From Alkalihalobacillus sp. FSL W8-0930 (GTDB lineage Bacteria > Bacillota > Bacilli > Bacillales > Bacillaceae_D), in assembly GCA_037965595.1 (NCBI GenBank), contig CP150183.1, positions 930,001 through 994,000 on the forward strand: a DNA stretch of 64,000 bases, in the 5' to 3' direction. The stretch's first letter is position 1. Every line of letters begins with the position of its first letter. This document shows, in pieces, positions 1-64,000 of the stretch. The notes under the pieces are model-generated. The model was not told where the DNA came from. It did not search any database and saw nothing but the letters and a program-made list of their open reading frames with translations. The position numbers and the translations under genes are program-made.

Positions 1-36
1 AATAAATGATTCAATGAGATGTAAATTTGGTTTCAT
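1..36 (-). CDS. partial CDS, N-terminus only (MKPNLHLIESFI...)
   Basis: A minus-strand ATG at 36 lies behind a good GGAGG ribosome binding site (complement of 45-49, 8-nt spacing) and stays open to the window edge. Only 12 codons are visible, so no family can be assigned. It is divergent from the yerA-like gene and shares its intergenic region and the palindrome at 71-95. Confidence 0.55.
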   Translation of the reverse strand, partial: MKPNLHLIESFI

Positions 37-70
37 GATCAGTTCCTCCACTTTAAAAAGTTATTTAATG

Positions 71-95
71 CTTTTCACAATTAATGTGTGAAAAG
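71..95. promoter_or_regulatory. palindromic operator candidate in a divergent intergenic region
   Basis: A perfect 9-bp inverted repeat (CTTTTCACA / TGTGAAAAG) is separated by 7 bp. It lies between two divergently transcribed genes and has no T-tract, so an operator is more likely than a terminator. The cognate regulator is unknown. Confidence 0.45.
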
Positions 96-174
96 ATGTC
101 ACAAGTTTTTCCTATATAGACTTGATTTTGTGATAACATATAGACAAAAGAAAAATGAAATGGGTGATCTGCCA

Positions 175-1917
175 ATGACGGAACGCATATATCGCTGGAC
201 GAAGAAACGCTTACGCCAGCACCTTGATGTCGTCAGGGGAGAAAAAGCGCCTTCAATTGTTCTCAAAAATGCTACGTATCTCAATCACGCCAGACGTAAA
301 TGGCTTAAAGCAAATATTTGGATTGCGGATGATCGAATTGTTTATGTTGGACAGGAGCTTCCCCCGGTAACAGATAAGGATACAGAAATAATTGAATGTA
401 AGAACTCAGTCGTTGTACCTGGGTATATTGAGCACCATGCTCATCCGTTTCAATTATATAATCCCCATAGCTTTGCAAGATATGCTTCAGCTCGTGGGAC
501 AACAACACTGATCAATGATAATTTATATTTCTTTTCGAATGTTGAAAAAAAGAAAGCGCTTTCTTTGATTGAAAAGCTAGAGGAGATGCCTGCAAGTATG
601 TACTGGTGGGCAAGATATGATCCTCAGACTGAGCTTCAGAGCGAGGCTCACTTTACGAATTCTCGCATGAAAGCATGGCTTGAGCATCATCTGGTTGTAC
701 AGGGTGGCGAGTTAACGTCATGGCCAAAAGTGCTAGAAGGTGATGATTCTACACTCCACTGGATGCAGGAGACCAGTCGCTTGCGTAAACCAATTGAAGG
801 TCACCTGCCAGGAGCATCAGAACGGACATTATCTCAGATGGCCCTGCTTGGTGTCACATGTGATCATGAGGCGATAAACGGGGAAGAAGCTGTACGCCGT
901 CTGGATATGGGGTATATGACTTCACTACGTCATTCTTCCATGCGTCCTGATTTGCCGAATCTGCTTCGTGAAATGCAAGAGCTTGGGGTTGACCATTTTG
1001 TACGTTGTATCATGACAACAGATGGATCTCCGCCTTCCTTTTATGAGGACGGAGTCATGGATAAATTAATTAAAATGGCACTTGATGCCGGGTTATCTGA
1101 CTTTGATGCGTATGGGATGGCCACGTATTATGTAGCCAGATATTACAACTTGGATCATAAGCTAGGAATGATTGCACCTGGGCGCATCGCACATCTTAAT
1201 TTCCTGTCTGACAAACATTCGCCAAAACCAATTGGTGTTTTAGCAAAAGGACAATGGATTGTTCGAGATGGAGTTGAATGTCAAGGAGAAGAGTCATTTG
1301 GCTGGAGCGATTATGGCATCAAACCACTTGATACGAGCTGGGACTTGGATGAGAGTGAATTGCACTTCTCTATGCCAATGGGAATCGAAATGGTAAATGC
1401 CGTTATCTTAAAGCCTTATCGCATTTCAGTTGAAGGAACAGTGAATGAGTTAAGTGATACTCATGATGAAAGCTTCTTTGTTCTGATCGACAAGAATGGT
1501 AAATGGATGATTAATACCATGATTAAAGGTTTCTCAAATAAAATCAAAGGGTTTGCTAGTTCCTTTTCGAACACAGGTGACTTCATTTTAATCGGCAAAA
1601 ATGTGAAGGACATGGTTGCAGCTTTTCGTGCTGTTAAGGCACAAGGCGGCGGAATGGCACTTGTAGAGGACGGCGAAGTCATTGGAAATATCGTTCTTTC
1701 CTTAAATGGTGCAATGTCCGATAAGTCAATGGAAGGCATTATGGAAGAAGAGAAGAAATTTGTGTCTCAATTGCGTGATCGAGGCTATAAGCATGAAGAT
1801 CCAATCTACAGTTTACAATTCTTTTCATCTACTCATTTGCCATATATTCGCGTTACACAAAGAGGAATCTATGATGTTACAAAGAAAAAGATACTCTTTC
1901 CTGCGATTATGCGCTAA
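175..1917 (+). CDS. yerA: YerA-like adenine deaminase family amidohydrolase
   Basis: An amidohydrolase-superfamily enzyme of the adenine deaminase type, matching B. subtilis YerA in family, length (580 aa) and neighbourhood. The metal-binding signature is EHHAH at residues 86-90; AdeC has GHIHIE instead, so the two deaminase-like proteins here belong to different subfamilies. The C-terminal half carries the GGGMALV(E/K)DG element typical of adenine deaminases. The start at 175 is chosen because GGGTGAT lies 6-7 nt upstream; an in-frame ATG at 160 and further upstream starts lack a good ribosome binding site. Substrate is unproven: YerA proteins are annotated as putative adenine deaminases only. 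yerC follows after 68 bp, without the intervening yerB found in B. subtilis. Confidence 0.85.
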   Translation: MTERIYRWTKKRLRQHLDVVRGEKAPSIVLKNATYLNHARRKWLKANIWIADDRIVYVGQELPPVTDKDTEIIECKNSVVVPGYIEHHAHPFQLYNPHSFARYASARGTTTLINDNLYFFSNVEKKKALSLIEKLEEMPASMYWWARYDPQTELQSEAHFTNSRMKAWLEHHLVVQGGELTSWPKVLEGDDSTLHWMQETSRLRKPIEGHLPGASERTLSQMALLGVTCDHEAINGEEAVRRLDMGYMTSLRHSSMRPDLPNLLREMQELGVDHFVRCIMTTDGSPPSFYEDGVMDKLIKMALDAGLSDFDAYGMATYYVARYYNLDHKLGMIAPGRIAHLNFLSDKHSPKPIGVLAKGQWIVRDGVECQGEESFGWSDYGIKPLDTSWDLDESELHFSMPMGIEMVNAVILKPYRISVEGTVNELSDTHDESFFVLIDKNGKWMINTMIKGFSNKIKGFASSFSNTGDFILIGKNVKDMVAAFRAVKAQGGGMALVEDGEVIGNIVLSLNGAMSDKSMEGIMEEEKKFVSQLRDRGYKHEDPIYSLQFFSSTHLPYIRVTQRGIYDVTKKKILFPAIMR

Positions 1918-1985
1918 AATGGTAAAGTATAAGTTCCTGGTCAAAAGATCAGGCATGCCGAAATTTTTGGAAAGGCGTGAAATGA

Positions 1986-2297
1986 TTGCAAATCGATAAG
2001 TTACGCGGTAAGGAACTTGATCAACTGTTTAAAGCCGTTCTTTCACTAAAAGATTTAGAGGAATGCTATGAATTCTTTGATGATCTTTGCACAATTAATG
2101 AAATACAGTCACTGGCACAGCGTCTTGAGGTAGCTAGAATGCTTCAAAACGGATATACGTATCACAAAATTGAGACAGAGACTGGGGCAAGTACAGCAAC
2201 AATCTCTAGGGTCAAACGTTGCTTAAATTACGGTAATGACAGTTACACGATGGCACTCGATCGTATCAAGGAAGAACAAACCGAGTCAACCGAATAA
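1986..2297 (+). CDS. yerC: YerC, TrpR-like DNA-binding protein
   Basis: A 103-residue protein of the YerC/YecD family (TrpR-like helix-turn-helix fold). The segment INEIQSLAQR followed by ETGASTATISRV is the family's helix-turn-helix region and is nearly identical to B. subtilis YerC. The start is TTG at 1986, read as MQIDKLRG, which matches the conserved N-terminus; AAAGGCGTGA lies just upstream and no in-frame ATG precedes it. A strong terminator follows at once, so it ends the yerA-yerC unit. The regulated targets are not evident from sequence. Confidence 0.92.
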   Translation: MQIDKLRGKELDQLFKAVLSLKDLEECYEFFDDLCTINEIQSLAQRLEVARMLQNGYTYHKIETETGASTATISRVKRCLNYGNDSYTMALDRIKEEQTESTE

Positions 2298-2301
2298 GTA
2301 A

Positions 2302-2345
2302 AAGCTATCTGACATGGTTCTGCCATGCTCAGGTAGCTTTTTTTT
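2302..2345 (+). terminator. intrinsic terminator after yerC
   Basis: AAGCTATCTGA and CATGG pair with CCATG and TCAGGTAGCTT around a short loop, followed by a T-run. It separates yerC from adeC. Confidence 0.88.
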
Positions 2346-2425
2346 GAAAAAAGGTGTGCATCGATCGCTAAAATAGACTACAATAGTTCAAATATAAAAA
2401 AACGTGTTTGAAAGGGGCTTGCACG

Positions 2426-4159
2426 ATGAACGCAGAATCACTCAAAACAACCATTGCGGCTTCTTCAAAGCAGAGCGTACCAGATCTTGTCATTACAAAT
2501 GGTAAAGTGATTGATGTTTTTAATCTAACCATAATCGAAGCAGATGTAGCTGTAAGTGGAGGTCTCATTGTTGGTATTGGATCCTACCCAGACGCTAACC
2601 AGCGGATTGATGCAAAGGGAGCCTTTGTTTGTCCGGGCCTAATTGATGGTCACATCCATATTGAATCAGCCATGGTGCCTCCTGAGGAGTTCAGTAAAAT
2701 TGTGGTGCCAAAGGGCGTCACAACTGTTATTGCCGATCCTCATGAAATTGCAAATGTCGGTGGGGCAGAAGCTGTTCGATATATGATTGATGCATCCAAG
2801 GACCTTCCATTGGATACTAAAATGATGATTCCTTCATGTGTACCTGCTGCACCATTTGAACATAATGGTGCAGATGTAACGGCAACAGATGTCAAAGCTT
2901 TATTTGAAGAAGGGCACGCATTTGGACTCGGGGAAGTCATGAATTACCCAGCTGTTTTATCTGGTGAAACGGATATGCTTGAAAAGATTTTAAGCGCGCA
3001 TGCAGGCGGCCATGTGGTAGATGGCCATGCTGCCGGCTTAGACATTTACGCGTTAAATGCGTATCGTACAGCAGGTATTCGTAATGATCATGAGGCAGTA
3101 ACCGCGGAGGAAGCGTTAGAGAGAGTTCGTCGTGGAATGTATGTGCTAATCCGTGAAGGAACGGCAGCAAAGGATCTCGAAGCCCTATTACCTGCGATCA
3201 CACCGGCGAATGCAAGACGTTTTGCATTTGCGACAGATGACCGTCACTTAGATCATCTAATTAAAGAAGGTAGTATTGACGGAAGCATACGTAAGGCGAT
3301 TAATCTTGGTATGTCAGAGCTTCAAGCTATTCAACTAGCTACACTTAATGCGGCAGAAGCATTTGGACTCCAGGAGAAAGGTGCGATTGCACCTGGCTAT
3401 GAGGCAACGTTCCTCCTGGTGAATGACCTATCCACATTTACGGTCGATTCTGTTTTTGTAAAAGGTGAGCTGCATGCCACAAAAGGAGAGCCTGTGCAAA
3501 ATGTTCGGGAATCGATTGACGCACCTGACCACTTACTGAAAAGCATGAACATGGCTCCTGTCACACTTCAAGATCTGTTGCTTCCAGCAAATCCAGATCA
3601 AGATGCGACCATTATTGAAAGTAGCCCTGGTTCGATCATTACAAAATCAATTAAAGAGTCGATTCAAGTGAGAGAAGGCTGCTTTCAACCTGATCCAGCT
3701 AAAAATCAACTAAAGCTAACGGTCGTTGAGCGCCATAAGCAGCGAGGCAATGTAGGACTCGGCATTGTAAAAGGAATTCCCATTAAAAATGGGGCCATTG
3801 TATCCACTGTCGCGCATGATTCTCATAACGTGATTGCATGTGGTACGGATGATGAAAGTATTCTTGCTGCGATTAACCACGTGAAAGAAATAGATGGTGG
3901 AATGGCAGTTGTGAAAGAAGGAAAAGTGGTGGCTAGCCTATCACTTGATCTTGCTGGACTGATGTCAACAAAACCCCATAAAATTGTCCAAAAGGAAATT
4001 CAAGCATTAGAACACGCTCTCCAGACAATCGGTTTTAACGAAGACTGGGATCCATTTTTAACCCTCGCTTTCTTGGCCTTACCAGTTATTCCAGCCTTAA
4101 AATTAACCGATACTGGTTTATTTGATGTCACGCAATTCAAGCACGTTTCAATCCAGTGA
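2426..4159 (+). CDS. adeC: adenine deaminase
   Basis: Converts adenine to hypoxanthine and ammonia in purine salvage; cytosolic metalloenzyme. The predicted 577 aa equal the usual Bacillus AdeC length. The N-terminal beta-domain leads into [17 protein letters not shown] (metal-binding H76, H78); further amidohydrolase motifs include DGHAAG, RNDHEAV and FATDDRH, and the C-terminal adenine-deaminase domain contains [12 protein letters not shown] and [10 protein letters not shown]. The ATG at 2426 is preferred over an upstream TTG (2408) because GAAAGGGG sits 8-9 nt before it. It is monocistronic, with terminators on both sides. Confidence 0.95.
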
Positions 4160-4196
4160 TAACACTCAGAAGCTAGATACATTCAAATCAATAAAG

Positions 4197-4236
4197 AAAG
4201 CAGACGATTCGATATATGGATCGTCTGCTTTTTTAT
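4197..4236 (+). terminator. intrinsic terminator after adeC
   Basis: A GC-containing stem, AAAGCAGACGAT pairing with ATCGTCTGCTTT around an 11-nt loop, runs into a T-rich tail. Confidence 0.88.
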
Positions 4237-4292
4237 TTGACGAATGAGTCGAGACTTCTTCTTAAAACCTGTCATAAAACTGTCAAGATTTT

Positions 4293-4321
4293 TTGACAAA
4301 AACAGCGTAAAGGATTATTCT
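4293..4321 (+). promoter_or_regulatory. candidate promoter P1 upstream of yjlC
   Basis: TTGACA (4293-4298), a 17-bp spacer and TATTCT (4316-4321) make a good sigma-A match, about 160 bp before the yjlC start. Transcripts from here would read through the Rex operator at 4378. Confidence 0.45.
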
Positions 4322-4377
4322 ATATACGGTAGTCAGTAAGGCCTTGCCCATATTTTGTAGTGTTTTTTTATTTATGT

Positions 4378-4395
4378 TTGTGAGTACATTCACAT
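4378..4395. promoter_or_regulatory. Rex operator upstream of yjlC-ndh
   Basis: TTGTGAGTACATTCACAT fits the Gram-positive Rex consensus TTGTGAA-N4-TTCACAA with two flank deviations. Rex is the NADH/NAD+ sensor that represses ndh in B. subtilis, so both sequence and context support the call. It lies 9 bp upstream of a candidate -35 (TTGCAA, 4404) and downstream of P1. Confidence 0.85.
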
Positions 4396-4403
4396 TTGAT
4401 AAA

Positions 4404-4432
4404 TTGCAAGAGGCTCTACATAATCCTATACA
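4404..4432 (+). promoter_or_regulatory. candidate promoter P2 of yjlC-ndh
   Basis: TTGCAA (4404-4409), a 17-bp spacer and TATACA (4427-4432), about 48 bp before the yjlC start and just downstream of the Rex operator. Confidence 0.45.
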
Positions 4433-4479
4433 AGCTAGGAGAAAATAGCTCAAGGCTATAAAGTAAAGGAGAATTGTAC

Positions 4480-4902
4480 ATGTCAGAAACGAGCGAACAA
4501 CAACAAGTTTCACTAAGCAAGCAACAAGTAGAATTACTTGATCAGCTTTTGAAACCAGAGGTACAAGAATCACTCACAACGCTAGTTGATCAATTACCAA
4601 AATTGACTGAAATGATTACAGTAATGACGAAATCATACGATTTTGCTCATTCTGTTGCTACTGATGATGTGCTGAAAGCAGATACAGTTGGAGCAATTAC
4701 AGAAATTCTTGAGCCAGTTAAAGAAACAGCGAAGGAAGTTGCTCAAACAGCAATTGAAGCAAAAGAGCGTGCAGAAGCAAGTAATGAAGTCATTGGAATT
4801 TTTGGCCTAATGAAGCTTCTAAAAGACCCTCAAGCTCAAAAGTTATTCCGCTTCACTCAAGCTTACCTTAATGTTATGAACGAGCGTGAGAACAAGAAGT
4901 AA
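4480..4902 (+). CDS. yjlC: YjlC-like DUF1641 protein
   Basis: A 140-residue, mostly helical DUF1641-family protein. It is the companion encoded directly upstream of the type II NADH dehydrogenase in Bacillus (yjlC-ndh). The visible core is an amphipathic region around residues 20-60 and a C-terminal GIFGLMKLLKDPQAQKLF segment typical of the family. Its biochemical role is unknown; coexpression suggests it assists or regulates Ndh. The ATG at 4480 follows AAAGGAGA by 7 nt. Expression is expected to follow NADH level through the upstream Rex site. Confidence 0.9.
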   Translation: MSETSEQQQVSLSKQQVELLDQLLKPEVQESLTTLVDQLPKLTEMITVMTKSYDFAHSVATDDVLKADTVGAITEILEPVKETAKEVAQTAIEAKERAEASNEVIGIFGLMKLLKDPQAQKLFRFTQAYLNVMNERENKK

Positions 4903-4949
4903 TTCAAGTGAACGGCTGATTAGTTGACTTAAAAACGGAGGAAAAAAGA

Positions 4950-6128
4950 ATGTCAAAACATATTGTCATCCTAGGCGCAGGTTATGGCGGACTTTTAGCT
5001 GCTTTAACTGTTAGAAATTATTACAGTGAATCTCAAGCAAAAGTAACAGTGGTTAACCAAACTGGAACTCACCAAATTATTACGGAGCTTCACCGTTTAG
5101 CAGCTGGGAACATTGCTGAGGACGCTGTGGCTATGCCACTTGAAAAGCTATTTAAAGGGAAATCCATTGACCTTAAAATTGCAACAGTTAACTCGTTCTC
5201 TGTTGATAACAAAGAAGTAGTGTTATCAGACGGAAGCACGCTTAGCTACGATGCATTAGTGGTTGGTCTTGGAAGTAAAACAGCTTACTTCGGCATCCCT
5301 GGACTTGAAGAAAACAGCATGGTTCTTAAATCAGCAGCTGAAGCAAATCAAGTTCACAATCATATTCAAGATCGCATTCGCAAATATGCAAAAACAAAAA
5401 ATGAAGCAGATGCTACAATTGTAATCGGTGGTGGTGGACTAACAGGTGTTGAGCTTGTTGGTGAGCTTGCTGATACATTACCTGCTTTCGCTAGATCACT
5501 TGGTGTAGATCCACAAGATATCAAATTAAAACTAGTAGAAGCTGGTCCGAAAATTCTTCCTGTACTACCAGATCATTTGATCGAGCGTGCGACGAAGAGT
5601 CTTGAAAAACGTGGCGTCGAGTTCTTAACAGGTCTTCCTGTTACAAACGTGGAAGGCAACATCATTGATCTAAAAGATGGTCAAAAAATTGTAGCTAACA
5701 CATTTGTCTGGACAGGTGGCGTTCAAGGAAATCCTCTAGTTGGAGAATCTGGCCTTGAAGTAAACCGCGGTCGAGCGACTGTAACAGAAGGTCTTCAGTC
5801 TACTTCTCATGAAGATGTGTTTGTGGTTGGAGATAGTGCTGTATACTTCTCACCAGATGGTCGTCCATACCCGCCAACGGCTCAAATCGCATGGCAAATG
5901 GGTGAATTGGTTGGTTACAACTTATATGCGTACCTTGAAGGAAAGAAATGTGCGCCGTTTAGCCCAATCGACTCTGGAACACTTGCAAGCCTAGGCCGCA
6001 AAGATGCTGTTGCAACGATTGGTCAAAATTCTACGCCATTAAAGGGAATGCCTGCATCTCTTATGAAAGAAGCAAGTAATGTTCGTTACTTAACGCACAT
6101 TAAAGGACTATTTAGCTTAGCATACTAA
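4950..6128 (+). CDS. ndh: type II NADH dehydrogenase (NADH:menaquinone oxidoreductase)
   Basis: A single-subunit, non-proton-pumping NADH dehydrogenase that feeds electrons from NADH to menaquinone at the inner face of the membrane. The 392 aa equal B. subtilis Ndh (YjlD) length. The FAD-binding ILGAGYGG motif lies at residues 6-13, a second Rossmann motif VIGGGGLTGVE at about 157-167, and the quinone/FAD C-terminal segment YPPTAQIAWQMG near residue 310. The amphipathic C-terminus ends in HIKGLFSLAY. It follows yjlC by 47 bp and has GGAGGAA 7 nt before its ATG. The Rex operator at 4378-4395 makes NADH-responsive control very likely. Confidence 0.96.
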   Translation: MSKHIVILGAGYGGLLAALTVRNYYSESQAKVTVVNQTGTHQIITELHRLAAGNIAEDAVAMPLEKLFKGKSIDLKIATVNSFSVDNKEVVLSDGSTLSYDALVVGLGSKTAYFGIPGLEENSMVLKSAAEANQVHNHIQDRIRKYAKTKNEADATIVIGGGGLTGVELVGELADTLPAFARSLGVDPQDIKLKLVEAGPKILPVLPDHLIERATKSLEKRGVEFLTGLPVTNVEGNIIDLKDGQKIVANTFVWTGGVQGNPLVGESGLEVNRGRATVTEGLQSTSHEDVFVVGDSAVYFSPDGRPYPPTAQIAWQMGELVGYNLYAYLEGKKCAPFSPIDSGTLASLGRKDAVATIGQNSTPLKGMPASLMKEASNVRYLTHIKGLFSLAY

Positions 6129-6133
6129 TGATT

Positions 6134-6171
6134 AATCTGAAGGCTCAACTAAGAGCTTTCAGATTTTTTTT
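6134..6171 (+). terminator. intrinsic terminator after ndh
   Basis: AATCTGAAGGCTC pairs with GAGCTTTCAGATT (one G-T pair) over a 6-nt loop, followed by a T-run. Confidence 0.88.
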
Positions 6172-6216
6172 GTTTCCCTTATAATAGAGATATATGAATA
6201 AAAGGAGATGACTGAT

Positions 6217-6468
6217 ATGGCACGTTCAAAAGCTCAAAAACACCGCAAAAAGCTTGAACGAGAAGGAATGCGTAACCCAAGTAAGAACCGTAGTCCTTAT
6301 GCGTTTGCTGACCTTGCAACAAGAAAAACCAAAACGAAAAAAGATTATCTATATACACGAACATCACTGAATCATTCGATCCGAACAGGAGACGATGATT
6401 CTTTTTTTATGAACAGTTTTAGAAAAAGCTTTATTAATCGTTTACTTGGGCGGAATCATACGGTATGA
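6217..6468 (+). CDS. small basic protein of unknown function
   Basis: A predicted 83-residue, lysine/arginine-rich cytosolic protein beginning MARSKAQKHRKKLEREG. Short proteins with this basic N-terminus recur in Bacillaceae but I cannot assign a function. ATG 6217 is preferred over ATG 6208, because AAAGGAG (6201-6207) abuts the latter and sits 9 nt from the former. No membrane segment or cysteine pair is present. Its TGA stop at 6466-6468 overlaps the Fur box of the next operon, so the two transcription units are tightly packed. Confidence 0.75.
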   Translation: MARSKAQKHRKKLEREGMRNPSKNRSPYAFADLATRKTKTKKDYLYTRTSLNHSIRTGDDDSFFMNSFRKSFINRLLGRNHTV

Positions 6469-6485
6469 TAATGATTATCAATGTT
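6467..6485. promoter_or_regulatory. Fur box upstream of the first siderophore uptake operon
   Basis: GATAATGATTATCAATGTT is close to the classical 19-bp Fur box, with the 7-1-7 core TGATAATGATTATCA (6466-6480) matching perfectly. It begins inside the stop codon of the preceding gene and lies about 75 bp before the permease start. Fur with Fe2+ would repress this operon. Confidence 0.88.
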
Positions 6486-6559
6486 ACTACAGATGAATGA
6501 GAACATACGTGTAAAAATCACAATTTGAATCGTGTAATTGTCAAGATAGGATGAACAGT

Positions 6560-7603
6560 ATGGTGACTCTTGAAGAAGATCAAACAGTAGAACTAAAAAA
6601 GATAAAAAAGCGTCCGTTTGTGGCTACGTTTATTTTGGTGGTAGGACTTTTCATTTTATGCTTAGCAATAGGGACCTCCATCGCTTTGGGAGCTGCAGAC
6701 ATTGATCTTCAAACAGTCTGGCAAGCGTTGGTTCACTTTAATCCAGAGCTTACCCAGCATCAAATTATTCAAGAATTACGTATGCCTCGCGCACTGGGGG
6801 CCGCTTTAATTGGGGCGTTTCTCGCTGTATCTGGCGCGATTATGCAAGGAATGACCCGAAATCCATTAGCATCCCCTTCTATTATGGGGGTGACGGACGG
6901 CGCGGCATTTGCCATTGCCATCGCATTTGCTTTCTTTCCACATACATCATCCTTCCAGTTAATGCTTTGGTCATTTGCTGGGGCTGGACTCGGTGCCTCT
7001 CTTGTTTTTGGAGTTGGCTCAATGTCGCGAGGAGGATTAACACCCGTTAAGCTTGCTTTAGCTGGAGCCGCGGTTGGTGCATTTCTAAGTGCGATCTCTT
7101 CTACGATTGCCATCCGGTTTGATGTTGCGCAGGATATTAGCTTCTGGTTTGCAGGTGGTTTAGCAGGTACAAGATGGGTAAGCATTCAGATCATTGTGCC
7201 AGTTGCAATCATCGGATTAACCCTCGCATTTATCCTTGCCAGATCTGTGACTGTATTGAGCTTGGGGGACGAGGTAGCGAAGGGGTTAGGTCAACGTACT
7301 CGGTTAATCAAGATTCTCGGAACCCTTGTTGTGTTGCTTTTAACAGGTGCTGCGGTTTCTGTAGCAGGTTCTGTAGGGTTTGTTGGGCTCGTGATTCCGC
7401 ATATTACTCGCTTTTTAGTCGGAGTCGATTATCGGTGGATTATTCCTTGCTCAGCAATACTCGGAGCGCTCTTGCTTGTACTAGCTGATATCGGTGCCAG
7501 GATGGTGAACCCACCTTTTGAAACACCGGTCGGGGCGATCACCGCTTTAGTTGGGGTTCCATTCTTCCTTTACCTTGCTAGAAGAGACGGGAGGGGATTG
7601 TAA
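6560..7603 (+). CDS. iron-siderophore ABC transporter permease (FecCD family)
   Basis: A predicted 347-aa polytopic membrane protein (about 9-10 helices) of the FecCD/BtuC type, forming half of the channel that imports ferric siderophores. Family signatures seen: RMPRALGAALIGAFLAVSG, GxxMQGMTRNPLASP, FVGLVIPHITR (the ATPase coupling loop) and a C-terminal PPFETPVGAITALVGVPFF. It resembles YfiZ/FhuB-type Bacillus permeases. Start 6560 is chosen because AGATAGG abuts the in-frame ATG at 6551. Its stop overlaps the next start (TAATG). The Fur box upstream indicates iron repression. No binding-protein gene is adjacent. Confidence 0.88.
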   Translation: MVTLEEDQTVELKKIKKRPFVATFILVVGLFILCLAIGTSIALGAADIDLQTVWQALVHFNPELTQHQIIQELRMPRALGAALIGAFLAVSGAIMQGMTRNPLASPSIMGVTDGAAFAIAIAFAFFPHTSSFQLMLWSFAGAGLGASLVFGVGSMSRGGLTPVKLALAGAAVGAFLSAISSTIAIRFDVAQDISFWFAGGLAGTRWVSIQIIVPVAIIGLTLAFILARSVTVLSLGDEVAKGLGQRTRLIKILGTLVVLLLTGAAVSVAGSVGFVGLVIPHITRFLVGVDYRWIIPCSAILGALLLVLADIGARMVNPPFETPVGAITALVGVPFFLYLARRDGRGL

Positions 7604-8628
7604 TGGACTCGTATAATCTAACAAAACAAAGCAAAAAACCCTTTATCATATTCGGCATTTTAATTCTCGCCATTATCGGGGTGTTTCTTTTAAGTTTAAA
7701 TCTAGGATACATTCGTATCTCACCCTTCGATGTACTTAAAACCTTCTTAGGTATGGGAACAGACAAGGATGCACTGGTGCTTTTTCAATTTCGCTTACCG
7801 CGTATGGTTATTGCTCTCTTAATTGGTGCGGGACTTGCGGTATCAGGTGCCATCCTTCAAGGCGTGTCTCAAAATGGACTCGCGGATCCAGGGATTTTAG
7901 GCATTAACGCTGGAGCTGGATTTGCAGTTGTCTTATTTATTTTCTTTTTCCAAGGATCACTTACGGGTCTCGGAACCCTTTCCATTTTCATTATGCCTTT
8001 CTTTGCTTTACTTGGTGCCGTATTAGCTGCCTTTTTAATTTATGTTCTTGCATGGAAAAAAGGCGTGACGCCTGTCCGATTAATCTTAGTTGGAATTGGA
8101 ATTAATGCAGGCTTTGCCGCTGCTCTGCTTGTATTTCAATTAAAAATGAACCCGCGTGATTTTATGCAGGCAACGATATGGTTGTCGGGTAGCATCTGGG
8201 GAACAAATTGGAAGTTTGTTTTAGCGACATTGCCTTGGATTCTAATCCTCATACCGTTTACACTTTATAAAGCTCGGTATTTAAATATTTTAAACTTAGG
8301 TGATCAGGTAGCAACAAACTTAGGTGCTCGTGTAGAAAAAGAGCGGAGAATTCTCTTGTTCTTATCCGTTGCGCTTGCAGGAGCATGTGTAGCTGTTGGA
8401 GGAGGAATTGCCTTTCTTGGACTTGTTGCACCTCATATTGCCCGCAAGCTAGTTGGTCCGAAGCATCAATACTTAATTCCTGCCTCAGCGCTTGTTGGCG
8501 CATTGCTGTTGCTAGTGGCAGATATGCTTGGGCGCAATGTCTTACAGCCATCTGAAATTCCTGTAGGCCTCGTGGTAGCAATGCTTGGCGCGCCTTACTT
8601 TTTATATTTATTAATGAAAACCCCATAA
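7603..8628 (+). CDS. iron-siderophore ABC transporter permease, second subunit
   Basis: A 341-aa FecCD-family permease that would pair with the upstream one. Typical motifs: RLPRMVIALLIGAGLAVSGA, LQGVSQNGLADPGILG, FLGLVAPHIARKLVG and a C-terminal SEIPVGLVVAMLGAPYF. Most resemble YfhA/FhuG-type proteins. Translation is coupled to the upstream permease through a 1-base overlap, and the ATPase gene begins 17 bp downstream. Confidence 0.88.
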   Translation: MDSYNLTKQSKKPFIIFGILILAIIGVFLLSLNLGYIRISPFDVLKTFLGMGTDKDALVLFQFRLPRMVIALLIGAGLAVSGAILQGVSQNGLADPGILGINAGAGFAVVLFIFFFQGSLTGLGTLSIFIMPFFALLGAVLAAFLIYVLAWKKGVTPVRLILVGIGINAGFAAALLVFQLKMNPRDFMQATIWLSGSIWGTNWKFVLATLPWILILIPFTLYKARYLNILNLGDQVATNLGARVEKERRILLFLSVALAGACVAVGGGIAFLGLVAPHIARKLVGPKHQYLIPASALVGALLLLVADMLGRNVLQPSEIPVGLVVAMLGAPYFLYLLMKTP

Positions 8629-8645
8629 CTTGAGGAGTGAGTAGA

Positions 8646-9470
8646 ATGGTTAGACTTCAAACAGAAGCTTTGGATATTTCATATGGTGATCGCGATATTG
8701 TTAAGGGACTTGATTTAGAAATTCCCGAAGGACAAATAACCACAATCATAGGTCCAAATGGATGTGGGAAGTCTACGATTCTAAAAACGATGGCTCGAAT
8801 CCATAATGCAAAAAAAGGGGCAGTCTATCTTGATGGGACTGCGATTCATAAAGAATCAACGAAGACGATTGCGAAGAAAATGGCTATTCTGCCTCAAACA
8901 CCTGAAGCGCCAAGTGGCTTAACAGTAACGGAGCTTGTGTCTTACGGACGTTTCCCGCACCAAAAAGGTTTCGGTAAACTGACGAAAGAAGATCATGACT
9001 TGATCTATTGGGCACTTGAAGTAACGGGTATGCTCGAATTTCATGATCGTCCAATCGATGCGTTATCTGGAGGCCAGCGTCAACGTGTCTGGATTGCCAT
9101 GGCACTTGCACAGGAAACGGATCTACTCCTGCTTGATGAACCAACTACGTATTTAGACTTGGCTCACCAGCTTGAGATTCTTCAACTTCTTGAACGCTTG
9201 AATAAGGAACAAGGACGCACAATTGTGATGGTCATTCATGACTTAAATCATGCAGCACGTTTTGCTCATCATATGGTTGCACTGAACGCTGGTACCATCG
9301 TCAAAGAAGGAATGCCTGAAATGGTGATGACAAGCGAAGTACTAGAGCGTGTATTCAATATCGATGCAGAAGTTGTTCGAGATCCAAGAACAAATAAGCC
9401 TGTTTGCCTCACATACGACCTGCTAAGTACAAAAGTGATCGGTTCTAAACAAACATACGCGTACGCTTAA
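8646..9470 (+). CDS. iron-siderophore ABC transporter ATP-binding protein
   Basis: A 274-aa ABC ATPase of the FecE/YusV type: Walker A GPNGCGKST, Q-loop ILPQTPEAP, signature LSGGQRQRV, Walker B LLLLDEPT and the switch histidine in VMVIHDLNH. It would energise the two upstream permeases, and YusV-like ATPases can serve several siderophore importers. ATG 8646 with GAGGAGTGA upstream is chosen over the GTG at 8637. No Fe-siderophore binding lipoprotein lies in the operon, so it must be supplied elsewhere, possibly by the 38.6-39.6 kb lipoprotein. Confidence 0.9.
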   Translation: MVRLQTEALDISYGDRDIVKGLDLEIPEGQITTIIGPNGCGKSTILKTMARIHNAKKGAVYLDGTAIHKESTKTIAKKMAILPQTPEAPSGLTVTELVSYGRFPHQKGFGKLTKEDHDLIYWALEVTGMLEFHDRPIDALSGGQRQRVWIAMALAQETDLLLLDEPTTYLDLAHQLEILQLLERLNKEQGRTIVMVIHDLNHAARFAHHMVALNAGTIVKEGMPEMVMTSEVLERVFNIDAEVVRDPRTNKPVCLTYDLLSTKVIGSKQTYAYA

Positions 9471-9564
9471 TACGAACATCGTAAAATCTTTACATGTACT
9501 TTATGTTCTATTAACACGGTCCCCCTATACTTAAGATAACCATAAGAAGAGGGGAGCCGTGTTC

Positions 9565-9675
9565 ATGGAGACAGAAGAGAACATTGTGATTGGGTCTGGC
9601 TGGGCGTTATTAATTAGCTTACCTTGCTGGGCGGCCTTATTTGGAATCGTTAAAGGAATCTCACTTCTACTATAA
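9565..9675 (+). CDS. putative 36-aa membrane microprotein
   Basis: A 36-codon frame (METEENIVIGSG...ISLLL) has a good ribosome binding site (AGAGGGGAG, about 10 nt from ATG). Residues 12-36 are hydrophobic, with one Cys and two Trp, suggesting a single transmembrane helix and an acidic N-terminus. It sits alone between the iron-uptake operon and the BASS transporter and is followed by a terminator, as expected of a real transcription unit. Family unknown. Confidence 0.5.
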   Translation: METEENIVIGSGWALLISLPCWAALFGIVKGISLLL

Positions 9676-9696
9676 TCGTCACTCTTCCATTAATAG

Positions 9697-9744
9697 AATC
9701 TCAGAACACGCCCTAAGCGCCTATGCTAGGGTTTTTTTGAGATT
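9697..9744 (+). terminator. terminator with nested stems
   Basis: Inner stem CCCTA / TAGGG followed by seven T. It is flanked by an outer inverted repeat AATCTCA (9697-9703) / TGAGATT (9738-9744) that encloses the T-run. Confidence 0.7.
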
Positions 9745-9831
9745 TATCAGATTATTTATAAATCCTTTATAGCGTTTAAGTATCAAAGAATGTTAGAATA
9801 GTTCGAACGCTTAGAGAGAGGAATGTTGGTT

Positions 9832-10764
9832 ATGCAAGGAGTAGAGAGAGTAGGACAAGTGATTAGTAAGTATTTTGCACTTATTGTTATTTTAGTTAGT
9901 ATTATCGCGTTTATAGCGCCTGGTGGATTTACATGGATCGTTCCGTACATCACACTATTACTTGGTATCATTATGTTTGGTATGGGGTTAACGATGAAAG
10001 CAACTGATTTTGCCATCGTCGCTAAGAAGCCAATCCCGGTTATTATTGGGGTTATCGCACAGTTTGTATTTATGCCTGGGATCGCCTTTGCGCTCACTCA
10101 GCTGTTTGATTTTCCTTATGAATTAGCTGTTGGTATTATTTTAGTTGGAGCGTGTCCCGGTGGTACAGCATCAAATGTCATGGTGTTTTTATCTAAAGGA
10201 GACTTGCCACTATCAGTAGCAATGACATCCATTTCTACATTACTCGCTCCAATTATGACACCAGCCATTGTTTTGCTTTTAGCTAGCCAATACGTGGATG
10301 TAAATACAGGCTCCATGTTCTTATCGATTGTACAAGTGGTTATTATTCCAATTGTACTCGGAATCTTACTTCGGAGGTTCTTCCCTAAAGTCGTTACTAA
10401 AAGTGTTCCTGCACTACCGCTCGTGTCAATCTTGGCGATCCTTGCCATCGTGACAGCGGTTGTGTCTAACAATAAAGAAAACCTAGCGACAACGGCTTTT
10501 ATTCTATTTTTAGCTGTGTTACTTCATAATACGTTAGGGTTACTACTAGGATATATAGCCGCATGGATGTTTAAGCTTGATGAAAGTAAGAAGCGTGCGG
10601 TGTCCATTGAAATTGGCATGCAAAACTCAGGGTTAGGTGCATCGCTTGCCACGCAATATTTTGAACCGATCACAGCCTTACCAAGTGCAATCTTTTCAGT
10701 AGTTCATAACATCACTGGGCCAATTATGGTATCGATTTGGTCTAAGAGACCAATTAAGGAGTAA
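9832..10764 (+). CDS. BASS-family (bile acid:Na+ symporter-like) transporter
   Basis: A predicted 310-aa, roughly 9-helix membrane protein of the bile acid:sodium symporter family, similar to B. subtilis YocS. Diagnostic segments are GMGLTMKATDF, the ACPGGTASNVM crossover motif and EIGMQNSGLGASLA. BASS proteins couple uptake of small organic acids to Na+; the substrate cannot be read from sequence. ATG 9832 has AGAGAGAGGA about 9 nt upstream; ATG 9823 is too close to it. Monocistronic, with terminators on both sides. Confidence 0.87.
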   Translation: MQGVERVGQVISKYFALIVILVSIIAFIAPGGFTWIVPYITLLLGIIMFGMGLTMKATDFAIVAKKPIPVIIGVIAQFVFMPGIAFALTQLFDFPYELAVGIILVGACPGGTASNVMVFLSKGDLPLSVAMTSISTLLAPIMTPAIVLLLASQYVDVNTGSMFLSIVQVVIIPIVLGILLRRFFPKVVTKSVPALPLVSILAILAIVTAVVSNNKENLATTAFILFLAVLLHNTLGLLLGYIAAWMFKLDESKKRAVSIEIGMQNSGLGASLATQYFEPITALPSAIFSVVHNITGPIMVSIWSKRPIKE

Positions 10765-10768
10765 GCTG

Positions 10769-10807
10769 ACGCAGGTACATCAGATCCATGATGTACCTGC
10801 GTTTTTT
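10769..10807 (+). terminator. intrinsic terminator after the BASS transporter
   Basis: A perfect 14-bp stem (10769-10782 with 10789-10802) over a 6-nt loop, followed by T6. Confidence 0.92.
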
Positions 10808-10853
10808 GACGGTTTTAAGCAATTGCTTAGACGACAACCTTCTCATTCTTTGT

Positions 10854-10918
10854 TATAATGTACGTACAAAAGTCTCATTTTACGTAGTATGAAAAGGTCC
10901 GCAGTTGCGGCTTTTTTT
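10854..10918 (+). promoter_or_regulatory. pcrB leader: -10 box and terminator-like hairpin
   Basis: TATAAT at 10854-10859 is a good -10, though its -35 is weak. Downstream, CCGC-AGTT-GCGG (10899-10910) followed by CTTTTTTT resembles a small intrinsic terminator or attenuator placed 30 nt before pcrB. An imperfect upstream stem joins two TACGTA elements (10860 and 10881 regions). Whether it attenuates the pcrB-pcrA-ligA-camS operon is unknown. Confidence 0.5.
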
Positions 10919-10947
10919 GTGTAAATGTCCTCTCAGGAGTTGATGAT

Positions 10948-11646
10948 ATGGCTGAGTATCAGCATTGGAAACATGTATTTAAACTTGATCCAAATAAAGA
11001 ACTGTCCGACGCGGCTTTAGAAGCAATATGCGAGTCAGGTACAGATGCAATTATAGTAGGTGGCACAGATGGAGTAACACTCGATAACACACTTCAGCTA
11101 CTCGTACGTATTAGACGTTATGCAGTACCTTGTGTACTTGAAGTATCAAATGTAGATGCCATCACGCCGGGGTTTGATTATTTCTTTATTCCAACTGTCT
11201 TGAACAGTCAGAAGGTAGAATGGATTACCGGCCAGCATCATGCGGCCCTAAAAGAATACGGAGCCATTATGAATTGGGATGAAGTGATCCCGGAAGGCTA
11301 TTGTGTATTAAATCCAGACGCAAAGGTTGCCCAATTAACTGATGCCGCGTGTGATCTTGATACCGAGGATGTACTCGCTTATGCAAGAATGGCAGAGAAT
11401 CTGTACAAGCTTCCGATTTTTTATTTAGAATATAGTGGAACCTATGGAGATCCTAACATTGTGAAGCAGGTATCATCTGTTCTTGAAGAAACAAGATTGG
11501 TTTACGGTGGCGGCATTGAGTCAAGAGCCAAGGCAGAAGAGATGGCGGCTTATGCAGATACGATTGTAGTCGGCAATGTCATTTATACAAACCTACAAGA
11601 AGCGTTAAAAACGGTTCAAGCAGTAAAAGGAGACTTGCTTTCTTAG
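10948..11646 (+). CDS. pcrB: heptaprenylglyceryl phosphate synthase
   Basis: A TIM-barrel prenyltransferase that joins heptaprenyl diphosphate to sn-glycerol-1-phosphate, an archaeal-type ether lipid precursor made by Firmicutes. The 232 aa closely match B. subtilis PcrB (HVFKLDPNK at the N-terminus, [53 protein letters not shown]). Mg2+/phosphate-binding residues lie in these loops. ATG 10948 has CAGGAG 8 nt upstream. First gene of the conserved pcrB-pcrA-ligA-camS cluster. Confidence 0.95.
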
Positions 11647-11694
11647 TAGAATTTAGTAAGATAAAAATAAGAACATTTGTTTGGTGGTGTGAGT

Positions 11695-13917
11695 ATGCAA
11701 GGAAATATAATTGAAAAGATGTTATCAGGACTTAATCCTGAACAGCGTGAAGCCGTTACAACGACAGAAGGGCCGCTATTATTAATGGCGGGTGCGGGAA
11801 GTGGGAAAACACGTGTGTTAACCCACCGTATTGCGTATCTCCTTCGGGAAAAAGAAGTGGCCCCGTGGAGTGTTTTAGCCATAACGTTTACAAATAAGGC
11901 AGCCAGAGAAATGAAGGACAGGGTGGCTGGTCTTGTAGGACCGATTGCTGAAGATATTTGGATCTCTACGTTCCACTCCATGTGTGTGCGAATTCTGCGC
12001 CGAGATATTGATAGAATGGGATACAGTCGTAGCTTCTCTATCTTAGATTCAACGGATCAATTATCTGTAATTAAGCAAATCCTTAAGAAGCAGAACATTG
12101 ATCCAAAGAAGTTTGATGCAAAAAGTATTTTAGCTACAATCAGTGGAGCGAAAAATGAACTGCAAAAGCCAACTGAATTTGCGGCAAAAGCAACGGGTCC
12201 GTTTCAGGAAGTGGCAGCAGACGTGTACACAGAGTACCAGAAGCGATTAAAACAAAACAATGCGCTGGATTTTGATGACTTAATTATGAAAACGATCGAG
12301 TTATTTAAGCTTGTTCCAGATGTATTAGAATTTTACCAACGTAAGTTTCAATACATCCATGTGGATGAGTACCAGGATACAAACAGAGCTCAATACATGC
12401 TTGTAAAAATGCTCGGAGATCGCTTGAAGAATGTCTGCGTGGTAGGGGATTCGGATCAGTCTATCTACAAATGGCGTGGAGCTGATATTGGAAATATACT
12501 TTCATTCGAAGAAGATTATCCAAATGCAGCGGTTATTCTTCTTGAGCAAAACTACCGCTCAACGAAACGAATCCTAGATGCGGCGAACAAAGTCATTAAT
12601 AATAATGGCAACCGTAAGCCTAAGAATCTGTGGACAGAGAATGATGAAGGTCAAAAGATTGGACACTTCTCAGGTTCAACCGAGCAGGATGAAGCCCATT
12701 TTATTGTTGAACAAGTTAAAGATGCGATCCAAAACAAAGGTTTCTCTTATTCTGATATTGCGGTTCTTTATCGGACAAATGCACAATCACGTATTATTGA
12801 GGAATTTTTCGTCAAATCTAATTTTGACTACAACATTGTCGGCGGAACTAAGTTCTACGATCGTAAAGAAATTAAGGATGTCCTTGCATACCTACGTTTA
12901 ATTTCAAACTCAGATGATGACATTAGCTTACAGCGTATTGTCAATGTACCAAAGCGTGGACTTGGTGCAACAACTGTGGACAAGGTGCTTGCCTATGCAT
13001 TGCAACACGGAATGTCTATGCATAAAGCATTGTTTGAAGTAGATGAGATGGGTGTGACCGCACGAGCTCTTGGTAAGCTTAAGGAATTTAGAGATTTAAT
13101 TGCAAACTGGGTACAAATGCAGGATTACCTGACTGTTACTGAGCTTGTTGAGGAAGTTCTGGAGAAAACGGGTTACCGCGATGCGCTTAAGAATGAACAG
13201 ACACTTGAAGCGCAAAGTAGACTTGAGAATATTGATGAGTTTATTACGGTGACACGTGAATTTGAGAAACGTAGCGAAGACAAAACGCTTGTTGCCTTCT
13301 TAACAGATCTGGCTCTAGTTGCTGATATTGATCAACTTGATGACCAACCAGAAGAAGGCCCTAAGGATGCCATTACACTTATGACACTTCACTCCGCAAA
13401 AGGACTGGAGTTCCCGCTTGTCTTTTTAATTGGATTAGAAGAAGGGATCTTCCCTCACAGTCGTTCGCTATTCGAACAGGATGAGATGGAAGAAGAACGC
13501 CGTTTGGCATACGTAGGAATCACACGAGCAGAAAAGCAGTTATTCTTAACGAATGCGCGACTGAGAACAATCTTTGGGCGAACAAATGCCAACCCGCCTT
13601 CTCGTTTTATCAAAGAGATTCCAGAGGAATTCATTGAGATATTAGGTGAACAAGCGGATCAGGTACTTCGCCAAAGAAGACCGGTTTCGCAAACTGCGAG
13701 CCGACCATCCAGACCATCACGACCACAGATTGCATCCACTGGCGGTGAGAGTTTTGAATGGAAAGTTGGAGACAAGGCAAATCATAAGAAGTGGGGCACT
13801 GGAACGGTTGTAAGTATAAAAGGAGACGGGCAGTCGGTTGAACTGGACATTGCTTTTCCGCCACCAACTGGCGTCAAACGATTGTTTGCACAGTTTGCCC
13901 CGATTACCAAGGAATAG
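11695..13917 (+). CDS. pcrA: ATP-dependent 3'-5' DNA helicase PcrA
   Basis: An essential superfamily 1A (UvrD/Rep) helicase for DNA repair, rolling-circle replication and clearing RNA polymerase or RecA. The predicted 740 aa match the family. Motifs in order: I AGAGSGKT (about 31-38), Ia [55 protein letters not shown] and [13 protein letters not shown]. The C-terminal Tudor/KOW-like RNA-polymerase-binding domain is visible as [18 protein letters not shown] 11695 follows GGTGGTGTGAG; the more upstream TTG is unlikely. ligA starts 14 bp after its stop. Confidence 0.97.
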
Positions 13918-13931
13918 AAAGGACGAGCTGA

Positions 13932-15953
<2,022 letters not shown>

Positions 15954-15986
15954 ATATAGGCACGAGCGAGAGGAGCAAGGCGGTTC

Positions 15987-17165
15987 ATGTTTAAAAGATG
16001 GGGATTGGTGACTTTACCTTTGGCACTTCTCATGGCGGGGTGCTTCCCTTTTTCTCAGGACGAGCCTGAGAATACAGAGGTTGAGAATCCAACAAATGAT
16101 CAAGAAATAACGATTGTACCACCTGTTAGTTCACCAGAGAACTACTATCAGGCCATTTTAGTGGATGGCGAATATCAAAGTGGGAAGGCTCGTGGATTCG
16201 GGACAGATGTGGTGTATAATCGCCTAGATCTGGACGAACTTGAGATGGGCTTAACGCGTATTGCAAAAGAACATTTTCCACAAAGTGAATACTCCTTAAG
16301 AGAAGGACAATTCATTGATAAGGGCGTATTAAATAACTGGTTAAGACGCTACGATGAAGCAGAAAATCCTCAGGGGTTAAATCCTGCACTTGGATCCGGA
16401 GATGATCTAAGAGCTCAGGAAGAGAATAGTCCTAGAACACTTTCGCATATCTTAGAGCAAAACTACATGGTGGAAAATGAAGACGGAGAAATTGAGCTTG
16501 GTGCCATTGTGATCGGCGTCTCATTGAACAGTGTGTATAACTTCCGAATTACAGATGAGAATGGATTATACGATTTCTACGCTACTCCTTTAGAAGAATC
16601 GGTTACACAGGAAGATGGCGAGCGGATCGCAAACGAAATTGTCACTCGTCTTCGGGATCAAGAGTTTTTAGAGTTAGATGGAGCGTTTAACAACATTCCC
16701 ATTGTGGTTGGGTTATTTAGAGAACAACCACGAGAGTCCATTATCCCAGGTCATTACTTTCAGACAGCGATTGCTGAGCCAAACTCTGAATTAGGAAGCT
16801 GGTCGGGGATCGATGAAAACTCTTATCTTTTCCCGTCAGATCGTGCGAATCAAGATGTACGTGATGATTCAGATGAATTTGGTCGGTTCCAAGATCAGAT
16901 ACAAAACTTCTTTAGTACGTACGTAGGTGTGGTAGGAAAAGGCTTCTACCAAAATGATCGTCTAACAGAGCTAACAGTTGATATACCATTACGCTATAAT
17001 GGCAAAACGGAGATTGTTGCCCTAACTCAGTTTATAGCTTCAATTATTCCTAACTATTATGATGATATTAAAGTAGAAGTTAACATTAATTCTGTGAGTG
17101 GTGAGCAAGAGAGCTTGATCGTCGCAGAGCCTGGTGAAGAGCCCTTTATCCATGTGATGGACTAA
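15987..17165 (+). CDS. camS: CamS/YerH-family lipoprotein
   Basis: A 392-aa exported lipoprotein of the CamS family (precursor of the sex-pheromone-like peptide cAM373 in enterococci and staphylococci; YerH in B. subtilis). The signal peptide ends in LLMAGC, with lipidation at C19. The mature part is acidic. Family segments include VDGEYQSGKARGFG, LDELEMGLTRIAKEHFP and FFSTYVGVVGKGFYQND. The physiological role in Bacillus is unknown. Here the short signal peptide lacks the AIFILAS pheromone sequence. It closes the pcrB-pcrA-ligA operon. Confidence 0.93.
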   Translation: MFKRWGLVTLPLALLMAGCFPFSQDEPENTEVENPTNDQEITIVPPVSSPENYYQAILVDGEYQSGKARGFGTDVVYNRLDLDELEMGLTRIAKEHFPQSEYSLREGQFIDKGVLNNWLRRYDEAENPQGLNPALGSGDDLRAQEENSPRTLSHILEQNYMVENEDGEIELGAIVIGVSLNSVYNFRITDENGLYDFYATPLEESVTQEDGERIANEIVTRLRDQEFLELDGAFNNIPIVVGLFREQPRESIIPGHYFQTAIAEPNSELGSWSGIDENSYLFPSDRANQDVRDDSDEFGRFQDQIQNFFSTYVGVVGKGFYQNDRLTELTVDIPLRYNGKTEIVALTQFIASIIPNYYDDIKVEVNINSVSGEQESLIVAEPGEEPFIHVMD

Positions 17166-17167
17166 AG

Positions 17168-17214
17168 AAAAGCCTTGTTTCATTCCTGTTTTTAGGGAGA
17201 AATGAGGCTTTTTT
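17168..17214 (+). terminator. terminator after camS
   Basis: Imperfect stem AAAGCCT ... AGGCTTT, extended by TTTCAT / AAATGA pairing, with T6. It closes the pcrB-pcrA-ligA-camS unit. Confidence 0.8.
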
Positions 17215-17264
17215 GTGTAAATCTCTAACATTCTCAAAAAACTATTTTTCATTTGGTCCTTCGT

Positions 17265-17400
17265 ATGATATATTAAGTGCGGTTGGACATGAGAGAAGGG
17301 TGGTCATCAGACTTCTGATGACTAGGGCCGCTCATTTACTACTACTCTTTAAATAGACAAGCTTCTGTGAAAAAGAGTTGGGACGTATAAATAAAAGGGG
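17265..17400 (+). promoter_or_regulatory. structured 5' leader of the nucleoside importer operon
   Basis: About 140 nt precede nupN. An AT-rich TATGATATATTAA (-10-like) is followed by an 8-bp perfect hairpin GTCATCAG-ACTT-CTGATGAC (17303-17322), enclosed by GCGG (17279-17282) and CCGC (17328-17331). The conserved purine-riboswitch core (the TATA...GGATATGG / CTACC signature) is absent and I recognise no other riboswitch class. Confidence 0.4.
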
Positions 17401-17410
17401 GCAATTTATT

Positions 17411-18523
17411 TTGAAAAAGTGGTTACAAACACTTACATTATCAACCGTGGCAGTACTAGCACTATCCGCATGTGGATCAGGTGATGACAATTCATCTGGT
17501 GGTGGAGAAGCTGGAGAAGGTGAATCAACAGAGCCTTCAGAATTTAAAGTAGGAATGGTTACAGACGTTGGTGGAATTGACGATAAGTCATTTAACCAAT
17601 CAGCATGGGAAGGTTTACAAGCTTTTGGTGAAGAGCAAGGATTAGTAGAGAACACTAATTACAGTTATCTTCAATCTACTAGCTTAGATGAATTTGAACC
17701 AAACCTTCGTCAACTTGTACGTGACAACTATGATCTATCATGGGGAATCGGCTTCTTAATGGAAGATGCGATCCGTACAGTTGCAACACAAAATGAAGAT
17801 GCTCAATTGGCTATTGTAGATACAGTAGTAAATGATGCAGACGGAAATCCTATTCCTAACATTGCTAATATTACATTTAAAGAACATGAAGGTTCATTCT
17901 TAGTTGGTGTAATTGCTGGTCTTCGCTCTGAAACAGACAAAGTAGGTTTTGTTGGTGGAGTAGAAGGTGAGCTAATTAAGAAGTTTGAGAACGGCTTCAA
18001 AGCTGGCGTGAAATCAGTGAATCCTGATGCTGAAATTGAAGTTCAATACGTTGCAGACTTTAATGATCCAACAAAAGCACAACAAATTGCTAATACAATG
18101 TACTCAAATGGTACAGACATTATTTATCACTCTGCTGGTGATTCGGGTAACGGTGTGTTCACAGAAGCGATCAACCGTGCACGTAACGACGAAAACATCT
18201 GGGTAATCGGTGTTGACCGTGACCAATATGCAGAAGGCGAATATGGTACAGACCAGTCTGTTACTCTAACGTCAATGGTTAAACGTACAGACCAAGCGGT
18301 TCAAATTGTTTCTGAAGATACAATGAACGGAAACTTCCCTGGTGGAGAAATTCTTGAGTTTGGATTAGATGACTCTGCAATCGATATTGCAGAATCTGAG
18401 CAAAATCTAACGGAGGATGATCTTAGTGCTGTTGAAGACTACAAAGGTCAAATCACAGCTGGAGAGATTGAAGTTCCTAAAACAGACGAAGAATACGAAA
18501 CATTCTTAGAAACAGTTGAGTAA
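17411..18523 (+). CDS. nupN: BMP-family nucleoside-binding lipoprotein (NupN-like)
   Basis: The substrate-binding lipoprotein of a nucleoside ABC importer, about 370 aa. A TTG start at 17411 (MKKWLQTL...) is preferred because AAAAGGGGG lies about 9 nt upstream and this gives a compact signal peptide ending LALSAC. After a Gly/Glu-rich linker, the BMP/PnrA signatures VTDVGGIDDKSFNQSAWEG, HEGSFLVGVIAG and VGFVGGVEG are visible. In B. subtilis NupN binds guanosine. Together with nupOPQ downstream it forms a complete importer. Confidence 0.88.
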   Translation: MKKWLQTLTLSTVAVLALSACGSGDDNSSGGGEAGEGESTEPSEFKVGMVTDVGGIDDKSFNQSAWEGLQAFGEEQGLVENTNYSYLQSTSLDEFEPNLRQLVRDNYDLSWGIGFLMEDAIRTVATQNEDAQLAIVDTVVNDADGNPIPNIANITFKEHEGSFLVGVIAGLRSETDKVGFVGGVEGELIKKFENGFKAGVKSVNPDAEIEVQYVADFNDPTKAQQIANTMYSNGTDIIYHSAGDSGNGVFTEAINRARNDENIWVIGVDRDQYAEGEYGTDQSVTLTSMVKRTDQAVQIVSEDTMNGNFPGGEILEFGLDDSAIDIAESEQNLTEDDLSAVEDYKGQITAGEIEVPKTDEEYETFLETVE

Positions 18524-18539
18524 CTCACACATCTAAACA

Positions 18540-18571
18540 AAACAAAGGCTAGTGACTACTAGCCTTTGTTT
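18540..18571 (+). terminator. nupN-nupO intercistronic hairpin (partial terminator or mRNA stabiliser)
   Basis: A perfect 14-bp inverted repeat (18540-18553 with 18558-18571) with tetraloop GACT, 17 nt after the nupN stop. The arm ends TTTGTTTC rather than in a pure T-run. Such hairpins often let the binding-protein mRNA accumulate over the downstream permease genes. Confidence 0.75.
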
Positions 18572-18677
18572 CATGTATATAGAAGGAAGGGTCATTGATG
18601 AATGGCATCGGTCCTGTTCATCAGTTTTACCCTTTTGGTTTGATCAAGCGTTTATTTGGAAGCAAGGAGTGAACAGT

Positions 18678-20204
18678 ATGAGCTATGTCATTGAAATGAA
18701 CGGCATTCGCAAAGAATTTCCGGGCATCGTTGCAAATGACAATATTACGCTTCAAGTAAAAAAAGGCGAAATCCATGCACTGCTTGGCGAGAATGGTGCA
18801 GGTAAGTCTACACTGATGAACGTATTGTTTGGACTCTATCAGCCTGAAAAAGGCGAGATCAAGGTACGTGGGGAAAAAGTAAATATCACAGATCCAAATG
18901 CAGCTAATCGTTTAGGGATTGGTATGGTGCATCAGCACTTTATGCTAGTGGAAAAGTTTAATGTTACGGAAAACATTATTCTTGGAAGCGAGCCTACTAA
19001 GGGTGGAAAAATTAATTTGAAGAAAGCAGCGAAAGAAGTTGCTGAAATCTCAAAGAAATACGGCTTGGCCGTAGATCCTTACGCAAAAGTAGAAGATATC
19101 TCGGTTGGAATGCAGCAGCGAGCTGAAATTCTAAAAACGCTTTATCGTGGCGCGGATATCTTAATCTTTGATGAACCAACAGCGGTTTTAACTCCGCAAG
19201 AAATAAAAGAACTAATGGGCATTATGAAAACACTTGTGGCTGAGGGTAAGTCTATCATTATGATTACACACAAGTTAAAAGAAATTAAAGCGATTTGTGA
19301 TCGTTGTACGGTTATCCGTCGTGGTGTAGGCATAGGTTCTGTCGATGTGGCTGACACCGATACACAGCAGCTTGCCAATATGATGGTCGGACGCGAAGTG
19401 AATTTTAAAGTAGACAAGACACCATCAAACCCTAAAGAAACTGTATTAAATGTTAAAGATTTAACGGTTAAGGATAACCGTGGAATTGAGATGGTTAAAT
19501 CACTCAGCTTAAACATTCGTGCTGGAGAAATCTTAGGACTTGCCGGCGTTGAGGGAAATGGTCAGTCTGAACTAATCGAAGCAATAACGGGATTAAAGAA
19601 AGTTCAATCTGGAGCAATCGAATTAAACGGCAAAAAATTAAATGGACTATCTCCGCGAAAAGTAACAGAAGCAGGCGTTGGTCATATTCCAGAGGATCGA
19701 CATAAACTAGGTCTTGTGCTTGACTTTACAGTAGGAGAAAATATTGCATTACAAACATACTATAAAAAACCATTATCTAAATTCTTTATGATGAGTTATA
19801 AAGCTGTATATCAAAAAGCAGAAGAACTAATTAAGGATTACGACGTTCGGACACCGAGTGCGTATACCCCGGCTCGTGCCCTATCGGGTGGAAATCAGCA
19901 AAAGGCCATTATTGCCCGGGAAGTCGATCGTTCGCCTGATTTACTAATTGCTGCTCAACCTACAAGAGGATTGGATGTAGGAGCAATTGAGACGATTCAC
20001 CAACGACTAATAAAAGAACGAGACAAAGGACGAGCTGTACTGCTTATGTCTTTAGAACTCGATGAAGTATTAAATGTCAGTGACCGAATTGCTGTAATTT
20101 ATGATGGAGAAATTGTAGACATTGTAAATGCTCACGAAACGAATGAGCAACAGCTAGGATTATTAATGGCTGGCGGAAAAGCGAAAGCAGGTGAAACAGA
20201 ATGA
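18678..20204 (+). CDS. nupO: nucleoside ABC importer ATPase (tandem domains, NupO-like)
   Basis: A 508-aa double-ABC ATPase of the RbsA/NupO type. N-terminal domain: Walker A GENGAGKST, signature degenerate (ISVGMQQRAEI), Walker B ILIFDEPT. C-terminal domain: atypical P-loop GVEGNGQSEL, signature LSGGNQQKAI, and a Walker B-like LLIAAQPTRGLDVG with Q instead of E, as usual for this family. ATG 18678 follows AAGGAGTGA; the open frame extends 126 nt upstream, but that part overlaps the leader and hairpin region and looks non-coding. Four-base ATGA overlap with nupP. Confidence 0.92.
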   Translation: MSYVIEMNGIRKEFPGIVANDNITLQVKKGEIHALLGENGAGKSTLMNVLFGLYQPEKGEIKVRGEKVNITDPNAANRLGIGMVHQHFMLVEKFNVTENIILGSEPTKGGKINLKKAAKEVAEISKKYGLAVDPYAKVEDISVGMQQRAEILKTLYRGADILIFDEPTAVLTPQEIKELMGIMKTLVAEGKSIIMITHKLKEIKAICDRCTVIRRGVGIGSVDVADTDTQQLANMMVGREVNFKVDKTPSNPKETVLNVKDLTVKDNRGIEMVKSLSLNIRAGEILGLAGVEGNGQSELIEAITGLKKVQSGAIELNGKKLNGLSPRKVTEAGVGHIPEDRHKLGLVLDFTVGENIALQTYYKKPLSKFFMMSYKAVYQKAEELIKDYDVRTPSAYTPARALSGGNQQKAIIAREVDRSPDLLIAAQPTRGLDVGAIETIHQRLIKERDKGRAVLLMSLELDEVLNVSDRIAVIYDGEIVDIVNAHETNEQQLGLLMAGGKAKAGETE

Positions 20205-21271
20205 AGTCGTTTTTCATGAGCCGCGGCCGTATTTTTAACATTGCGATCCCGCTTATCGCCATTTTACTTGGTATGCTTGTTGGCGGAATCATTATGCTTG
20301 TAAGTGGATATGATCCAATTAGTGGATATAGTGCGCTTTTTAAAGGGATTTTGAGTGAGCCTTTTTACATTGGTGAAACGGTTCGGGCAATGACTCCGTT
20401 AATTCTTTCAGGTCTGGCTGTAGCGTTTGCTTACCGCGCGGGACTGTTAAATATAGGAGTGGAAGGACAAGTTCTTGTTGGCTGGTTAGCCGCTGTATAC
20501 GTTGGGATTGTGGTTGAAGCACCAATGATCATTCACTTGCCACTTGCTATTCTTTCAGGAGCCGCAGCCGGTGCACTTTGGGCCTTTGTTCCTGGCTTAT
20601 TAAAAGCCAAGTTTCATGTAAACGAAGTAATCGTTTGTATTATGATGAACTATGTCGGATATCATGTTGTAAACTCAATTATTCGTGCGTATTTAATTGT
20701 ACCGGGTGAGCGTACAGATAATATCCAGCCAACGGCATCTCTTGAATCTGAATTTTTACAGACAATTACAGAGTTTTCCCGTATCCACTACGGAATTGTT
20801 GTTGCAATTCTAGCATGTATTTTTATGTGGTTCCTTTTATGGAAAACATCGCTTGGATATGAGCTTCGTTCAGTAGGATTTAACCAGCACGCCTCACGAT
20901 ATGCAGGAATGAGTGTTGGTCGAAATGTCATGATAACGATGACGATCTCAGGATCATTTGCAGGACTCGCAGGGGCGATGCAAGGACTTGGAGTATATGG
21001 TTATATGACCATTTTAACTGGCTTTACGAACATTGGATTTGACGGAATTGCCGTTGCCCTTCTCGGAGCAAACTCTTCCATTGGAATCTTCCTATCTGCG
21101 TTCTTATTTGGAGGACTTAAATCAGGTGCCGGCACTATGCAATCGCAAGCTGGTGTACCAATCGAATTAATTGATATCGTGATTGCATTAATTATCTTCT
21201 TTGTAGCATCAAGCTACATTATTAGATGGGTATTATTGCGAATTCAGAAGAAAAAGGAGGGGAATCAATAA
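20201..21271 (+). CDS. nupP: nucleoside ABC importer permease (NupP-like)
   Basis: A 356-aa inner-membrane permease of the branched-chain/ribose (BPD_transp_2) family with about 8-10 helices. Recognisable stretches: GLAVAFAYRAGLLNIGVEGQ, HVNEVIVCIMMNY and GVYGYMTILTGFTNIGFDG. Forms a heteromeric channel with NupQ. It starts in a 4-base overlap with nupO and ends overlapping the nupQ start, giving full translational coupling. Confidence 0.92.
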   Translation: MKSFFMSRGRIFNIAIPLIAILLGMLVGGIIMLVSGYDPISGYSALFKGILSEPFYIGETVRAMTPLILSGLAVAFAYRAGLLNIGVEGQVLVGWLAAVYVGIVVEAPMIIHLPLAILSGAAAGALWAFVPGLLKAKFHVNEVIVCIMMNYVGYHVVNSIIRAYLIVPGERTDNIQPTASLESEFLQTITEFSRIHYGIVVAILACIFMWFLLWKTSLGYELRSVGFNQHASRYAGMSVGRNVMITMTISGSFAGLAGAMQGLGVYGYMTILTGFTNIGFDGIAVALLGANSSIGIFLSAFLFGGLKSGAGTMQSQAGVPIELIDIVIALIIFFVASSYIIRWVLLRIQKKKEGNQ

Positions 21272-22233
21272 TGAGTTTGATGGCGATTTTAGCTCTTGTT
21301 GTTCCTGCTGCAATCTATGCTGCAGCTCCCCTTATGCTTACTGCACTTGGAGGACTTTTCAGTGAGCGCTCCGGTGTCATAAACATCGGACTTGAAGGCC
21401 TAATGGTCGTTGGAGCCTTCTCTGCGATCGTAACAACATTAACATTAGAAGCGGCGGGAGTAGGGGCGATCTCCACGTGGATTGGCCTTTTAGCAGCCGT
21501 TGTAATTGGTGCTCTATTTTCTTTAATTCACGGGGTAGCATCCATTCATTTCCGCGCAGATCAGGTTGTTAGTGGTGTAGCCATTAACCTTCTAGCTGTA
21601 GGGTTATGTGTGTTCTTAATTAAATTTATGTATGGAAAAGGTCAAACGGATTACATTTCAAACCGTTTCTATCGTTTTGATGTCCCTGTTTTGAGTGATA
21701 TCCCTGTAATCGGACCAATGTTCTTTTCTAGTACGTACATTACATCCTTTATGGCAATTGCCTTAGCCGTACTCGTTTATTTTATCATCTACTTTACTCC
21801 ATTTGGCTTACGGATCCGCTCAGTTGGTGAGCATCCGCAAGCTGCAGACACAATGGGTATTAATGTGACTCGCATGCGTTATATCGGTGTTATGTTAAGT
21901 GGAGCCTTTGGTGCACTAGGAGGAGCGGCTCTAGCTGTGACTGTAACAGGTAACTTCTCAGGAACAACCATTGCCGGCCAAGGATTTATGGCACTTGCTG
22001 CCTTGATTTTTGGTAAATGGCATCCGCTTGGAGCCATGGGAGCCGCTCTGTTCTTCGGATTTGCTCAAGCACTTAGTATCACAGGTGCGCAAATTCCAAT
22101 GCTCTCTGGTGTCCCATCTGTCTTCCTACTGATTGCGCCATACGTGCTAACAATCCTAGCACTCGCAGGATTCGTCGGCCGGTCAGAAGGACCAAAAGCA
22201 TTAGGATCCGCGTATTTAAAAGGGTCCAGATAA
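21271..22233 (+). CDS. nupQ: nucleoside ABC importer permease (NupQ-like)
   Basis: A 320-aa permease paralogous to NupP: GGLFSERSGVINIGLEG, HFRADQVVSGVAINLLAVG, GQGFMALAALIFGKWHP. Its length is close to B. subtilis NupQ (319 aa). The ATG at 21271 shares one base with the nupP stop (TAATG) and AAAAGGAGG lies within the end of nupP. Last gene of the operon, with a terminator 13 bp downstream. Confidence 0.92.
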   Translation: MSLMAILALVVPAAIYAAAPLMLTALGGLFSERSGVINIGLEGLMVVGAFSAIVTTLTLEAAGVGAISTWIGLLAAVVIGALFSLIHGVASIHFRADQVVSGVAINLLAVGLCVFLIKFMYGKGQTDYISNRFYRFDVPVLSDIPVIGPMFFSSTYITSFMAIALAVLVYFIIYFTPFGLRIRSVGEHPQAADTMGINVTRMRYIGVMLSGAFGALGGAALAVTVTGNFSGTTIAGQGFMALAALIFGKWHPLGAMGAALFFGFAQALSITGAQIPMLSGVPSVFLLIAPYVLTILALAGFVGRSEGPKALGSAYLKGSR

Positions 22234-22246
22234 GTAGGATTTATGG

Positions 22247-22274
22247 AACCCCCATCGTTAATGATGGGGGTTTT
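22247..22274 (+). terminator. terminator after nupQ
   Basis: Stem AACCCCCATC / GATGGGGGTT with a 6-nt loop, then TTTTG. The repeat array at 22283 begins directly downstream. Confidence 0.85.
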
Positions 22275-22282
22275 GTGTGTGG

Positions 22283-22556
22283 GATTGGAAGGGATTTGTG
22301 TGATGGAAGCAGGATCGATGGGATAGGCGGGGGATTCATGTGATAGAAGGCGGGATCCATGGGATAGGCAGGGTATTCATGTGATAGAGGTCAGGATCCG
22401 TGGGATAGGAGTGGGATCCATGTGATAGAGGTCAGGATCCATGGGATAGGAGTGGAATCTACGTGATGGAAACAGGATCCAAGGGATAGGCAGGAGATCT
22501 GTACGATAGACGGGTGGATTGAAATGATAGAGGTCAGGATCTATGGGATGGAAGGA
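22283..22556. repeat. phased degenerate repeat array 1 (20/21-bp period)
   Basis: Thirteen copies of a GATAG/GATGG core start at 22302, 22322, 22342, 22363, 22383, 22404, 22424, 22445, 22465, 22485, 22505, 22526 and 22547; every interval is 20 or 21 bp. A typical unit is GGATCCATGGGATAGG. Two subtypes alternate for most of the array: GGGATAGG (A) and TGATAGA (B), giving a dimer of about 41 bp. The array fills the space between convergent operons. The period is not a multiple of three and no protein frame runs through it. Function unknown. Confidence 0.9.
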
Positions 22557-22612
22557 TTAATTGTAGCAAAGGAGGGTGAAGCGAAACGATAACAGTCTAA
22601 ACCCCTCCATTA

Positions 22613-22644
22613 TAAAAACCGAACTGACTTCCCCCTCAGTTCGG
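22613..22644 (-). terminator. terminator of the GH3/sugar importer operon
   Basis: Stem CCGAACTGA / TCAGTTCGG; on the minus strand it is followed by a T5 tract. It lies 10 bp after the last permease gene. Confidence 0.9.
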
Positions 22645-22653
22645 CTTCATATC

Positions 22654-23481
22654 CTATTTAATTCCTGACATCGTAAAGCCGTTCACAATATATTTCTGGA
22701 AGATCGCAAATACGATCAAGATCGGAACAACCATGACTGCTGAGCCAGCCATTTGAAGGGCGTAGTTTTCACCAGCTTGACCTTGAAGTAGGGCAAGTCC
22801 AACAGAGAGGGTATAGAGATCCTGAGAGTTTGCGACAATTAAAGGCCACAAGAAGCTATTCCAGGCTCCAATAAAGGCTAGTATTCCTTGAACAGCGAGG
22901 ATGGGCTTAGCCATTGGCAACACAAGTTTGAAGAAGATGTAGAACTCACCAGCTCCATCAAGTCTTGCTGCTTCAAGAAGAGCATCTGGGATGGTCGACA
23001 TAAATTGTTTAAATAAGAAGATACTGAATGCAGCGACAAGACCCGGTAAAGCGATTCCAGTCATCGTATTCGTTAAACCAATTTGATTAAGAATTAAATA
23101 GACAGGGATCATTGTTACCTGGCCTGGAATCATCATCGTTGCAAGTACGAGAAAAAATAAGGGGCGGTTCCCTTTAAATCGAAACTTGGCAAAACTGTAG
23201 CCGGCCATTGCGTTTAATAATAATCCAATTAATGAGCATCCAACGAGAATTAACGTATTTCGAAGGTAAATGGCAAAATTCATCTCGGTGAATAGTCTTG
23301 TGAAATTTTCCAATGTCCACTTTTGTGGTAGGATACGCACTGGCAGTTGAATAAGCTCAGCATTTGGTTTAAATGCTGATAAAAGCATCCAGATAAAAGG
23401 GATGGATAAGATAAACCCGACCACAAACAGTAAAACGGTTACAATTCCTACCTCAGTTTTAGAGCGCTGGTTAACAGCCAC
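22654..23481 (-). CDS. sugar ABC transporter permease (MalG/AraQ type)
   Basis: A 275-aa inner-membrane permease of the CUT1 carbohydrate importer family, with six predicted helices. The EAA coupling loop is EAARLDGAGEFYIFFKLVLP, and the protein ends NGFTMSGIK, typical of MalG homologues. A GTG start lies behind AAGGAGGG. It lies 12 bp downstream of the MalF-like partner. The operon encodes no ATPase, so it probably shares an MsmX/MsmK-type ATPase encoded elsewhere. Confidence 0.92.
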   Translation of the reverse strand: MAVNQRSKTEVGIVTVLLFVVGFILSIPFIWMLLSAFKPNAELIQLPVRILPQKWTLENFTRLFTEMNFAIYLRNTLILVGCSLIGLLLNAMAGYSFAKFRFKGNRPLFFLVLATMMIPGQVTMIPVYLILNQIGLTNTMTGIALPGLVAAFSIFLFKQFMSTIPDALLEAARLDGAGEFYIFFKLVLPMAKPILAVQGILAFIGAWNSFLWPLIVANSQDLYTLSVGLALLQGQAGENYALQMAGSAVMVVPILIVFAIFQKYIVNGFTMSGIK

Positions 23482-23493
23482 ACAAATCCCTCC

Positions 23494-24420
23494 TTATAAA
23501 TCTTCTTGCGTTTTGCGTAATTTAAATTGAATTAAGGTCGCTATGATAATGATGACAAATAAAACGAATGAAGCTGCTGCGGCGTAGCCAAAGTTACTAT
23601 AGCTAAACCCTGTTTCGTAAATAAAGAGAGCAATGGAAATGGTTCCGTCTAATGGTCCACCTTGAGTCATAACAAATGGTTCCTCAAAGAATTGAAGCCA
23701 GCCAATTAATGTTGTGACAGTAATAAAGAAGGTGGCGAATCCTAAGAGAGGAAACGTAATCTTAAAAAATTGCAGGCGGCGGCTCGCACCATCGATGGTT
23801 GCAGCTTCATAATAGTCTTTTGGAATGGCTTGTAGCGCAGCCAAGTAGATAAGCATATTGATTCCAATGCCCTTCCAAACAGCGAGAATGATTAAAGAAA
23901 GCTTTGCAATGGTTGGGTCTTCCAGCCAGAGGACAGGACCGGAATTAAGAAAACCAAGAATCTGATTAAACAATCCATAGGAAACGTTGTATAAAAATCC
24001 CCAGATGACGGCGATGGCTACAATGTTTGTAATGGCTGGCATGTAATAGATCACTCTAAAAAATTGAAATAATTTATTGGATCCATAGTTTAGGAGTAAC
24101 GCAGCTCCAAGTGAGCATATGATGACAAGCGGTACTCCAATGATCACATAGAAAAACGTATTATATAAGGAGGTCCAAAAGATCGGATCGCTCAGCAACA
24201 CACGGTAATTTTCCAAGCCAATAAAGGAAATGTTTGACCAATCTGTGATTCCTCTTAAGTCCATATCAGTAAAGCTAATGACTAAGGCAATCAGTATGGG
24301 CAATACAGCAAAAAGGATGAGCAGCGCGATGGCTGGCGTAATAAAATAATACGGTTCAGGTTTAAGCCGTTTTTTGGCAGGCTGATTTGAGTGTAACGTC
24401 TTCTTTCGTGCCATTTCCAT
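23494..24420 (-). CDS. sugar ABC transporter permease (MalF/LacF type)
   Basis: A 308-aa CUT1-family permease with six predicted helices and a basic N-terminus. The EAA loop is YYEAATIDGASRRLQFFKIT, and a downstream MTQGGPLDGT motif is usual in MalF-type subunits. It starts at ATG 24420 with AAGGGGGG about 8 nt upstream. It forms a heterodimeric channel with the downstream MalG-like protein. Confidence 0.92.
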   Translation of the reverse strand: MEMARKKTLHSNQPAKKRLKPEPYYFITPAIALLILFAVLPILIALVISFTDMDLRGITDWSNISFIGLENYRVLLSDPIFWTSLYNTFFYVIIGVPLVIICSLGAALLLNYGSNKLFQFFRVIYYMPAITNIVAIAVIWGFLYNVSYGLFNQILGFLNSGPVLWLEDPTIAKLSLIILAVWKGIGINMLIYLAALQAIPKDYYEAATIDGASRRLQFFKITFPLLGFATFFITVTTLIGWLQFFEEPFVMTQGGPLDGTISIALFIYETGFSYSNFGYAAAASFVLFVIIIIATLIQFKLRKTQEDL

Positions 24421-24434
24421 GAACTATTCCCCCC

Positions 24435-25679
24435 TTAATCCTCTTCTGTTACAATCATTGGTTCGATTCTTGAACGGAAATCTGCAATCTCTTCTTCAAC
24501 TGAGTACCCCGCACGTGTAATTCGTTGTTCTGAACGTTTCCATTCATCATTAATCCGATTCCAATTTAAAACTTGTGGTTGCGCTCGAGAGTGCTTAAGC
24601 TGATCAAAGTATCGGTAGAAGCGCTTATCTTCTTGTAAAGCAGGGTCATCCCAGGCATCTACTCTAGGTGGTAATACTTTTACATCCTTAAAGTAATCAA
24701 TTTGGGTATCTCGGTCTGTTAAATAAGAAAGAAAAGCCACAGCTTCGTCAGGATGTTCTGTCCATTCAAACACGGCCATGTTAGATCCACCAATAACAGA
24801 GTCGTTATTCTCTTTGGTTGGCATGACCTTTGTATCCCATTCTTCGAAATCAGGATAGTTATCAATCAATTGTTGATAGCGAAAAGGGGGTTCAAAAAAC
24901 ATTGGTTGGATCCCATCAACAAAGGACTGCATTGGATCAAGTCCGAGACCTAATGGAGCTAAATCTTCTTTAAAAAATCGCGTATAGTAATCTACAGATT
25001 CAATAAAAGCAGGGTCAGAGAAATCGACTCCTTTAGTTTCAGTTTCAAATTCCACACCGTTTTGCCATGCAAAAATATAAGGGAGGGTATCATCGTTTTC
25101 CGGTAACGTCAGAGCGTATAACCCATCTCCTCTTTCATATAAACGAGTGGCGGCATCATACAGTTCTTCCCATGTTTCAGGCCCTTCAGGATACCCGACT
25201 TCTGCTAAAAGATCTGTACGATAGTATAGAACACGTGTCTCCACGTACCAAGGTACAGCCATCATGTCATCGTTGTACATTATAGAATCAACGGCTCCCT
25301 CAAAGAAATGCGAGGGGTCAAGATTTGGATATTCTTCTACATAGTCATTTAAGGGCATTAAAGCACCTGTACTCGAAAAATCTGCCATATATGAAGTGCC
25401 AAGCTGTACCACATCTGGTCCACTTCCTGAGGCTACGGCTGTTAATAGATTGTCGTAGATGTTATCCCATGGGATGGCTTGTAAATTTACTTTTACACCT
25501 GGATTCTCGTCTTCAAATGCCTTAATATATCCTTCATTAACGAGTTGCTCAGCTTCCCAACCAATAGCCCATACATCAAGCGTGATATCACCGCTTTCAC
25601 GATCGTTAGAGCATGCACCTAGAACAATAGAGGTTAGAGCCACAGCTGAAGCCGTCAAAGCCAATCGTTTTTTACCCAC
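24435..25679 (-). CDS. sugar-binding lipoprotein of a CUT1 ABC importer
   Basis: A 414-aa extracellular solute-binding lipoprotein (family 1). Signal peptide and lipobox VLGAC put the lipidated cysteine at residue 23. Mature features of the family: GWEAEQLVNEGYIKAFEDENPG, SGSGPDVVQLGTSY and MAVPWYVETRVLYYRTDLL. A GTG start lies behind AAGGAGG. Linkage to a GH3 beta-glucosidase suggests a beta-gluco-oligosaccharide ligand such as cellobiose or gentiobiose; this is inference. Confidence 0.9.
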   Translation of the reverse strand: MGKKRLALTASAVALTSIVLGACSNDRESGDITLDVWAIGWEAEQLVNEGYIKAFEDENPGVKVNLQAIPWDNIYDNLLTAVASGSGPDVVQLGTSYMADFSSTGALMPLNDYVEEYPNLDPSHFFEGAVDSIMYNDDMMAVPWYVETRVLYYRTDLLAEVGYPEGPETWEELYDAATRLYERGDGLYALTLPENDDTLPYIFAWQNGVEFETETKGVDFSDPAFIESVDYYTRFFKEDLAPLGLGLDPMQSFVDGIQPMFFEPPFRYQQLIDNYPDFEEWDTKVMPTKENNDSVIGGSNMAVFEWTEHPDEAVAFLSYLTDRDTQIDYFKDVKVLPPRVDAWDDPALQEDKRFYRYFDQLKHSRAQPQVLNWNRINDEWKRSEQRITRAGYSVEEEIADFRSRIEPMIVTEED

Positions 25680-25694
25680 ATCATTACCTCCTTA

Positions 25695-27857
25695 TTATAA
25701 ATCTAACAGTGCAAATGACAGCTTGGTTAGTTTGGAACTTTCGCTGCTACTACCAACATAGATGTGAAAGGTTCCAGGGTCACTTTTATAAGATAGGTCA
25801 CTGTGATAGTAACGAAGCATGGTCTCAGTCACTTCAAATTGAACCGTTTTCGTTTCCTTGGACTCTAAATGGACTTTCTTAAATCCTTTTAGTTCTTTAC
25901 CCGGACGGACAACCTCGGCAACAGGATCTTGAATGTAAAGTTGAACAATTTCCTCTCCCGAAACTTCGCCAGTATTTGTAATGTCTAGGGTAATCGTTAA
26001 CGATTCATTCGAAGTTAATTGGTCTGAAGAAAGATGAAGCTTGCTGTATTTAAACGAAGTATAGCTTAGTCCAAACCCAAACGAATATAAGGGTTCATTT
26101 GCTACATCAATGTAACGAGAGAAAAAGCGCTCATCGCTCCCTGGTGGTAAGGGTCTACCAGTCGTATAAGCATTGTAATAGACAGGTACCTGACCAGTTG
26201 TCCGAGGAAAGGACATCGTTAGCTTTCCACTTGGATTGGCTTCTCCGATTATCAAACTTGTAATGGCGCTGGCTCCTTCAGACCCGGGATGCCAGCATTC
26301 TAGGATGGCATTTACATATGGTTCAAGCTCTGTTAAATCGAGCGGACGAGCATTAAAGAGTGTGACGACTATGGGCTTTCCGAGTTCATAAAGCTTTTTA
26401 GCTAATTCAAGTTGGCATGGTGCTAGAGTGATAGACGCACGACTTCTTCCCTCACCACTCCGTTCACGTCCTTCACCCAAAGCGAGAACGATCAAATCAG
26501 CATTTGAAGCGGAATCTAACGCTTCGTTTAATAGTTCTTGATTTATTTCGTACATTTCACTGCCCTTGCTATAAGTGAAGTGTGAAAATGTTTTTTCCAT
26601 AGAATCCTTAAGTGTATCGGTTTCTTCTACTTTCCCGAAGATTGACCATTCTCCGAGGAGGTCTTTATTGTCTGCATAAGGCCCAATAAGTGCAACGTTT
26701 GTGTTGGTAGAAAGTGGAAGCACTTTATCATTTTTTAATAGAACAGTACTTTTTTCGGCCGCTTTTCGTACGAGTTCTTTATGCTTGGAATTCGTTAACG
26801 TCTCTTTTTCTCGAGTGACACTGGTTTGACGGTATGGGTCTTCAAAAAGGCCTAATTCGTTCTTGAGCTCTAGCACTCGCTTTACTGCTTCATCTAAAAG
26901 AGCAAGCTCGACTTTACCTTCTTCTATAAGCCTTTTTAAAGAATGGGAATAGCATAGGCTCATCATATCAATATCAACGCCCGCATCGAGTGCTTTTTTG
27001 GCGGCTTCAGCTTCATCCTCCGCAACACCGTGTGGAATCAATTCTTGAACAGCACTGAAGTCAGAAATGATCACCCCATCAAAGCCGTATTCCTCTCTGA
27101 GCATGTCACGTAGTAAGACTTTGTTACCGGTAGCTGGAATGGAGTCAACGGTGTTAAAAGCAGTCATTACGAGCTTTACGCCTGCATCTAGAGCTGCTTG
27201 ATAGGCAGGCATATGCATCTCCCTTAGCTCACGCTCTGAAAGATCAACTGTATTGTAATCTCTGCCACCTTCAGATAATCCATAAGCAGCAAAGTGTTTA
27301 ACGCATGCGGCAAGATGCTGAGAACTGTTTTTTAAATCTGAACCTTGTAAGCCACGAACAGTGGCCTTAGCAAATAAACTGTTAAGGTAAGGGTCCTCAC
27401 CCGTGGATTCCATGACTCGTCCCCACCGAGGGTCTCGAACGAGGTCAGCCATTGGAGTAAAACTGACGTGAAGTCCAGCGCTTGTTGCTTCTTTTGCTGA
27501 AACCGCTTGCAATTCTTCGGCTAAAAGGGGGTCCCATGTTGCTCCTAACCCAAGTGGAATCGGAAAAATAGATTCAAATCCATTAATTACATCAGCCATA
27601 AATAACAGTGGAATGCCGAGTCTGTTTTTTTCAAGATGATTTTTTTGGATCTCTAGTAGCTTCTCGGCACCTGCAATTCCTAATACCGATCCACTTACAT
27701 CAATCATTTCTTGATTAACAGGAAATTCAATTCTCCCTGTAACTGGGGTACTCGATTGACTAGTAGAGTAAAAAACGCCAGCAAACTGAGTAAGCTGTCC
27801 GATCTTTTCTTCGATCGTCATTTCTTCTAAAAGCTGTGTAACTTTATCATTAATCAT
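25695..27857 (-). CDS. glycoside hydrolase family 3 beta-glucosidase
   Basis: A 720-aa GH3 enzyme with no signal peptide, so probably intracellular and acting on imported oligosaccharides. The N-terminal (beta/alpha)8 domain contains KHFAAYG and the nucleophile region GFDGVIISDFSAV (Asp in SDF). The alpha/beta sandwich domain contains GEGRERSGEGRSR, and a C-terminal fibronectin-III-like domain starts around VANEPLYSFGFGLSY. ATG 27857 is preferred to a GTG four codons upstream, because GTGAGGTG serves as its ribosome binding site. First gene of the operon, right behind two LacI-type operators. Confidence 0.93.
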   Translation of the reverse strand: MINDKVTQLLEEMTIEEKIGQLTQFAGVFYSTSQSSTPVTGRIEFPVNQEMIDVSGSVLGIAGAEKLLEIQKNHLEKNRLGIPLLFMADVINGFESIFPIPLGLGATWDPLLAEELQAVSAKEATSAGLHVSFTPMADLVRDPRWGRVMESTGEDPYLNSLFAKATVRGLQGSDLKNSSQHLAACVKHFAAYGLSEGGRDYNTVDLSERELREMHMPAYQAALDAGVKLVMTAFNTVDSIPATGNKVLLRDMLREEYGFDGVIISDFSAVQELIPHGVAEDEAEAAKKALDAGVDIDMMSLCYSHSLKRLIEEGKVELALLDEAVKRVLELKNELGLFEDPYRQTSVTREKETLTNSKHKELVRKAAEKSTVLLKNDKVLPLSTNTNVALIGPYADNKDLLGEWSIFGKVEETDTLKDSMEKTFSHFTYSKGSEMYEINQELLNEALDSASNADLIVLALGEGRERSGEGRSRASITLAPCQLELAKKLYELGKPIVVTLFNARPLDLTELEPYVNAILECWHPGSEGASAITSLIIGEANPSGKLTMSFPRTTGQVPVYYNAYTTGRPLPPGSDERFFSRYIDVANEPLYSFGFGLSYTSFKYSKLHLSSDQLTSNESLTITLDITNTGEVSGEEIVQLYIQDPVAEVVRPGKELKGFKKVHLESKETKTVQFEVTETMLRYYHSDLSYKSDPGTFHIYVGSSSESSKLTKLSFALLDL

Positions 27858-27882
27858 AAAACACCTCACAAAGAAAATAAAG

Positions 27883-27894
27883 TGAAACGTTTCA
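27883..27894. promoter_or_regulatory. LacI-family operator O1
   Basis: TGAAACGTTTCA, a perfect palindrome with central CpG and extended to GTGAAACGTTTCAC, lies 26 bp before the beta-glucosidase start. It fits the LacI-family half-site pattern and lacks the spacing of a canonical cre. Confidence 0.85.
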
Positions 27895-27947
27895 CCAGTA
27901 AAGTAAAAAAATATATAGTATAGCTACTTTATCGATATATGACGTTT

Positions 27948-27959
27948 TGAAACGTTTCA
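27948..27959. promoter_or_regulatory. LacI-family operator O2
   Basis: A second exact copy of TGAAACGTTTCA, centred 65 bp from O1. A minus-strand -10-like TATACT lies between the two, so O2 flanks the upstream side of the promoter. Two sites permit cooperative binding or looping. Confidence 0.85.
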
Positions 27960-28011
27960 CCTTTTTATGTACCTACAGTATAAATCGACGGCAAATTAAA
28001 ATGCAAGAAAA

Positions 28012-28064
28012 AAATAAGAACCTCTATCCTTACAGGTTATCCTGTAGTTGAGGTTCTTATTTTT
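28012..28064 (-). terminator. terminator of the lacI-type regulator gene
   Basis: A 12-bp stem (AATAAGAACCTC with GAGGTTCTTATT) overlaps the last codons and the stop codon of the regulator gene, with a T-run after it on the minus strand. An inner ACAGG / CCTGT stem strengthens it. Confidence 0.85.
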
Positions 28065-29005
28065 AAGCTGGTAGGAATGAGTTCGTCATGGGTATCATCA
28101 CTTTGAACGAGTTGGAGCAAGACCTTAGCTGCAATGTTTCCCCAGAGTTCTGTTGAATAATCAACAGTTGTGAGAGGAGGGGTAACATACTGGCTGAGTA
28201 AACTGTTATCAAAGCCTGCGAGCAAGATATCTTTACCAATCACAAACCCCTTATTTTGAAAATATTCCTGCATACCGATTGCAGGGCTGTCTGAGAGGGC
28301 TAAAACGGTTGTTGGCTCACCATTCCATTCACTTTCAATGATTTTAGCTGCCTCTAATCCGCCATTTAACCTGAAGTCTCCTTCTAACACTGAAATTTCT
28401 CGATGGGGTGCAAGGTCAGAGAAGGCGGCAAGGGCAGCTTTTGAGCGAATTTGGTTATCAAAATTTTGATTACTTCCAGTCACAAGATAGGTCGTTTGAG
28501 TAGGTAAGTCTACAAGATGCTGAATCATCTGTTTCATTCCGTTCTCATTGTCGAGAAGAACCTGACGTACGTGTTTGTGATAGAAGGTTCGATCAAGGAC
28601 GACTAGCTTACGTCCGGCGTCCGCTAAGCGCATCACTTCTTCTGATGTAATGCGGTTGTCCATAACCAATCCGCCATCAACAGATCCATTATCTAAAGAG
28701 TTCAAAGCTTTTTCTCCTGTACAAACGACAACATCGTAGCCAAATTTCGAACAGGTTTCAATGACACCGGAAAGAATATCTCCAAAGAAGATTCCACGGT
28801 CTTCACGAATAAAAATACCAATTTTTTTTGTTAGTCGGGTTTTTAGCGTACGTGCGGCTGCATTAGGTCGGTAATTTAACTCTCTTGCTACTTGTTTGAT
28901 GTGCTCTGTTGTTTTCTTAGAAACTTTTGGGTTGCCATTGAGTGCATAAGAAACAGATGTAACGGATACACCAGCTTTCTTTGCAATGTCTCGAATGCTC
29001 ACCAT
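28037..29005 (-). CDS. LacI-family transcriptional regulator
   Basis: A predicted 322-aa LacI/GalR regulator. The N-terminal helix-turn-helix IRDIAKKAGVSVTSVSYALN is followed by hinge-helix residues NYRPNAAARTLKT, then a periplasmic-binding-protein-like effector domain. ATG 29005 gives the classical MVSIRDIA start with AAGGAG and GGAGG upstream; an upstream start would add eight basic residues. Adjacent, co-oriented with and upstream of the beta-glucosidase/importer operon, whose promoter carries two identical palindromes, so it is very probably their repressor with a sugar inducer. Confidence 0.92.
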   Translation of the reverse strand: MVSIRDIAKKAGVSVTSVSYALNGNPKVSKKTTEHIKQVARELNYRPNAAARTLKTRLTKKIGIFIREDRGIFFGDILSGVIETCSKFGYDVVVCTGEKALNSLDNGSVDGGLVMDNRITSEEVMRLADAGRKLVVLDRTFYHKHVRQVLLDNENGMKQMIQHLVDLPTQTTYLVTGSNQNFDNQIRSKAALAAFSDLAPHREISVLEGDFRLNGGLEAAKIIESEWNGEPTTVLALSDSPAIGMQEYFQNKGFVIGKDILLAGFDNSLLSQYVTPPLTTVDYSTELWGNIAAKVLLQLVQSDDTHDELIPTSLKIRTSTTG

Positions 29006-29219
29006 TCGCCTCCGCTCCTTTTTAATCACTTTTACATAGTTTAACTTTTACAGAGGTTTGTTTAATTGTCAACAGAAGCAAAAGCAAAGATAAACAGTAA
29101 GAGTACACCTCTACACCACCACGTCACAGAAATAAAGTATTGCCTAAAAAAACTTAATTTATCCCGCTACATCAACGGTTTTTCACTTCATTCCACCATT
29201 AAATGTCTATATCCCTCTG

Positions 29220-29248
29220 TTGCTTGCCCGTCTTTAATTTGGTATAGT
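29220..29248 (+). promoter_or_regulatory. gatCAB promoter
   Basis: TTGCTT (29220-29225), 17-bp spacer, TATAGT (29243-29248); 40 bp before the gatC start. Confidence 0.6.
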
Positions 29249-29288
29249 TTAAAGTATTGTCAACATGCGATTTTGGAGGTGTAATGAG

Positions 29289-29579
29289 ATGTCTCGAATC
29301 TCAACAGATCAAGTGAAACACGTGGCAAATTTGGCGCGTCTTGCGATTTCGGAAGAGGAAGCTCAAATGTTCACAAAGCAGCTGGATGATATTATTTCAT
29401 TTGCAGAGCAGTTAAATGAATTAGATACAGAAGGTGTAGAGCCAACAACTCATGTTCTTAACATGAAGAATGTTCTGCGCGTGGACAAGCCTGATGCTGG
29501 GTTACCAGTAGAGGAAGTCTTGAAAAACGCTCCTGACCATGAGGATGGTCAAGTGCGAGTGCCGTCTATAATGGAATAG
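29289..29579 (+). CDS. gatC: Asp-tRNA(Asn)/Glu-tRNA(Gln) amidotransferase subunit C
   Basis: A small subunit (96 aa, the normal length) that stabilises the GatA-GatB interface. It has the family pattern [16 protein letters not shown] and ends ENAPDHEDG-like ([18 protein letters not shown]). ATG 29289 follows GGAGGTG by about 8 nt. First gene of gatCAB, which makes Gln-tRNA(Gln) in organisms lacking GlnRS. Confidence 0.95.
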
Positions 29580-29594
29580 CAGGGAGGATCCAGA

Positions 29595-31043
29595 ATGTCT
29601 TTATTTGACCATTCAATTAAAGAGCTTCACGCGAAGCTTACGCAAAAAGAAATAAAGGTAACTGATCTTGTAGATGAATCCTACAAGCGTATTGCAGAGG
29701 TCGATGGGAAGGTTCAATCATTCCTGACACTTGATGAAGAAAAAGCTCGTGCGTATGCAAAAGAGTTAGACGAAGTAACGACACCTGAAGGCTTGCTTTT
29801 CGGTATGCCAATTGGTGTAAAAGATAACATTGTAACGAAGGATCTTCGTACAACGTGCTCAAGTCGTATTCTTGAGAACTTTAACCCGATCTATGATGCA
29901 ACGGTTGTTCAAAAGCTTCGCCAAGACCAAGCGGTGACAATTGGTAAGTTAAACATGGATGAATTTGCGATGGGTTCTTCTACTGAGAACGCAGCTCTTG
30001 CAAAAACAAAGAATCCTTGGAATCTTGACTATGTACCAGGTGGGTCAAGTGGTGGTTCAGCAGCCGCAGTTGCAGCTGGAGAAGTCCTTTTCTCACTAGG
30101 TTCTGATACAGGTGGTTCAATCCGTCAACCAGCAGCTTATTGTGGTGTAGTTGGATTAAAGCCTACATATGGCCGTGTGTCTCGTTTTGGATTAGTGGCA
30201 TTTGCTTCTTCTCTTGATCAAATCGGACCCGTTACACGTCGTGTAGAAGATAATGCGTATCTTCTTCAATCAATTTCAGGAGTCGACCCAATGGATTCAA
30301 CATCTGCTCAAGTGGATGTTCCTGATTTCCTATCTGGTCTTACAGGCGATGTAAAAGGCCTTAAGATTGCTGTTCCAAAAGAATATCTAGGTGAAGGTGT
30401 TCAACCTGAAGTGAAGCAATCGGTTCTTGATGCGCTTAAGGTGCTAGAAGCACAAGGAGCTACTTGGGATGAAGTCTCACTTCCACATTCCAAATACGCT
30501 CTTGCAACATACTACCTAATCTCTTCATCCGAAGCATCAGCTAACCTGTCTCGCTTCGATGGAGTACGTTATGGTTACCGTACAGATAACGCAGACAACC
30601 TGCTTGAAATGTATAAGCAAACACGTGCGGAAGGCTTCGGTAACGAAGTAAAACGCCGTATCATGCTTGGTACATTTGCTCTTAGCTCAGGCTACTATGA
30701 TGCGTACTACAAGAAAGCTCAACAGGTTCGTACGTTAATTAAAAAAGACTTTGAAGATGTCTTTGAAAACTACGATGTGATTGTTGGACCAACGACTCCT
30801 ACACCAGCATTTAAAATTGGTGAAAAGACGGATGATCCATTAACGATGTATGCGAATGATATTTTAACGATTCCAGTAAACCTTGCAGGGGTACCAGCTA
30901 TCAGTGTACCTTGTGGATTCCAGGACGGACTTCCACTAGGACTACAAATTATTGGAAAGCACTTTGATGAAAAGACTGTGTATCGTGTAGCCCACGCCTA
31001 TGAGCAGGCAGCGGATTTTGCCGATGCGAAGCCAGCGTTGTAA
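29595..31043 (+). CDS. gatA: Asp-tRNA(Asn)/Glu-tRNA(Gln) amidotransferase subunit A
   Basis: The amidase-signature glutaminase subunit (482 aa) that releases ammonia for transamidation. The Ser-cisSer-Lys triad is in place: Lys in GVKDNI, serines in [13 protein letters not shown] and [11 protein letters not shown]. It lies 15 bp after gatC and 15 bp before gatB. All residues expected for activity are present. Confidence 0.97.
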
Positions 31044-31058
31044 AGGGGGTCCATTGAC

Positions 31059-32492
31059 ATGACAAATTTTGAAACGGTAATTGGACTAGAGGTTCACGTA
31101 GAATTAAAAACGGACTCAAAGATTTTCTCGGCGAGCCCAAACCACTTTGGAGCAGAGCCAAATGCAAACACAAGTGTAATCGATCTTGGTTACCCTGGTG
31201 TGCTTCCAGTTTTAAATAAAAAAGCAGTGGAATTCGCAATGAAGGCTTCTATGGCATTAAATTGTGAAGTTGCGACAGATACAAAATTCGACCGCAAAAA
31301 CTACTTTTACCCGGATAACCCAAAGGCATACCAGATCTCGCAATTTGATAAGCCGATTGGTGAAAACGGATGGATTGAAATTGAAGTAGAAGGCAAGAAA
31401 AAACGTATCGGTATCACACGTTTGCACCTTGAAGAAGATGCAGGAAAGCTCACTCACTCAGCTGGTGGTTATTCTTTAGTGGACTACAACCGTCAAGGAA
31501 CGCCGCTTGTTGAGATCGTATCTGAGCCGGACATTCGTACGCCAGAAGAAGCGTATGCGTATCTTGAAAAGCTTAAAGCGATCATTCAGTACACAGGTGT
31601 TTCCGATTGTAAGATGGAAGAAGGATCACTGCGTTGTGATGCAAACATCTCTCTTCGTCCAGTTGGACAAGAAGAGTTCGGTACAAAGGCTGAGCTTAAG
31701 AACCTGAACTCCTTTAACTTTGTTCGTAAGGGATTAGAGTACGAGGAAAAACGTCAGGAGCAGGTTCTTCTTTCTGGTGGAATCATCGAGCAGGAAACAC
31801 GTCGCTTTGATGAAGCTGGTGGAAAAACACTTCTAATGCGTGTAAAAGAAGGATCTGACGACTATCGTTATTTCCCTGAGCCAGATCTAACAGCTTTACA
31901 CATTGACGATGAGTGGAAAGACCGCATCCGTGCGGAGATTCCAGAGCTTCCAGATGCTCGTAAACAACGTTATGTGGAAGAGCTTGGCTTACCAGCATAT
32001 GATGCGAAGGTTCTAACGCTGACTAAAGAAATGTCTGATTTCTTTGAAGCAACAATTGAACTTGGAGCAGATTCTAAGCTTGTATCTAACTGGTTAATGG
32101 GTGGCGTATCCGAGTATCTGAATGCAGAGCAGAAGGAACTTGCTGAAACAGCCATCACACCTGAATCACTAGCTGGTATGATTAAGCTGATTGAAAAAGG
32201 AACGATCTCTTCTAAAATTGCGAAGAAGGTATTCAAAGACCTGATCGAAAAAGGTGGAGACGCAGAGAAAATTGTTCAAGACAAAGGGCTTGTTCAAATC
32301 TCTGATGAAGGCGAAATCCGCAAAATGGTCACTGATGTATTGGATCAAAACGAACAATCCATCATTGATTTCAAAAACGGAAAAGACCGTGCTGTTGGCT
32401 TCCTCGTTGGTCAAATCATGAAAGCATCAAGAGGAAAGGCGAACCCGCAGCTGGTGAACCAATTCCTAATGGAAGAAATCAATAAGCGTTAA
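31059..32492 (+). CDS. gatB: Asp-tRNA(Asn)/Glu-tRNA(Gln) amidotransferase subunit B
   Basis: The tRNA-binding and kinase-like subunit (477 aa) that phosphorylates and transamidates the mischarged tRNA. Family motifs: [41 protein letters not shown] and [16 protein letters not shown]. The C-terminal helical and tail domains are complete ([12 protein letters not shown]). Ends the gatCAB operon, with a terminator 8 bp downstream. Confidence 0.97.
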
Positions 32493-32499
32493 TCCAGAT

Positions 32500-32533
32500 A
32501 AGGAGCTTGCCCTAAGTGGCAGCTCCTTTTTTG
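32500..32533 (+). terminator. terminator after gatB
   Basis: Stem AGGAGCT-GCC / GGC-AGCTCCT with a T6 tail. Confidence 0.88.
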
Positions 32534-32582
32534 TGCATACGAAGACTGTCAGAAGGGTACAGTTTAGGGTAGGAGGGGTTTG

Positions 32583-32813
32583 ATGTGGCGTTTTAGTAAA
32601 AGTGAAGTAATTCTCGGGATACTAGCCATTCTACTCTTTGTGGCTAGCCTGTTTCAGCCGTGGTTCATGATTGGGATGAATGCAGTATTTGTCCTACTCC
32701 TAACAGTAGGAGTCATTGCGGGCTTTAAGGGGAAGGAAAGCAAATACAATCGAGTGGTACTTATTTTGATGATTGCTGTTGTGGCAAATGGATTGATTCG
32801 TGCCGTTCTTTAA
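32583..32813 (+). CDS. small membrane protein of unknown function
   Basis: A predicted 76-residue protein with two or three hydrophobic segments (about 9-27, 30-46 and 60-75) separated by a short basic loop GFKGKESKYNR. ATG 32583 follows AGGAGGGG by 5 nt. I recognise no family; similar two-helix proteins are common in Bacillaceae. It ends at a shared terminator facing the VanZ-domain gene. Confidence 0.75.
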   Translation: MWRFSKSEVILGILAILLFVASLFQPWFMIGMNAVFVLLLTVGVIAGFKGKESKYNRVVLILMIAVVANGLIRAVL

Positions 32814-32818
32814 ATGAA

Positions 32819-32856
32819 AAGCCAAATTCCTGCGTAGAGGAATTTGGCTTATTTTT
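32819..32856. terminator. bidirectional terminator between convergent genes
   Basis: A 12-bp perfect stem AAGCCAAATTCC / GGAATTTGGCTT over 8 nt. The plus-strand side has ATTTTTAT, the minus-strand side a shorter T4. Confidence 0.85.
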
Positions 32857-34246
32857 ATAGGGCTGGAATGAGTATTTCGTTGTCCGAGCCATTAATGATA
32901 CTTTTAAATGAATAAACCGGTTGATAAAAGCCTTTAGAATCTAGGAAGTAGGTAAGCTCGAGATCTTTCACTTCAATCTTGTTGATGTCTCCTTCTCCCC
33001 AGTCAAATGATCCTTCCATGAGTTGATTAAATGCTTGTTGCTTTGTCTTAATTGATTTGTCAGTCACTTTGTCGTATGTAATCATGGAATGGTTTATTCT
33101 TTTAATGGTATCGTCTGAGAAATATTCAACAGTTAATGTGCCATCTATTAGTTGATTACCCATTTCGTATAAATGGGTTTTCCACTCATACTCACCCGGC
33201 CCAAGGTGATGGAGTTCAGAAGTCTCTGGAAGAGTGATGCCAAATCTGTTAAGTTCGTTTAATAGTTTTGACTCATCTGTGTCTATACGTTGTATATCTT
33301 CCTCAAAGTAGTAGTTGTTTAGATTATAACTTCCGTCCATAAATTCAAACCAAAGTGAGTAACCTGGGTCCCCTTGAGTACTAAAAAAGCCGGTCTCCGC
33401 ATCTCTGTTTACATCCATATCACTTGTGTCTACATCCATCTGTTCAAAGAAGGATTCAGCAAATTCTTTTGCTTCCTGCTCTGAATATGGCGTGACTTTA
33501 TAAACAGAGGCAGGTATTTGATTTGTCTCCTCTAATATCACATCAAGATCAAGAATTACAGTCACCTCATTCATATCTACCTTGTGATTTGGCACAATAC
33601 TAAGGTTGCCAAATTCCTTTAACGAATACGTAAAAAAGATGATTCCAAATGCGAGTGAGGTCAGGAGCAATGGTGATAGATAACCGACTGCTTGTAAGAA
33701 TCTCTTATTCCATAACTTCAGAATACTCATAGTCAATCCATACCCAATGATGGCACCTAATGTGTTATTAAATAGATCATCGAATTCAAACACACCAAGC
33801 CCAGTGAAATATTGAAAGGTCTCAATTGATAAAGTAAGCAGAAGAGCGGCTGCAATGGTCCAGATGGTTTTCTTAAATCGGTCATGAAGCAGCGGTAATA
33901 GTATTCCTAAAGGAAGAAACATGACAATGTTTAAAATGACATATTGCCAATTCTTCACACTGAAATCGTTCCAAGCCTCAATATATGAACCAAACAATGT
34001 TAAGTCCATGCTCCCCATCATATAAGGACTTCTATTAAAAATGGTTACCCCAGCTACCATCATTAAATATCCAATCAACATGAATGTAACAACGGTTGGC
34101 TTAATTGAAAGGTTGGCCGTTCCCTTTAAAAGTTTTTTGTAAATGAGAAAATAAAGGGTAGAAAATAATAAAGCTAACAAGATAATAAAAAATAATGCGG
34201 TAGTAAAATGATCTTTGATGATAGATAAAACAATGTCTGCAGTCAT
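32855..34246 (-). CDS. VanZ-domain membrane protein with a large extracytoplasmic domain
   Basis: A 463-aa protein. Residues 1-200 contain about six helices with VanZ-family signatures (GSYIEAWNDF, NIVMFLPLGILLPLL, LSIETFQYFTGLGVFEFDDLFNNTLGAIIGYG). After a further helix (about 186-208), the acidic 250-residue C-terminal half lacks hydrophobic segments and is probably outside the cell. VanZ proteins are linked to teicoplanin or lipopeptide resistance; the tail has no family I recognise. The start context is weak (GGAAAGGAAG about 13 nt upstream). Monocistronic, divergent from dagK. Confidence 0.82.
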   Translation of the reverse strand: MTADIVLSIIKDHFTTALFFIILLALLFSTLYFLIYKKLLKGTANLSIKPTVVTFMLIGYLMMVAGVTIFNRSPYMMGSMDLTLFGSYIEAWNDFSVKNWQYVILNIVMFLPLGILLPLLHDRFKKTIWTIAAALLLTLSIETFQYFTGLGVFEFDDLFNNTLGAIIGYGLTMSILKLWNKRFLQAVGYLSPLLLTSLAFGIIFFTYSLKEFGNLSIVPNHKVDMNEVTVILDLDVILEETNQIPASVYKVTPYSEQEAKEFAESFFEQMDVDTSDMDVNRDAETGFFSTQGDPGYSLWFEFMDGSYNLNNYYFEEDIQRIDTDESKLLNELNRFGITLPETSELHHLGPGEYEWKTHLYEMGNQLIDGTLTVEYFSDDTIKRINHSMITYDKVTDKSIKTKQQAFNQLMEGSFDWGEGDINKIEVKDLELTYFLDSKGFYQPVYSFKSIINGSDNEILIPAL

Positions 34247-34364
34247 AACGCTAATGTGATCTTCCTTTCCTATAAGTTCAAGTTCTATTATCTAGTAATA
34301 TGGAAAATAAATCTAGATAAGATTGAGAGATATGTAGGAATTTGTTAGGTTAAGGTGATGAATG

Positions 34365-34507
34365 AGGAATCGAAGGGATAGATCGCGGGATCGATGCGAT
34401 AGAGAGAGAATCGAAGGGATAGCCCGCGGGATCAATGCGATGGAGTAGCAATCGAAGGGATAGGCTGCAGGATCGATGCGATGGAATAGAAACCCATGCG
34501 ATAGCCC
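34365..34507. repeat. phased degenerate repeat array 2 (20/21-bp period)
   Basis: Seven GATAG/GATGG cores start at 34377, 34398, 34418, 34439, 34459, 34480 and 34500; intervals are 21, 20, 21, 20, 21, 20. The first six alternate strictly between A-type ATCGAAGGGATAG and B-type GATCGATGCGAT(A/G)G, giving an exact 41-bp dimer. Same orientation and same family as array 1. It lies between divergent genes, upstream of the dagK promoter. A minus-strand open frame across it is out of phase with the repeat and is not considered a gene. Confidence 0.9.
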
Positions 34508-34677
34508 CACACCCCTGCGTAACCTTCACACTTAATCAAAAGGTTTATCCAATTTTTATAAAGGGAAAAACTACATAGAGCGACTGATCTAATAAGACTA
34601 AGACACTTAACCGTTTCTTAACATGAAGTCAATTCGTCCTTAACTTTTGTAACAATTTGAGAAATAGGCAGAAAGGA

Positions 34678-34705
34678 TTGTTTTTCGTCTTTTTTGCGAT
34701 ACAAT
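34678..34705 (+). promoter_or_regulatory. dagK promoter
   Basis: TTGTTT (34678-34683), a 16-bp T-rich spacer and TACAAT (34700-34705), 53 bp before dagK. Confidence 0.55.
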
Positions 34706-34757
34706 ACAAAGTAGAGATTTCTGAGCGGTATACCTTTAAGCAAAGTGGGAGAGCCAA

Positions 34758-35696
34758 ATGAAAACAGCACGTTTAATTTATAATCCAACCTCAGGACGCG
34801 AGCAAATCCGTAAGAATTTAGCCTATGTGCTAGATCGTTTGGAGAAAGCCGGTTATGAAACGTCAGCGCATGCGACAACGCCAGAAGAGGGTTGTGCTAA
34901 GCGAGCAGCAAGACGTGCGGGTGAGCAAGGATATGATTTAGTGATTGCAGCCGGTGGAGATGGTACGATTTTTGAAGTCGTAAATGGGTTAGCTGAGCTT
35001 GAAAATCGTCCGATGCTTGGGATTATTCCAGCTGGTACTACAAACGATTTTGCGCGTGCTCTTGGGATTTCTAAGGATATTACCAAAGCGTGTGATGTAT
35101 TATGTGGGGATCACATTGAGCCAATTGACATAGGAAAAATTAATGATAAATACTTTGTGAATATTGCTGCGGCAGGTGCGCTGACTGAACTTACATATGA
35201 AGTTCCGATTAAGCTAAAAACACTTGTCGGCCAGCTTGCTTACTACATCAAGGGACTTGAGAAGCTACCTCAAATTTCACCGACTTCGGTTCGGATAGAA
35301 TATGATGGAAAGCTGTTTGAAGGCGACATTATGATGTTCTTAATCGCAAATACGAATTCTGTGGGTGGCTTTGAAAAGCTAGCACCACGGGCGTCTCTTC
35401 AGGATGGGATGTTTGATTTCCTTATTGTGAAAAAGACGACGTTTGCGGAGTTCATTCAAGTTGGTGGGCTTGCCTTACGTGGGGAACATATTAATCATCC
35501 GAAGGTTATGTACATTCAAGCGAACCGGATTAAGGTAGAAGTACTGGACGGCAATGCTGAAATGAAGCTGAACCTAGACGGAGAACGAGGCGGTAGCTTA
35601 CCGGCCGAGTTTGTGAACTTATATAGACATTTCCAAATGCTTACGCCTGTTGCACGCGATCAAAAGAAGCTTGAAAATGGAGAAACCGACCAATAA
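34758..35696 (+). CDS. dagK: diacylglycerol/lipid kinase (DgkB family)
   Basis: A soluble diacylglycerol kinase (YerQ/DgkB in B. subtilis) that phosphorylates diacylglycerol released during lipoteichoic acid synthesis and returns it to phospholipid. 312 aa. Kinase signatures: YNPTSGRE, AAGGDGTIFEVVNGL and IPAGTTNDFARALG; the C-terminal domain has LNLDGERGG. The chromosomal position after gatB agrees with B. subtilis. A GGGAG ribosome binding site precedes ATG 34758. Confidence 0.93.
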   Translation: MKTARLIYNPTSGREQIRKNLAYVLDRLEKAGYETSAHATTPEEGCAKRAARRAGEQGYDLVIAAGGDGTIFEVVNGLAELENRPMLGIIPAGTTNDFARALGISKDITKACDVLCGDHIEPIDIGKINDKYFVNIAAAGALTELTYEVPIKLKTLVGQLAYYIKGLEKLPQISPTSVRIEYDGKLFEGDIMMFLIANTNSVGGFEKLAPRASLQDGMFDFLIVKKTTFAEFIQVGGLALRGEHINHPKVMYIQANRIKVEVLDGNAEMKLNLDGERGGSLPAEFVNLYRHFQMLTPVARDQKKLENGETDQ

Positions 35697-35716
35697 GTGG
35701 CCGGTTTCTTTTTTTA
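35682..35716 (+). terminator. terminator overlapping the 3' end of dagK
   Basis: GAAACCG (35682-35688) pairs with CGGTTTC (35702-35708), followed by T7. The left arm lies within the last dagK codons. Confidence 0.85.
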
Positions 35717-36517
35717 TGCTTGTACATGATAACGTCCTCTTGGAACAACCAAAGGAGTAAGTGAGACAGGATCAGGGATTACTGTGCAATCTAATCCGTA
35801 AATTTCTTTCACGGCCTCACTTGTAATCACATCTGTTGGCGCCCCTTCAGCTATGAGCTGACCTTTTCTTAAGGCAAAAATATAATCTGCGTACCTAGCT
35901 GTTAAATTAATATCATGCAACACCATGACAATCGTCGTTCCATGCTTCTGATTCAGATCTGTAAGCAGATCTAGGATTTCCACTTGATACGTGATATCGA
36001 GGAATGTTGTTGGTTCATCAAGGAACAGGATATCGGTTTGCTGTGCTAAGGCCATGGCAATCCAAACACGCTGTCTTTGTCCACCTGAAAGCTCGTCAAT
36101 ACTTCGGTTTGCAAGTTCCGTAATATTCATCATTTCCATCGCATCTGCTACAGCCGCATAATCTTTCTTTGACCATGTACCAAGCAGGGTCTGGTGAGGA
36201 TAGCGACCGCGTCCAACTAAATCAGTAACAGTGATTCCCTCTGGAACAGTAGGTGATTGCGGCAGCATACCAATCACTCGTGCAAATTGTTTAGGAGAAA
36301 ACGTGGCAACAGATTTCCCATCAAGTGTTACCATTCCATCTGCAGGCTTAAGCAAGCGAGCCATCGTCTTTAGTAAGGTAGACTTCCCACAGGCATTCGC
36401 CCCAATAATGACATTGATTTTACCATGCGGAATGGACACGTTAATCTCATTTAAGATGATCTTCTCATCATAACCCGCACTGATTTGTTCCGCTTGCAAT
36501 GTATGAGTAGGTTTCAT
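35714..36517 (-). CDS. iron-siderophore ABC transporter ATP-binding protein
   Basis: A 267-aa FecE/FepC-type ATPase: Walker A GANACGKST, signature LSGGQRQRV, Walker B ILFLDEPT, switch His in MVLHDINL. The start overlaps the upstream permease stop by one base (TAATG). Last gene of a complete minus-strand importer (binding protein, two permeases, ATPase). A paralogue of the 8.6 kb ATPase. Confidence 0.92.
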   Translation of the reverse strand: MKPTHTLQAEQISAGYDEKIILNEINVSIPHGKINVIIGANACGKSTLLKTMARLLKPADGMVTLDGKSVATFSPKQFARVIGMLPQSPTVPEGITVTDLVGRGRYPHQTLLGTWSKKDYAAVADAMEMMNITELANRSIDELSGGQRQRVWIAMALAQQTDILFLDEPTTFLDITYQVEILDLLTDLNQKHGTTIVMVLHDINLTARYADYIFALRKGQLIAEGAPTDVITSEAVKEIYGLDCTVIPDPVSLTPLVVPRGRYHVQA

Positions 36518-37548
36518 TATAAACTTCCCTTTCGGTTCATCCGGATAAGTAAGTAAATTAAATATGGAGCACCAAGTAACCCAGTAATAATGCCAACAGG
36601 GAAACGGACTTCAAAGGCAAATTGACCAATTAAGTCAGCTGCAAGAACGAGGTTTAATCCAACTAAACCAGCAGGCAGGACATTGGAGTAGCCTTGCCCG
36701 ACCAGACGTTTTGCAATGGGACCTGAGAGAAACGCAACAAATGCGATCGGTCCGGTTGTTGCAGTAGCGACAGCAATCATCGCAACAGAACTTAAGATGA
36801 GCAGCATTCTCGTTTGGTTTGTGTTTAGTCCAAGTGAGGTAGCTGACTGTTCGCCAAGTTCTAGCAAGCTTAACTGACTACCAAGAAGGATGACGATTGG
36901 TGCGCAAATCACAACGGTAATCATTAATGGAGTGATCGCTTGAAGCTGTGCTCCGTTCAAGCTGCCACTTAACCAACGAAGAGCTGTTGCTAGATCCTGC
37001 TGAGCTCCTATAAGTAGAAGATAAGAGATCACTGCACTAAGCATGGCTTGAATGCCGATTCCAACTAAAATGAGTCGACCAACTGAAAAGGACTTTCCCT
37101 TTGCCAAAACATAAATGATTACAACAGTTGCGAGACCTGCCAGGACCGAGGCAATAGAGATCGTTGTATTACTTGTTCGGAATATTAGGATGCAGATAAG
37201 TGCAGCGACACTTGAACCAGCTGTAATGCCAAGAATATCCGGATTTGCGAGTGGATTCCGTAGCATCGTTTGAAATGTATTCCCGGCAATACCAAAGGCA
37301 ATCCCAGCAAAAAGTCCTGCCAGCATTCGCGGAAGACGAATGGTATTAACTGCAAAGGTAGCACCATCGACTGGTTCGCCCATTAACACACGAATAACGT
37401 CACTGGCTGGATAAATGGTATTCCCTATCATCAGCATTGCAATGCAAAGGACACATGCAAGTAAGATCAATAGACTATTAACAAGAATCCAGCGCCTAAG
37501 CCGGTTACGACGGCCGCTTTTGATTTGAGTGATTGTATGTTCTCTCAT
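36517..37548 (-). CDS. iron-siderophore ABC transporter permease (FepG/FecD type)
   Basis: A 343-aa polytopic FecCD-family permease: RLPRMLAGLFAGIAFGIAGN, LRNPLANPDILGI, FVAFLSGPIAKRLVG and VRFPVGIITGLLGAPYLIYL. The start overlaps the previous gene by 4 bases (ATGA). A basic N-terminus (KSGRRNRLRR) precedes the first helix, consistent with an N-in topology. Confidence 0.9.
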   Translation of the reverse strand: MREHTITQIKSGRRNRLRRWILVNSLLILLACVLCIAMLMIGNTIYPASDVIRVLMGEPVDGATFAVNTIRLPRMLAGLFAGIAFGIAGNTFQTMLRNPLANPDILGITAGSSVAALICILIFRTSNTTISIASVLAGLATVVIIYVLAKGKSFSVGRLILVGIGIQAMLSAVISYLLLIGAQQDLATALRWLSGSLNGAQLQAITPLMITVVICAPIVILLGSQLSLLELGEQSATSLGLNTNQTRMLLILSSVAMIAVATATTGPIAFVAFLSGPIAKRLVGQGYSNVLPAGLVGLNLVLAADLIGQFAFEVRFPVGIITGLLGAPYLIYLLIRMNRKGSL

Positions 37549-38570
37549 AATGATCGCACTTTCATTCGAGTGGCAAGATAGATAAGGATTGGAGCGCCTA
37601 AGAAGGCTGTTAATACTCCCGCCTCAAGTTCTCCAGGACTTCCAAGCAATCTTCCGCACACATCGGATATAGTTAAGATGCCTGCCCCTGATAAGGCGGA
37701 CATTGGAATAATAAAACGTAGATCCGCACCAAGCGTTAATCTCATTAGATGCGTGGCTAGTAACCCCACAAAACCAATTGGGCCAGCAAGTGCTGTAGCA
37801 GCCCCGCATAGAATTACACCGGCAAAGGCAGCAACCAATCTTAGTACGCCCGTCCGCACGCCCTGACTTGTCGCAACTTCATCTCCAAGTGCCAGTGCAT
37901 TCAATGCAGGCGCCGTAATGATGGCAAGGATGACTCCAACAAGTAAAAAAGGGATAAAAAGTGTAGTGGAACTCCAACTTGCCGAACCTAAGCTACCAAC
38001 CTGCCAAAAACGGAATTGATCCATTACATCTGAGCGAGGCAGCATAATGGCACTCACTAAAGAGGAGAGGGCAGCACTTGTCGCTGCACCCGCAAGAACA
38101 AGCTTAAGAGGTGTCGGTCCTGATCGTCCCATAGACCCAACCCCATACACAAAAACGGCCGTGAGCATCGCACCTGTAATGGCTAGCCAAATATACTCAC
38201 CAGCTGTACTAATATTTAAAAAGGCAAGACCAGCGACCACAAAAAGGGACGCACCCGTATTAACACCTAAAATACTCGGATCTGCAATTGGATTACGAGT
38301 AACAGCTTGCATTAAAGCACCCGATACGCCAAGAGCAGCCCCACAGAACAAGCTAAAAATGGTCCGTGGAATACGCTCGCGAACAACACTTGCCCCGTAC
38401 GATTCATATTCTGGTTGAAACAACCCTGCAAACAATTCCTCCCTTGTGACAACCCTTGAACCAAAGACAAGAGAGGCGATCATACAGGCAAAAAGAAGGG
38501 CAAAAGAAAGAAGGAGCACCTTCCAAAAATGCTTTGGAAGATGCACATTTGATTTCGTATGTGTACTCAC
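37545..38570 (-). CDS. iron-siderophore ABC transporter permease (FepD/FecC type)
   Basis: A FecCD-family permease, predicted 341 aa. Motifs: ERIPRTIFSLFCGAALGVSGA, MQAVTRNPIADPSILG, FVGLLATHLMRL and the C-terminal GELEAGVLTAFLGAPILIYL. A GTG start at 38570 is preferred: it begins 5 nt after the binding-protein stop and has GAGGA about 8 nt upstream. Longer starts (38603, 38627) would overlap that gene and add a basic, unconserved extension. Confidence 0.88.
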   Translation of the reverse strand: MSTHTKSNVHLPKHFWKVLLLSFALLFACMIASLVFGSRVVTREELFAGLFQPEYESYGASVVRERIPRTIFSLFCGAALGVSGALMQAVTRNPIADPSILGVNTGASLFVVAGLAFLNISTAGEYIWLAITGAMLTAVFVYGVGSMGRSGPTPLKLVLAGAATSAALSSLVSAIMLPRSDVMDQFRFWQVGSLGSASWSSTTLFIPFLLVGVILAIITAPALNALALGDEVATSQGVRTGVLRLVAAFAGVILCGAATALAGPIGFVGLLATHLMRLTLGADLRFIIPMSALSGAGILTISDVCGRLLGSPGELEAGVLTAFLGAPILIYLATRMKVRSL

Positions 38571-38574
38571 AAAA

Positions 38575-39633
38575 TTAGTCCTCGTTTTTTTGAATCGCTT
38601 CATCAATGAGGTCAACGTACTGATCAATTGTATAAGAGATAGAAAGCGGGTTCGGAGTACCAGCAGCAGCTAAGTCAGAGTTGCCATCAATAAAGACAAC
38701 TGCACCGTTCTCAATGGCTGGGATTTGCCCTAAACGAGAATCATTTTGAAGAGCTTCAAGCAATGCATCGTCTCCGTATCCAACAATCACATCCGCTTCA
38801 TTTAACGCATCAGCATTCTCGGCACTTAAATTAAGAGAGTAAGCCGTATCGTCTTCAATCATTTCGGATACATTCTCAGGGAAAACTAAGCCTAACTCTT
38901 GTAAGAAGGATACGCGTGTATCAACAGGCGTGTACAAATGAAGCTGTGATAAATCATTTGCAGAGAAGTTCACCCATAAAACATTTTTCCCTTCAATCTC
39001 AGGATGGTCTGCTACAGTCTCATCAATTAATGCTTCTGTATCTTCAACAAGCTGTTCACCCTCAGCTTCCATTCCCATACCCATTGCATTATATGTGATC
39101 TGTTCACGCCAAGTTGTTGTCCAAGGAGAAGTTGGGTAAGCAACTACAGGTGCAATTTGAGTCAGTAAATCATAATCCTCTTGAGAGATACCAGAGTAAG
39201 CAGCTAGAATGACATCTGGATTGGAATCAGCAATCGCTTCAAAATCAAGACCATCCGTATCCTGATACACATTTGGATCTGATTCTCCAAGCTCTTCTAC
39301 TTTTTCTGCTGTCCAAGGAAGCATTCCTTTGTCATCAACAATTCCAAAGTTAGCTGCAGAAAATCCAACGGGTACCGTATCAAGAGCGAGTGCAATATCC
39401 TGGTTACCCCATTGAATCGTAGCCACTCGTTCAGGCTTCTCATCTAAAACGGTTTCACCAAAAGCATGCTCAATTGTAATAGGGTAGTCAGCACTTGTTT
39501 CGTCCGAAGCTGTTTGAGTATTCGTCGATTCTGATTTTTCTTCTTCACTTCCTGTTGTCTCAGAAGACTCACTTCCGCACCCTGCTAAAGCAACCATTAA
39601 TGCAGCCGAACCAATTAACCACTTGAATTTCAT
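38575..39633 (-). CDS. iron-siderophore-binding lipoprotein (FepB-like)
   Basis: A 352-aa extracellular binding lipoprotein of the FepB/FecB (TroA-fold) family. The lipobox ALAGC puts the lipidated Cys at residue 19, followed by an acidic Ser/Glu linker. Family segments are ADYPITIEHAFGETVLDEKPERV, DTVPVGFSAANFG and LAAYSGISQEDYDLLTQIAPVVAYP. A Fur box lies about 40 bp upstream. First gene of the operon. It could also serve the orphan permease set at 6.5-9.5 kb. Confidence 0.92.
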   Translation of the reverse strand: MKFKWLIGSAALMVALAGCGSESSETTGSEEEKSESTNTQTASDETSADYPITIEHAFGETVLDEKPERVATIQWGNQDIALALDTVPVGFSAANFGIVDDKGMLPWTAEKVEELGESDPNVYQDTDGLDFEAIADSNPDVILAAYSGISQEDYDLLTQIAPVVAYPTSPWTTTWREQITYNAMGMGMEAEGEQLVEDTEALIDETVADHPEIEGKNVLWVNFSANDLSQLHLYTPVDTRVSFLQELGLVFPENVSEMIEDDTAYSLNLSAENADALNEADVIVGYGDDALLEALQNDSRLGQIPAIENGAVVFIDGNSDLAAAGTPNPLSISYTIDQYVDLIDEAIQKNED

Positions 39634-39672
39634 AAATAACCCCTACCTATCTATTTATTTAGTATGTATCCA

Positions 39673-39691
39673 ATAACAATAATCATTCTCA
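39673..39691. promoter_or_regulatory. Fur box upstream of the FepB-like operon
   Basis: Read on the minus strand, TGAGAATGATTATTG (39677-39691) matches 13 of 15 positions of the 7-1-7 Fur core TGATAATNATTATCA. It lies 44 bp before the lipoprotein start. Confidence 0.8.
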
Positions 39692-39775
39692 ATTAGTGTA
39701 TAGGTAAATGAGAGCGTTTGTCAATTAAATTTTGGTTTTATTATGACAATTTTAGAGGGGGGTAACAACATAAAT

Positions 39776-39816
39776 AAAAACGAAGCGATCAATTTACATG
39801 GTCGCTTCGTTTTTAT
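39776..39816. terminator. terminator (downstream of the YcxB-like gene)
   Basis: A 13-bp perfect stem AAAAACGAAGCGA / TCGCTTCGTTTTT, with T-runs in both orientations. Confidence 0.88.
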
Positions 39817-39901
39817 TTTATGTGTGTTTATTTTTAGCTTATTCATTATGCATCTTAATTCTTGTTACAGAATGTTGAGTAGGAGGTAAAGATTCCTCCT
39901 C

Positions 39902-40435
39902 TTATAATCGAATATTAACATCGAACTTTTCTTGGATAACGTGGTTTAATTTATTTCTTTCTTCTAAAGGAAAATCTTTGGGGAACTTTGGGAACATCAC
40001 TGTTTTTTCAAAACCATTTGTGTACATATAAACGTACAATTCATCTGTATCCACAATCGCAAACTCAGACCAGTTATATTGCTTATCATTAATCTTTATC
40101 AACTCTTCATTGTATGTAAAAGTACATTTCCCTACAAAATCCTTATATATGTGTTTTTTATAAGAGGTTCTTTTCTTTGTTTTCACAAGAAATTCATTAA
40201 TAAGTATATAACCAAGACCCACTACAGTAACGACTACAATATTGGTGAACAAAAGATATAAATAAACGCTAGGTACCAGCAGACTTAACAAAATAGTGAA
40301 GACTGTATAACCACCCGCAAGTAGGATAGAGAATACTAAACCAATGAGTTTACGTTTCTTATAATGTGGATGGTGCCTTACGAGATTCTCCACCCATCTT
40401 TCAAACGCTTCGTCATCTAAATCATAAGTAAAAAT
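39902..40435 (-). CDS. YcxB-like membrane protein with apparent ATT start
   Basis: A predicted 177-aa protein with two adjacent helices and a C-terminal cytosolic beta-rich domain, of the YcxB type. The first canonical in-frame start is GTG 40393, but 14 further sensible codons upstream (FTYDLDDEAFERW) match how such proteins begin, with an in-frame TAG just before. The only initiator there is ATT at 40435, preceded by AGGAG at 9 nt. I therefore propose an ATT start, as known for infC. Alternatively translation begins at GTG 40393, or the true start codon has mutated. Role unknown. Confidence 0.65.
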   Translation of the reverse strand: MFTYDLDDEAFERWVENLVRHHPHYKKRKLIGLVFSILLAGGYTVFTILLSLLVPSVYLYLLFTNIVVVTVVGLGYILINEFLVKTKKRTSYKKHIYKDFVGKCTFTYNEELIKINDKQYNWSEFAIVDTDELYVYMYTNGFEKTVMFPKFPKDFPLEERNKLNHVIQEKFDVNIRL

Positions 40436-40796
40436 TCCTTTTCTCTCCTAATTTTCTAATGATTACAGTGTAACATGAATCAGTAGATTGAGATTGTTTA
40501 GAATGATGATAGAGTAAGCCTTTAAGTTAGTAACATGATTAGAGATGTTAACGCCTATTAGAGTAAATCAAGATACCGTGTTTAAACGAGTTGAATGAAT
40601 TTAGCTTATTAGTAGTTTCACTTTTTAGTACCATTTTACTCTTTTACAGTGTTTCAATGATTGTTGTTAAACTATACAGAAAAACAATCTTATGATTAAA
40701 TTGAAACCTTATGCCATTCGTTTTGGGTATGGTAATGTTGATTTAATATAGTTAAAAGCAGATCAAGAATTTTATACACACACATGGAGGTCAATT
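40436..40796. other. 361-bp AT-rich intergenic region
   Basis: No gene is seen. It holds a weak nested inverted repeat (GTTTCA/TGAAAC at 40651 and 40702, GATTGTT/AACAATC at 40659 and 40683) and a plausible plus-strand promoter TTGGGT (40723) - 18 bp - TATAGT (40747-40752) for the small gene at 40797. Confidence 0.5.
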
Positions 40797-41018
40797 ATGG
40801 ATACGACTATTTTAATCGCTATTATCTTTGTAACATTTTGTATTATGGCCATCTTTAAATTAACAAACAACTTAAAGAAAACAAGTGAGAAAAATGAAAA
40901 ACTTGTTATTAAAGCGCAAAAAGAACGACAGATGCAAACAGAATTGCTGGAAACCTTGTTGGAAAAGCAGGAGGAATTAACTGCAAAAATTGAGAAGTTA
41001 AAGAGTGAAAGAAAGTAG
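40797..41018 (+). CDS. small membrane-anchored coiled-coil protein
   Basis: 73 residues: one N-terminal hydrophobic helix (about 4-22), then a highly charged helix with heptad spacing (TNNLKKTSEKNEKL ... KIEKLKSERK), so probably a tail-in coiled coil. ATGGAGGTC lies 6 nt before the ATG. No family recognised. Paired with a gene of the same design 6 bp downstream. Confidence 0.7.
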   Translation: MDTTILIAIIFVTFCIMAIFKLTNNLKKTSEKNEKLVIKAQKERQMQTELLETLLEKQEELTAKIEKLKSERK

Positions 41019-41024
41019 GATTGT

Positions 41025-41261
41025 ATGGAGACACTTAAAATTTTTATATTTCTGCTACTCATTATTGCCATTATCGTATTGCTTTGTGTGAAGGTACCTT
41101 CACACATCAGAAATAGTAAGATCATGTATGAAACTAATAAGAGAATAGGCGAACACAATGTATTGGCACGAAAAACGGAAATGCGAAAAACAATGCTTAT
41201 TAAAAAAACACTTAAATCTCAAAATAGCGCTTTAGATACACTAAGGGAAGATTCGATTTAA
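41025..41261 (+). CDS. small membrane-anchored helical protein
   Basis: 78 residues: helix at about 4-22, then a basic, helical tail (NKRIGEHNVLARKTEMRKTMLIKKTL). It lacks similarity to any family I know but has the same layout as the gene just upstream, so the two may form a membrane complex. A GTAGGA site precedes ATG 41025. Confidence 0.68.
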   Translation: METLKIFIFLLLIIAIIVLLCVKVPSHIRNSKIMYETNKRIGEHNVLARKTEMRKTMLIKKTLKSQNSALDTLREDSI

Positions 41262-41293
41262 TCAATTTATACGTGCACTCTAAGAAAAACAAA

Positions 41294-41334
41294 ATAAAAA
41301 GACAAGAACGTTTAAAATCTTGTCTTTTTATTTT
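41294..41334 (+). terminator. terminator after the small membrane protein pair
   Basis: Stem AAAAAGACAAGA / TCTTGTCTTTTT, with T-rich tail. Confidence 0.85.
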
Positions 41335-41370
41335 ATATTATTAGATTAGCAAATTGTGGATTAGCTTCAT

Positions 41371-41402
41371 AAAACCAAATTACGCTGTTATCGCAATTTG
41401 GC
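41371..41402 (-). terminator. terminator of the DinB-family gene
   Basis: On the minus strand GCCAAATT-CG pairs with CG-AATTTGG and is followed by TTTTA; about 75 bp after the gene. Confidence 0.6.
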
Positions 41403-41474
41403 TCATTATATACATCAATGTACAAATTTATCAAAGAGTAGTTTTTTTGACTGGCCCGTTAGCTGAAGATGAAT

Positions 41475-41930
41475 TTATCCTTCTACACCATTTTGGGGAT
41501 TCCATGTCCCCTGTAACTTCCTAATATAAAGAATTTGTCCGGTATGGTATGTTGTATGAATAGTAAGATGGGCAAGGTCAGATGCTTTGTCATCGAGTGT
41601 TTGGGCATCTGCATCTTCTACAACGTTCTTCCATTCAGACATAATAGTAGTGATCCTCTTTACAATCTCATTCCAATTCAAGCCTTCTGAGTTTATAAAC
41701 GTATTGGTATCATCAAATTTTTCGTTTGGTATGTTTTTAAACCTGTTTAAGTAACGTTGATTATAGAATATAAGGTGATTAACTATTTCAGAAATGGAAT
41801 TGGATGTTTCACTTGGTTTCCAATTAGCTTGCTCTTCGGTAAGTCCATCAATTGAGTTAAGTAACGAGACAAACCAAGTATTTTCACGACATGAATGAAT
41901 TTGTGCTAAAAACACATCTTTCACATTCAT
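41475..41930 (-). CDS. DinB/YfiT-fold protein
   Basis: A 151-aa four-helix-bundle protein of the DinB superfamily, members of which bind a divalent metal through three histidines. Candidates here are the His in IVNHLIFYNQ and two in TIHTTYHTGQI. Bacillus homologues are DNA-damage-induced or thiol-transferase-like enzymes; the activity here is unknown. ATG 41930 (MNVKDVF) is chosen because a perfect AAAGGAGG precedes it; a longer start would include that site. Confidence 0.85.
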   Translation of the reverse strand: MNVKDVFLAQIHSCRENTWFVSLLNSIDGLTEEQANWKPSETSNSISEIVNHLIFYNQRYLNRFKNIPNEKFDDTNTFINSEGLNWNEIVKRITTIMSEWKNVVEDADAQTLDDKASDLAHLTIHTTYHTGQILYIRKLQGTWNPQNGVEG

Positions 41931-42011
41931 ATTCTTACCTCCTTTTTTATAAAGCAATACTCTAATATGAGCTTAATTGTAGACTCTATACACAAATAGT
42001 ATTGAACCCTG

Positions 42012-42815
42012 CTAACTTCTCCATTCTTCCATAGTAGAAACAATTTTTAACACATCCTCAGGCGCCAATGACGTGGACTGAGCTTTAAATACCTGAGAAT
42101 CTTTTTGCCAGTACAGTTCAGTTAATGTACCTTCTTCTTGATCTTGGTTAATAAAAACCGTTCCTAATTCGTCTGGAGCTGGTAAAGTAATTTCCTCAAG
42201 TAAATCCACCACTTCTTTTGCGAGAGGTTCAGCCTCTTTAATTTGATCTCCACTTGCTATCGAGCGTAGTTCCCAAATTCCTTCATTCCATGCGACACCA
42301 CTGTGCCCTGTTCCTGCTTGAACTTGACCCGTAATGTCATAACCTAAGTCAACCTTTTCTGTTTCACTTTCAAAGGTTAAATAACCGTCTAGTTCAGATT
42401 GTATATGATCAATAGCTGCTTCTTGGTTCTCAAATGTGCTAGAACTAAAAAGGAAAAAGGGATCCTCATCCGACAGAGCTTCATTGTTTATTGATGTTGG
42501 CTCATCTAAAGAAAACAATTCAACTTCATACGAGGTATTAGTAGAATTGGTTGTTGCTGTTAGGTGGTGTTCCTCTGATAAATCCAACGATGCTGGTGCC
42601 CAAATAGGTATATTTGTATCTAGTTGTTTTACGGTTTCTTGTAATACCTCTTCTTCCGTCAGAGAAGTATTTTCTTCCTCTAATTCCGCTGAATTAGAAG
42701 CCTCACCAGAATCGTTATCTCTCGATGCAGAACGTTCATCGCTGGGAGTATTGCAAGCAGATAAAATGGATAGAGAGGCAATAGACATAAAAGAGAATGC
42801 TTTTAATTTTCTCAT
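42012..42815 (-). CDS. acidic lipoprotein of unknown function
   Basis: 267 aa with a signal peptide and lipobox ILSAC (lipid Cys at 21), then a disordered acidic linker (Asp/Glu/Ser-rich, about 22-60) and a globular domain. No family is recognised. The repeated pattern of about 90 residues ending in EEIT/TMEEW hints at a helix-grip type fold, but this is speculative. Monocistronic. Confidence 0.75.
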   Translation of the reverse strand: MRKLKAFSFMSIASLSILSACNTPSDERSASRDNDSGEASNSAELEEENTSLTEEEVLQETVKQLDTNIPIWAPASLDLSEEHHLTATTNSTNTSYEVELFSLDEPTSINNEALSDEDPFFLFSSSTFENQEAAIDHIQSELDGYLTFESETEKVDLGYDITGQVQAGTGHSGVAWNEGIWELRSIASGDQIKEAEPLAKEVVDLLEEITLPAPDELGTVFINQDQEEGTLTELYWQKDSQVFKAQSTSLAPEDVLKIVSTMEEWRS

Positions 42816-42901
42816 CAGATAACTCCTTTTTCAGTTTCGTCTTGTTGTATCATGTTCTATCTTCGAACATAAGCTAACCGATTATAAAATCCCCCACTCA
42901 A

Positions 42902-43420
42902 CTAATTCAAATAAACAACAACCCCAATAATAACCAAACAAACAACCAAAATACTTACATCTTTAGGCCAATCCTCACGCCACCTCTTAGCATCAACAGA
43001 AGAAGAGACGTTTTGGATCGATAGCAGCTTCTGATAAAGGAAGTGATAATAAAGAAGAAAAACAAGCCAGAGAAAAAAGTAAAAGCTGAATGTACTCCAA
43101 TAAATAAAGTAGTAGTCAGTGAATAAAAACATGATAGCGAGTGCAACAAAGGCAATTATTAAGCTAAACGACGTATCTCGTAGTCGTTTAACAACTACCC
43201 GATTCCAGCTATCTTTTTGATGTTCGTTGTTCCACCTGAGTATAACGAAAAATGGGATGAGAGTGAGCACGATCGTTAGGCTTACAAAGACAATTGCAAA
43301 AAGGTCCGTTAATGGAAAGCGTATGATCTGTATAGACGTGATACATGGAAAGACATATAGAAGATGAAGCTTACTTTGTTCATCGTAATAAGGAATCGGA
43401 TCATTCTTACTCATATCCAT
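42902..43420 (-). CDS. membrane protein, distant paralogue of its upstream neighbour
   Basis: About 172 aa with four predicted helices and a short polar N-terminus. Near the C-terminus it has LYQKLLSIQNVSSSVDAKRW before the last helix; the neighbouring gene has VYKRLLIVQNASAIKDKHDK in the same place, so the two probably arose by duplication. ATG 43420 has GAGAGGAAG upstream; an ATG six nucleotides further is also possible. Function unknown. Confidence 0.72.
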   Translation of the reverse strand: MDMSKNDPIPYYDEQSKLHLLYVFPCITSIQIIRFPLTDLFAIVFVSLTIVLTLIPFFVILRWNNEHQKDSWNRVVVKRLRDTSFSLIIAFVALAIMFLFTDYYFIYWSTFSFYFFLWLVFLLYYHFLYQKLLSIQNVSSSVDAKRWREDWPKDVSILVVCLVIIGVVVYLN

Positions 43421-43433
43421 CACTTCCTCTCAT

Positions 43434-43970
43434 TTAAAAGATCCAATAAAACATGACAAAAATAAAAATGACATATGCACAACCTGCAGTAGTGAGTTGC
43501 CTATAAAATGTTTTCTTATCATGTTTATCTTTAATCGCAGAAGCATTTTGTACGATTAATAGTCGCTTATACACAATACGACTGACGATGCCAAAGAAAA
43601 TCCAGAAGCCAACTGTAAGGAGGCCAGCGACAAGCCGATTTAAGGTTAGTTCGACCGTTTCATGTAATAAGCCAATGAAGATGGATGTGAAAAGTAACGC
43701 GGCCATTGTAAATGCAACTTCAGACGCTTCTTTTGTAGCCAGACGTCTACGCTGCTCCTGACTTTTGCGAGCATGCCAAATGGAAAGCAGGGGGATCAAA
43801 CCTGTTATGATACCGATGATTGTGTAAATAAGTACATCAGGTCGGTTTCTTTCTAAAATAAATCCATTGTTCATAAAAACAGCTATACCTATGATAAGGA
43901 AAGTAGACCAATGCTGTCTTTCTCGAGCTTTTTTTCGATTTTCTTTTCTCTGCTCCTTGTTCGGCCACAT
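43434..43970 (-). CDS. membrane protein of unknown function
   Basis: 178 aa with a strongly basic N-terminus (EQRKENRKKARERQ) and four to five helices; a second basic loop ARKSQEQRRRLATKEA supports an N-in topology. It is the first of a two-gene operon (10-14 bp gap) with the paralogous membrane protein downstream. No conserved catalytic motif is visible. Confidence 0.74.
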   Translation of the reverse strand: MWPNKEQRKENRKKARERQHWSTFLIIGIAVFMNNGFILERNRPDVLIYTIIGIITGLIPLLSIWHARKSQEQRRRLATKEASEVAFTMAALLFTSIFIGLLHETVELTLNRLVAGLLTVGFWIFFGIVSRIVYKRLLIVQNASAIKDKHDKKTFYRQLTTAGCAYVIFIFVMFYWIF

Positions 43971-44032
43971 CCAATCAACTCCTTAAAATTCCAATACCTT
44001 CAAACGGAAAGAGTTAAATACAAATTTATAGT

Positions 44033-44047
44033 TGAAAATAATTCTCA
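44033..44047. promoter_or_regulatory. Fur box upstream of the flavodoxin gene
   Basis: TGAAAATAATTCTCA matches 13 of 15 positions of the Fur 7-1-7 core and is followed by an overlapping CATTCTCATT half-site. It lies about 48 bp before the flavodoxin start. Confidence 0.78.
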
Positions 44048-44095
44048 TTCTCATTAGAATGAAGGTAGCAAGAATGTGAAGGAGAGGGTGAGTCG

Positions 44096-44551
44096 ATGTC
44101 TAAAATCGTATTAGTTTTTGCAAGTATGTCTGGTAATACAGAGGATATCGCTGATTTAATAACAGGAAAATTACGTGAACGAGGATTTGTTGTTGATCAA
44201 GAGGAAATGGAGGAGTATGATCCGACCAATCTAACTGAATATGATGGTATCATCATTGGTTCTTATACATGGGGAGACGGAGACTTACCGTATGAGGCAG
44301 ATGACTTTTACGCAGCAATGGATGATGTGGACTTAACGGGTAAACAAGCTGCTGTGTTTGGTTCTGGCGATACGGTCTACCCAGAATTTTGTGAAGCCGT
44401 ACATACATTTGAAAAGAAGTTAGTTGAACGAGGAGCTGCTCTTACTACTGAAGGATTGAAGATCGAGTTCACACCTGAGACAGAGGAAGATTTTCAGGCG
44501 TGCGACAGGTTTGTAGAAGAGTTTATCAAAAAGATGATGATTCACGCTTAA
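44096..44551 (+). CDS. flavodoxin (YkuN/YkuP-like)
   Basis: A 151-aa short-chain FMN flavodoxin, an electron carrier that replaces ferredoxin under iron limitation. The phosphate-binding loop SMSGNTEDIA is at about 10-19, aromatic flavin-stacking residues are in YTWGDGDLPYE, and GSGDTVYPEFC is the second FMN loop. GAAGGAGAGG precedes ATG 44096. The Fur box upstream matches the iron-repressed ykuNOP flavodoxins of B. subtilis. Confidence 0.92.
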   Translation: MSKIVLVFASMSGNTEDIADLITGKLRERGFVVDQEEMEEYDPTNLTEYDGIIIGSYTWGDGDLPYEADDFYAAMDDVDLTGKQAAVFGSGDTVYPEFCEAVHTFEKKLVERGAALTTEGLKIEFTPETEEDFQACDRFVEEFIKKMMIHA

Positions 44552-44558
44552 TCTTTAG

Positions 44559-44587
44559 TTGACGAACCTGTGACTGTCGGGTAATAT
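44559..44587 (+). promoter_or_regulatory. promoter of the tetR-type gene
   Basis: TTGACG (44559-44564), 17-bp spacer, TAATAT (44582-44587). The operator at 44586-44605 overlaps its -10 box. Confidence 0.8.
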
Positions 44588-44605
44588 GCAAGTAACTACT
44601 TGCAT
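44586..44605. promoter_or_regulatory. TetR-family operator 1 (autoregulatory)
   Basis: ATGCAAGTAACTACTTGCAT, a perfect 9-2-9 palindrome overlapping the promoter of the regulator gene; a near-identical copy precedes the transporter gene at 45248. Confidence 0.88.
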
Positions 44606-44626
44606 TTCTTTAAAGGATGGACAGAT

Positions 44627-45211
44627 ATGTCAGCAAAGGATAAGACAAAGAAGCGAATTCTCAGTGCTGCACTCGAGCTGTTAAAGGAGCATGGCTACCA
44701 GGGAACAACCACTCGTTTAATTGCTGAAAAGGCAGGGTGCAATGAGGTTACGCTTTTTAGACACTTTGGAAATAAGCAAACAATCCTTGAAAAAGTCGTA
44801 GAAGGTCAAAGATTTGGTCCTGACTTAAAAGGAGTCATTGATCAGTCAATCGAATGGGATCTTGAGTCTGATCTTTATAAAATTGCGAAGGGCTATCTTG
44901 ATTTTATGCGAAGTATAGAGGATTTTGTAATGCTGGGGTTTAAGGAATTTTATAAGATTGAAGAATTAAACGATGAGATTTCACGAGGTCCCATTGAGTT
45001 TAAACGTTACTTAACTCAATACTTTGAAAAGATGAAGGATCGAGAGCTTATTATCTCAATCGATTGCGAACAATTGGCCCTTCAATTTATCTGGATGAAC
45101 TTTGGTTATTTTATCTCCAAAGCCAGATTTGGGGATATAGTGACGGCTTTGCCTGATGAGACATTTCTAAAAGGAAGTGTTCAGCTTTTTGTAAGAGGTA
45201 TCTCACCTTAA
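44627..45211 (+). CDS. TetR/AcrR-family regulator (YhgD-like)
   Basis: A 194-aa TetR-family repressor. The helix-turn-helix TTTRLIAEKAGCNEVTLFRHFGNK lies at about 28-51, followed by a helical ligand-binding domain. ATG 44627 has AAAGGATGG upstream. The gene pairs with the downstream membrane transporter, as yhgD pairs with yhgE in B. subtilis. It is very likely autorepressed and represses the transporter, because the two promoters share a 20-bp palindrome. The inducer is unknown. Confidence 0.9.
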   Translation: MSAKDKTKKRILSAALELLKEHGYQGTTTRLIAEKAGCNEVTLFRHFGNKQTILEKVVEGQRFGPDLKGVIDQSIEWDLESDLYKIAKGYLDFMRSIEDFVMLGFKEFYKIEELNDEISRGPIEFKRYLTQYFEKMKDRELIISIDCEQLALQFIWMNFGYFISKARFGDIVTALPDETFLKGSVQLFVRGISP

Positions 45212-45235
45212 AAGCATTCAAATGAATGCTTTTTC
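45211..45235 (+). terminator. terminator after the tetR-type gene
   Basis: AAAGCATTC-AAAT-GAATGCTTT followed by TTC; it separates regulator and transporter transcripts. Confidence 0.75.
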
Positions 45236-45247
45236 TTAAGAAAATAA

Positions 45248-45267
45248 ATGCAAGTAAGTACTTACAT
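45248..45267. promoter_or_regulatory. TetR-family operator 2
   Basis: ATGCAAGTAAGTACTTACAT differs from operator 1 at only two positions and lies 25 bp before the transporter start. Confidence 0.87.
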
Positions 45268-45292
45268 TAATAGTTAGGATTGGGGAAACAGA

Positions 45293-46474
45293 ATGAATAC
45301 GTTTAAACAGTTACTTAAGCTTCCACAAACAAAAGCAGGAATTGTCACGGCATTGGTGTTCCAGCTTGTATTCTTTTTTGTCTGGTTAACAGCGTACGAC
45401 GGGGTACAAGAGAGAATCACAGAGCTTAACGTAGCGCTTATTAATGAAGATGAACAAACAGGACAAATGGTGGCTGAACAGATTAAACAAAACTTACCGC
45501 TTACCATTGATACTTCCATGTCAGCGGACGAGGCAACAGAGGCTCTAAACAATCGTGAGATACAAATGATTGTCCATATTCCAGACAATTTCACAGACGT
45601 GTTGAGATCAGATGAGAAAGCCGAAATCACTTATTCTATTAACCAAGCATCTGCTACGGTTGGAAAACAGGCACTCGAGCAGATCGCGACGAAGTTTACA
45701 ACAACGGTGAACGAGCAAGTAGCGAAACAACAGCTTGTCATGGGTGGAGAGCAACTGACCACACAGCTTGAAGAAAGCGGGTTACCGGAGCAAGCAGTTG
45801 CAGCAATTGGAGAGGAACTAACAACAGCATTAGAAACAGTTGATGTTGCTCCAATTCAAGCAAACATAAACAAGATTAACGATACAGAAGGCTTTGCAGC
45901 TACGATGATTCCGATGATGTTAGTCCTTGCTTCATTTGTAGGGTCAATGACGATGAACATGCAGATTCAGATTGCCGATATCACGCTTAACCGTCAAGGC
46001 TTTAGAAAATGGAGTGTGTTCTGGTCGCGTCAACTATTAAATGTACTTGTAAGTGCAGGTCTTGCTTTCTTAACGTACGGACTGATTGCGTTGTTTGATA
46101 TTCAAGTCACTCTTCCATTCTGGACGGTGTGGTTCTATCAATTCTTAGTCTTCTTATCTTTCTTAATCGTTTCGCAGGTATTCTTAATCTTATTCGGACC
46201 ATCTGGAATGATGGGGAATATCGTTCTACTTTCGATGCAACTGGTCACATCAGGCGTTATTGTGCCGATTGCGATGCTTTCAACTTTCTATCAAACCGTA
46301 TCTAGTATTTTACCTGCAACATATGCAGCCGATGGATATTTTACCGTTATCTTTGGAGGCACGGGTGTAACACAGGAGTTTATGCCTTTAATACTAATTA
46401 TGGCAGTGGCTCTTGCGATTTGTATGGCTAGAATTGCTTTGAAAAAACAAGCGCCAGTCGCTGTAGCAAAATAA
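45293..46474 (+). CDS. ABC-2-type/YhgE-like membrane transporter
   Basis: 393 aa: one N-terminal helix (about 18-35), a 170-residue extracytoplasmic helical domain and five or six C-terminal helices. This is the layout of YhgE/Pip-type ABC-2 permeases, though the external domain is shorter than in YhgE. Motifs such as INEDEQTGQM and IPDNFTDVLRSDEKA are typical of the soluble domain. No ATPase is adjacent. Probably exports a toxic or lipophilic compound and is controlled by the TetR regulator upstream. Confidence 0.85.
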   Translation: MNTFKQLLKLPQTKAGIVTALVFQLVFFFVWLTAYDGVQERITELNVALINEDEQTGQMVAEQIKQNLPLTIDTSMSADEATEALNNREIQMIVHIPDNFTDVLRSDEKAEITYSINQASATVGKQALEQIATKFTTTVNEQVAKQQLVMGGEQLTTQLEESGLPEQAVAAIGEELTTALETVDVAPIQANINKINDTEGFAATMIPMMLVLASFVGSMTMNMQIQIADITLNRQGFRKWSVFWSRQLLNVLVSAGLAFLTYGLIALFDIQVTLPFWTVWFYQFLVFLSFLIVSQVFLILFGPSGMMGNIVLLSMQLVTSGVIVPIAMLSTFYQTVSSILPATYAADGYFTVIFGGTGVTQEFMPLILIMAVALAICMARIALKKQAPVAVAK

Positions 46475-46488
46475 CGTATAGATCTAAA

Positions 46489-46520
46489 GAAAACCGGATG
46501 TGAAGTCATCCGGTTTTTTG
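46489..46520 (+). terminator. terminator after the YhgE-like transporter
   Basis: AAACCGGATG / CATCCGGTTT with T6. It also faces the convergent znuB. Confidence 0.9.
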
Positions 46521-46543
46521 TGAAGCATTTTTATCGAGTTCGA

Positions 46544-47368
46544 TTAAACTTGACGTGGGGTACGGCGGATAAACAATTTCTTCAAAAGTATAACCAAACA
46601 TAGAATTGAAACAAGAATTAATGTAATCGTTGCTCCAGGTGGAGTGCTGTACGTATACGAAGTAATTAATCCACTAGTCATCGCAATTAACGCAATTGGT
46701 ATTCCAATTATAATGGTAGTGGCAAAACGCTTGCCAATACGCATAGAGATCGCTGCAGGTAATAGTAGAATAGCTGATACGAGTAGGGCACCTACAATGG
46801 GCATAATGATCGCGATTGTTACCCCAGTCAGGATATTAAACAAAATAGACATCGTCTTGATTGGTAATCCCGAGGTGAAGGCTGTTTCTTCATCAAACAC
46901 CATGACATACATTGCCTTCCGAAACACTACATACAAGCAAATAATCAAGCCTGCAAGAATGTAAAGCACTGACACTTGCTCTGCACTAATCGTTACGATG
47001 GATCCAAAAAGAAATTGGTTAATTGAAATCGTTGTACTTCCTTGATGAAAACTCATCATAAATAAGGCAAGTGCCATTCCAGTAGACATTAAGATTGCGA
47101 TGGATACTTCAGAATAGGTTCGATAAACCATTCGAAGGAGCTCGAGTAGAACCGCAACAACGACTACAACTAGCAAGTTTGTCCAGGTAGGGTTTACACT
47201 CAATAGAAACCCTAAAGCAACACCAGCTAAGGAAACGTGAGAGAGGGTATCAGCCATAAGAGATTGCCTTCGTAAAATAAGGAAGAGGCCGAGTAATGGA
47301 GCAATGAGTGAAATTAGGAATGCGGCTTGGAAAGCTCTTTGCATGAATCCATAGAGAAACATCTCCAT
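46544..47368 (-). CDS. znuB: zinc ABC transporter permease
   Basis: A 274-aa, roughly 7-8-helix permease of the ZnuB/AdcB (ABC-3) family: FLILRRQSLMADTLSHVSLAGVALG is the conserved ATPase-coupling region, followed by FDEETAFTSGLP and VGALLVSAILLLPAA. Its start (GAGGGAATGCCATG) lies inside the znuC 3' end, a 55-bp overlap; an in-frame ATG at 47344 would shorten the overlap. Last gene of the zinT1-znuA-znuC-znuB operon. Confidence 0.93.
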   Translation of the reverse strand: MEMFLYGFMQRAFQAAFLISLIAPLLGLFLILRRQSLMADTLSHVSLAGVALGFLLSVNPTWTNLLVVVVVAVLLELLRMVYRTYSEVSIAILMSTGMALALFMMSFHQGSTTISINQFLFGSIVTISAEQVSVLYILAGLIICLYVVFRKAMYVMVFDEETAFTSGLPIKTMSILFNILTGVTIAIIMPIVGALLVSAILLLPAAISMRIGKRFATTIIIGIPIALIAMTSGLITSYTYSTPPGATITLILVSILCLVILLKKLFIRRTPRQV

Positions 47369-48024
47369 GGCATTCCCTCCTTCCGAACTAACTCTATGTG
47401 CTTATTGCAATATTTACGTAGCTCATCATGATCATGAGATACCATTAGAATACCTTTACCATGCTTTTCACAGTTATGCTTTAATAGTTTGTAGAACTCT
47501 TCACGTGATCTTGCGTCCATCCCCGTCGTAGGTTCATCAAGAATGAAGAGATCAGGGTCTGTAGCGAACACACGAGCAATGGAAATGCGTTGTTTTTGAC
47601 CACCTGAGAGTTCTCCTACTTTTTTGTTGCGCATGTCCCACATGCCGACAGATTCAAGAGAGCGTCTCACTTGCTCTCTGTCTGTTTGATCTAAACGTTT
47701 AAACCATTTTCCTCGTTGATAGCGCCCTGACTGTACAAGCTCTATAACAGTACTTGGAAACCCAACATTAAAAGATGCGACTTGCTGAGGAACGTAGCCG
47801 ACAATTAATCGCTTTCCTTCACGATTTTTAGTAGCTAGCTTCACGTTGCCTACCGTTGGTTTTAATAAGCCTAAAATGCTTCGTATCAACGTTGTTTTGG
47901 CTGCACCATTTTCCCCTGTTAACATCACAAAATCTCCGGGATTAAGTTCAAATGATATATTTGTAAGTACGGGATCGTGCTCATAGTGATATGCTAAATC
48001 TTCTACTTTTACGTAGGACATCAT
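47314..48024 (-). CDS. znuC: zinc ABC transporter ATP-binding protein
   Basis: A 236-aa ABC ATPase of the ZnuC/AdcC family: Walker A GENGAAKTT, Q-loop YVPQQVASFN, signature LSGGQKQRI, Walker B LFILDEPT and switch His in MVSHDHDE. The GENGAAK form of the P-loop is typical of AdcC. The C-terminal 20 residues overlap the znuB coding region in another frame. Translation initiates behind AAAGGTAGG, directly after the alternative hairpin region at 48041-48103. Confidence 0.94.
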   Translation of the reverse strand: MMSYVKVEDLAYHYEHDPVLTNISFELNPGDFVMLTGENGAAKTTLIRSILGLLKPTVGNVKLATKNREGKRLIVGYVPQQVASFNVGFPSTVIELVQSGRYQRGKWFKRLDQTDREQVRRSLESVGMWDMRNKKVGELSGGQKQRISIARVFATDPDLFILDEPTTGMDARSREEFYKLLKHNCEKHGKGILMVSHDHDELRKYCNKHIELVRKEGMPWRCFSMDSCKELSKPHS

Positions 48025-48046
48025 AAAACCTACCTTTCTTCATAAC

Positions 48047-48103
48047 AAGGTAATAAGCTTGGCTTACTACCTTACAATCTAAGATAGTCTAGCCAAGCTT
48101 ATT
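48047..48103 (-). other. znuA-znuC intercistronic alternative RNA hairpins
   Basis: A 13-bp perfect inverted repeat (48052-48064 and 48091-48103) can fold with a 26-nt loop. On the minus-strand RNA, a competing 12-bp hairpin AAGGUAGUAAGC-CAA-GCUUAUUACCUU (48047-48073) uses the same 3' arm. The coding strand has no U-tract after it, so it is not an ordinary terminator; it lies just before the znuC ribosome binding site. On the plus strand the long repeat is followed by seven T and could terminate antisense transcripts. Confidence 0.7.
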
Positions 48104-48115
48104 TTTTTCTTCTTA

Positions 48116-49696
48116 TTAATTAACACTTAACTGCAATGACTCCAGGTTCTCACGCATGGCAGCGATGTAACTCAGCTCTTTTTCTTTTAATTCATCAGTT
48201 AGTACTTCTAGATCATAAAGTGGAGCTGTTTCTGTATTTGTTTCAGTTGCTACAGTTTGAGCAATTGAAGAGTTTGCTCCTTGCTGGAAGTAAATAACCG
48301 GTACATCATTCTCTTTTACAAGCTCGCCAATTTCAGCAATACGAGAAGGACTTGGTTCAACCTCAGTAGAAAGTCCACCGACAGCAATTTGCTCTAAATT
48401 ATAACGGTTTGCTAAGTAACCAAAAGCTTGGTGTTGCACAACAAACGTGCGGTTCTCAGCATCCGCTAGAGTAGACTGGTAATCCTCATCCAACGATTTA
48501 AGCTCGTTTATGAAGGTTTCTGCATTTTCTTCATACGTTTCTTTTCCATCAGGATCTGCTTCAATTAATGCATCACGAATGATGACTACTTGATCTTGTG
48601 CAAGGACAGGGTCAAGCCAAATGTGAGGATCAGCATTTTCATGATCATCAATAAAGATTGAAATAGGTGCTGATTCAGCATATACTTCGTGGTCATCGTT
48701 GTAGAGTTCAGCCTTCAATTCAAAACTTTCACCTGTTGTTTTATACTCAAAACGATTAGATTCTTGTCCTGATACAGCTTCCCACTCTTGATTTTCGTCT
48801 GCTCTCATAAACCAGTGCCAGTGATCAAAATCAACATCTTCTTCGGTTTCAGCAACAAGTGATACGACATCACCTGTATGGTAATGGTCAGCTACCCCAG
48901 TAACGGTAATTGCTGCTTCACCGTTTCCATGATCATGCTCTCCGTGCTCATGATCATCACCGTGCTCGTGGTCACTATGCTCATGATTATCAACAACAAT
49001 TTCTACTGCGTCTGACTCAGCATATATTTCGTGATCATTATCATAGAGAATTGCTTGAACTTCAAAACTTTCCTCAGGAACTTCCATGCTTAAGGTATCT
49101 GTGCTTTGTCCAGAGATTGGTTGCCATTCAGCGTTTTCATCTGTACGCTGATACCAATGCCAGTGGTCATAATCTACGTCTTCTCCAAGCTCGGCTGTAA
49201 GCTCAAGATCTCCACCTGTATGGTAATGATCAGAAACTCCATGGATATGAAGGTCATCCGAATGTCCGTGCTCATGATTATCGTGTTCGTGTTCGCTGTG
49301 GTCATGAGCATGCCCAAAGCCTTCTACTCCATCTGCAGCTCGTGCAATTACTAAGCTATCATTTTCAATACTATTAAATAAACTTTCCACCCAAAATTCC
49401 ATTTCTTCACTACTATATACAAATACATCAGCTTCACTTACAGTAGCTACATCTTGAGCACTAGGCTCGAAATGATGAGCATCTTGTCCTTCAGATACGA
49501 GTAATTTGACTTCCGCACGCTCACCGGCTATTTCTTTAGTGAATTCATACATTGGTAGGAAGGAGGTCACTACAGAAAGATCACCTGTTTCATTATCCGA
49601 TGATTCCTGTTGATCGCCGTTTTGTGCCTGACAGCCAAACAAAAAGGCTGTTACAGAACCTGTAACAGCCATTGTTTTAAGCCAGTTTCGATTCAT
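48116..49696 (-). CDS. znuA: zinc-binding lipoprotein ZnuA with two inserted HWHW modules
   Basis: A predicted 526-aa high-affinity zinc-binding lipoprotein (cluster A-I), far longer than the usual 300-320 aa. Lipobox FLFGC. The N-lobe carries DAHHFEPSAQD. The central region alternates His-rich stretches (HDHSEHEHDNHEHGH; HSDHEHGDDHEHGEHDHG) with two copies of an 80-residue module (DHYHTG ... DHWHW ... ENxEW ... SGQ), at about 150-232 and 263-345. The C-lobe holds the remaining ligands (DPHIWLDPV, VQHQAFGYLA, APLYDLEVL). ATG 49696 follows AAAGGAG by 8 nt; an upstream GTG would abut that site. It follows zinT1 by 78 bp. Confidence 0.93.
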   Translation of the reverse strand: MNRNWLKTMAVTGSVTAFLFGCQAQNGDQQESSDNETGDLSVVTSFLPMYEFTKEIAGERAEVKLLVSEGQDAHHFEPSAQDVATVSEADVFVYSSEEMEFWVESLFNSIENDSLVIARAADGVEGFGHAHDHSEHEHDNHEHGHSDDLHIHGVSDHYHTGGDLELTAELGEDVDYDHWHWYQRTDENAEWQPISGQSTDTLSMEVPEESFEVQAILYDNDHEIYAESDAVEIVVDNHEHSDHEHGDDHEHGEHDHGNGEAAITVTGVADHYHTGDVVSLVAETEEDVDFDHWHWFMRADENQEWEAVSGQESNRFEYKTTGESFELKAELYNDDHEVYAESAPISIFIDDHENADPHIWLDPVLAQDQVVIIRDALIEADPDGKETYEENAETFINELKSLDEDYQSTLADAENRTFVVQHQAFGYLANRYNLEQIAVGGLSTEVEPSPSRIAEIGELVKENDVPVIYFQQGANSSIAQTVATETNTETAPLYDLEVLTDELKEKELSYIAAMRENLESLQLSVN

Positions 49697-49774
49697 CACT
49701 TTCACTCCTTTAATTTATGTTGATAATGGAAAAAGGGATTGAAAAAGTGCTAGCTTTTCCTCTCCCTTTTTTTT

Positions 49775-50752
49775 TTAATGAGCTAATAAGTCTCTAACAA
49801 TACCATCGCCATCTAATTCAGAAGGATAGTATGTTGGCCAATGTGTGACTTCGTTTAATAATTCTTCACGATCATCACCCCAGTATAGATGGAAGTGATG
49901 AGAGTCAGTAGGGAAAATAATGTGATCACTGAATTGAATGTACTGAGGTAGATCTTCTGATGCTTCAGCATCTGCTAATTTATAAATAAAGCGAACCCCT
50001 CGATTTCCTTTTTCATAGGTAAGAATTTCATACCCATCATATATATAATCGCCTGATGCTTCTTCACCATTTTGATAGAATGTAACATTCCCATCATTAA
50101 TCACAATGCGTTCTACATCGGTTTCATAACCTACAGAATAGTAGTCTTTATATTCCTCAGCTGTCATGTCTCCATGGTCTGCTTTATGTTCGAATACTTC
50201 ATCAAGTTCTCCGCTCTCAAGGTAAGGATAAACTGATTGCCAATCACCTTCCCAGTCAGATAATTCACGGTCCTTAACCTGATCATCTTCAAAGTATCCT
50301 TGATAGATTTGCTTGCTATCTTCATCGTGACCATGATGATCATCAATTTCAATAACCACAGGCTCAGATTCTGCAAATACTTCATGGTCATTATCATAAA
50401 GAGTTGCTTTTATATGTAACCCATCAGTAGTGGCTTCTTCAGAGAATGTATCTCCCTCTTGACCGGAAGCAGCTTCCCATTCAGCTTGCTCATCTTCTTT
50501 TGTGTACCAGTGCCAATGATCGTAATCAACATCTTCACTTAACGCAGCAGTTAATTCGATTTGATCACCTGTGTGATAATGGTGAGCTAATCCTTCAATT
50601 TCAATATCTGCAGAATCAACTGTTTCAGATTCTTCTGAGGCCGTATTATTATCAGCTTCTGTCGACGATGTAGTTGATTCACTTTCAGAACCGCAAGCAA
50701 CAAGCGCCACTTGTAAAGCTAGTACGAATGATAATAAAGACAATTTCTTCAA
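49775..50752 (-). CDS. zinT: ZinT-family zinc-binding lipoprotein with N-terminal HWHW module (ZinT1)
   Basis: A predicted 325-aa lipoprotein. Start TTG 50752 (read MKKLSLLSF) has GGGGAG 7 nt upstream and gives lipobox LVAC; an ATG at 50803 would place the start inside the Zur operator. After an acidic linker comes one module (AHHYHTGD ... DHWHWY ... IDDHHGHD), then a ZinT/YodA lipocalin-like domain (YQGYFEDDQVKDRELSDWEGDWQSVYPYL ... SHHFHLYWGDD) with the HxH zinc ligands. It probably passes zinc to ZnuA. First gene of the zinT1-znuACB operon behind tandem Zur boxes. Confidence 0.92.
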   Translation of the reverse strand: MKKLSLLSFVLALQVALVACGSESESTTSSTEADNNTASEESETVDSADIEIEGLAHHYHTGDQIELTAALSEDVDYDHWHWYTKEDEQAEWEAASGQEGDTFSEEATTDGLHIKATLYDNDHEVFAESEPVVIEIDDHHGHDEDSKQIYQGYFEDDQVKDRELSDWEGDWQSVYPYLESGELDEVFEHKADHGDMTAEEYKDYYSVGYETDVERIVINDGNVTFYQNGEEASGDYIYDGYEILTYEKGNRGVRFIYKLADAEASEDLPQYIQFSDHIIFPTDSHHFHLYWGDDREELLNEVTHWPTYYPSELDGDGIVRDLLAH

Positions 50753-50777
50753 ATAATATCTCCCCTTATACTTATTA

Positions 50778-50809
50778 ATCGTAATAATTACGATCGTAAT
50801 CATTACGTT
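50778..50809. promoter_or_regulatory. tandem Zur boxes upstream of zinT1
   Basis: ATCGTAATAATTACGAT (50778-50794) is a perfect 17-bp palindrome and overlaps by 2 bp with ATCGTAATCATTACGTT (50793-50809). Both match the Bacillus Zur core TCGTAATNATTACGA. They lie 26 bp upstream of the TTG start. Confidence 0.92.
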
Positions 50810-50931
50810 TTAAAGAATATAGAGATTTTCCCATATTGTCAAGAGAGTATTTTAAAATTTGTTGTACTCACCTTCTAAAACAATATTGACGTTAAGAAAA
50901 ATAATAGCTATTATTAGTCCTAAATCGATAA

Positions 50932-50948
50932 ATCGTAATTATTACGAT
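50932..50948. promoter_or_regulatory. Zur box upstream of the flavoprotein-regulator pair
   Basis: ATCGTAATTATTACGAT is a perfect Zur palindrome, 21 bp before the GTG start at 50970 and about 120 bp from the divergent tandem boxes. Confidence 0.92.
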
Positions 50949-50969
50949 TAAAGCAGATGAGGAAAGTGA

Positions 50970-52106
50970 GTGAATGATGTGAAGTGGGCCATCATTGGGG
51001 GAGGAGTGCAGGGTTGTACGCTGTTTAACTACCTCATTAAAAAGAAAAAAGCATCAGCTGAGGATATATGTGTGATAGATCCTCATAGTGATCCGATGGA
51101 GCTTTGGCGACAATATACAAGCCGAATTGGTATGTCTTACTTACGTTCACCTGTATCTCATCATATTGATGTGTTTAATGCATCTCTTGAACAGTTTGTC
51201 GAAAGTCATGCGGATAATAGGGAGTCAGCCTTTAGTCAGCCACATGACCGACCCTCACTATCGCTTTTTAACCAGCACACCCAAAAAACGTTGCAAGATA
51301 CTCAAATTATGAAGTCTTGGATAAAAGGACGGCTTATTTCATTAGAAAAACTAACCGATAGCTGGCAGCTTGTCGTAGACATGACTCAATCGCAACAAAT
51401 GTTCAAAGCAACTAACGTCGTTTTAGCTATTGGGAATTCAGAAAAACCAAACTGGCCAGAATGGGCAAGAACTGAACAAAAGGCAGGCAAAGATATTTCT
51501 CATGTCTTTGATCATTCATTCAAAGTGGAGAACAAAAAGGGACCAATCTTAATTTGTGGGGGTGGACTTACTGGTGCTCATTTAGCTTTAAAATACGCGG
51601 ATGCTTCGCAAGGGCATGTCACACTAGCAACAAGACAGCCTTTAAAAGTCAGCGACTTTGAGACCGATTTAAGCTGGCTTAGTGAAGAAAAGGATCAAAT
51701 ATATCAACGGATACATTGTTATGAAAAACGAAGAAATGTTATAAGCTCTGCAAAGGAAAAAGGATCAATTACAGCCGAATTTAAGAAGAGTCTATATCAT
51801 AGTGTTGCTTCCGGAGCATTATCGATTACGCATACAAATTCGTTTCGTGAATTATGTGCCAAAGCAAAAACTGTGATTCTTGCAACGGGCTTTCAATCCA
51901 ACCCATTAGGAACAGAGTGTGCGTCCACATTCTTAAAAGAGAAAGTACCGTTAAGTGAATGTGGGTATCCCATACTAGACAAAAAGCTTCAATGGTTGCC
52001 TAACTTGTACTGTATAGGAGGGCTGGCAGAGCTTGAATTAGGGCCAATGTCTAGAAACATTGCAGGAGCAAAAAGGGGATCAGAACGAATTGTTAAGAGT
52101 CTTTAG
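50970..52106 (+). CDS. FAD/NAD(P)-binding flavoprotein under Zur control
   Basis: A 378-aa two-Rossmann flavoprotein resembling the SidA/IucD N-hydroxylase and flavin monooxygenase group. FAD motif IIGGGVQG at about 8-15, a MSYLRSPVSHHID substrate or flavin loop, NAD(P) motif CGGGLTGAHLAL at about 190, and ILATGFQSNP near 305. It is too short to be a standard ornithine hydroxylase. GTG 50970 with GAGGAAAG upstream. A Zur box lies 21 bp upstream and the regulator gene follows. Substrate unknown; a role in making a metallophore or handling metal-bound ligands is only a guess. Confidence 0.78.
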   Translation: MNDVKWAIIGGGVQGCTLFNYLIKKKKASAEDICVIDPHSDPMELWRQYTSRIGMSYLRSPVSHHIDVFNASLEQFVESHADNRESAFSQPHDRPSLSLFNQHTQKTLQDTQIMKSWIKGRLISLEKLTDSWQLVVDMTQSQQMFKATNVVLAIGNSEKPNWPEWARTEQKAGKDISHVFDHSFKVENKKGPILICGGGLTGAHLALKYADASQGHVTLATRQPLKVSDFETDLSWLSEEKDQIYQRIHCYEKRRNVISSAKEKGSITAEFKKSLYHSVASGALSITHTNSFRELCAKAKTVILATGFQSNPLGTECASTFLKEKVPLSECGYPILDKKLQWLPNLYCIGGLAELELGPMSRNIAGAKRGSERIVKSL

Positions 52107-52121
52107 TAGGAGTTGAAATTG

Positions 52122-52562
52122 ATGGATTTAGAGGCATGTCACCAGCTATTACGAAACAATAAAATTAAGTCAACCGATCAACGTAAAGAGATTCTGTGCT
52201 ATATCGCTGCACAAGCTCATATTCATCCTACTGCACAACAAATTCATGAAGCAATTGTACGTAAATACACCTCAACGAGTCTTGGCAACGTCTATCATAA
52301 TCTATCTTTGTTTGAGGAAAAAAAAGTCGTTCGAAAAATAGTTAGTGGAGATGCGGCCTCACCCTCTAGGTATGAAATTGTCGAAGATCATTCTCATCTA
52401 CATATTGTGTGTACAGAGTGTGGCAGCATTGAAGATGTATATAGTTTACGTTTTTCAGAAAAAATGAAACACCTTATTTTCCAAGAAACAAGATATCAAT
52501 TGCATGAATTTCAATCAAACCTTTCTGGGATTTGCTCGAACTGTATTGAGAAGACTGATTAA
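52122..52562 (+). CDS. zur: Fur-family regulator, probably Zur
   Basis: A 146-aa Fur-superfamily repressor: winged helix with TDQRKEILCYIAAQAHIHPTAQQIHEAI and STSLGNVYHNLSLFEE, then a dimerisation domain with DHSHLHIVCTEC and a second CSNC pair forming the structural Cys4 zinc site. Start ATG 52122 follows TAGGAG by 9 nt. Five Zur-type boxes surround it, so Zur is the best call; PerR or Fur cannot be excluded from sequence alone, and a separate housekeeping zur may exist. Confidence 0.82.
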   Translation: MDLEACHQLLRNNKIKSTDQRKEILCYIAAQAHIHPTAQQIHEAIVRKYTSTSLGNVYHNLSLFEEKKVVRKIVSGDAASPSRYEIVEDHSHLHIVCTECGSIEDVYSLRFSEKMKHLIFQETRYQLHEFQSNLSGICSNCIEKTD

Positions 52563-52621
52563 TCATACGGCATAGAATTGTTGGGGAGAAAGCGAAACAA
52601 AGGTCATGTTAAAACGAACAC

Positions 52622-52649
52622 TTGACTTTAAATAAACGTTTACTATACT
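52622..52649 (+). promoter_or_regulatory. promoter of zinT2
   Basis: TTGACT (52622-52627), 16-bp spacer, TATACT (52644-52649); the Zur box at 52655-52671 covers the expected start point. Confidence 0.7.
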
Positions 52650-52654
52650 CTTAA

Positions 52655-52671
52655 ATCGTAAGTATTACGAT
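52655..52671. promoter_or_regulatory. Zur box upstream of zinT2
   Basis: ATCGTAAGTATTACGAT matches the other Zur palindromes with one changed central position and lies just after the -10 box. Confidence 0.92.
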
Positions 52672-52688
52672 TTAAGAAAGGAGTATCA

Positions 52689-53681
52689 ATGAAAAGTTTG
52701 TATGTTAGTAGTTTAAGCGTTATCATTTTAGCTTCGTTATTAGGAGGTTGTCAGTCAAGTGATTCTGTTGAGAGTACAAATGACAATCAGGAACAGGTTA
52801 ACAACGAGGATCAGGAAGAATCCATTCCTGGAACACTTACTGTAGTTGGTTTAGCTGACCATTATCATACAGGTGACACTGTAGAATTAACTGCTACTAC
52901 AGAAGGGGATCTGGATTCTAACCATTGGCACTGGTACACACTACCTCCAGGTGGAGACGCTACTAATGAGGAAGCATGGGAAGATGTACTAGATAACAGT
53001 ACCAATACGTATTCTAGTACGGCAGAAGAAGATGGGCAGCAGGTTTTAGTTCGTTTACTTGATGAAGAAGAAAATGTTGTATCTGAAAGTCAGCCTCTGA
53101 CTATTGCAATTGACGATCACCATGGTCATGACGATGTAACTAAACGAATTTATGAAGGATTCTTTTATTATGATGAAGTAGAAGATAGAGAACTATCTGA
53201 TTATGCGGGAGATTGGCAGTCAGTCTATCCATACCTTATAGAGGGTGATCTAGACGAAGTCATGGAAGTAAGAGCAGAAAAAAGTGATGAACGAAACAAA
53301 GAAGAAATGATCGAGCATTATACTTCTGCATATGAAACGGATGTAGATAGAGTGGTTATAACTAATGACTCATTTACGTTCCATTACAATGATGGCAAAG
53401 AAGTAACGGCTGAATATGCTTCAGATGGCTATGAAATTTTAGAACGTGATGCCGGAAACAGACAAGTTCGATTTGTATATAAGCGCCAAGATGATACAGA
53501 TGAAATGCCTACGTATATGATATTTAGCGACCATAATATTAATCCTACTCCTGCGCATCACTTTCACTTGTACTTCGGAGAGGACCGCGATGCACTTTTA
53601 GCTGAACGTTCCCATTTCCCAACCTACTATCCTTCTAGCTTAGATGCTGCAGGAGTTGTTAGAGATATGCTAGCTCATTAA
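52689..53681 (+). CDS. ZinT-family zinc-binding lipoprotein with HWHW module (ZinT2)
   Basis: A 330-aa lipoprotein, lipobox LLGGC, paralogous to ZinT1 over its full length. It has one N-terminal module (ADHYHTGD ... NHWHWY ... IDDHHGHDD) with a small loop insertion PPGGDATNEE, and a C-terminal ZinT domain (YEGFFYYDEVEDRELSDYAGDWQSVYPYL ... AHHFHLYFGED). AAAGGAG lies 5-6 nt before ATG 52689. It is its own transcription unit with Zur box and terminator. Two ZinT paralogues in one island suggest dosage or division of labour. Confidence 0.92.
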   Translation: MKSLYVSSLSVIILASLLGGCQSSDSVESTNDNQEQVNNEDQEESIPGTLTVVGLADHYHTGDTVELTATTEGDLDSNHWHWYTLPPGGDATNEEAWEDVLDNSTNTYSSTAEEDGQQVLVRLLDEEENVVSESQPLTIAIDDHHGHDDVTKRIYEGFFYYDEVEDRELSDYAGDWQSVYPYLIEGDLDEVMEVRAEKSDERNKEEMIEHYTSAYETDVDRVVITNDSFTFHYNDGKEVTAEYASDGYEILERDAGNRQVRFVYKRQDDTDEMPTYMIFSDHNINPTPAHHFHLYFGEDRDALLAERSHFPTYYPSSLDAAGVVRDMLAH

Positions 53682-53698
53682 TGATTTATATCTCTTGA

Positions 53699-53728
53699 AA
53701 AACGACGATGATCATCGTCGTTTTTTTG
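53699..53728 (+). terminator. terminator after zinT2
   Basis: ACGACGATGATCATCGTCGT (53702-53721) is a perfect 20-bp palindrome, followed by T7. Confidence 0.9.
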
Positions 53729-53831
53729 TATGTTTACGTCTGTGAGAAAAAAGTTCGATTAATATAAAATCTCGATTCAGTAAAAACTCCCTGTGTTTTT
53801 CAAATTAAATCGAGTATACTTACATCACTAA

Positions 53832-53848
53832 AACGTAATTATTACGAT
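53832..53848. promoter_or_regulatory. Zur box upstream of the 82-aa protein / flavoprotein / FeoB-like operon
   Basis: AACGTAATTATTACGAT differs from the perfect palindrome at one position. A -10-like TATACT (53815-53820) lies just upstream. It is 19 bp before the first start codon. Confidence 0.88.
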
Positions 53849-53867
53849 TTGAGGGAAGGGAAGACAT

Positions 53868-54116
53868 TTGTCAAATAGAGTTGAAGTAAAAAATTATTTA
53901 GAGCAACACGTACAGAACCACAAGAGATATCATCTTGTAGTGAATCACTCTCTACACTTTATGGATAGTGAATTTATTATTCGTGAAATGATTGATGCAA
54001 GTGAGGATGAGATTGATGTACTGTATGAAATATTTGAGCAAATGGAACCTAATGAAGAACACATACATCAGTACTTAGAATATATGGCTAAGCTTTATAT
54101 CAGGATGAATCAATAA
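53868..54116 (+). CDS. 82-aa Zur-controlled protein of unknown function
   Basis: A small, soluble, mostly helical acidic protein. It starts at TTG 53868 (read MSNRVEVK) with GAAGGGAAG upstream; no nearby in-frame ATG exists. Six histidines (in EQHVQNHKRYHLVVNHSLHF and EEHIHQYLEY) could bind metal. No family recognised. First gene of a Zur-box operon with the second flavoprotein and the FeoB-like transporter, so a role in zinc handling is inferred from context only. Confidence 0.7.
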   Translation: MSNRVEVKNYLEQHVQNHKRYHLVVNHSLHFMDSEFIIREMIDASEDEIDVLYEIFEQMEPNEEHIHQYLEYMAKLYIRMNQ

Positions 54117-54147
54117 CAAGTTGTTTAGATTGTTGGAGGGATAAATA

Positions 54148-55266
54148 GTGAGTCAGTATAAGAGGTTAATTATTGTTGGTGCCGGACCAGCAGGTATTGG
54201 GCTGGGTATTTTGTTAGAAAAGTTGAACTTTCACTCGTACACCATTTTAGAGGCTGACCAAATTGGATCATCCTTTTTAAATTGGCCAAAAGAAATGAAG
54301 CTTATCACACCTTCATTTACAGGCCAGGGATTTGGTGCGCTTGATTTAAATGCTATTACGCCAGGTACTTCACCAGCATATTCTTTTAGAAAAGAGCATT
54401 TGTCAGGATTAGAGTATGGTGAGTACTTAAGATTACTAGCGGATCATTTTGAAGTAAATGTTGAAGAGGGGTATGCTGTCCTTCATGTTGAAAAAACGAA
54501 TGGTCGCTTTACACTTGAAACGTCACAGGGGGATTGGACATGTGATGCGTTAATTTGGGCAACTGGAGAATTTCACTTCCCTAAAACAGATGGAATTCTA
54601 GGTTCTAGATACGGTGTCCCTAGTGGATTCATTCAATCCTATAAAGAGTTGGAGATTGGTCAACGTTACATAATCGGTGGTGGAGAAAGTGGAATGGATG
54701 CTGCTTATCATCTTGCATCCAACGGAAGCAAGGTAACGGTTCTTCTAGAAGGACATCTAAAGGATTTCGCTGCAGATCCAAGTAGAACGATATCTCCCTA
54801 CACCTTTGAAAGAATTCAAAAGGAAGTAGCACAAGGACGGATTCAGTTTCTAGAGGGAGTGAAAGTAGAGGAAATTAGATTAGAGCAAGATGGATATTCG
54901 ATTCACCTTCAAAATGGACAGACATTATCTTCTCAGATGCAACCGATCCTAGCAACTGGTTTTAAATCAGGTGTTGAACAAATTCAGGAATTTTTTGAGT
55001 GGAAGGAAAACGGTAAACCAAAGCTTAGTGAAGAGGCGGATGAATCTACCCTCATCAAAAACCTGTTTGTTGCTGGCCCAAGTGTTGAACACGATTCAGC
55101 TATCTTTTGTTTTATATATAAGTTTAGAGCAAGATATGCTGTAATGATTGAACACCTTTTGAATAAGTGGTCAATAAAAATAGACCAAAACGTGTTAAAA
55201 GATTACCGAGAGAATCAAATGATTGCTGATGATCTTTCCTGCTGCGAAGTAGATTGCGAATGCTAA
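54148..55266 (+). CDS. FAD-dependent oxidoreductase with C-terminal cysteine cluster
   Basis: A 372-aa two-Rossmann flavoprotein of the thioredoxin-reductase/FMO-like group: FAD motif IVGAGPAGIGLGIL at about 8-21, NAD(P) motif IIGGGESGMDAA near 175, and a C-terminal FVAGPSVEHD loop. No CxxC redox pair lies in the usual place, but the protein ends CCEVDCEC, four cysteines in the last eight residues, a plausible metal-binding tail. A GTG start follows TTGGAGGG. It overlaps the FeoB-like gene and is downstream of a Zur box. Substrate unknown. Confidence 0.8.
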   Translation: MSQYKRLIIVGAGPAGIGLGILLEKLNFHSYTILEADQIGSSFLNWPKEMKLITPSFTGQGFGALDLNAITPGTSPAYSFRKEHLSGLEYGEYLRLLADHFEVNVEEGYAVLHVEKTNGRFTLETSQGDWTCDALIWATGEFHFPKTDGILGSRYGVPSGFIQSYKELEIGQRYIIGGGESGMDAAYHLASNGSKVTVLLEGHLKDFAADPSRTISPYTFERIQKEVAQGRIQFLEGVKVEEIRLEQDGYSIHLQNGQTLSSQMQPILATGFKSGVEQIQEFFEWKENGKPKLSEEADESTLIKNLFVAGPSVEHDSAIFCFIYKFRARYAVMIEHLLNKWSIKIDQNVLKDYRENQMIADDLSCCEVDCEC

Positions 55267-56939
55267 ACGAAGCTTCTCGAATGAACCAACGAGTTGTCCT
55301 TGTTGGACTTGAATCTGTTGGCAAAACAAGTCTATTTTCATTTTTAACAGAGCAACGCACAGGGGAAGAAGTGAATGCAAAAGGATCTACCGTCTATTTA
55401 AAGGAGCAAAAGCTTGATTCTTTTACGGTTGTAGATACTCCAGGTCTTCGGATGGATGACAGTGAAACATATCATGCAGTCAGGGAGGAAATTAATCGAG
55501 CCGATCATGTTCTCCTTACGATTAAGGGAACACATTTTCAGGAAGAGTTTGAATTCTTAAGGCCTCTCTTAGCAAAAGGTTCCTTTTGTTCAACGTTACT
55601 TGTCACATTTGTTGATCGCATGACAGAATCAACTAGGAATAAATTAAAGAACTATGTGATCAGACATAAGTTAAATGTCGTGTTTTTAAGTCCAACTGAT
55701 AAAACGAAGCAGAGACGTCAACAGATTATTACATCAATAAAGGAAGGTAAAAGTCTTACTCTTGATGCCAGGAACAAACTAGCTAGTATTCACATTGATC
55801 CTACTCATCCTAAAAAAAATTGGTATGAGAATAGAATACTAGGCGTACCACTTGCTATACTGTCCATCTTTCTTATGTTTGGTCTACCAATATTTCTAGC
55901 TTACCATTTCTCTAGTGTAACTGAGGATCTTATTAAACAAGTAGTTATTAATCCAGTCATTGCTCTTTCAACAAACTGGCCGGAATTTTTGCAAATTTTG
56001 TTTGCGGGAGACTATGGACTTTTTACTTTAGGTCTGTATTCATTTATTTGGGCTTTTCCTGTAGTGCTATTTATATCTATTGCAAGTGCGATAACAGATG
56101 ATGCGGGAATTAAAGATCAAATTATCGATACTCTTGACCCGTGGATGAAAAAAATTGGGTTACATGGACAGGATCTTGTACCAATTTTAACGGGCTTTGG
56201 TTGCAATGTGGTAGCTGTTCATCAAACTCGTGGTTGTAGCCTTAAAACTAGAAAACAATGTGTTTCCCTACTTTCTTTTGGCTCAGCATGTAGTTATCAA
56301 ATTGGAGCCACTCTTTCTATTTTTCAGGTCGCTCAGTTACAATGGCTCTTTATACCTTATCTTTTAACTTTATTTATAGTAGGTGTCCTTCATAACCGAA
56401 TTTGGTTTCCGATCAAGGATATCAAATGGGCTAGGTACTTTAAGACTCAAAGAACCTTTTTACAAAAGCCGTCATATCAAGGAGTCTTCTTTAGAGTGAA
56501 AAGTGTAATTTCTCAATTTCTTACTCAAGCTATGCCTATCTTTTTAATGATATGTTTAATAGCTGCACTATTAGATTATACACATATCCTGACTTATTTG
56601 ACTGGAATAGTGACTCCTGTCATGACTATGATTGGAGCTCCTCCTGAAGCAAGTGCAGGTCTTATCTTCTCGATGATCCGTAAAGATGGTATTCTTCTAT
56701 TCAATGAAGGAAACGGTGCATTATTAAATATGATGTCTGCGGGGACAATTTTTGTACTCGTTTATCTTGCGTCAACACTGTCCGCTTGTTTGGTTACACT
56801 TTGGACTATAGTTAAAGAGTTAAAAGGTCGAATTGCACTTTCACTTTTTGTAAAGCAATTCATAACATCAATTGTTTCTTCTATGGTTATACTGTTGATC
56901 CTTAACTTAGCCGTGGCCCTTCATCTTAAAGTATTTTAA
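55260..56939 (+). CDS. compact FeoB-like GTPase/transporter, candidate zinc importer
   Basis: 559 aa: an N-terminal G domain (G1 GLESVGKTS at about 16-24, G3 DTPGL, degenerate G4 TFVDRM where N/TKxD is expected) and a membrane part with about 8-9 helices. FeoB gate-like segments are GFGCNVVAVHQTRGC and FGSACSYQIGA, where classical FeoB has GCNVPAI and CSARLP. It lacks the long spacer of standard FeoB (usually about 650-770 aa). The start is uncertain: ATG 55260 overlaps the upstream stop, ATG 55281 is also possible. Zur rather than Fur context suggests Zn2+ or another metal as substrate; this is inference. Confidence 0.8.
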   Translation: MLNEASRMNQRVVLVGLESVGKTSLFSFLTEQRTGEEVNAKGSTVYLKEQKLDSFTVVDTPGLRMDDSETYHAVREEINRADHVLLTIKGTHFQEEFEFLRPLLAKGSFCSTLLVTFVDRMTESTRNKLKNYVIRHKLNVVFLSPTDKTKQRRQQIITSIKEGKSLTLDARNKLASIHIDPTHPKKNWYENRILGVPLAILSIFLMFGLPIFLAYHFSSVTEDLIKQVVINPVIALSTNWPEFLQILFAGDYGLFTLGLYSFIWAFPVVLFISIASAITDDAGIKDQIIDTLDPWMKKIGLHGQDLVPILTGFGCNVVAVHQTRGCSLKTRKQCVSLLSFGSACSYQIGATLSIFQVAQLQWLFIPYLLTLFIVGVLHNRIWFPIKDIKWARYFKTQRTFLQKPSYQGVFFRVKSVISQFLTQAMPIFLMICLIAALLDYTHILTYLTGIVTPVMTMIGAPPEASAGLIFSMIRKDGILLFNEGNGALLNMMSAGTIFVLVYLASTLSACLVTLWTIVKELKGRIALSLFVKQFITSIVSSMVILLILNLAVALHLKVF

Positions 56940-56982
56940 AAATAACTACCAATCGCCAGTCGTTGTAACGAAATAAAAAGTG

Positions 56983-57017
56983 AGCCAGATGAATGAATGG
57001 ATTCATCTGGCTTTTAT
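56983..57017 (+). terminator. terminator after the FeoB-like gene
   Basis: A perfect 12-bp stem AGCCAGATGAAT / ATTCATCTGGCT over 6 nt, then TTTATT. Confidence 0.88.
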
Positions 57018-57039
57018 TAGTGGACGAATCTGAGCGGAT

Positions 57040-57155
57040 CCGATGTATTCGACAGGTATTCGGATGTATTGCAGCTAAACTGGATGTATTACATATAATA
57101 CTCGATGTATTTACAGATTTTACGATGTATTTTTGCCTAGGATAGATGTATTTCA
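57040..57155. repeat. phased repeat array 3 (GATGTATT every 20/21 bp)
   Basis: Six exact GATGTATT cores start at 57042, 57063, 57083, 57104, 57124 and 57145; the intervals are 21, 20, 21, 20, 21. The sequence between cores is unrelated and AT-rich. The core differs from GATAG of arrays 1 and 2, but the 41-bp double period is identical. It lies directly after the terminator of the zinc island. A minus-strand open frame crossing it is not periodic in codons and is not called. Confidence 0.88.
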
Positions 57156-57285
57156 ACTCGTTTTCTTGGTATCTACTCATTCTTTCTTACTTAGTTTGTT
57201 AAAAAATCGATATCGACTAAAGAGAAGACGAATCCAACAAAATAGTGTGATATCCTAATAGAAAAATAGAGAATAGAGGAATGTT

Positions 57286-57675
57286 ATGGCAAAGAAGATT
57301 TTTTACCTAACGTCTGTTCTTTTTATCATCACTAGTGGTGTTGCTATCTATGCGTATAACACTTGTAACAATGTGTTTCAAAGTAAGCTATTGAATGCAG
57401 GCTTTAGTTCAATGGTTGTTCATTCAGATCAAGGTGAAATGATCGTATCCGACGCGGATGAGATCGATTCATTCATAGAAAAAGTCAATCAATGTCCTAG
57501 AAGCGAAACAGATGAAATGTCATTTGAAGATTCGGGACTACCGATCATTCTCGAACTTGAAGAGAGCCACTCAACGGAGGAACTCTATTATTTACACACA
57601 GATAATATGCACCTCTTATACAAGGGATATGTAATTAAAACAGATATGAGTCTTGAAGAATTGTTATCTAATTGA
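57286..57675 (+). CDS. small exported or membrane-anchored protein of unknown function
   Basis: 129 aa with an N-terminal hydrophobic segment (about 5-23) that is a signal anchor or uncleaved signal, then an acidic extracytoplasmic domain with two cysteines (YNTCNN, VNQCPR). No family recognised. AGAGGAATG precedes ATG 57286. It lies 43 bp before the response regulator and may be cotranscribed with it, although it is not part of the known yxdJ modules. Confidence 0.7.
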   Translation: MAKKIFYLTSVLFIITSGVAIYAYNTCNNVFQSKLLNAGFSSMVVHSDQGEMIVSDADEIDSFIEKVNQCPRSETDEMSFEDSGLPIILELEESHSTEELYYLHTDNMHLLYKGYVIKTDMSLEELLSN

Positions 57676-57718
57676 TTTAGTCTGTACTCACTTCCGAATA
57701 AGCAAAGGAGGCCGCGAC

Positions 57719-58402
57719 ATGAACAGGAACATCTTCATCATTGAAGACGATATTCACCTTTTAGAAGCCTTAACAGAAGGTTTAAGGCAATGGAGCTTCA
57801 CGGTTAGTAGTCCAAATGATTTCTCAAATGTGATGGAAGGCTTTGTTGCAAATAAGCCGCATCTTGTGATGATTGATATACAGTTACCTCAGTTTGATGG
57901 GTTTCACTGGTGCAGAGAAATTCGGGCAGTGTCTAAGGTGCCAATTCTTTTTCTTTCGTCGAGAGACCATCCGATGGACATGATTATGGCGATGAATTCT
58001 GGGGCAGATGATTATGTTCAGAAGCCCTTTCATATGGACGTTCTTCTTGCAAAGGTGAATGCGATCCTTCGTCGAACGTACACGTATGAAGAGGCACAAG
58101 CTGATGTGATTGAATGGAATCAAGCAATCATTGATTTAAAAAGAGGCGACATTTATAAGAATGGAACATCCGTCGATCTTACAAAGAATGAGTTCTTTAT
58201 CCTTTCCGTTCTCGTTAAATCATCGAATCAAATCATCTCGCGTAACGAACTAATGAAAATGCTTTGGGATGATGATCAATATATTAATGACAATACGCTC
58301 ACTGCCAATCTAACAAGGCTGAGGCAAAAGCTTTCTACGATTCAATTAGCTGATGGAATTGTGACTAAAAAAGGGCTTGGCTACATGGCTGTCACACTTT
58401 AG
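57719..58402 (+). CDS. yxdJ: OmpR-family response regulator (YxdJ/BceR-like)
   Basis: A 227-aa regulator: receiver domain with acidic pocket EDD at about 8-10, phospho-acceptor Asp in MIDIQLPQFDGFHW, switch Lys in VQKPFHMD, and a C-terminal winged helix. ATG 57719 has a perfect AAAGGAGG upstream; longer starts cover that site. With the kinase, ATPase, permease and YxeA-like genes it forms the yxdJKLM-yxeA order of B. subtilis, a module responding to cationic antimicrobial peptides. It should activate the ABC genes downstream. Confidence 0.9.
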   Translation: MNRNIFIIEDDIHLLEALTEGLRQWSFTVSSPNDFSNVMEGFVANKPHLVMIDIQLPQFDGFHWCREIRAVSKVPILFLSSRDHPMDMIMAMNSGADDYVQKPFHMDVLLAKVNAILRRTYTYEEAQADVIEWNQAIIDLKRGDIYKNGTSVDLTKNEFFILSVLVKSSNQIISRNELMKMLWDDDQYINDNTLTANLTRLRQKLSTIQLADGIVTKKGLGYMAVTL

Positions 58403-58413
58403 GAGGGTACGTC

Positions 58414-59451
58414 TTGTTTGGTTCATATCTCATATATAAGAAGAGTTGGATTGGTTTCATCGGATCACTGCTTCTGCTGACCAATACCCTATTATTCGTT
58501 GACTCAGGAATTCAAATAGAGTTGATTTCAATTCTTTATTTAAATGGATTGTTTCTACTCTCCTCCGTTGTATTCTTACTCGTTCGATACACAAAAGAAA
58601 TGAACTATTACAAGAACTTGTCCTCTCAAATGAATGAAGTAGAAGAGGGATGGTTTGAAAACATTCCTTATCCGAAAAAACGATATCCGGACGGAGCAAT
58701 CTATTCTATTTTGCAACATGTTCATGAGTACGAACAAATGAAACGTAATGAGAATGATGCTACAAATCAAGCTAGCCAGACCGATCTTGCAGCGTGGGTT
58801 CACGAAATGAAAACACCCTTAACGGCAATGAAGATTACATTAGATGCTCACCGCTCAAATGAATTAGCCCAACGTCTTCAAGCTAATTGGTTGAAGATGC
58901 ATTTATTGCTAGACAGACAGCTCTACATATCAAGACTTGCGACCCTGAAAACGGATCTTCTCCCAGAACAGCTTGAAGTAAAAACACTGCTACAAGCGGA
59001 GATTCGTGAGTTATTCAGTTGGTGTCATGATAAAGATTTAGCCATTCAACTAACAGGAAATCCTTCGTCTAATGTCTATACAGATAAAAAGTGGTGTGGG
59101 TTTGTAATACGGCAGCTTTTAACCAATGCGATAAAATACAGCCCGGTTGGTAGAACAATAACCATTCACACCGAGCAGTACGATGAGCAATCTGTGATGG
59201 TCACCATAAAAGACGACGGACCAGGAATTAAAGCTCATGACTTGCCGCGTATATTCGATCGAGGCTATACGGGGGAAAATGGACGAGTGCAGCACGGGGC
59301 AACAGGAATGGGTTTGTATCTTGCTCGAGAGATTAGCAAAAAGCTGCAGTTTGAGCTTCACGTTGCGTCCGGTTTAGATGAAGGTACATCTGTCTCCATG
59401 ATTTTCACCAAGACACATTCGTTTAATCAAATCAGACGATCATCAATGTAA
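58414..59451 (+). CDS. yxdK: intramembrane-sensing histidine kinase (YxdK/BceS-like)
   Basis: A 345-aa sensor kinase: two N-terminal helices with almost no extracellular loop, the hallmark of intramembrane-sensing kinases that read transporter activity. The H-box is AAWVHEMKTPLTAMK; N-box NAIKYSP, G1 DDGPGI and G2 GATGMGLYLA are intact. Start TTG 58414 behind AGGAGGGT. It follows the response regulator by 11 bp and ends at a terminator before the ABC genes. Confidence 0.9.
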   Translation: MFGSYLIYKKSWIGFIGSLLLLTNTLLFVDSGIQIELISILYLNGLFLLSSVVFLLVRYTKEMNYYKNLSSQMNEVEEGWFENIPYPKKRYPDGAIYSILQHVHEYEQMKRNENDATNQASQTDLAAWVHEMKTPLTAMKITLDAHRSNELAQRLQANWLKMHLLLDRQLYISRLATLKTDLLPEQLEVKTLLQAEIRELFSWCHDKDLAIQLTGNPSSNVYTDKKWCGFVIRQLLTNAIKYSPVGRTITIHTEQYDEQSVMVTIKDDGPGIKAHDLPRIFDRGYTGENGRVQHGATGMGLYLAREISKKLQFELHVASGLDEGTSVSMIFTKTHSFNQIRRSSM

Positions 59452-59463
59452 CAGACATCTTGC

Positions 59464-59500
59464 AGGAGTCAGGTCATTCGTTTGGCCTGGCTCCTTTTTT
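59464..59500 (+). terminator. terminator after the histidine kinase gene
   Basis: GGAGTCAGG / CCTGGCTCC stem followed by T6. It separates the two-component genes from the inducible ABC genes. Confidence 0.87.
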
Positions 59501-59513
59501 ACATAGCGTCAAC

Positions 59514-59529
59514 GTGATAAAAATATCAC
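59514..59529. promoter_or_regulatory. inverted repeat, candidate response-regulator binding site
   Basis: GTGATA-AAAA-TATCAC, a 6-4-6 palindrome, lies about 36 bp upstream of the -35 of the ABC promoter, where BceR-like activators bind. Identity as the YxdJ site is inferred. Confidence 0.55.
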
Positions 59530-59564
59530 ATTGAATCCTTTTTTATCATCTAATTGATGCGATT

Positions 59565-59594
59565 TTGAGCGAAATTGTATTTACACTGTATATA
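59565..59594 (+). promoter_or_regulatory. promoter of the yxdLM-yxeA-like genes
   Basis: TTGAGC (59565-59570), a longer-than-usual 18-bp spacer, TATATA (59589-59594). The poor -35 fits an activator-dependent promoter. Confidence 0.55.
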
Positions 59595-59619
59595 GATCAA
59601 CTAGATTGGAGTGTGTAAC

Positions 59620-60393
59620 ATGAATTCTCATGAATCACCAAGAACCGTTCTCCTTGCAGAAGGTGTACGTAAATCCTTTGGAACAAAGGGCAGTGCACAG
59701 AAAGTATTAAAAGGGGTTGACCTTCGAGTATTAGAAGGTGAATTTGTTGGCATTATGGGTCCATCAGGCTCAGGTAAAACAACTCTCCTAAATACATTAG
59801 CAACAATTGATCGTGCCACAGAAGGACGGATCTTTATTAATGACGATGAGATATCCAAGCTGAAGGATCGACACCTATCAACTATTCGTCGTCGTCACTT
59901 AGGATTTATTTTTCAGGATTATAATTTGCTTGATACATTAACCGTAAAAGAGAATATTCTTTTGCCTGTTTCACTTACTAAGGTAAGTAAAGATCAGGCA
60001 GAGAGAGAGTTTCAGGCGATTGCAGGACTGCTCGGAATCTCAGGCTTAGCAAACAAGTATCCTACTGAAATCTCTGGAGGTCAGAAGCAACGGACTTCTG
60101 CAGCGCGGGCTCTCATTCATTCGCCTTCTCTTGTTTTTGCCGATGAACCAACGGGCGCTCTAGATTCAAAAGCAGCTTCAAACCTACTTGAAAACTTACA
60201 TGAAATTAACCACGTACGAAAAGTAACGATCGTGATGGTTACACATGATCCACTCGCCTCAAGCTATTGCAACCGAGTCATCTTTTTAAAGGATGGACAG
60301 ATTTTTTCAGAACTGTACCGCGGAGAAAAAACAAGGGAATCCTTTTTTAAGGATATCTTAGACATGCAAGCCGTTCTTGGTGGGGGGAAGTAG
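59620..60393 (+). CDS. yxdL: peptide-detoxification ABC ATPase (YxdL/BceA-like)
   Basis: A 257-aa ABC ATPase of the MacB/BceA type: Walker [11 protein letters not shown]-loop FIFQDYN, signature ISGGQKQRT, Walker B LVFADEPT, switch His in [11 protein letters not shown] 59620 is preferred to a GTG nine bases upstream because TTGGAG lies about 8 nt before it. The permease gene follows after 2 bp. It works with the permease both as an antimicrobial-peptide resistance transporter and as signal input to the kinase. Confidence 0.93.
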
Positions 60394-60395
60394 AT

Positions 60396-62300
60396 ATGAA
60401 CACACAGAAGCTAATTTTTCGAAGTATGCGAAAGAATATTAATATGTATTACCTCTATTTTTTCGCGATGATCATTAGCATCAGCATGTATTATATCTTT
60501 TCTACTCTTCAAAATGACCAATTGATTGTTGAGATGAATCAAGCAAGTATGAACTTTTCAACAAGCTTTCAGGTAGCAGGAATTTTACTCATCTTGATTA
60601 CCATGGTGTTTACAATGTATGCGACGAGTATTTTTATCAGGAGGCGTAGTCAGGAAATTGGATTGTATCAACTGATTGGCCTGTCTAAGGCTTGGGTTGC
60701 GCGAGTATTCATTACAGAACATGCTGTTCTTGGACTGTGTGCCTTAGGAATTGGATTGATCGTTGGTACGGTTCTCTCAAGACTTTTTATGCTTCTTTTC
60801 ATGAATATGATTGGTCTTGAAACAGTAATTGGCCTTCCTTTCTCAGGAAGAGCCGTCATACAAACGCTTGCTGTTTTTACGTGTTTGCTTTTACTCACAT
60901 CCCTACAGGTGATTTGGACGATTTATCGAAGTACGTTGCTACAGTTATTTCAGGCGAGTCATAGAAAAGAGGAAGTAGTTAAGCAGCCAAGTATCGTATC
61001 CATTCTTCTTGGGATAAGTGGGATTGTGCTAATTGGGTTTGGCTATTATATATCCACCTTCATTGTAGAGCATGCAGATCTATTAATGTTTCTCATGCTC
61101 ATTGTGTTGGCAAGTACCATTTTTGGAACCTATTTGCTCTTTCATACAACCATCAGTTGGTTATTTAACTCATTTCGAAAAAAGAAAAATGGTCACCTTG
61201 GCTTGTATCATAGCCTTTCAGTCGCATCATTTATGCACCGGATAAAAGGACACGCTAATTCGTTAACGCTCATTACGGTGCTTTCTGCTATGACCATTAC
61301 GATGATTTCTCTCTCGTATTCTCTGTATTATTCAACCGAAGAAGATGTCAGGCTTGCGATGCCCTTTGATTTTGCCTTAGAAGATATGCAGGAGGAAGCC
61401 GAACAAATATCCGTTCAATTAGAAGAAGCAGGAATTGAATATGAGACCGAACAATTAGAGGCTTTACGGTTTGAAGGGACATGGCTTAACCAGGATACAA
61501 CTCTAGATCGAGCATTTATGCTCTTCTCCGCAGAGCAGTTGATACAGGCAGGATTAGATGTTGACATCCCTAATTCAGGGGAGGCCATCCATTACAATAC
61601 GAGAGCAATTATTGAAGGAAACGATACATCCTTACCAAAATCGATTGAATACGCAGATGCCAGTCAAATTGATGTGACTGAATTTAAGCTTGAGAATGTC
61701 ATGAATTATCGATTTTATGGGGAACAGATTGTTGTTTCTGAGGGGACCTTTAGAAGTATTGAGGATGAACTAGAGATGGATGAGACGACAGATTTATCGA
61801 GCTTTGACATATTTCAGTTAGAAGATAAAGAACATGCTGAAACCGCATCTGCTATCTTTTTATCAAATGTGGATCCTGACGTATTCATAACAGACTTCCA
61901 TTCTGCCTACAAAGAATCTCTCCAAACCTTTGGTCTCCTTATCTTTATTGCAGGGTTACTTGGCTTTGTGTTTATTCTTTCAACGGGCAGTATCTTATAC
62001 TTCAAACAAATGACAGAAGCCGAGCAAGAAACAAGTCACTACCGAACATTACGGCAACTTGGATTTCAAGTAAGTGATATTCTTCGCGGGATTATCCGTA
62101 AACAGATGTTTGTTTATCTCATTCCTCTTATCGTTGGATTGGTGCATGCTGCTTTTGCATTAAATGTTGGTTCCGTTCTTATGGCGACAAGCATGATTAC
62201 CCCGATCATTATAAGTATGTTAGCTTACATTGTAATCTACTTACTCTTTGCACTCCTCACGATCGAGTATTACAAACGAATCGTTAAGGGTGCTCTATAG
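60396..62300 (+). CDS. yxdM: peptide-detoxification ABC permease (YxdM/BceB-like)
   Basis: 634 aa with about ten helices and a large extracellular loop of about 200 residues (roughly 315-520, acidic) between helices 7 and 8, the BceB layout. FtsX-domain signatures: IFIRRRSQEIGLYQLIGLSK near the first domain, and EQETSHYRTLRQLGFQVSDI near the C-terminal one. The extracellular loop determines which peptide is recognised, so the specificity cannot be read by homology. Confidence 0.93.
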   Translation: MNTQKLIFRSMRKNINMYYLYFFAMIISISMYYIFSTLQNDQLIVEMNQASMNFSTSFQVAGILLILITMVFTMYATSIFIRRRSQEIGLYQLIGLSKAWVARVFITEHAVLGLCALGIGLIVGTVLSRLFMLLFMNMIGLETVIGLPFSGRAVIQTLAVFTCLLLLTSLQVIWTIYRSTLLQLFQASHRKEEVVKQPSIVSILLGISGIVLIGFGYYISTFIVEHADLLMFLMLIVLASTIFGTYLLFHTTISWLFNSFRKKKNGHLGLYHSLSVASFMHRIKGHANSLTLITVLSAMTITMISLSYSLYYSTEEDVRLAMPFDFALEDMQEEAEQISVQLEEAGIEYETEQLEALRFEGTWLNQDTTLDRAFMLFSAEQLIQAGLDVDIPNSGEAIHYNTRAIIEGNDTSLPKSIEYADASQIDVTEFKLENVMNYRFYGEQIVVSEGTFRSIEDELEMDETTDLSSFDIFQLEDKEHAETASAIFLSNVDPDVFITDFHSAYKESLQTFGLLIFIAGLLGFVFILSTGSILYFKQMTEAEQETSHYRTLRQLGFQVSDILRGIIRKQMFVYLIPLIVGLVHAAFALNVGSVLMATSMITPIIISMLAYIVIYLLFALLTIEYYKRIVKGAL

Positions 62301-62312
62301 AAAGGAGAATGT

Positions 62313-62630
62313 ATGATGAAAAAAGTGTTAATAACGGCTTTGATTTTGATTGTGGCAGTAGCAAGTGTATATCTTGTCTTTCGCGAAACCTTTGATCGAT
62401 TTAATCCGCTCATTTCCCAAGAGTATGTCTATGTAGAGGTCCAAGAGGCACCAGCAGATGATAACGGAAGATACAAATATCGTTTGCAAGGTGTAAATGA
62501 AGAGGGAGAGACTAAAAGAGTTGTGTTTAGCACAAGCGCAACACTTGATCATGGAACCTTTGTAAGAGTGTTAGCTAAAGGATCTTATACTGAGGAATAT
62601 GAGCTGATCGATAAAGAGAGAATGCCATAA
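62313..62630 (+). CDS. yxeA: YxeA-like protein (DUF1093)
   Basis: 105 aa with one N-terminal helix or signal anchor (about 5-22) and a small extracellular beta-domain with GRYKYRLQGVNEEGETKRVVFSTSA. The YxeA/DUF1093 family typically sits last in BceAB-type operons and its role is unclear. AAAGGAGAATG precedes the ATG. The position completes the yxdJKLM-yxeA order of B. subtilis. Confidence 0.88.
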   Translation: MMKKVLITALILIVAVASVYLVFRETFDRFNPLISQEYVYVEVQEAPADDNGRYKYRLQGVNEEGETKRVVFSTSATLDHGTFVRVLAKGSYTEEYELIDKERMP

Positions 62631-62809
62631 AAGAGCCAAATCATCCTCTAACAACGAAGGAAGCACTTTCAAAAATGACTTTTCCACGAAAACAGAGTAA
62701 TTAGTTTGTCTATTCTGTGAGAATACATGATAGAATGGAATCATAAAATAATTCCATGCTTCTGTGCTAGTCATTTGAGTGTTTAGCCAAGGTTGGAGGA
62801 GAATGATCT

Positions 62810-63862
62810 ATGATACGATTTGAAAATGATTACAGTGAAGGTGCCCATGAAAGAATACTTAAGCGAATGGTGGAAACCAATGAAGAACAAACCGCTGGAT
62901 ATGGAACCGATGAATATTGTGAGAAAGCTAGAAATGATATAAGAAAAGCGTGTAATGCAAGCGATGCAGATGTTCACTTTTTAGTTGGGGGAACTCAAAC
63001 AAATACAACGGTCATTTCATCTATTCTACGTCCTCATCAAGGAGTGGTCTCTGCAACAACAGGTCACATTGCCGGTCTTGAGACGGGAGCCATTGAATCG
63101 ACGGGTCATAAGGTGCTTACCGTACCAAGTGAAGATGGTAAAGTTCGAGCAGCTCAGGTGAAAGAAATGTATGATGCACATATGAGCCAAGGGACGCCTG
63201 AGCATAGGGTACAGCCAGGGATGGTCTACATTTCGCATCCGACTGAAATGGGAACCACCTACAGCAGGACAGAACTTGAGGAATTACAACGAGTATGTCA
63301 AGAGTGCGAGCTGCCATTATTTCTAGATGGGGCAAGACTAGGGTATGGCTTGGTCTCTGAGGGGACGGATCTCACGTTAGAAGATATCGCAAGACTCTGT
63401 GATGTTTTTTACATAGGGGGAACGAAAATAGGCGCATTGTTCGGTGAAGCTGTTGTAATTACAAATGAACGTCTGAAGAAGGATTTTCGTTATTTAATCA
63501 AACAACGAGGCGGCCTACTGGCAAAAGGGAGATTACTCGGAATTCAGTTTGAAACCCTGTTTGAAGATGGCCTATATCTACGTATTTCGAAGCATGCAGT
63601 GGATATGGCGTTAATGATCAGAGAAGCGTTTGTTGAAGGAGGATTCTCTTTAAAGTATGACTCTAAAACGAATCAACAGTTTCCAGTCTTGCCTAATGAA
63701 GTCTTAGCGGTGCTCGGTAAACACTATTCTTTCAACCTATGGGAAAAGATAGGGGATACCCATAGCGTGGTACGAATCTGCACAAGCTACGCGACAAAAA
63801 AAGAACATGTGGAAGCCTTCATTCAAGATATTAAAAAATGTCAGTTAACTGCAGTGCATTAA
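62810..63862 (+). CDS. threonine aldolase family PLP enzyme
   Basis: A 350-aa fold-type I pyridoxal-phosphate enzyme of the low-specificity threonine aldolase / beta-eliminating lyase family, cleaving L-threonine or allo-threonine to glycine and acetaldehyde. Motifs: FENDYSEGAHERIL, FLVGGTQTNT (phosphate site), FLDGARLGYG (Asp for the pyridine N) and YIGGTKIGALFGEA with the Schiff-base Lys. A GGAGGAGAATG-type site precedes the ATG. Transcribed on its own. Confidence 0.9.
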   Translation: MIRFENDYSEGAHERILKRMVETNEEQTAGYGTDEYCEKARNDIRKACNASDADVHFLVGGTQTNTTVISSILRPHQGVVSATTGHIAGLETGAIESTGHKVLTVPSEDGKVRAAQVKEMYDAHMSQGTPEHRVQPGMVYISHPTEMGTTYSRTELEELQRVCQECELPLFLDGARLGYGLVSEGTDLTLEDIARLCDVFYIGGTKIGALFGEAVVITNERLKKDFRYLIKQRGGLLAKGRLLGIQFETLFEDGLYLRISKHAVDMALMIREAFVEGGFSLKYDSKTNQQFPVLPNEVLAVLGKHYSFNLWEKIGDTHSVVRICTSYATKKEHVEAFIQDIKKCQLTAVH

Positions 63863-63875
63863 GCAAATAGTGAAG

Positions 63876-63917
63876 ACGGCGAACGATCTGGTAGAATAGA
63901 TTGTTCGCCGTTTTTAG
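63876..63917 (+). terminator. terminator after the threonine aldolase gene
   Basis: ACGGCGAAC / GTTCGCCGT with an inner ATCT/AGAT stem and T5. Confidence 0.88.
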
Positions 63918-63976
63918 TGTGATTCGTAAAATAAACGGGTAAAATGATTTCCATAGTCGTAAAAGGGAGTGGACGT

Positions 63977-64000
63977 ATGAAGATCCTTATTTTAGGTGCA
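63977..64000 (+). CDS. partial CDS, N-terminus only (MKILILGA...)
   Basis: An ATG at 63977 with AAAGGGAGTGG upstream opens a frame running off the window. MKILILGA resembles the first strand of a Rossmann fold, so an NAD(P)-binding protein is possible, but eight codons cannot establish this. Confidence 0.6.

Follow-up and report, generated by a model that had tools for sequence, protein, structure and literature searches.

A Zur-boxed operon encoding a putative FeoB-derived zinc importer and its flavoprotein partner

The region at positions 46544-56939 of the window (the whole 64,000-nucleotide stretch of DNA that was analysed) is a Zur regulon cluster, i.e. a bacterial zinc-starvation island. 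Three of its genes, p82, flavo2 and feoBL, probably constitute a zinc-starvation operon: under the control of Zur, it would encode a FeoB-derived zinc importer and a flavoprotein partner (probability about 0.62). Regulation of the three genes by zinc is predicted with near certainty, and the pairing of feoBL with the cysteine-tailed flavo2 is almost obligatory. The first-pass annotation had suggested an additional, perhaps redox- or ligand-dependent route of zinc acquisition, which this operon may provide. All its open reading frame positions were reproduced, and its znuABC genes, zinT pair, regulator, two FAD/NAD(P) enzymes and FeoB-like GTPase were recovered by family searches.

Zur boxes in the island and in related operons

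Five Zur palindromes precede zinT1-znuACB, flavo1-fur, zinT2 and p82-flavo2-feoBL. These near-perfect palindromes, named earlier at 50778, 50793, 50932, 52655 and 53832, proved real: they match ATCGTAANNATTACGAT with 0, 1, 0, 0 and 1 mismatches, respectively. Two boxes with a 2-base overlap (50778..50809) precede zinT1-znuACB, with a promoter-like TTGACA-17-TATTCT (50842-50814, minus strand) directly upstream. The mismatch-free box at 50932..50948 precedes flavo1-fur and has a promoter-like TTGACG-17-TATTAT (50886-50914) upstream; that at 52655..52671, also mismatch-free, precedes zinT2 and lies near a promoter-like TTGACT-16-TATACT (52622-52649). The box at 53832..53848 (one mismatch) precedes p82-flavo2-feoBL. 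Terminator-like hairpins were located on the plus strand, 3' of zinT2 (53697..53726) and 3' of feoBL (56982..57013). The numbers of promoter-like sites (38 vs 32.8 expected) and terminator-like sites (8 vs 6.5 expected) in the region were not above chance, and therefore only the positions of such sites were used.

With up to three mismatches, ATCGTAANNATTACGAT gave 15 strand matches in the window (2.36 expected), a number reached in none of 100 shuffles. The core TCGTAA-N3-TTACGA with at most one mismatch was confined, within the window, to the island boxes, and three further places carried it with two mismatches; the reversed window gave four matches, each with two mismatches. Across the whole genome, the 23-mer (up to three mismatches) was found at five places, three of them in the island and the other two adjacent to each other 5' of a cobW/COG0523 gene (G000:C1:1197021/1197065); the reversed control gave 0 matches. 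A chance origin of the boxes is ruled out by the shuffles, the reversed controls and the genome-wide counts.

In the other genomes, a Zur core with up to two mismatches was detected in the feoBL/flavo2 operon by script at 19 of 23 class-sample loci and by eye at the other four, vs 1/127 control ORFs and 0/30 canonical feoB loci. Motif testing of the module loci covered Bacilli and gamma-proteobacteria. Among the Bacilli, loci L078, L079 and L126 had no box within two mismatches, and L118 and L123 had a box only further upstream; in gamma-proteobacteria, Gram-negative Zur-like sites were found 5' of flavo2. A COG0523-type, rpsN or dcd homologue lay within about 5 kb at 58 of 78 named loci. Gamma-proteobacterial neighbours included cobW/COG0523-type genes (L107, L115, L122 and L140, not L136), Fur-family genes (L107, L122), CysS (L115, L122, L136), a HisI-type gene (L122) and ThrRS (L140). 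Zur boxes here and in relatives mark both the flavoproteins and the FeoB-like gene as zinc regulon members, as first proposed; what had appeared to be a peculiarity of one island is none, since Zur-type boxes precede both flavoproteins and feoBL in many other genera as well. Because zinc-sparing enzymes, too, belong to Zur regulons, Zur control is not proof of a zinc cargo.

The Zur regulon of Bacilli (znuABC, zinT, yciC/zagA, rpsN, folE2; review PMC6103462) has the same boxes and the same neighbours as the island and the module loci. Unlike the island, the Firmicutes regulon in the available part of that article has no FeoB-like or FAD member, and the words 'FAD' and 'ferrous' do not occur in the text of the review. 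A literature search found no paper linking Zur or zinc to the FeoB-like protein, the flavoprotein partner or the nucleoside recognition domain; regulon databases (RegPrecise) and most subscription papers lay outside this search.

In a staphylococcal genome that encodes the S. aureus protein of PDB 3d1c, a flavo2-feoBL pair stands behind a perfect Zur box. By gene order and annotation, flavo2-feoBL-COG0523 was matched to S. aureus NWMN_2483-2482-2481 and flavo1 to NWMN_0815 (PMC5480029), the locus tags being mapped via the gene order of another staphylococcal genome and not via the sequence of the strain in that paper. According to the accessible part of PMC5480029, the only paper returned for five locus tags, calprotectin induced NWMN_2483, 2482 and 2481 by 152-, 83.1- and 43.2-fold, and sulfide by 5.5-, 4.0- and 2.4-fold; NWMN_0815 was induced by zinc limitation. 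Calprotectin withholds further metals besides zinc; sulfide lowered the zinc of the medium about tenfold with no iron-limitation response, and raised mntABC, for Mn uptake, as well. The first-pass annotation had named the absence of a zinc response of 53868-56939 as refuting its reading; for the S. aureus genes matched by gene order, such an absence is contradicted by these data. In the same part of the paper, the oxidoreductases are described as uncharacterised, the other genes as encoding a hypothetical protein and a COG0523 GTPase, and no FeoB-type module is recognised.

The flavo2-FeoBL pair

The operon lies on the plus strand. Its first gene, p82 (53868..54116), encodes an 82-aa protein without Pfam or NCBIfam match; homologues, which stand beside Zur boxes in relatives, were found in 9 of 41 family genomes, its own included. 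The protein had been described as His-rich, and its His content is only mild (7/82). The second gene, flavo2 (54148..55266), encodes an FAD/NAD(P) oxidoreductase (Pyr_redox_3, 3.1e-91) with a C-terminal SCCEVDCEC tail, and overlaps by 13 nt with feoBL (55254..56939), which encodes a FeoB-like GTPase with a Gate permease (Gate, 1.1e-20; MMR_HSR1, 1.8e-10).

A neighbourhood search pairing the two had been proposed as a check, and the pairing held: feoBL occurred in 25 and flavo2 in 24 of 398 class genomes, and all 24 were common (Fisher 1.3e-37). The 25th genome (G331) contained a fragment, a 131-residue feoBL match. In three genomes (G028, G038, G039), feoBL had no adjoining flavo2, and a 74-75% identical flavo2 was located at another site, accompanied by p82 and a Zur box. 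A flavo2 ORF was missing at 5 of 80 named loci, among them L102, where feoBL stands alone behind a box with 0 mismatches. The module was present in 530 of 72,556 plasmid records, including Klebsiella plasmids, and ranges over Bacilli, enterobacteria and Stutzerimonas and, by MAGs, Verrucomicrobia and Chloroflexi.

The flavo2 tail cysteines C366, C370 and C372 were invariant in 38 alignment rows. The pattern C-x(2-4)-C-x-C (CCx3CxC in the window protein) occurred in 73 of 75 flavo2 ORFs; those of L087 and L088 end without the tail, which is disordered in the predicted structure model. PDB 3d1c ('Flavin-containing Putative Monooxygenase', S. aureus Mu50), whose entry title mentions neither a zinc function nor a partner, belongs to the same family, with homology over the full length including the tail (phmmer 1.8e-85; aligned 3d1c tail SCCEVSCTC), and was the best fold match (TM 0.89-0.93). 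The second-best fold and sequence family was the YpdA/Bdr bacillithiol disulfide reductase (TIGR04018; PDB 7a7b, 7a76), from which flavo2 differs in its score (90.8 bits, cut-off 339.9), its extra C-terminal Cys tail and its GAGPAG in place of GGGPC; YpdA has a GGGPC-type active-site cysteine motif. Flavo2 also resembles flavin monooxygenases.

FeoBL scored 94.7 bits against the FeoB equivalog model TIGR00437, below the cut-off of 315.65. Canonical FeoB above this cut-off was present in 61 of 121 class genomes and absent from the present genome; it coexists with feoBL in G090, G105 and G155. FeoBL proteins form a clade separate from FeoB (tree support 1.0): C328, C336 and C434 were found in 42/42 FeoBL clade rows and 0/30 FeoB rows, while C317, C346 and C512 were common to 42/42 and 30/30 rows, respectively. 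One clade cysteine is missing from the window protein (K331; C in 39/42 rows). With FeoB (TIGR00437; Pfam Gate, FeoB_N), FeoBL shares an N-terminal G domain, a two-stretch Gate, the GFGCN and second-gate cysteines and the equivalent of C512. It differs in having RKDG (invariant in 42 rows) for AKE and, in the rows shown, TxxD for NxxD, as well as in its extra cysteines, Zur boxes and flavoprotein partner. That feoBL is the genome's ordinary iron FeoB was rejected on the grounds of the TIGR00437 score, the separate clade and the clade cysteines. The G domain is present in the window protein and absent from three staphylococcal-type proteins scanned; GTP therefore cannot be the general energy source. 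In a PDB fold search, the FeoBL model matched G-domain proteins; a PDB sequence search with the FeoBL alignment gave 109 matches, the best 60 of which included GTPases and the G domains of FeoB. For the membrane part, no solved match was obtained in the fold search or in those best 60 of 109, and a viral structure library gave nothing useful.

Proposed function and alternative readings

The core of the operon would be a conserved two-protein module. FeoBL most likely moves Zn(II) across the membrane through the Gate pathway, in which the three FeoB cysteines are kept and others added, and flavo2 may act as its partner on the cytoplasmic side. The flexible Cys tail would probably serve as metal acceptor (or thiol relay), FAD and NAD(P)H holding the thiols of the tail and/or the gate in the reduced state that allows zinc to be bound and passed on to a recipient such as a COG0523 chaperone, often encoded nearby. 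Zinc as cargo, import as direction and each step in the role of flavo2 are what we infer. A broader proposal, with a chance somewhat short of even, is that a new class of zinc importer exists: a FeoB-derived Zn(II) permease with an optional G domain and, as its obligate partner, a flavoprotein with a cysteine tail that accepts the ion from a Cys-lined gate, controlled by NAD(P)H, across all the taxa listed above for the module. Such a class would have escaped recognition because its members are annotated as iron transporters, nucleoside recognition proteins or monooxygenases.

Other cargoes were weighed against zinc. FeoBL could import Fe(II), Co(II) or Mn(II) for metal-swapped enzymes during zinc shortage, with flavo2 reducing the metal or a ligand. 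Of the named families, the ferrous transporter FeoB (TIGR00437) is nearest to FeoBL, no further FeoB is encoded in the genome, metal-swapping paralogues occur in Zur regulons (e.g. folE2 beside flavo1 in L178), and mntABC was also sulfide-induced in the part of PMC5480029 cited above. The extra cysteines, however, suggest a softer ion than Fe(II), canonical feoB is found alongside feoBL in three genomes, and sulfide induced the matched S. aureus genes without an iron-limitation response; this reading is unlikely. Import of a zinc-ligand complex (metallophore or zinc-thiolate), whose ligand flavo2 would reduce or modify to set the metal free, is improbable: the Gate pathway is of the ion-transporter type, although flavo2 resembles both YpdA-type reductases and flavin monooxygenases, and a ZnuA-type protein with no ABC genes in view is encoded 5' of flavo2-feoBL in L041, L042, L074 and L075 (Pfam ZnuA confirmed for L041). 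The neighbourhood labels on which this reading was judged covered island-type genes only.

It is more improbable still that the module serves zinc sparing or redox repair and not uptake, with flavo2 keeping protein or low-molecular thiols reduced and FeoBL acting as a sensor or exporter. The Gate domains and FeoB cysteines retained in FeoBL, and GAGPAG in flavo2 where YpdA has its cysteine, speak against this reading, which draws on the fold relationship of flavo2 to bacillithiol disulfide reductase and on the Zur-boxed flavo1, without feoBL in most of its genomes. That only the boxes are meaningful, with the genes carried along as ordinary passengers when a zinc island moved horizontally, is disfavoured and very improbable: the patchy occurrence (25 of 398 class genomes, few plasmid records) would fit, but flavo2 and feoBL co-occur even when unlinked, the clade cysteines are conserved, and the module recurs, with differing Zur-like sites, in several phyla.

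If FeoBL carries zinc, a zinc route has been misfiled as iron or nucleoside transport in many genomes, including staphylococci and Klebsiella plasmids; several strongly calprotectin-induced and so far unexplained S. aureus genes would be explained, and a change of metal choice in a FeoB-type gate would be seen. The clade-specific cysteines and the flavo2 tail make the zinc-carrier reading directly testable.

Flavo1, the Fur-family regulator and the zinc uptake genes

Flavo1 (50970..52106, plus strand; Pyr_redox_2/NAD_binding_9) is another conserved flavoprotein encoded behind Zur boxes, distinct from flavo2. Of the 398 class genomes, 64 have a homologue. By script, 25 of 29 flavo1 loci carried Zur boxes (misses: L173, L174, L184, L186), with a high control count of 7/34 in the same short loci, probably because neighbours share promoters. 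A single pathway comprising flavo1 and flavo2 is not supported, because 47 of the 64 flavo1 genomes are without feoBL (17 have it). The divergent Fur-family regulator (52113..52562, plus strand; Pfam FUR, 5.7e-22), is one of four Fur proteins of the genome, and the NCBIfam cut-offs did not place it with Fur, PerR or Zur. A Zur-like protein is encoded elsewhere in the genome, at G000:C1:1446196.

The ZnuABC/ZinT uptake genes all matched their Pfam families. On the minus strand are znuB (zinc ABC permease, 46544..47368; ABC-3, 2.8e-71), znuC (ABC ATPase, 47314..48024; ABC_tran, 1.5e-29), znuA (zinc-binding lipoprotein, 48116..49705; ZnuA, 2.3e-74, in two stretches) and zinT1 (lipoprotein, 49775..50752; ZinT, 1.1e-81); zinT2 (lipoprotein, 52689..53681; ZinT, 1.6e-63) is on the plus strand. 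The mechanical start of the zinT1 ORF (50803) passes through two Zur boxes. Its true start is likely the TTG at 50752, as suggested by an RBS-like sequence, GGGGAG, and by a lipoprotein-like signal, and both boxes would therefore lie upstream of zinT1. A 96-aa HYHTGD/DHWHWY module, absent from the first-pass annotation, is common to ZnuA and both ZinT proteins: two copies are inserted in znuA (48971-49258 and 48629-48916) and one is present in each ZinT. Among 151 class genomes, the HYHTGD module was found in one, the present genome.

Layout of the Zur-boxed operon

Gene calling and family searches bore out the open reading frames (ORFs) and domains that the first-pass annotation had assigned to the island. 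The genome (G000) is a single contig of 3.885 Mb, in which the window is G000:C1:930001-994000. A window scan confirmed all five proposed Zur palindromes (50778, 50793, 50932, 52655 and 53832; core TCGTAA-N3-TTACGA), far over chance expectation. Three of the four box groups sit directly 3' of promoter-like hexamers (50842-50814 on the minus strand, 50886-50914 and 52622-52649). Hairpins resembling terminators lie after zinT2 (53697-53726) and after feoBL (56982-57013). Such promoter- and terminator-like sites are not commoner here than in shuffles, so position alone was counted as support. The plus-strand genes p82 (82-aa protein, 53868-54116), flavo2 (FAD/NAD(P) oxidoreductase with a C-terminal Cys tail, 54148-55266) and feoBL (FeoB-like GTPase and Gate permease, 55254-56939, its start overlapping the end of flavo2 by 13 nt) fit a single transcription unit downstream of the 53832 box, with which the site positions agree.

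A divergent fourth Fur-family regulator (52113-52562) is encoded inside the Zur-boxed operon of flavo1, the second FAD/NAD(P) oxidoreductase; Fur-, PerR- and Zur-like proteins are encoded elsewhere in the genome. Homologues of p82 (loci L201-L209) were seen next to Zur boxes, whether or not flavo2 is there too; several genes, among them rpsN, COG0523, znuA and fur, neighbour some of these homologues, and in L204 a homologue (38%) of the divergent regulator adjoins p82.

Pairing of feoBL and flavo2 across genomes

The Zur-boxed FeoBL-flavo2 pair is real, general and under-described: FeoB-type transporters are known, and no paper met in the literature searches made here recognises a FeoB-type clade that is under Zur control and partnered by a flavoprotein. 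The neighbourhood search suggested in the first-pass annotation, for the FeoB-like protein with the Cys-tailed flavoprotein, recovered the pairing. Across 398 genomes of the class, searched with each protein (cut-offs E 1e-20 for FeoBL and E 1e-40 for flavo2), FeoBL was found in 25 and flavo2 in 24, all of the latter also having FeoBL; the 25th FeoBL genome (G331) has a 131-residue match only and no Zur box. Neighbourhoods were taken from the 32 non-own genomes with matches. By script, flavo2 adjoins feoBL in 21 of the 23 class-sample feoBL loci (own genome and G331 fragment excluded); in L059 and L063, the remaining two, it occurs next to genes that are split. The same-strand run holds the Zur core (≤2 mismatches) in 19/23 loci by script, and control ORFs away from the pair have it in 1/127. 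By eye, a looser criterion, the four script misses are all boxed: further upstream, ahead of a COG0523-type gene (L053, L063), immediately ahead of the split flavo2 (L059) or within an over-long ORF start (L070). In the family sample, 7/8 loci are boxed versus 0/39 controls. The eighth locus, L044, carries its box at the start of COG0523, which an IS110-type transposase gene separates from feoBL.

The strongest sign that FeoBL and flavo2 work together is their unlinked co-occurrence in G028, G038 and G039, in which feoBL stands at the zinT-znu locus without flavo2, and flavo2 (74-75% identical) lies elsewhere in a boxed p82-flavo2 arrangement.

From a profile scan of named genomes, the best 80 of 142 FeoBL relatives were retained. 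These 80 include licheniformis-group Bacillus, Paenibacillus, Oceanobacillus, Gracilibacillus and Alicyclobacillus, also Klebsiella, Tatumella, Superficieibacter, Erwinia and Stutzerimonas, as well as Verrucomicrobia, Chloroflexi and further groups, with many MAGs in this last set. A flavo2 ORF was found in 75 of these best 80 loci (not in L102, L112, L121, L129 or L151) and lies ≤200 nt from feoBL in 67 of the 78 loci with a called feoBL ORF. The Gram-positive Zur box is in the run in 48/78 loci versus 2/58 controls; of the 30 loci lacking it there, 25 are outside Bacilli and five are Bacilli, three with no Zur box found (L078, L079, L126) and two boxed only further upstream, ahead of rpsN or COG0523 (L118, L123). 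Homologues of COG0523-type, rpsN or dcd genes (query proteins, by Pfam: cobW, ribosomal S14, dCTP deaminase) are nearby in 58/78.

In gamma-proteobacteria, scanned with a Gram-negative pattern, that of E. coli Zur, a Zur-like site precedes flavo2 in L140 (1 mismatch, 0/2000 shuffles), L115 (2 mismatches, 1/2000), L122 (2 mismatches, 7/2000), L136 (2 mismatches, 6/2000; flavo2 ORF called short) and L107 (3 mismatches, 55/2000). Near the pair are cobW/COG0523-type genes (L107, L115, L122 and L140, not L136), Fur-family genes (L107, L122), and genes for CysS (L115, L122, L136), phosphoribosyl-AMP cyclohydrolase (L122) and ThrRS (L140), the last three being proteins that usually hold zinc.

On plasmids, FeoBL relatives (not clade assignments; a few archaeal records included) occur in 530/72,556 records, 499 of them Klebsiella. 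The annotations in the 20 listed rows are nucleoside recognition protein, FeoB small GTPase domain protein, 50S ribosome-binding GTPase and ferrous iron transporter B.

Variant arrangements were also seen. In L041, L042, L074 and L075, the run with flavo2-feoBL also encodes, ahead of the pair, a binding protein of the ZnuA type, as if this protein could feed FeoBL. The order is reversed (feoBL then flavo2) in the Verrucomicrobia-type loci L086, L097, L103, L105 and L143, with an extension beyond the flavo2 Cys tail.

FeoBL and flavo2 compared with known proteins

FeoBL scores 94.7 bits against FeoB (TIGR00437), far under the cut-off of 315.65. When 42 clade rows (41 from the 80 named loci, plus the window protein) were aligned with the 30 top-scoring canonical FeoB proteins, the two sets separated completely in the tree (support 1.0, branch 4.97). 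All 72 rows share C317, C346 and C512 (window FeoBL numbering), whereas C328, C336 and C434 are present in 42/42 clade rows versus 0/30 canonical FeoB, and C331 in 39/42 versus 0/30, the window protein being among the three without it. The FeoB AKE motif is replaced by RKDG, invariant in the 42 rows, and NxxD by TxxD in the rows shown. At canonical feoB loci, a Zur core within 900 nt was found in 0/30; canonical feoB and feoBL coexist in G090, G105 and G155. The G domain is absent in three staphylococcal-type FeoBL proteins scanned, so some members of the clade can do without it. AlphaFold2 gave a confident model of FeoBL (pLDDT 88.2), and fold searches with it returned matches to the G domain only.

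The flavo2 model (pLDDT 91.5) was confident save for the last six residues, and its closest fold is PDB 3d1c, which comes from S. aureus Mu50 and belongs to the flavo2 family, with YpdA/Bdr next. In 38 aligned rows (37 from the 75 named flavo2 ORFs, plus the window protein), C321, C366, C370 and C372 are invariant; an active-site CxxC was not among the invariant columns. C-x(2-4)-C-x-C occurs near the end of 73/75 named ORFs and the vicinal CC form in 61/75. By analogy, the tail recalls that of mercuric reductase, a flexible vicinal-cysteine tail.

Proposed zinc route and other genes of the island

Zur comes off its box when zinc drops, so that zinc shortage would lead to the p82-flavo2-feoBL operon being made. 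FeoBL would then most likely conduct Zn(II), a reading favoured over iron because of the added cysteines; flavo2 would probably accept the ion on its tail, or use NAD(P)H to keep tail and gate thiols reduced, and nearby COG0523 chaperones could take the ion onward. Among these steps, experimental support exists for expression only, in S. aureus.

G440 carries a 103-residue piece of 3d1c at 100% identity, a piece matched in 33/84 genomes of its genus. Its flavo2 (tail SCCEVSCTC) stands behind a perfect Zur box, followed by feoBL (448 aa, Gate only) and cobW/COG0523 (296 aa), with genes for an alpha/beta hydrolase of 278 aa and an amidohydrolase of 336 aa coming next on the opposite strand. PMC5480029 gives the S. 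aureus order NWMN_2483 (SA2370, FAD oxidoreductase), NWMN_2482 (hypothetical), NWMN_2481 (COG0523), NWMN_2480 (alpha/beta hydrolase) and NWMN_2479 (amidohydrolase), which were matched to the G440 genes by order and annotation, not by that strain's sequence; 'NWMN_2370' in its text was taken as the same gene as SA2370 in its table. According to that paper, calprotectin induced NWMN_2483, NWMN_2482 and NWMN_2481 152-, 83.1- and 43.2-fold, and sulfide 5.5-, 4.0- and 2.4-fold, with medium zinc about tenfold lower, iron response absent and mntABC up (PMC5480029).

The gene flavo1 (50970-52106, plus strand; L171-L199, L250) encodes a conserved Zur-boxed flavoprotein in its own right, with COG0523, rpsN or folE2 often among its neighbours. 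It occurs in 64/398 class genomes, with a Zur box at 25/29 loci (controls 7/34). The G440 homologue has a Zur box with 1 mismatch and Na+/H+ antiporter and thioesterase genes as neighbours. In PMC5480029, NWMN_0813 is a sodium/proton antiporter and NWMN_0815, an oxidoreductase matched to flavo1 by gene order, is raised 229-fold by calprotectin.

ZnuA (two copies) and both ZinTs of the window contain a 96-aa module, HYHTGD ... DHWHWY, at 48629-48916, 48971-49258 and 50324-50611 (minus strand) and 52830-53117 (plus strand). A second ZnuA-like protein (G000:C1:397743, L249; Zur box with 1 mismatch) also carries it. The module had no match in Pfam or NCBIfam and was present in 1/151 class genomes, namely G000; in this lineage it may act as a domain for scavenging zinc.
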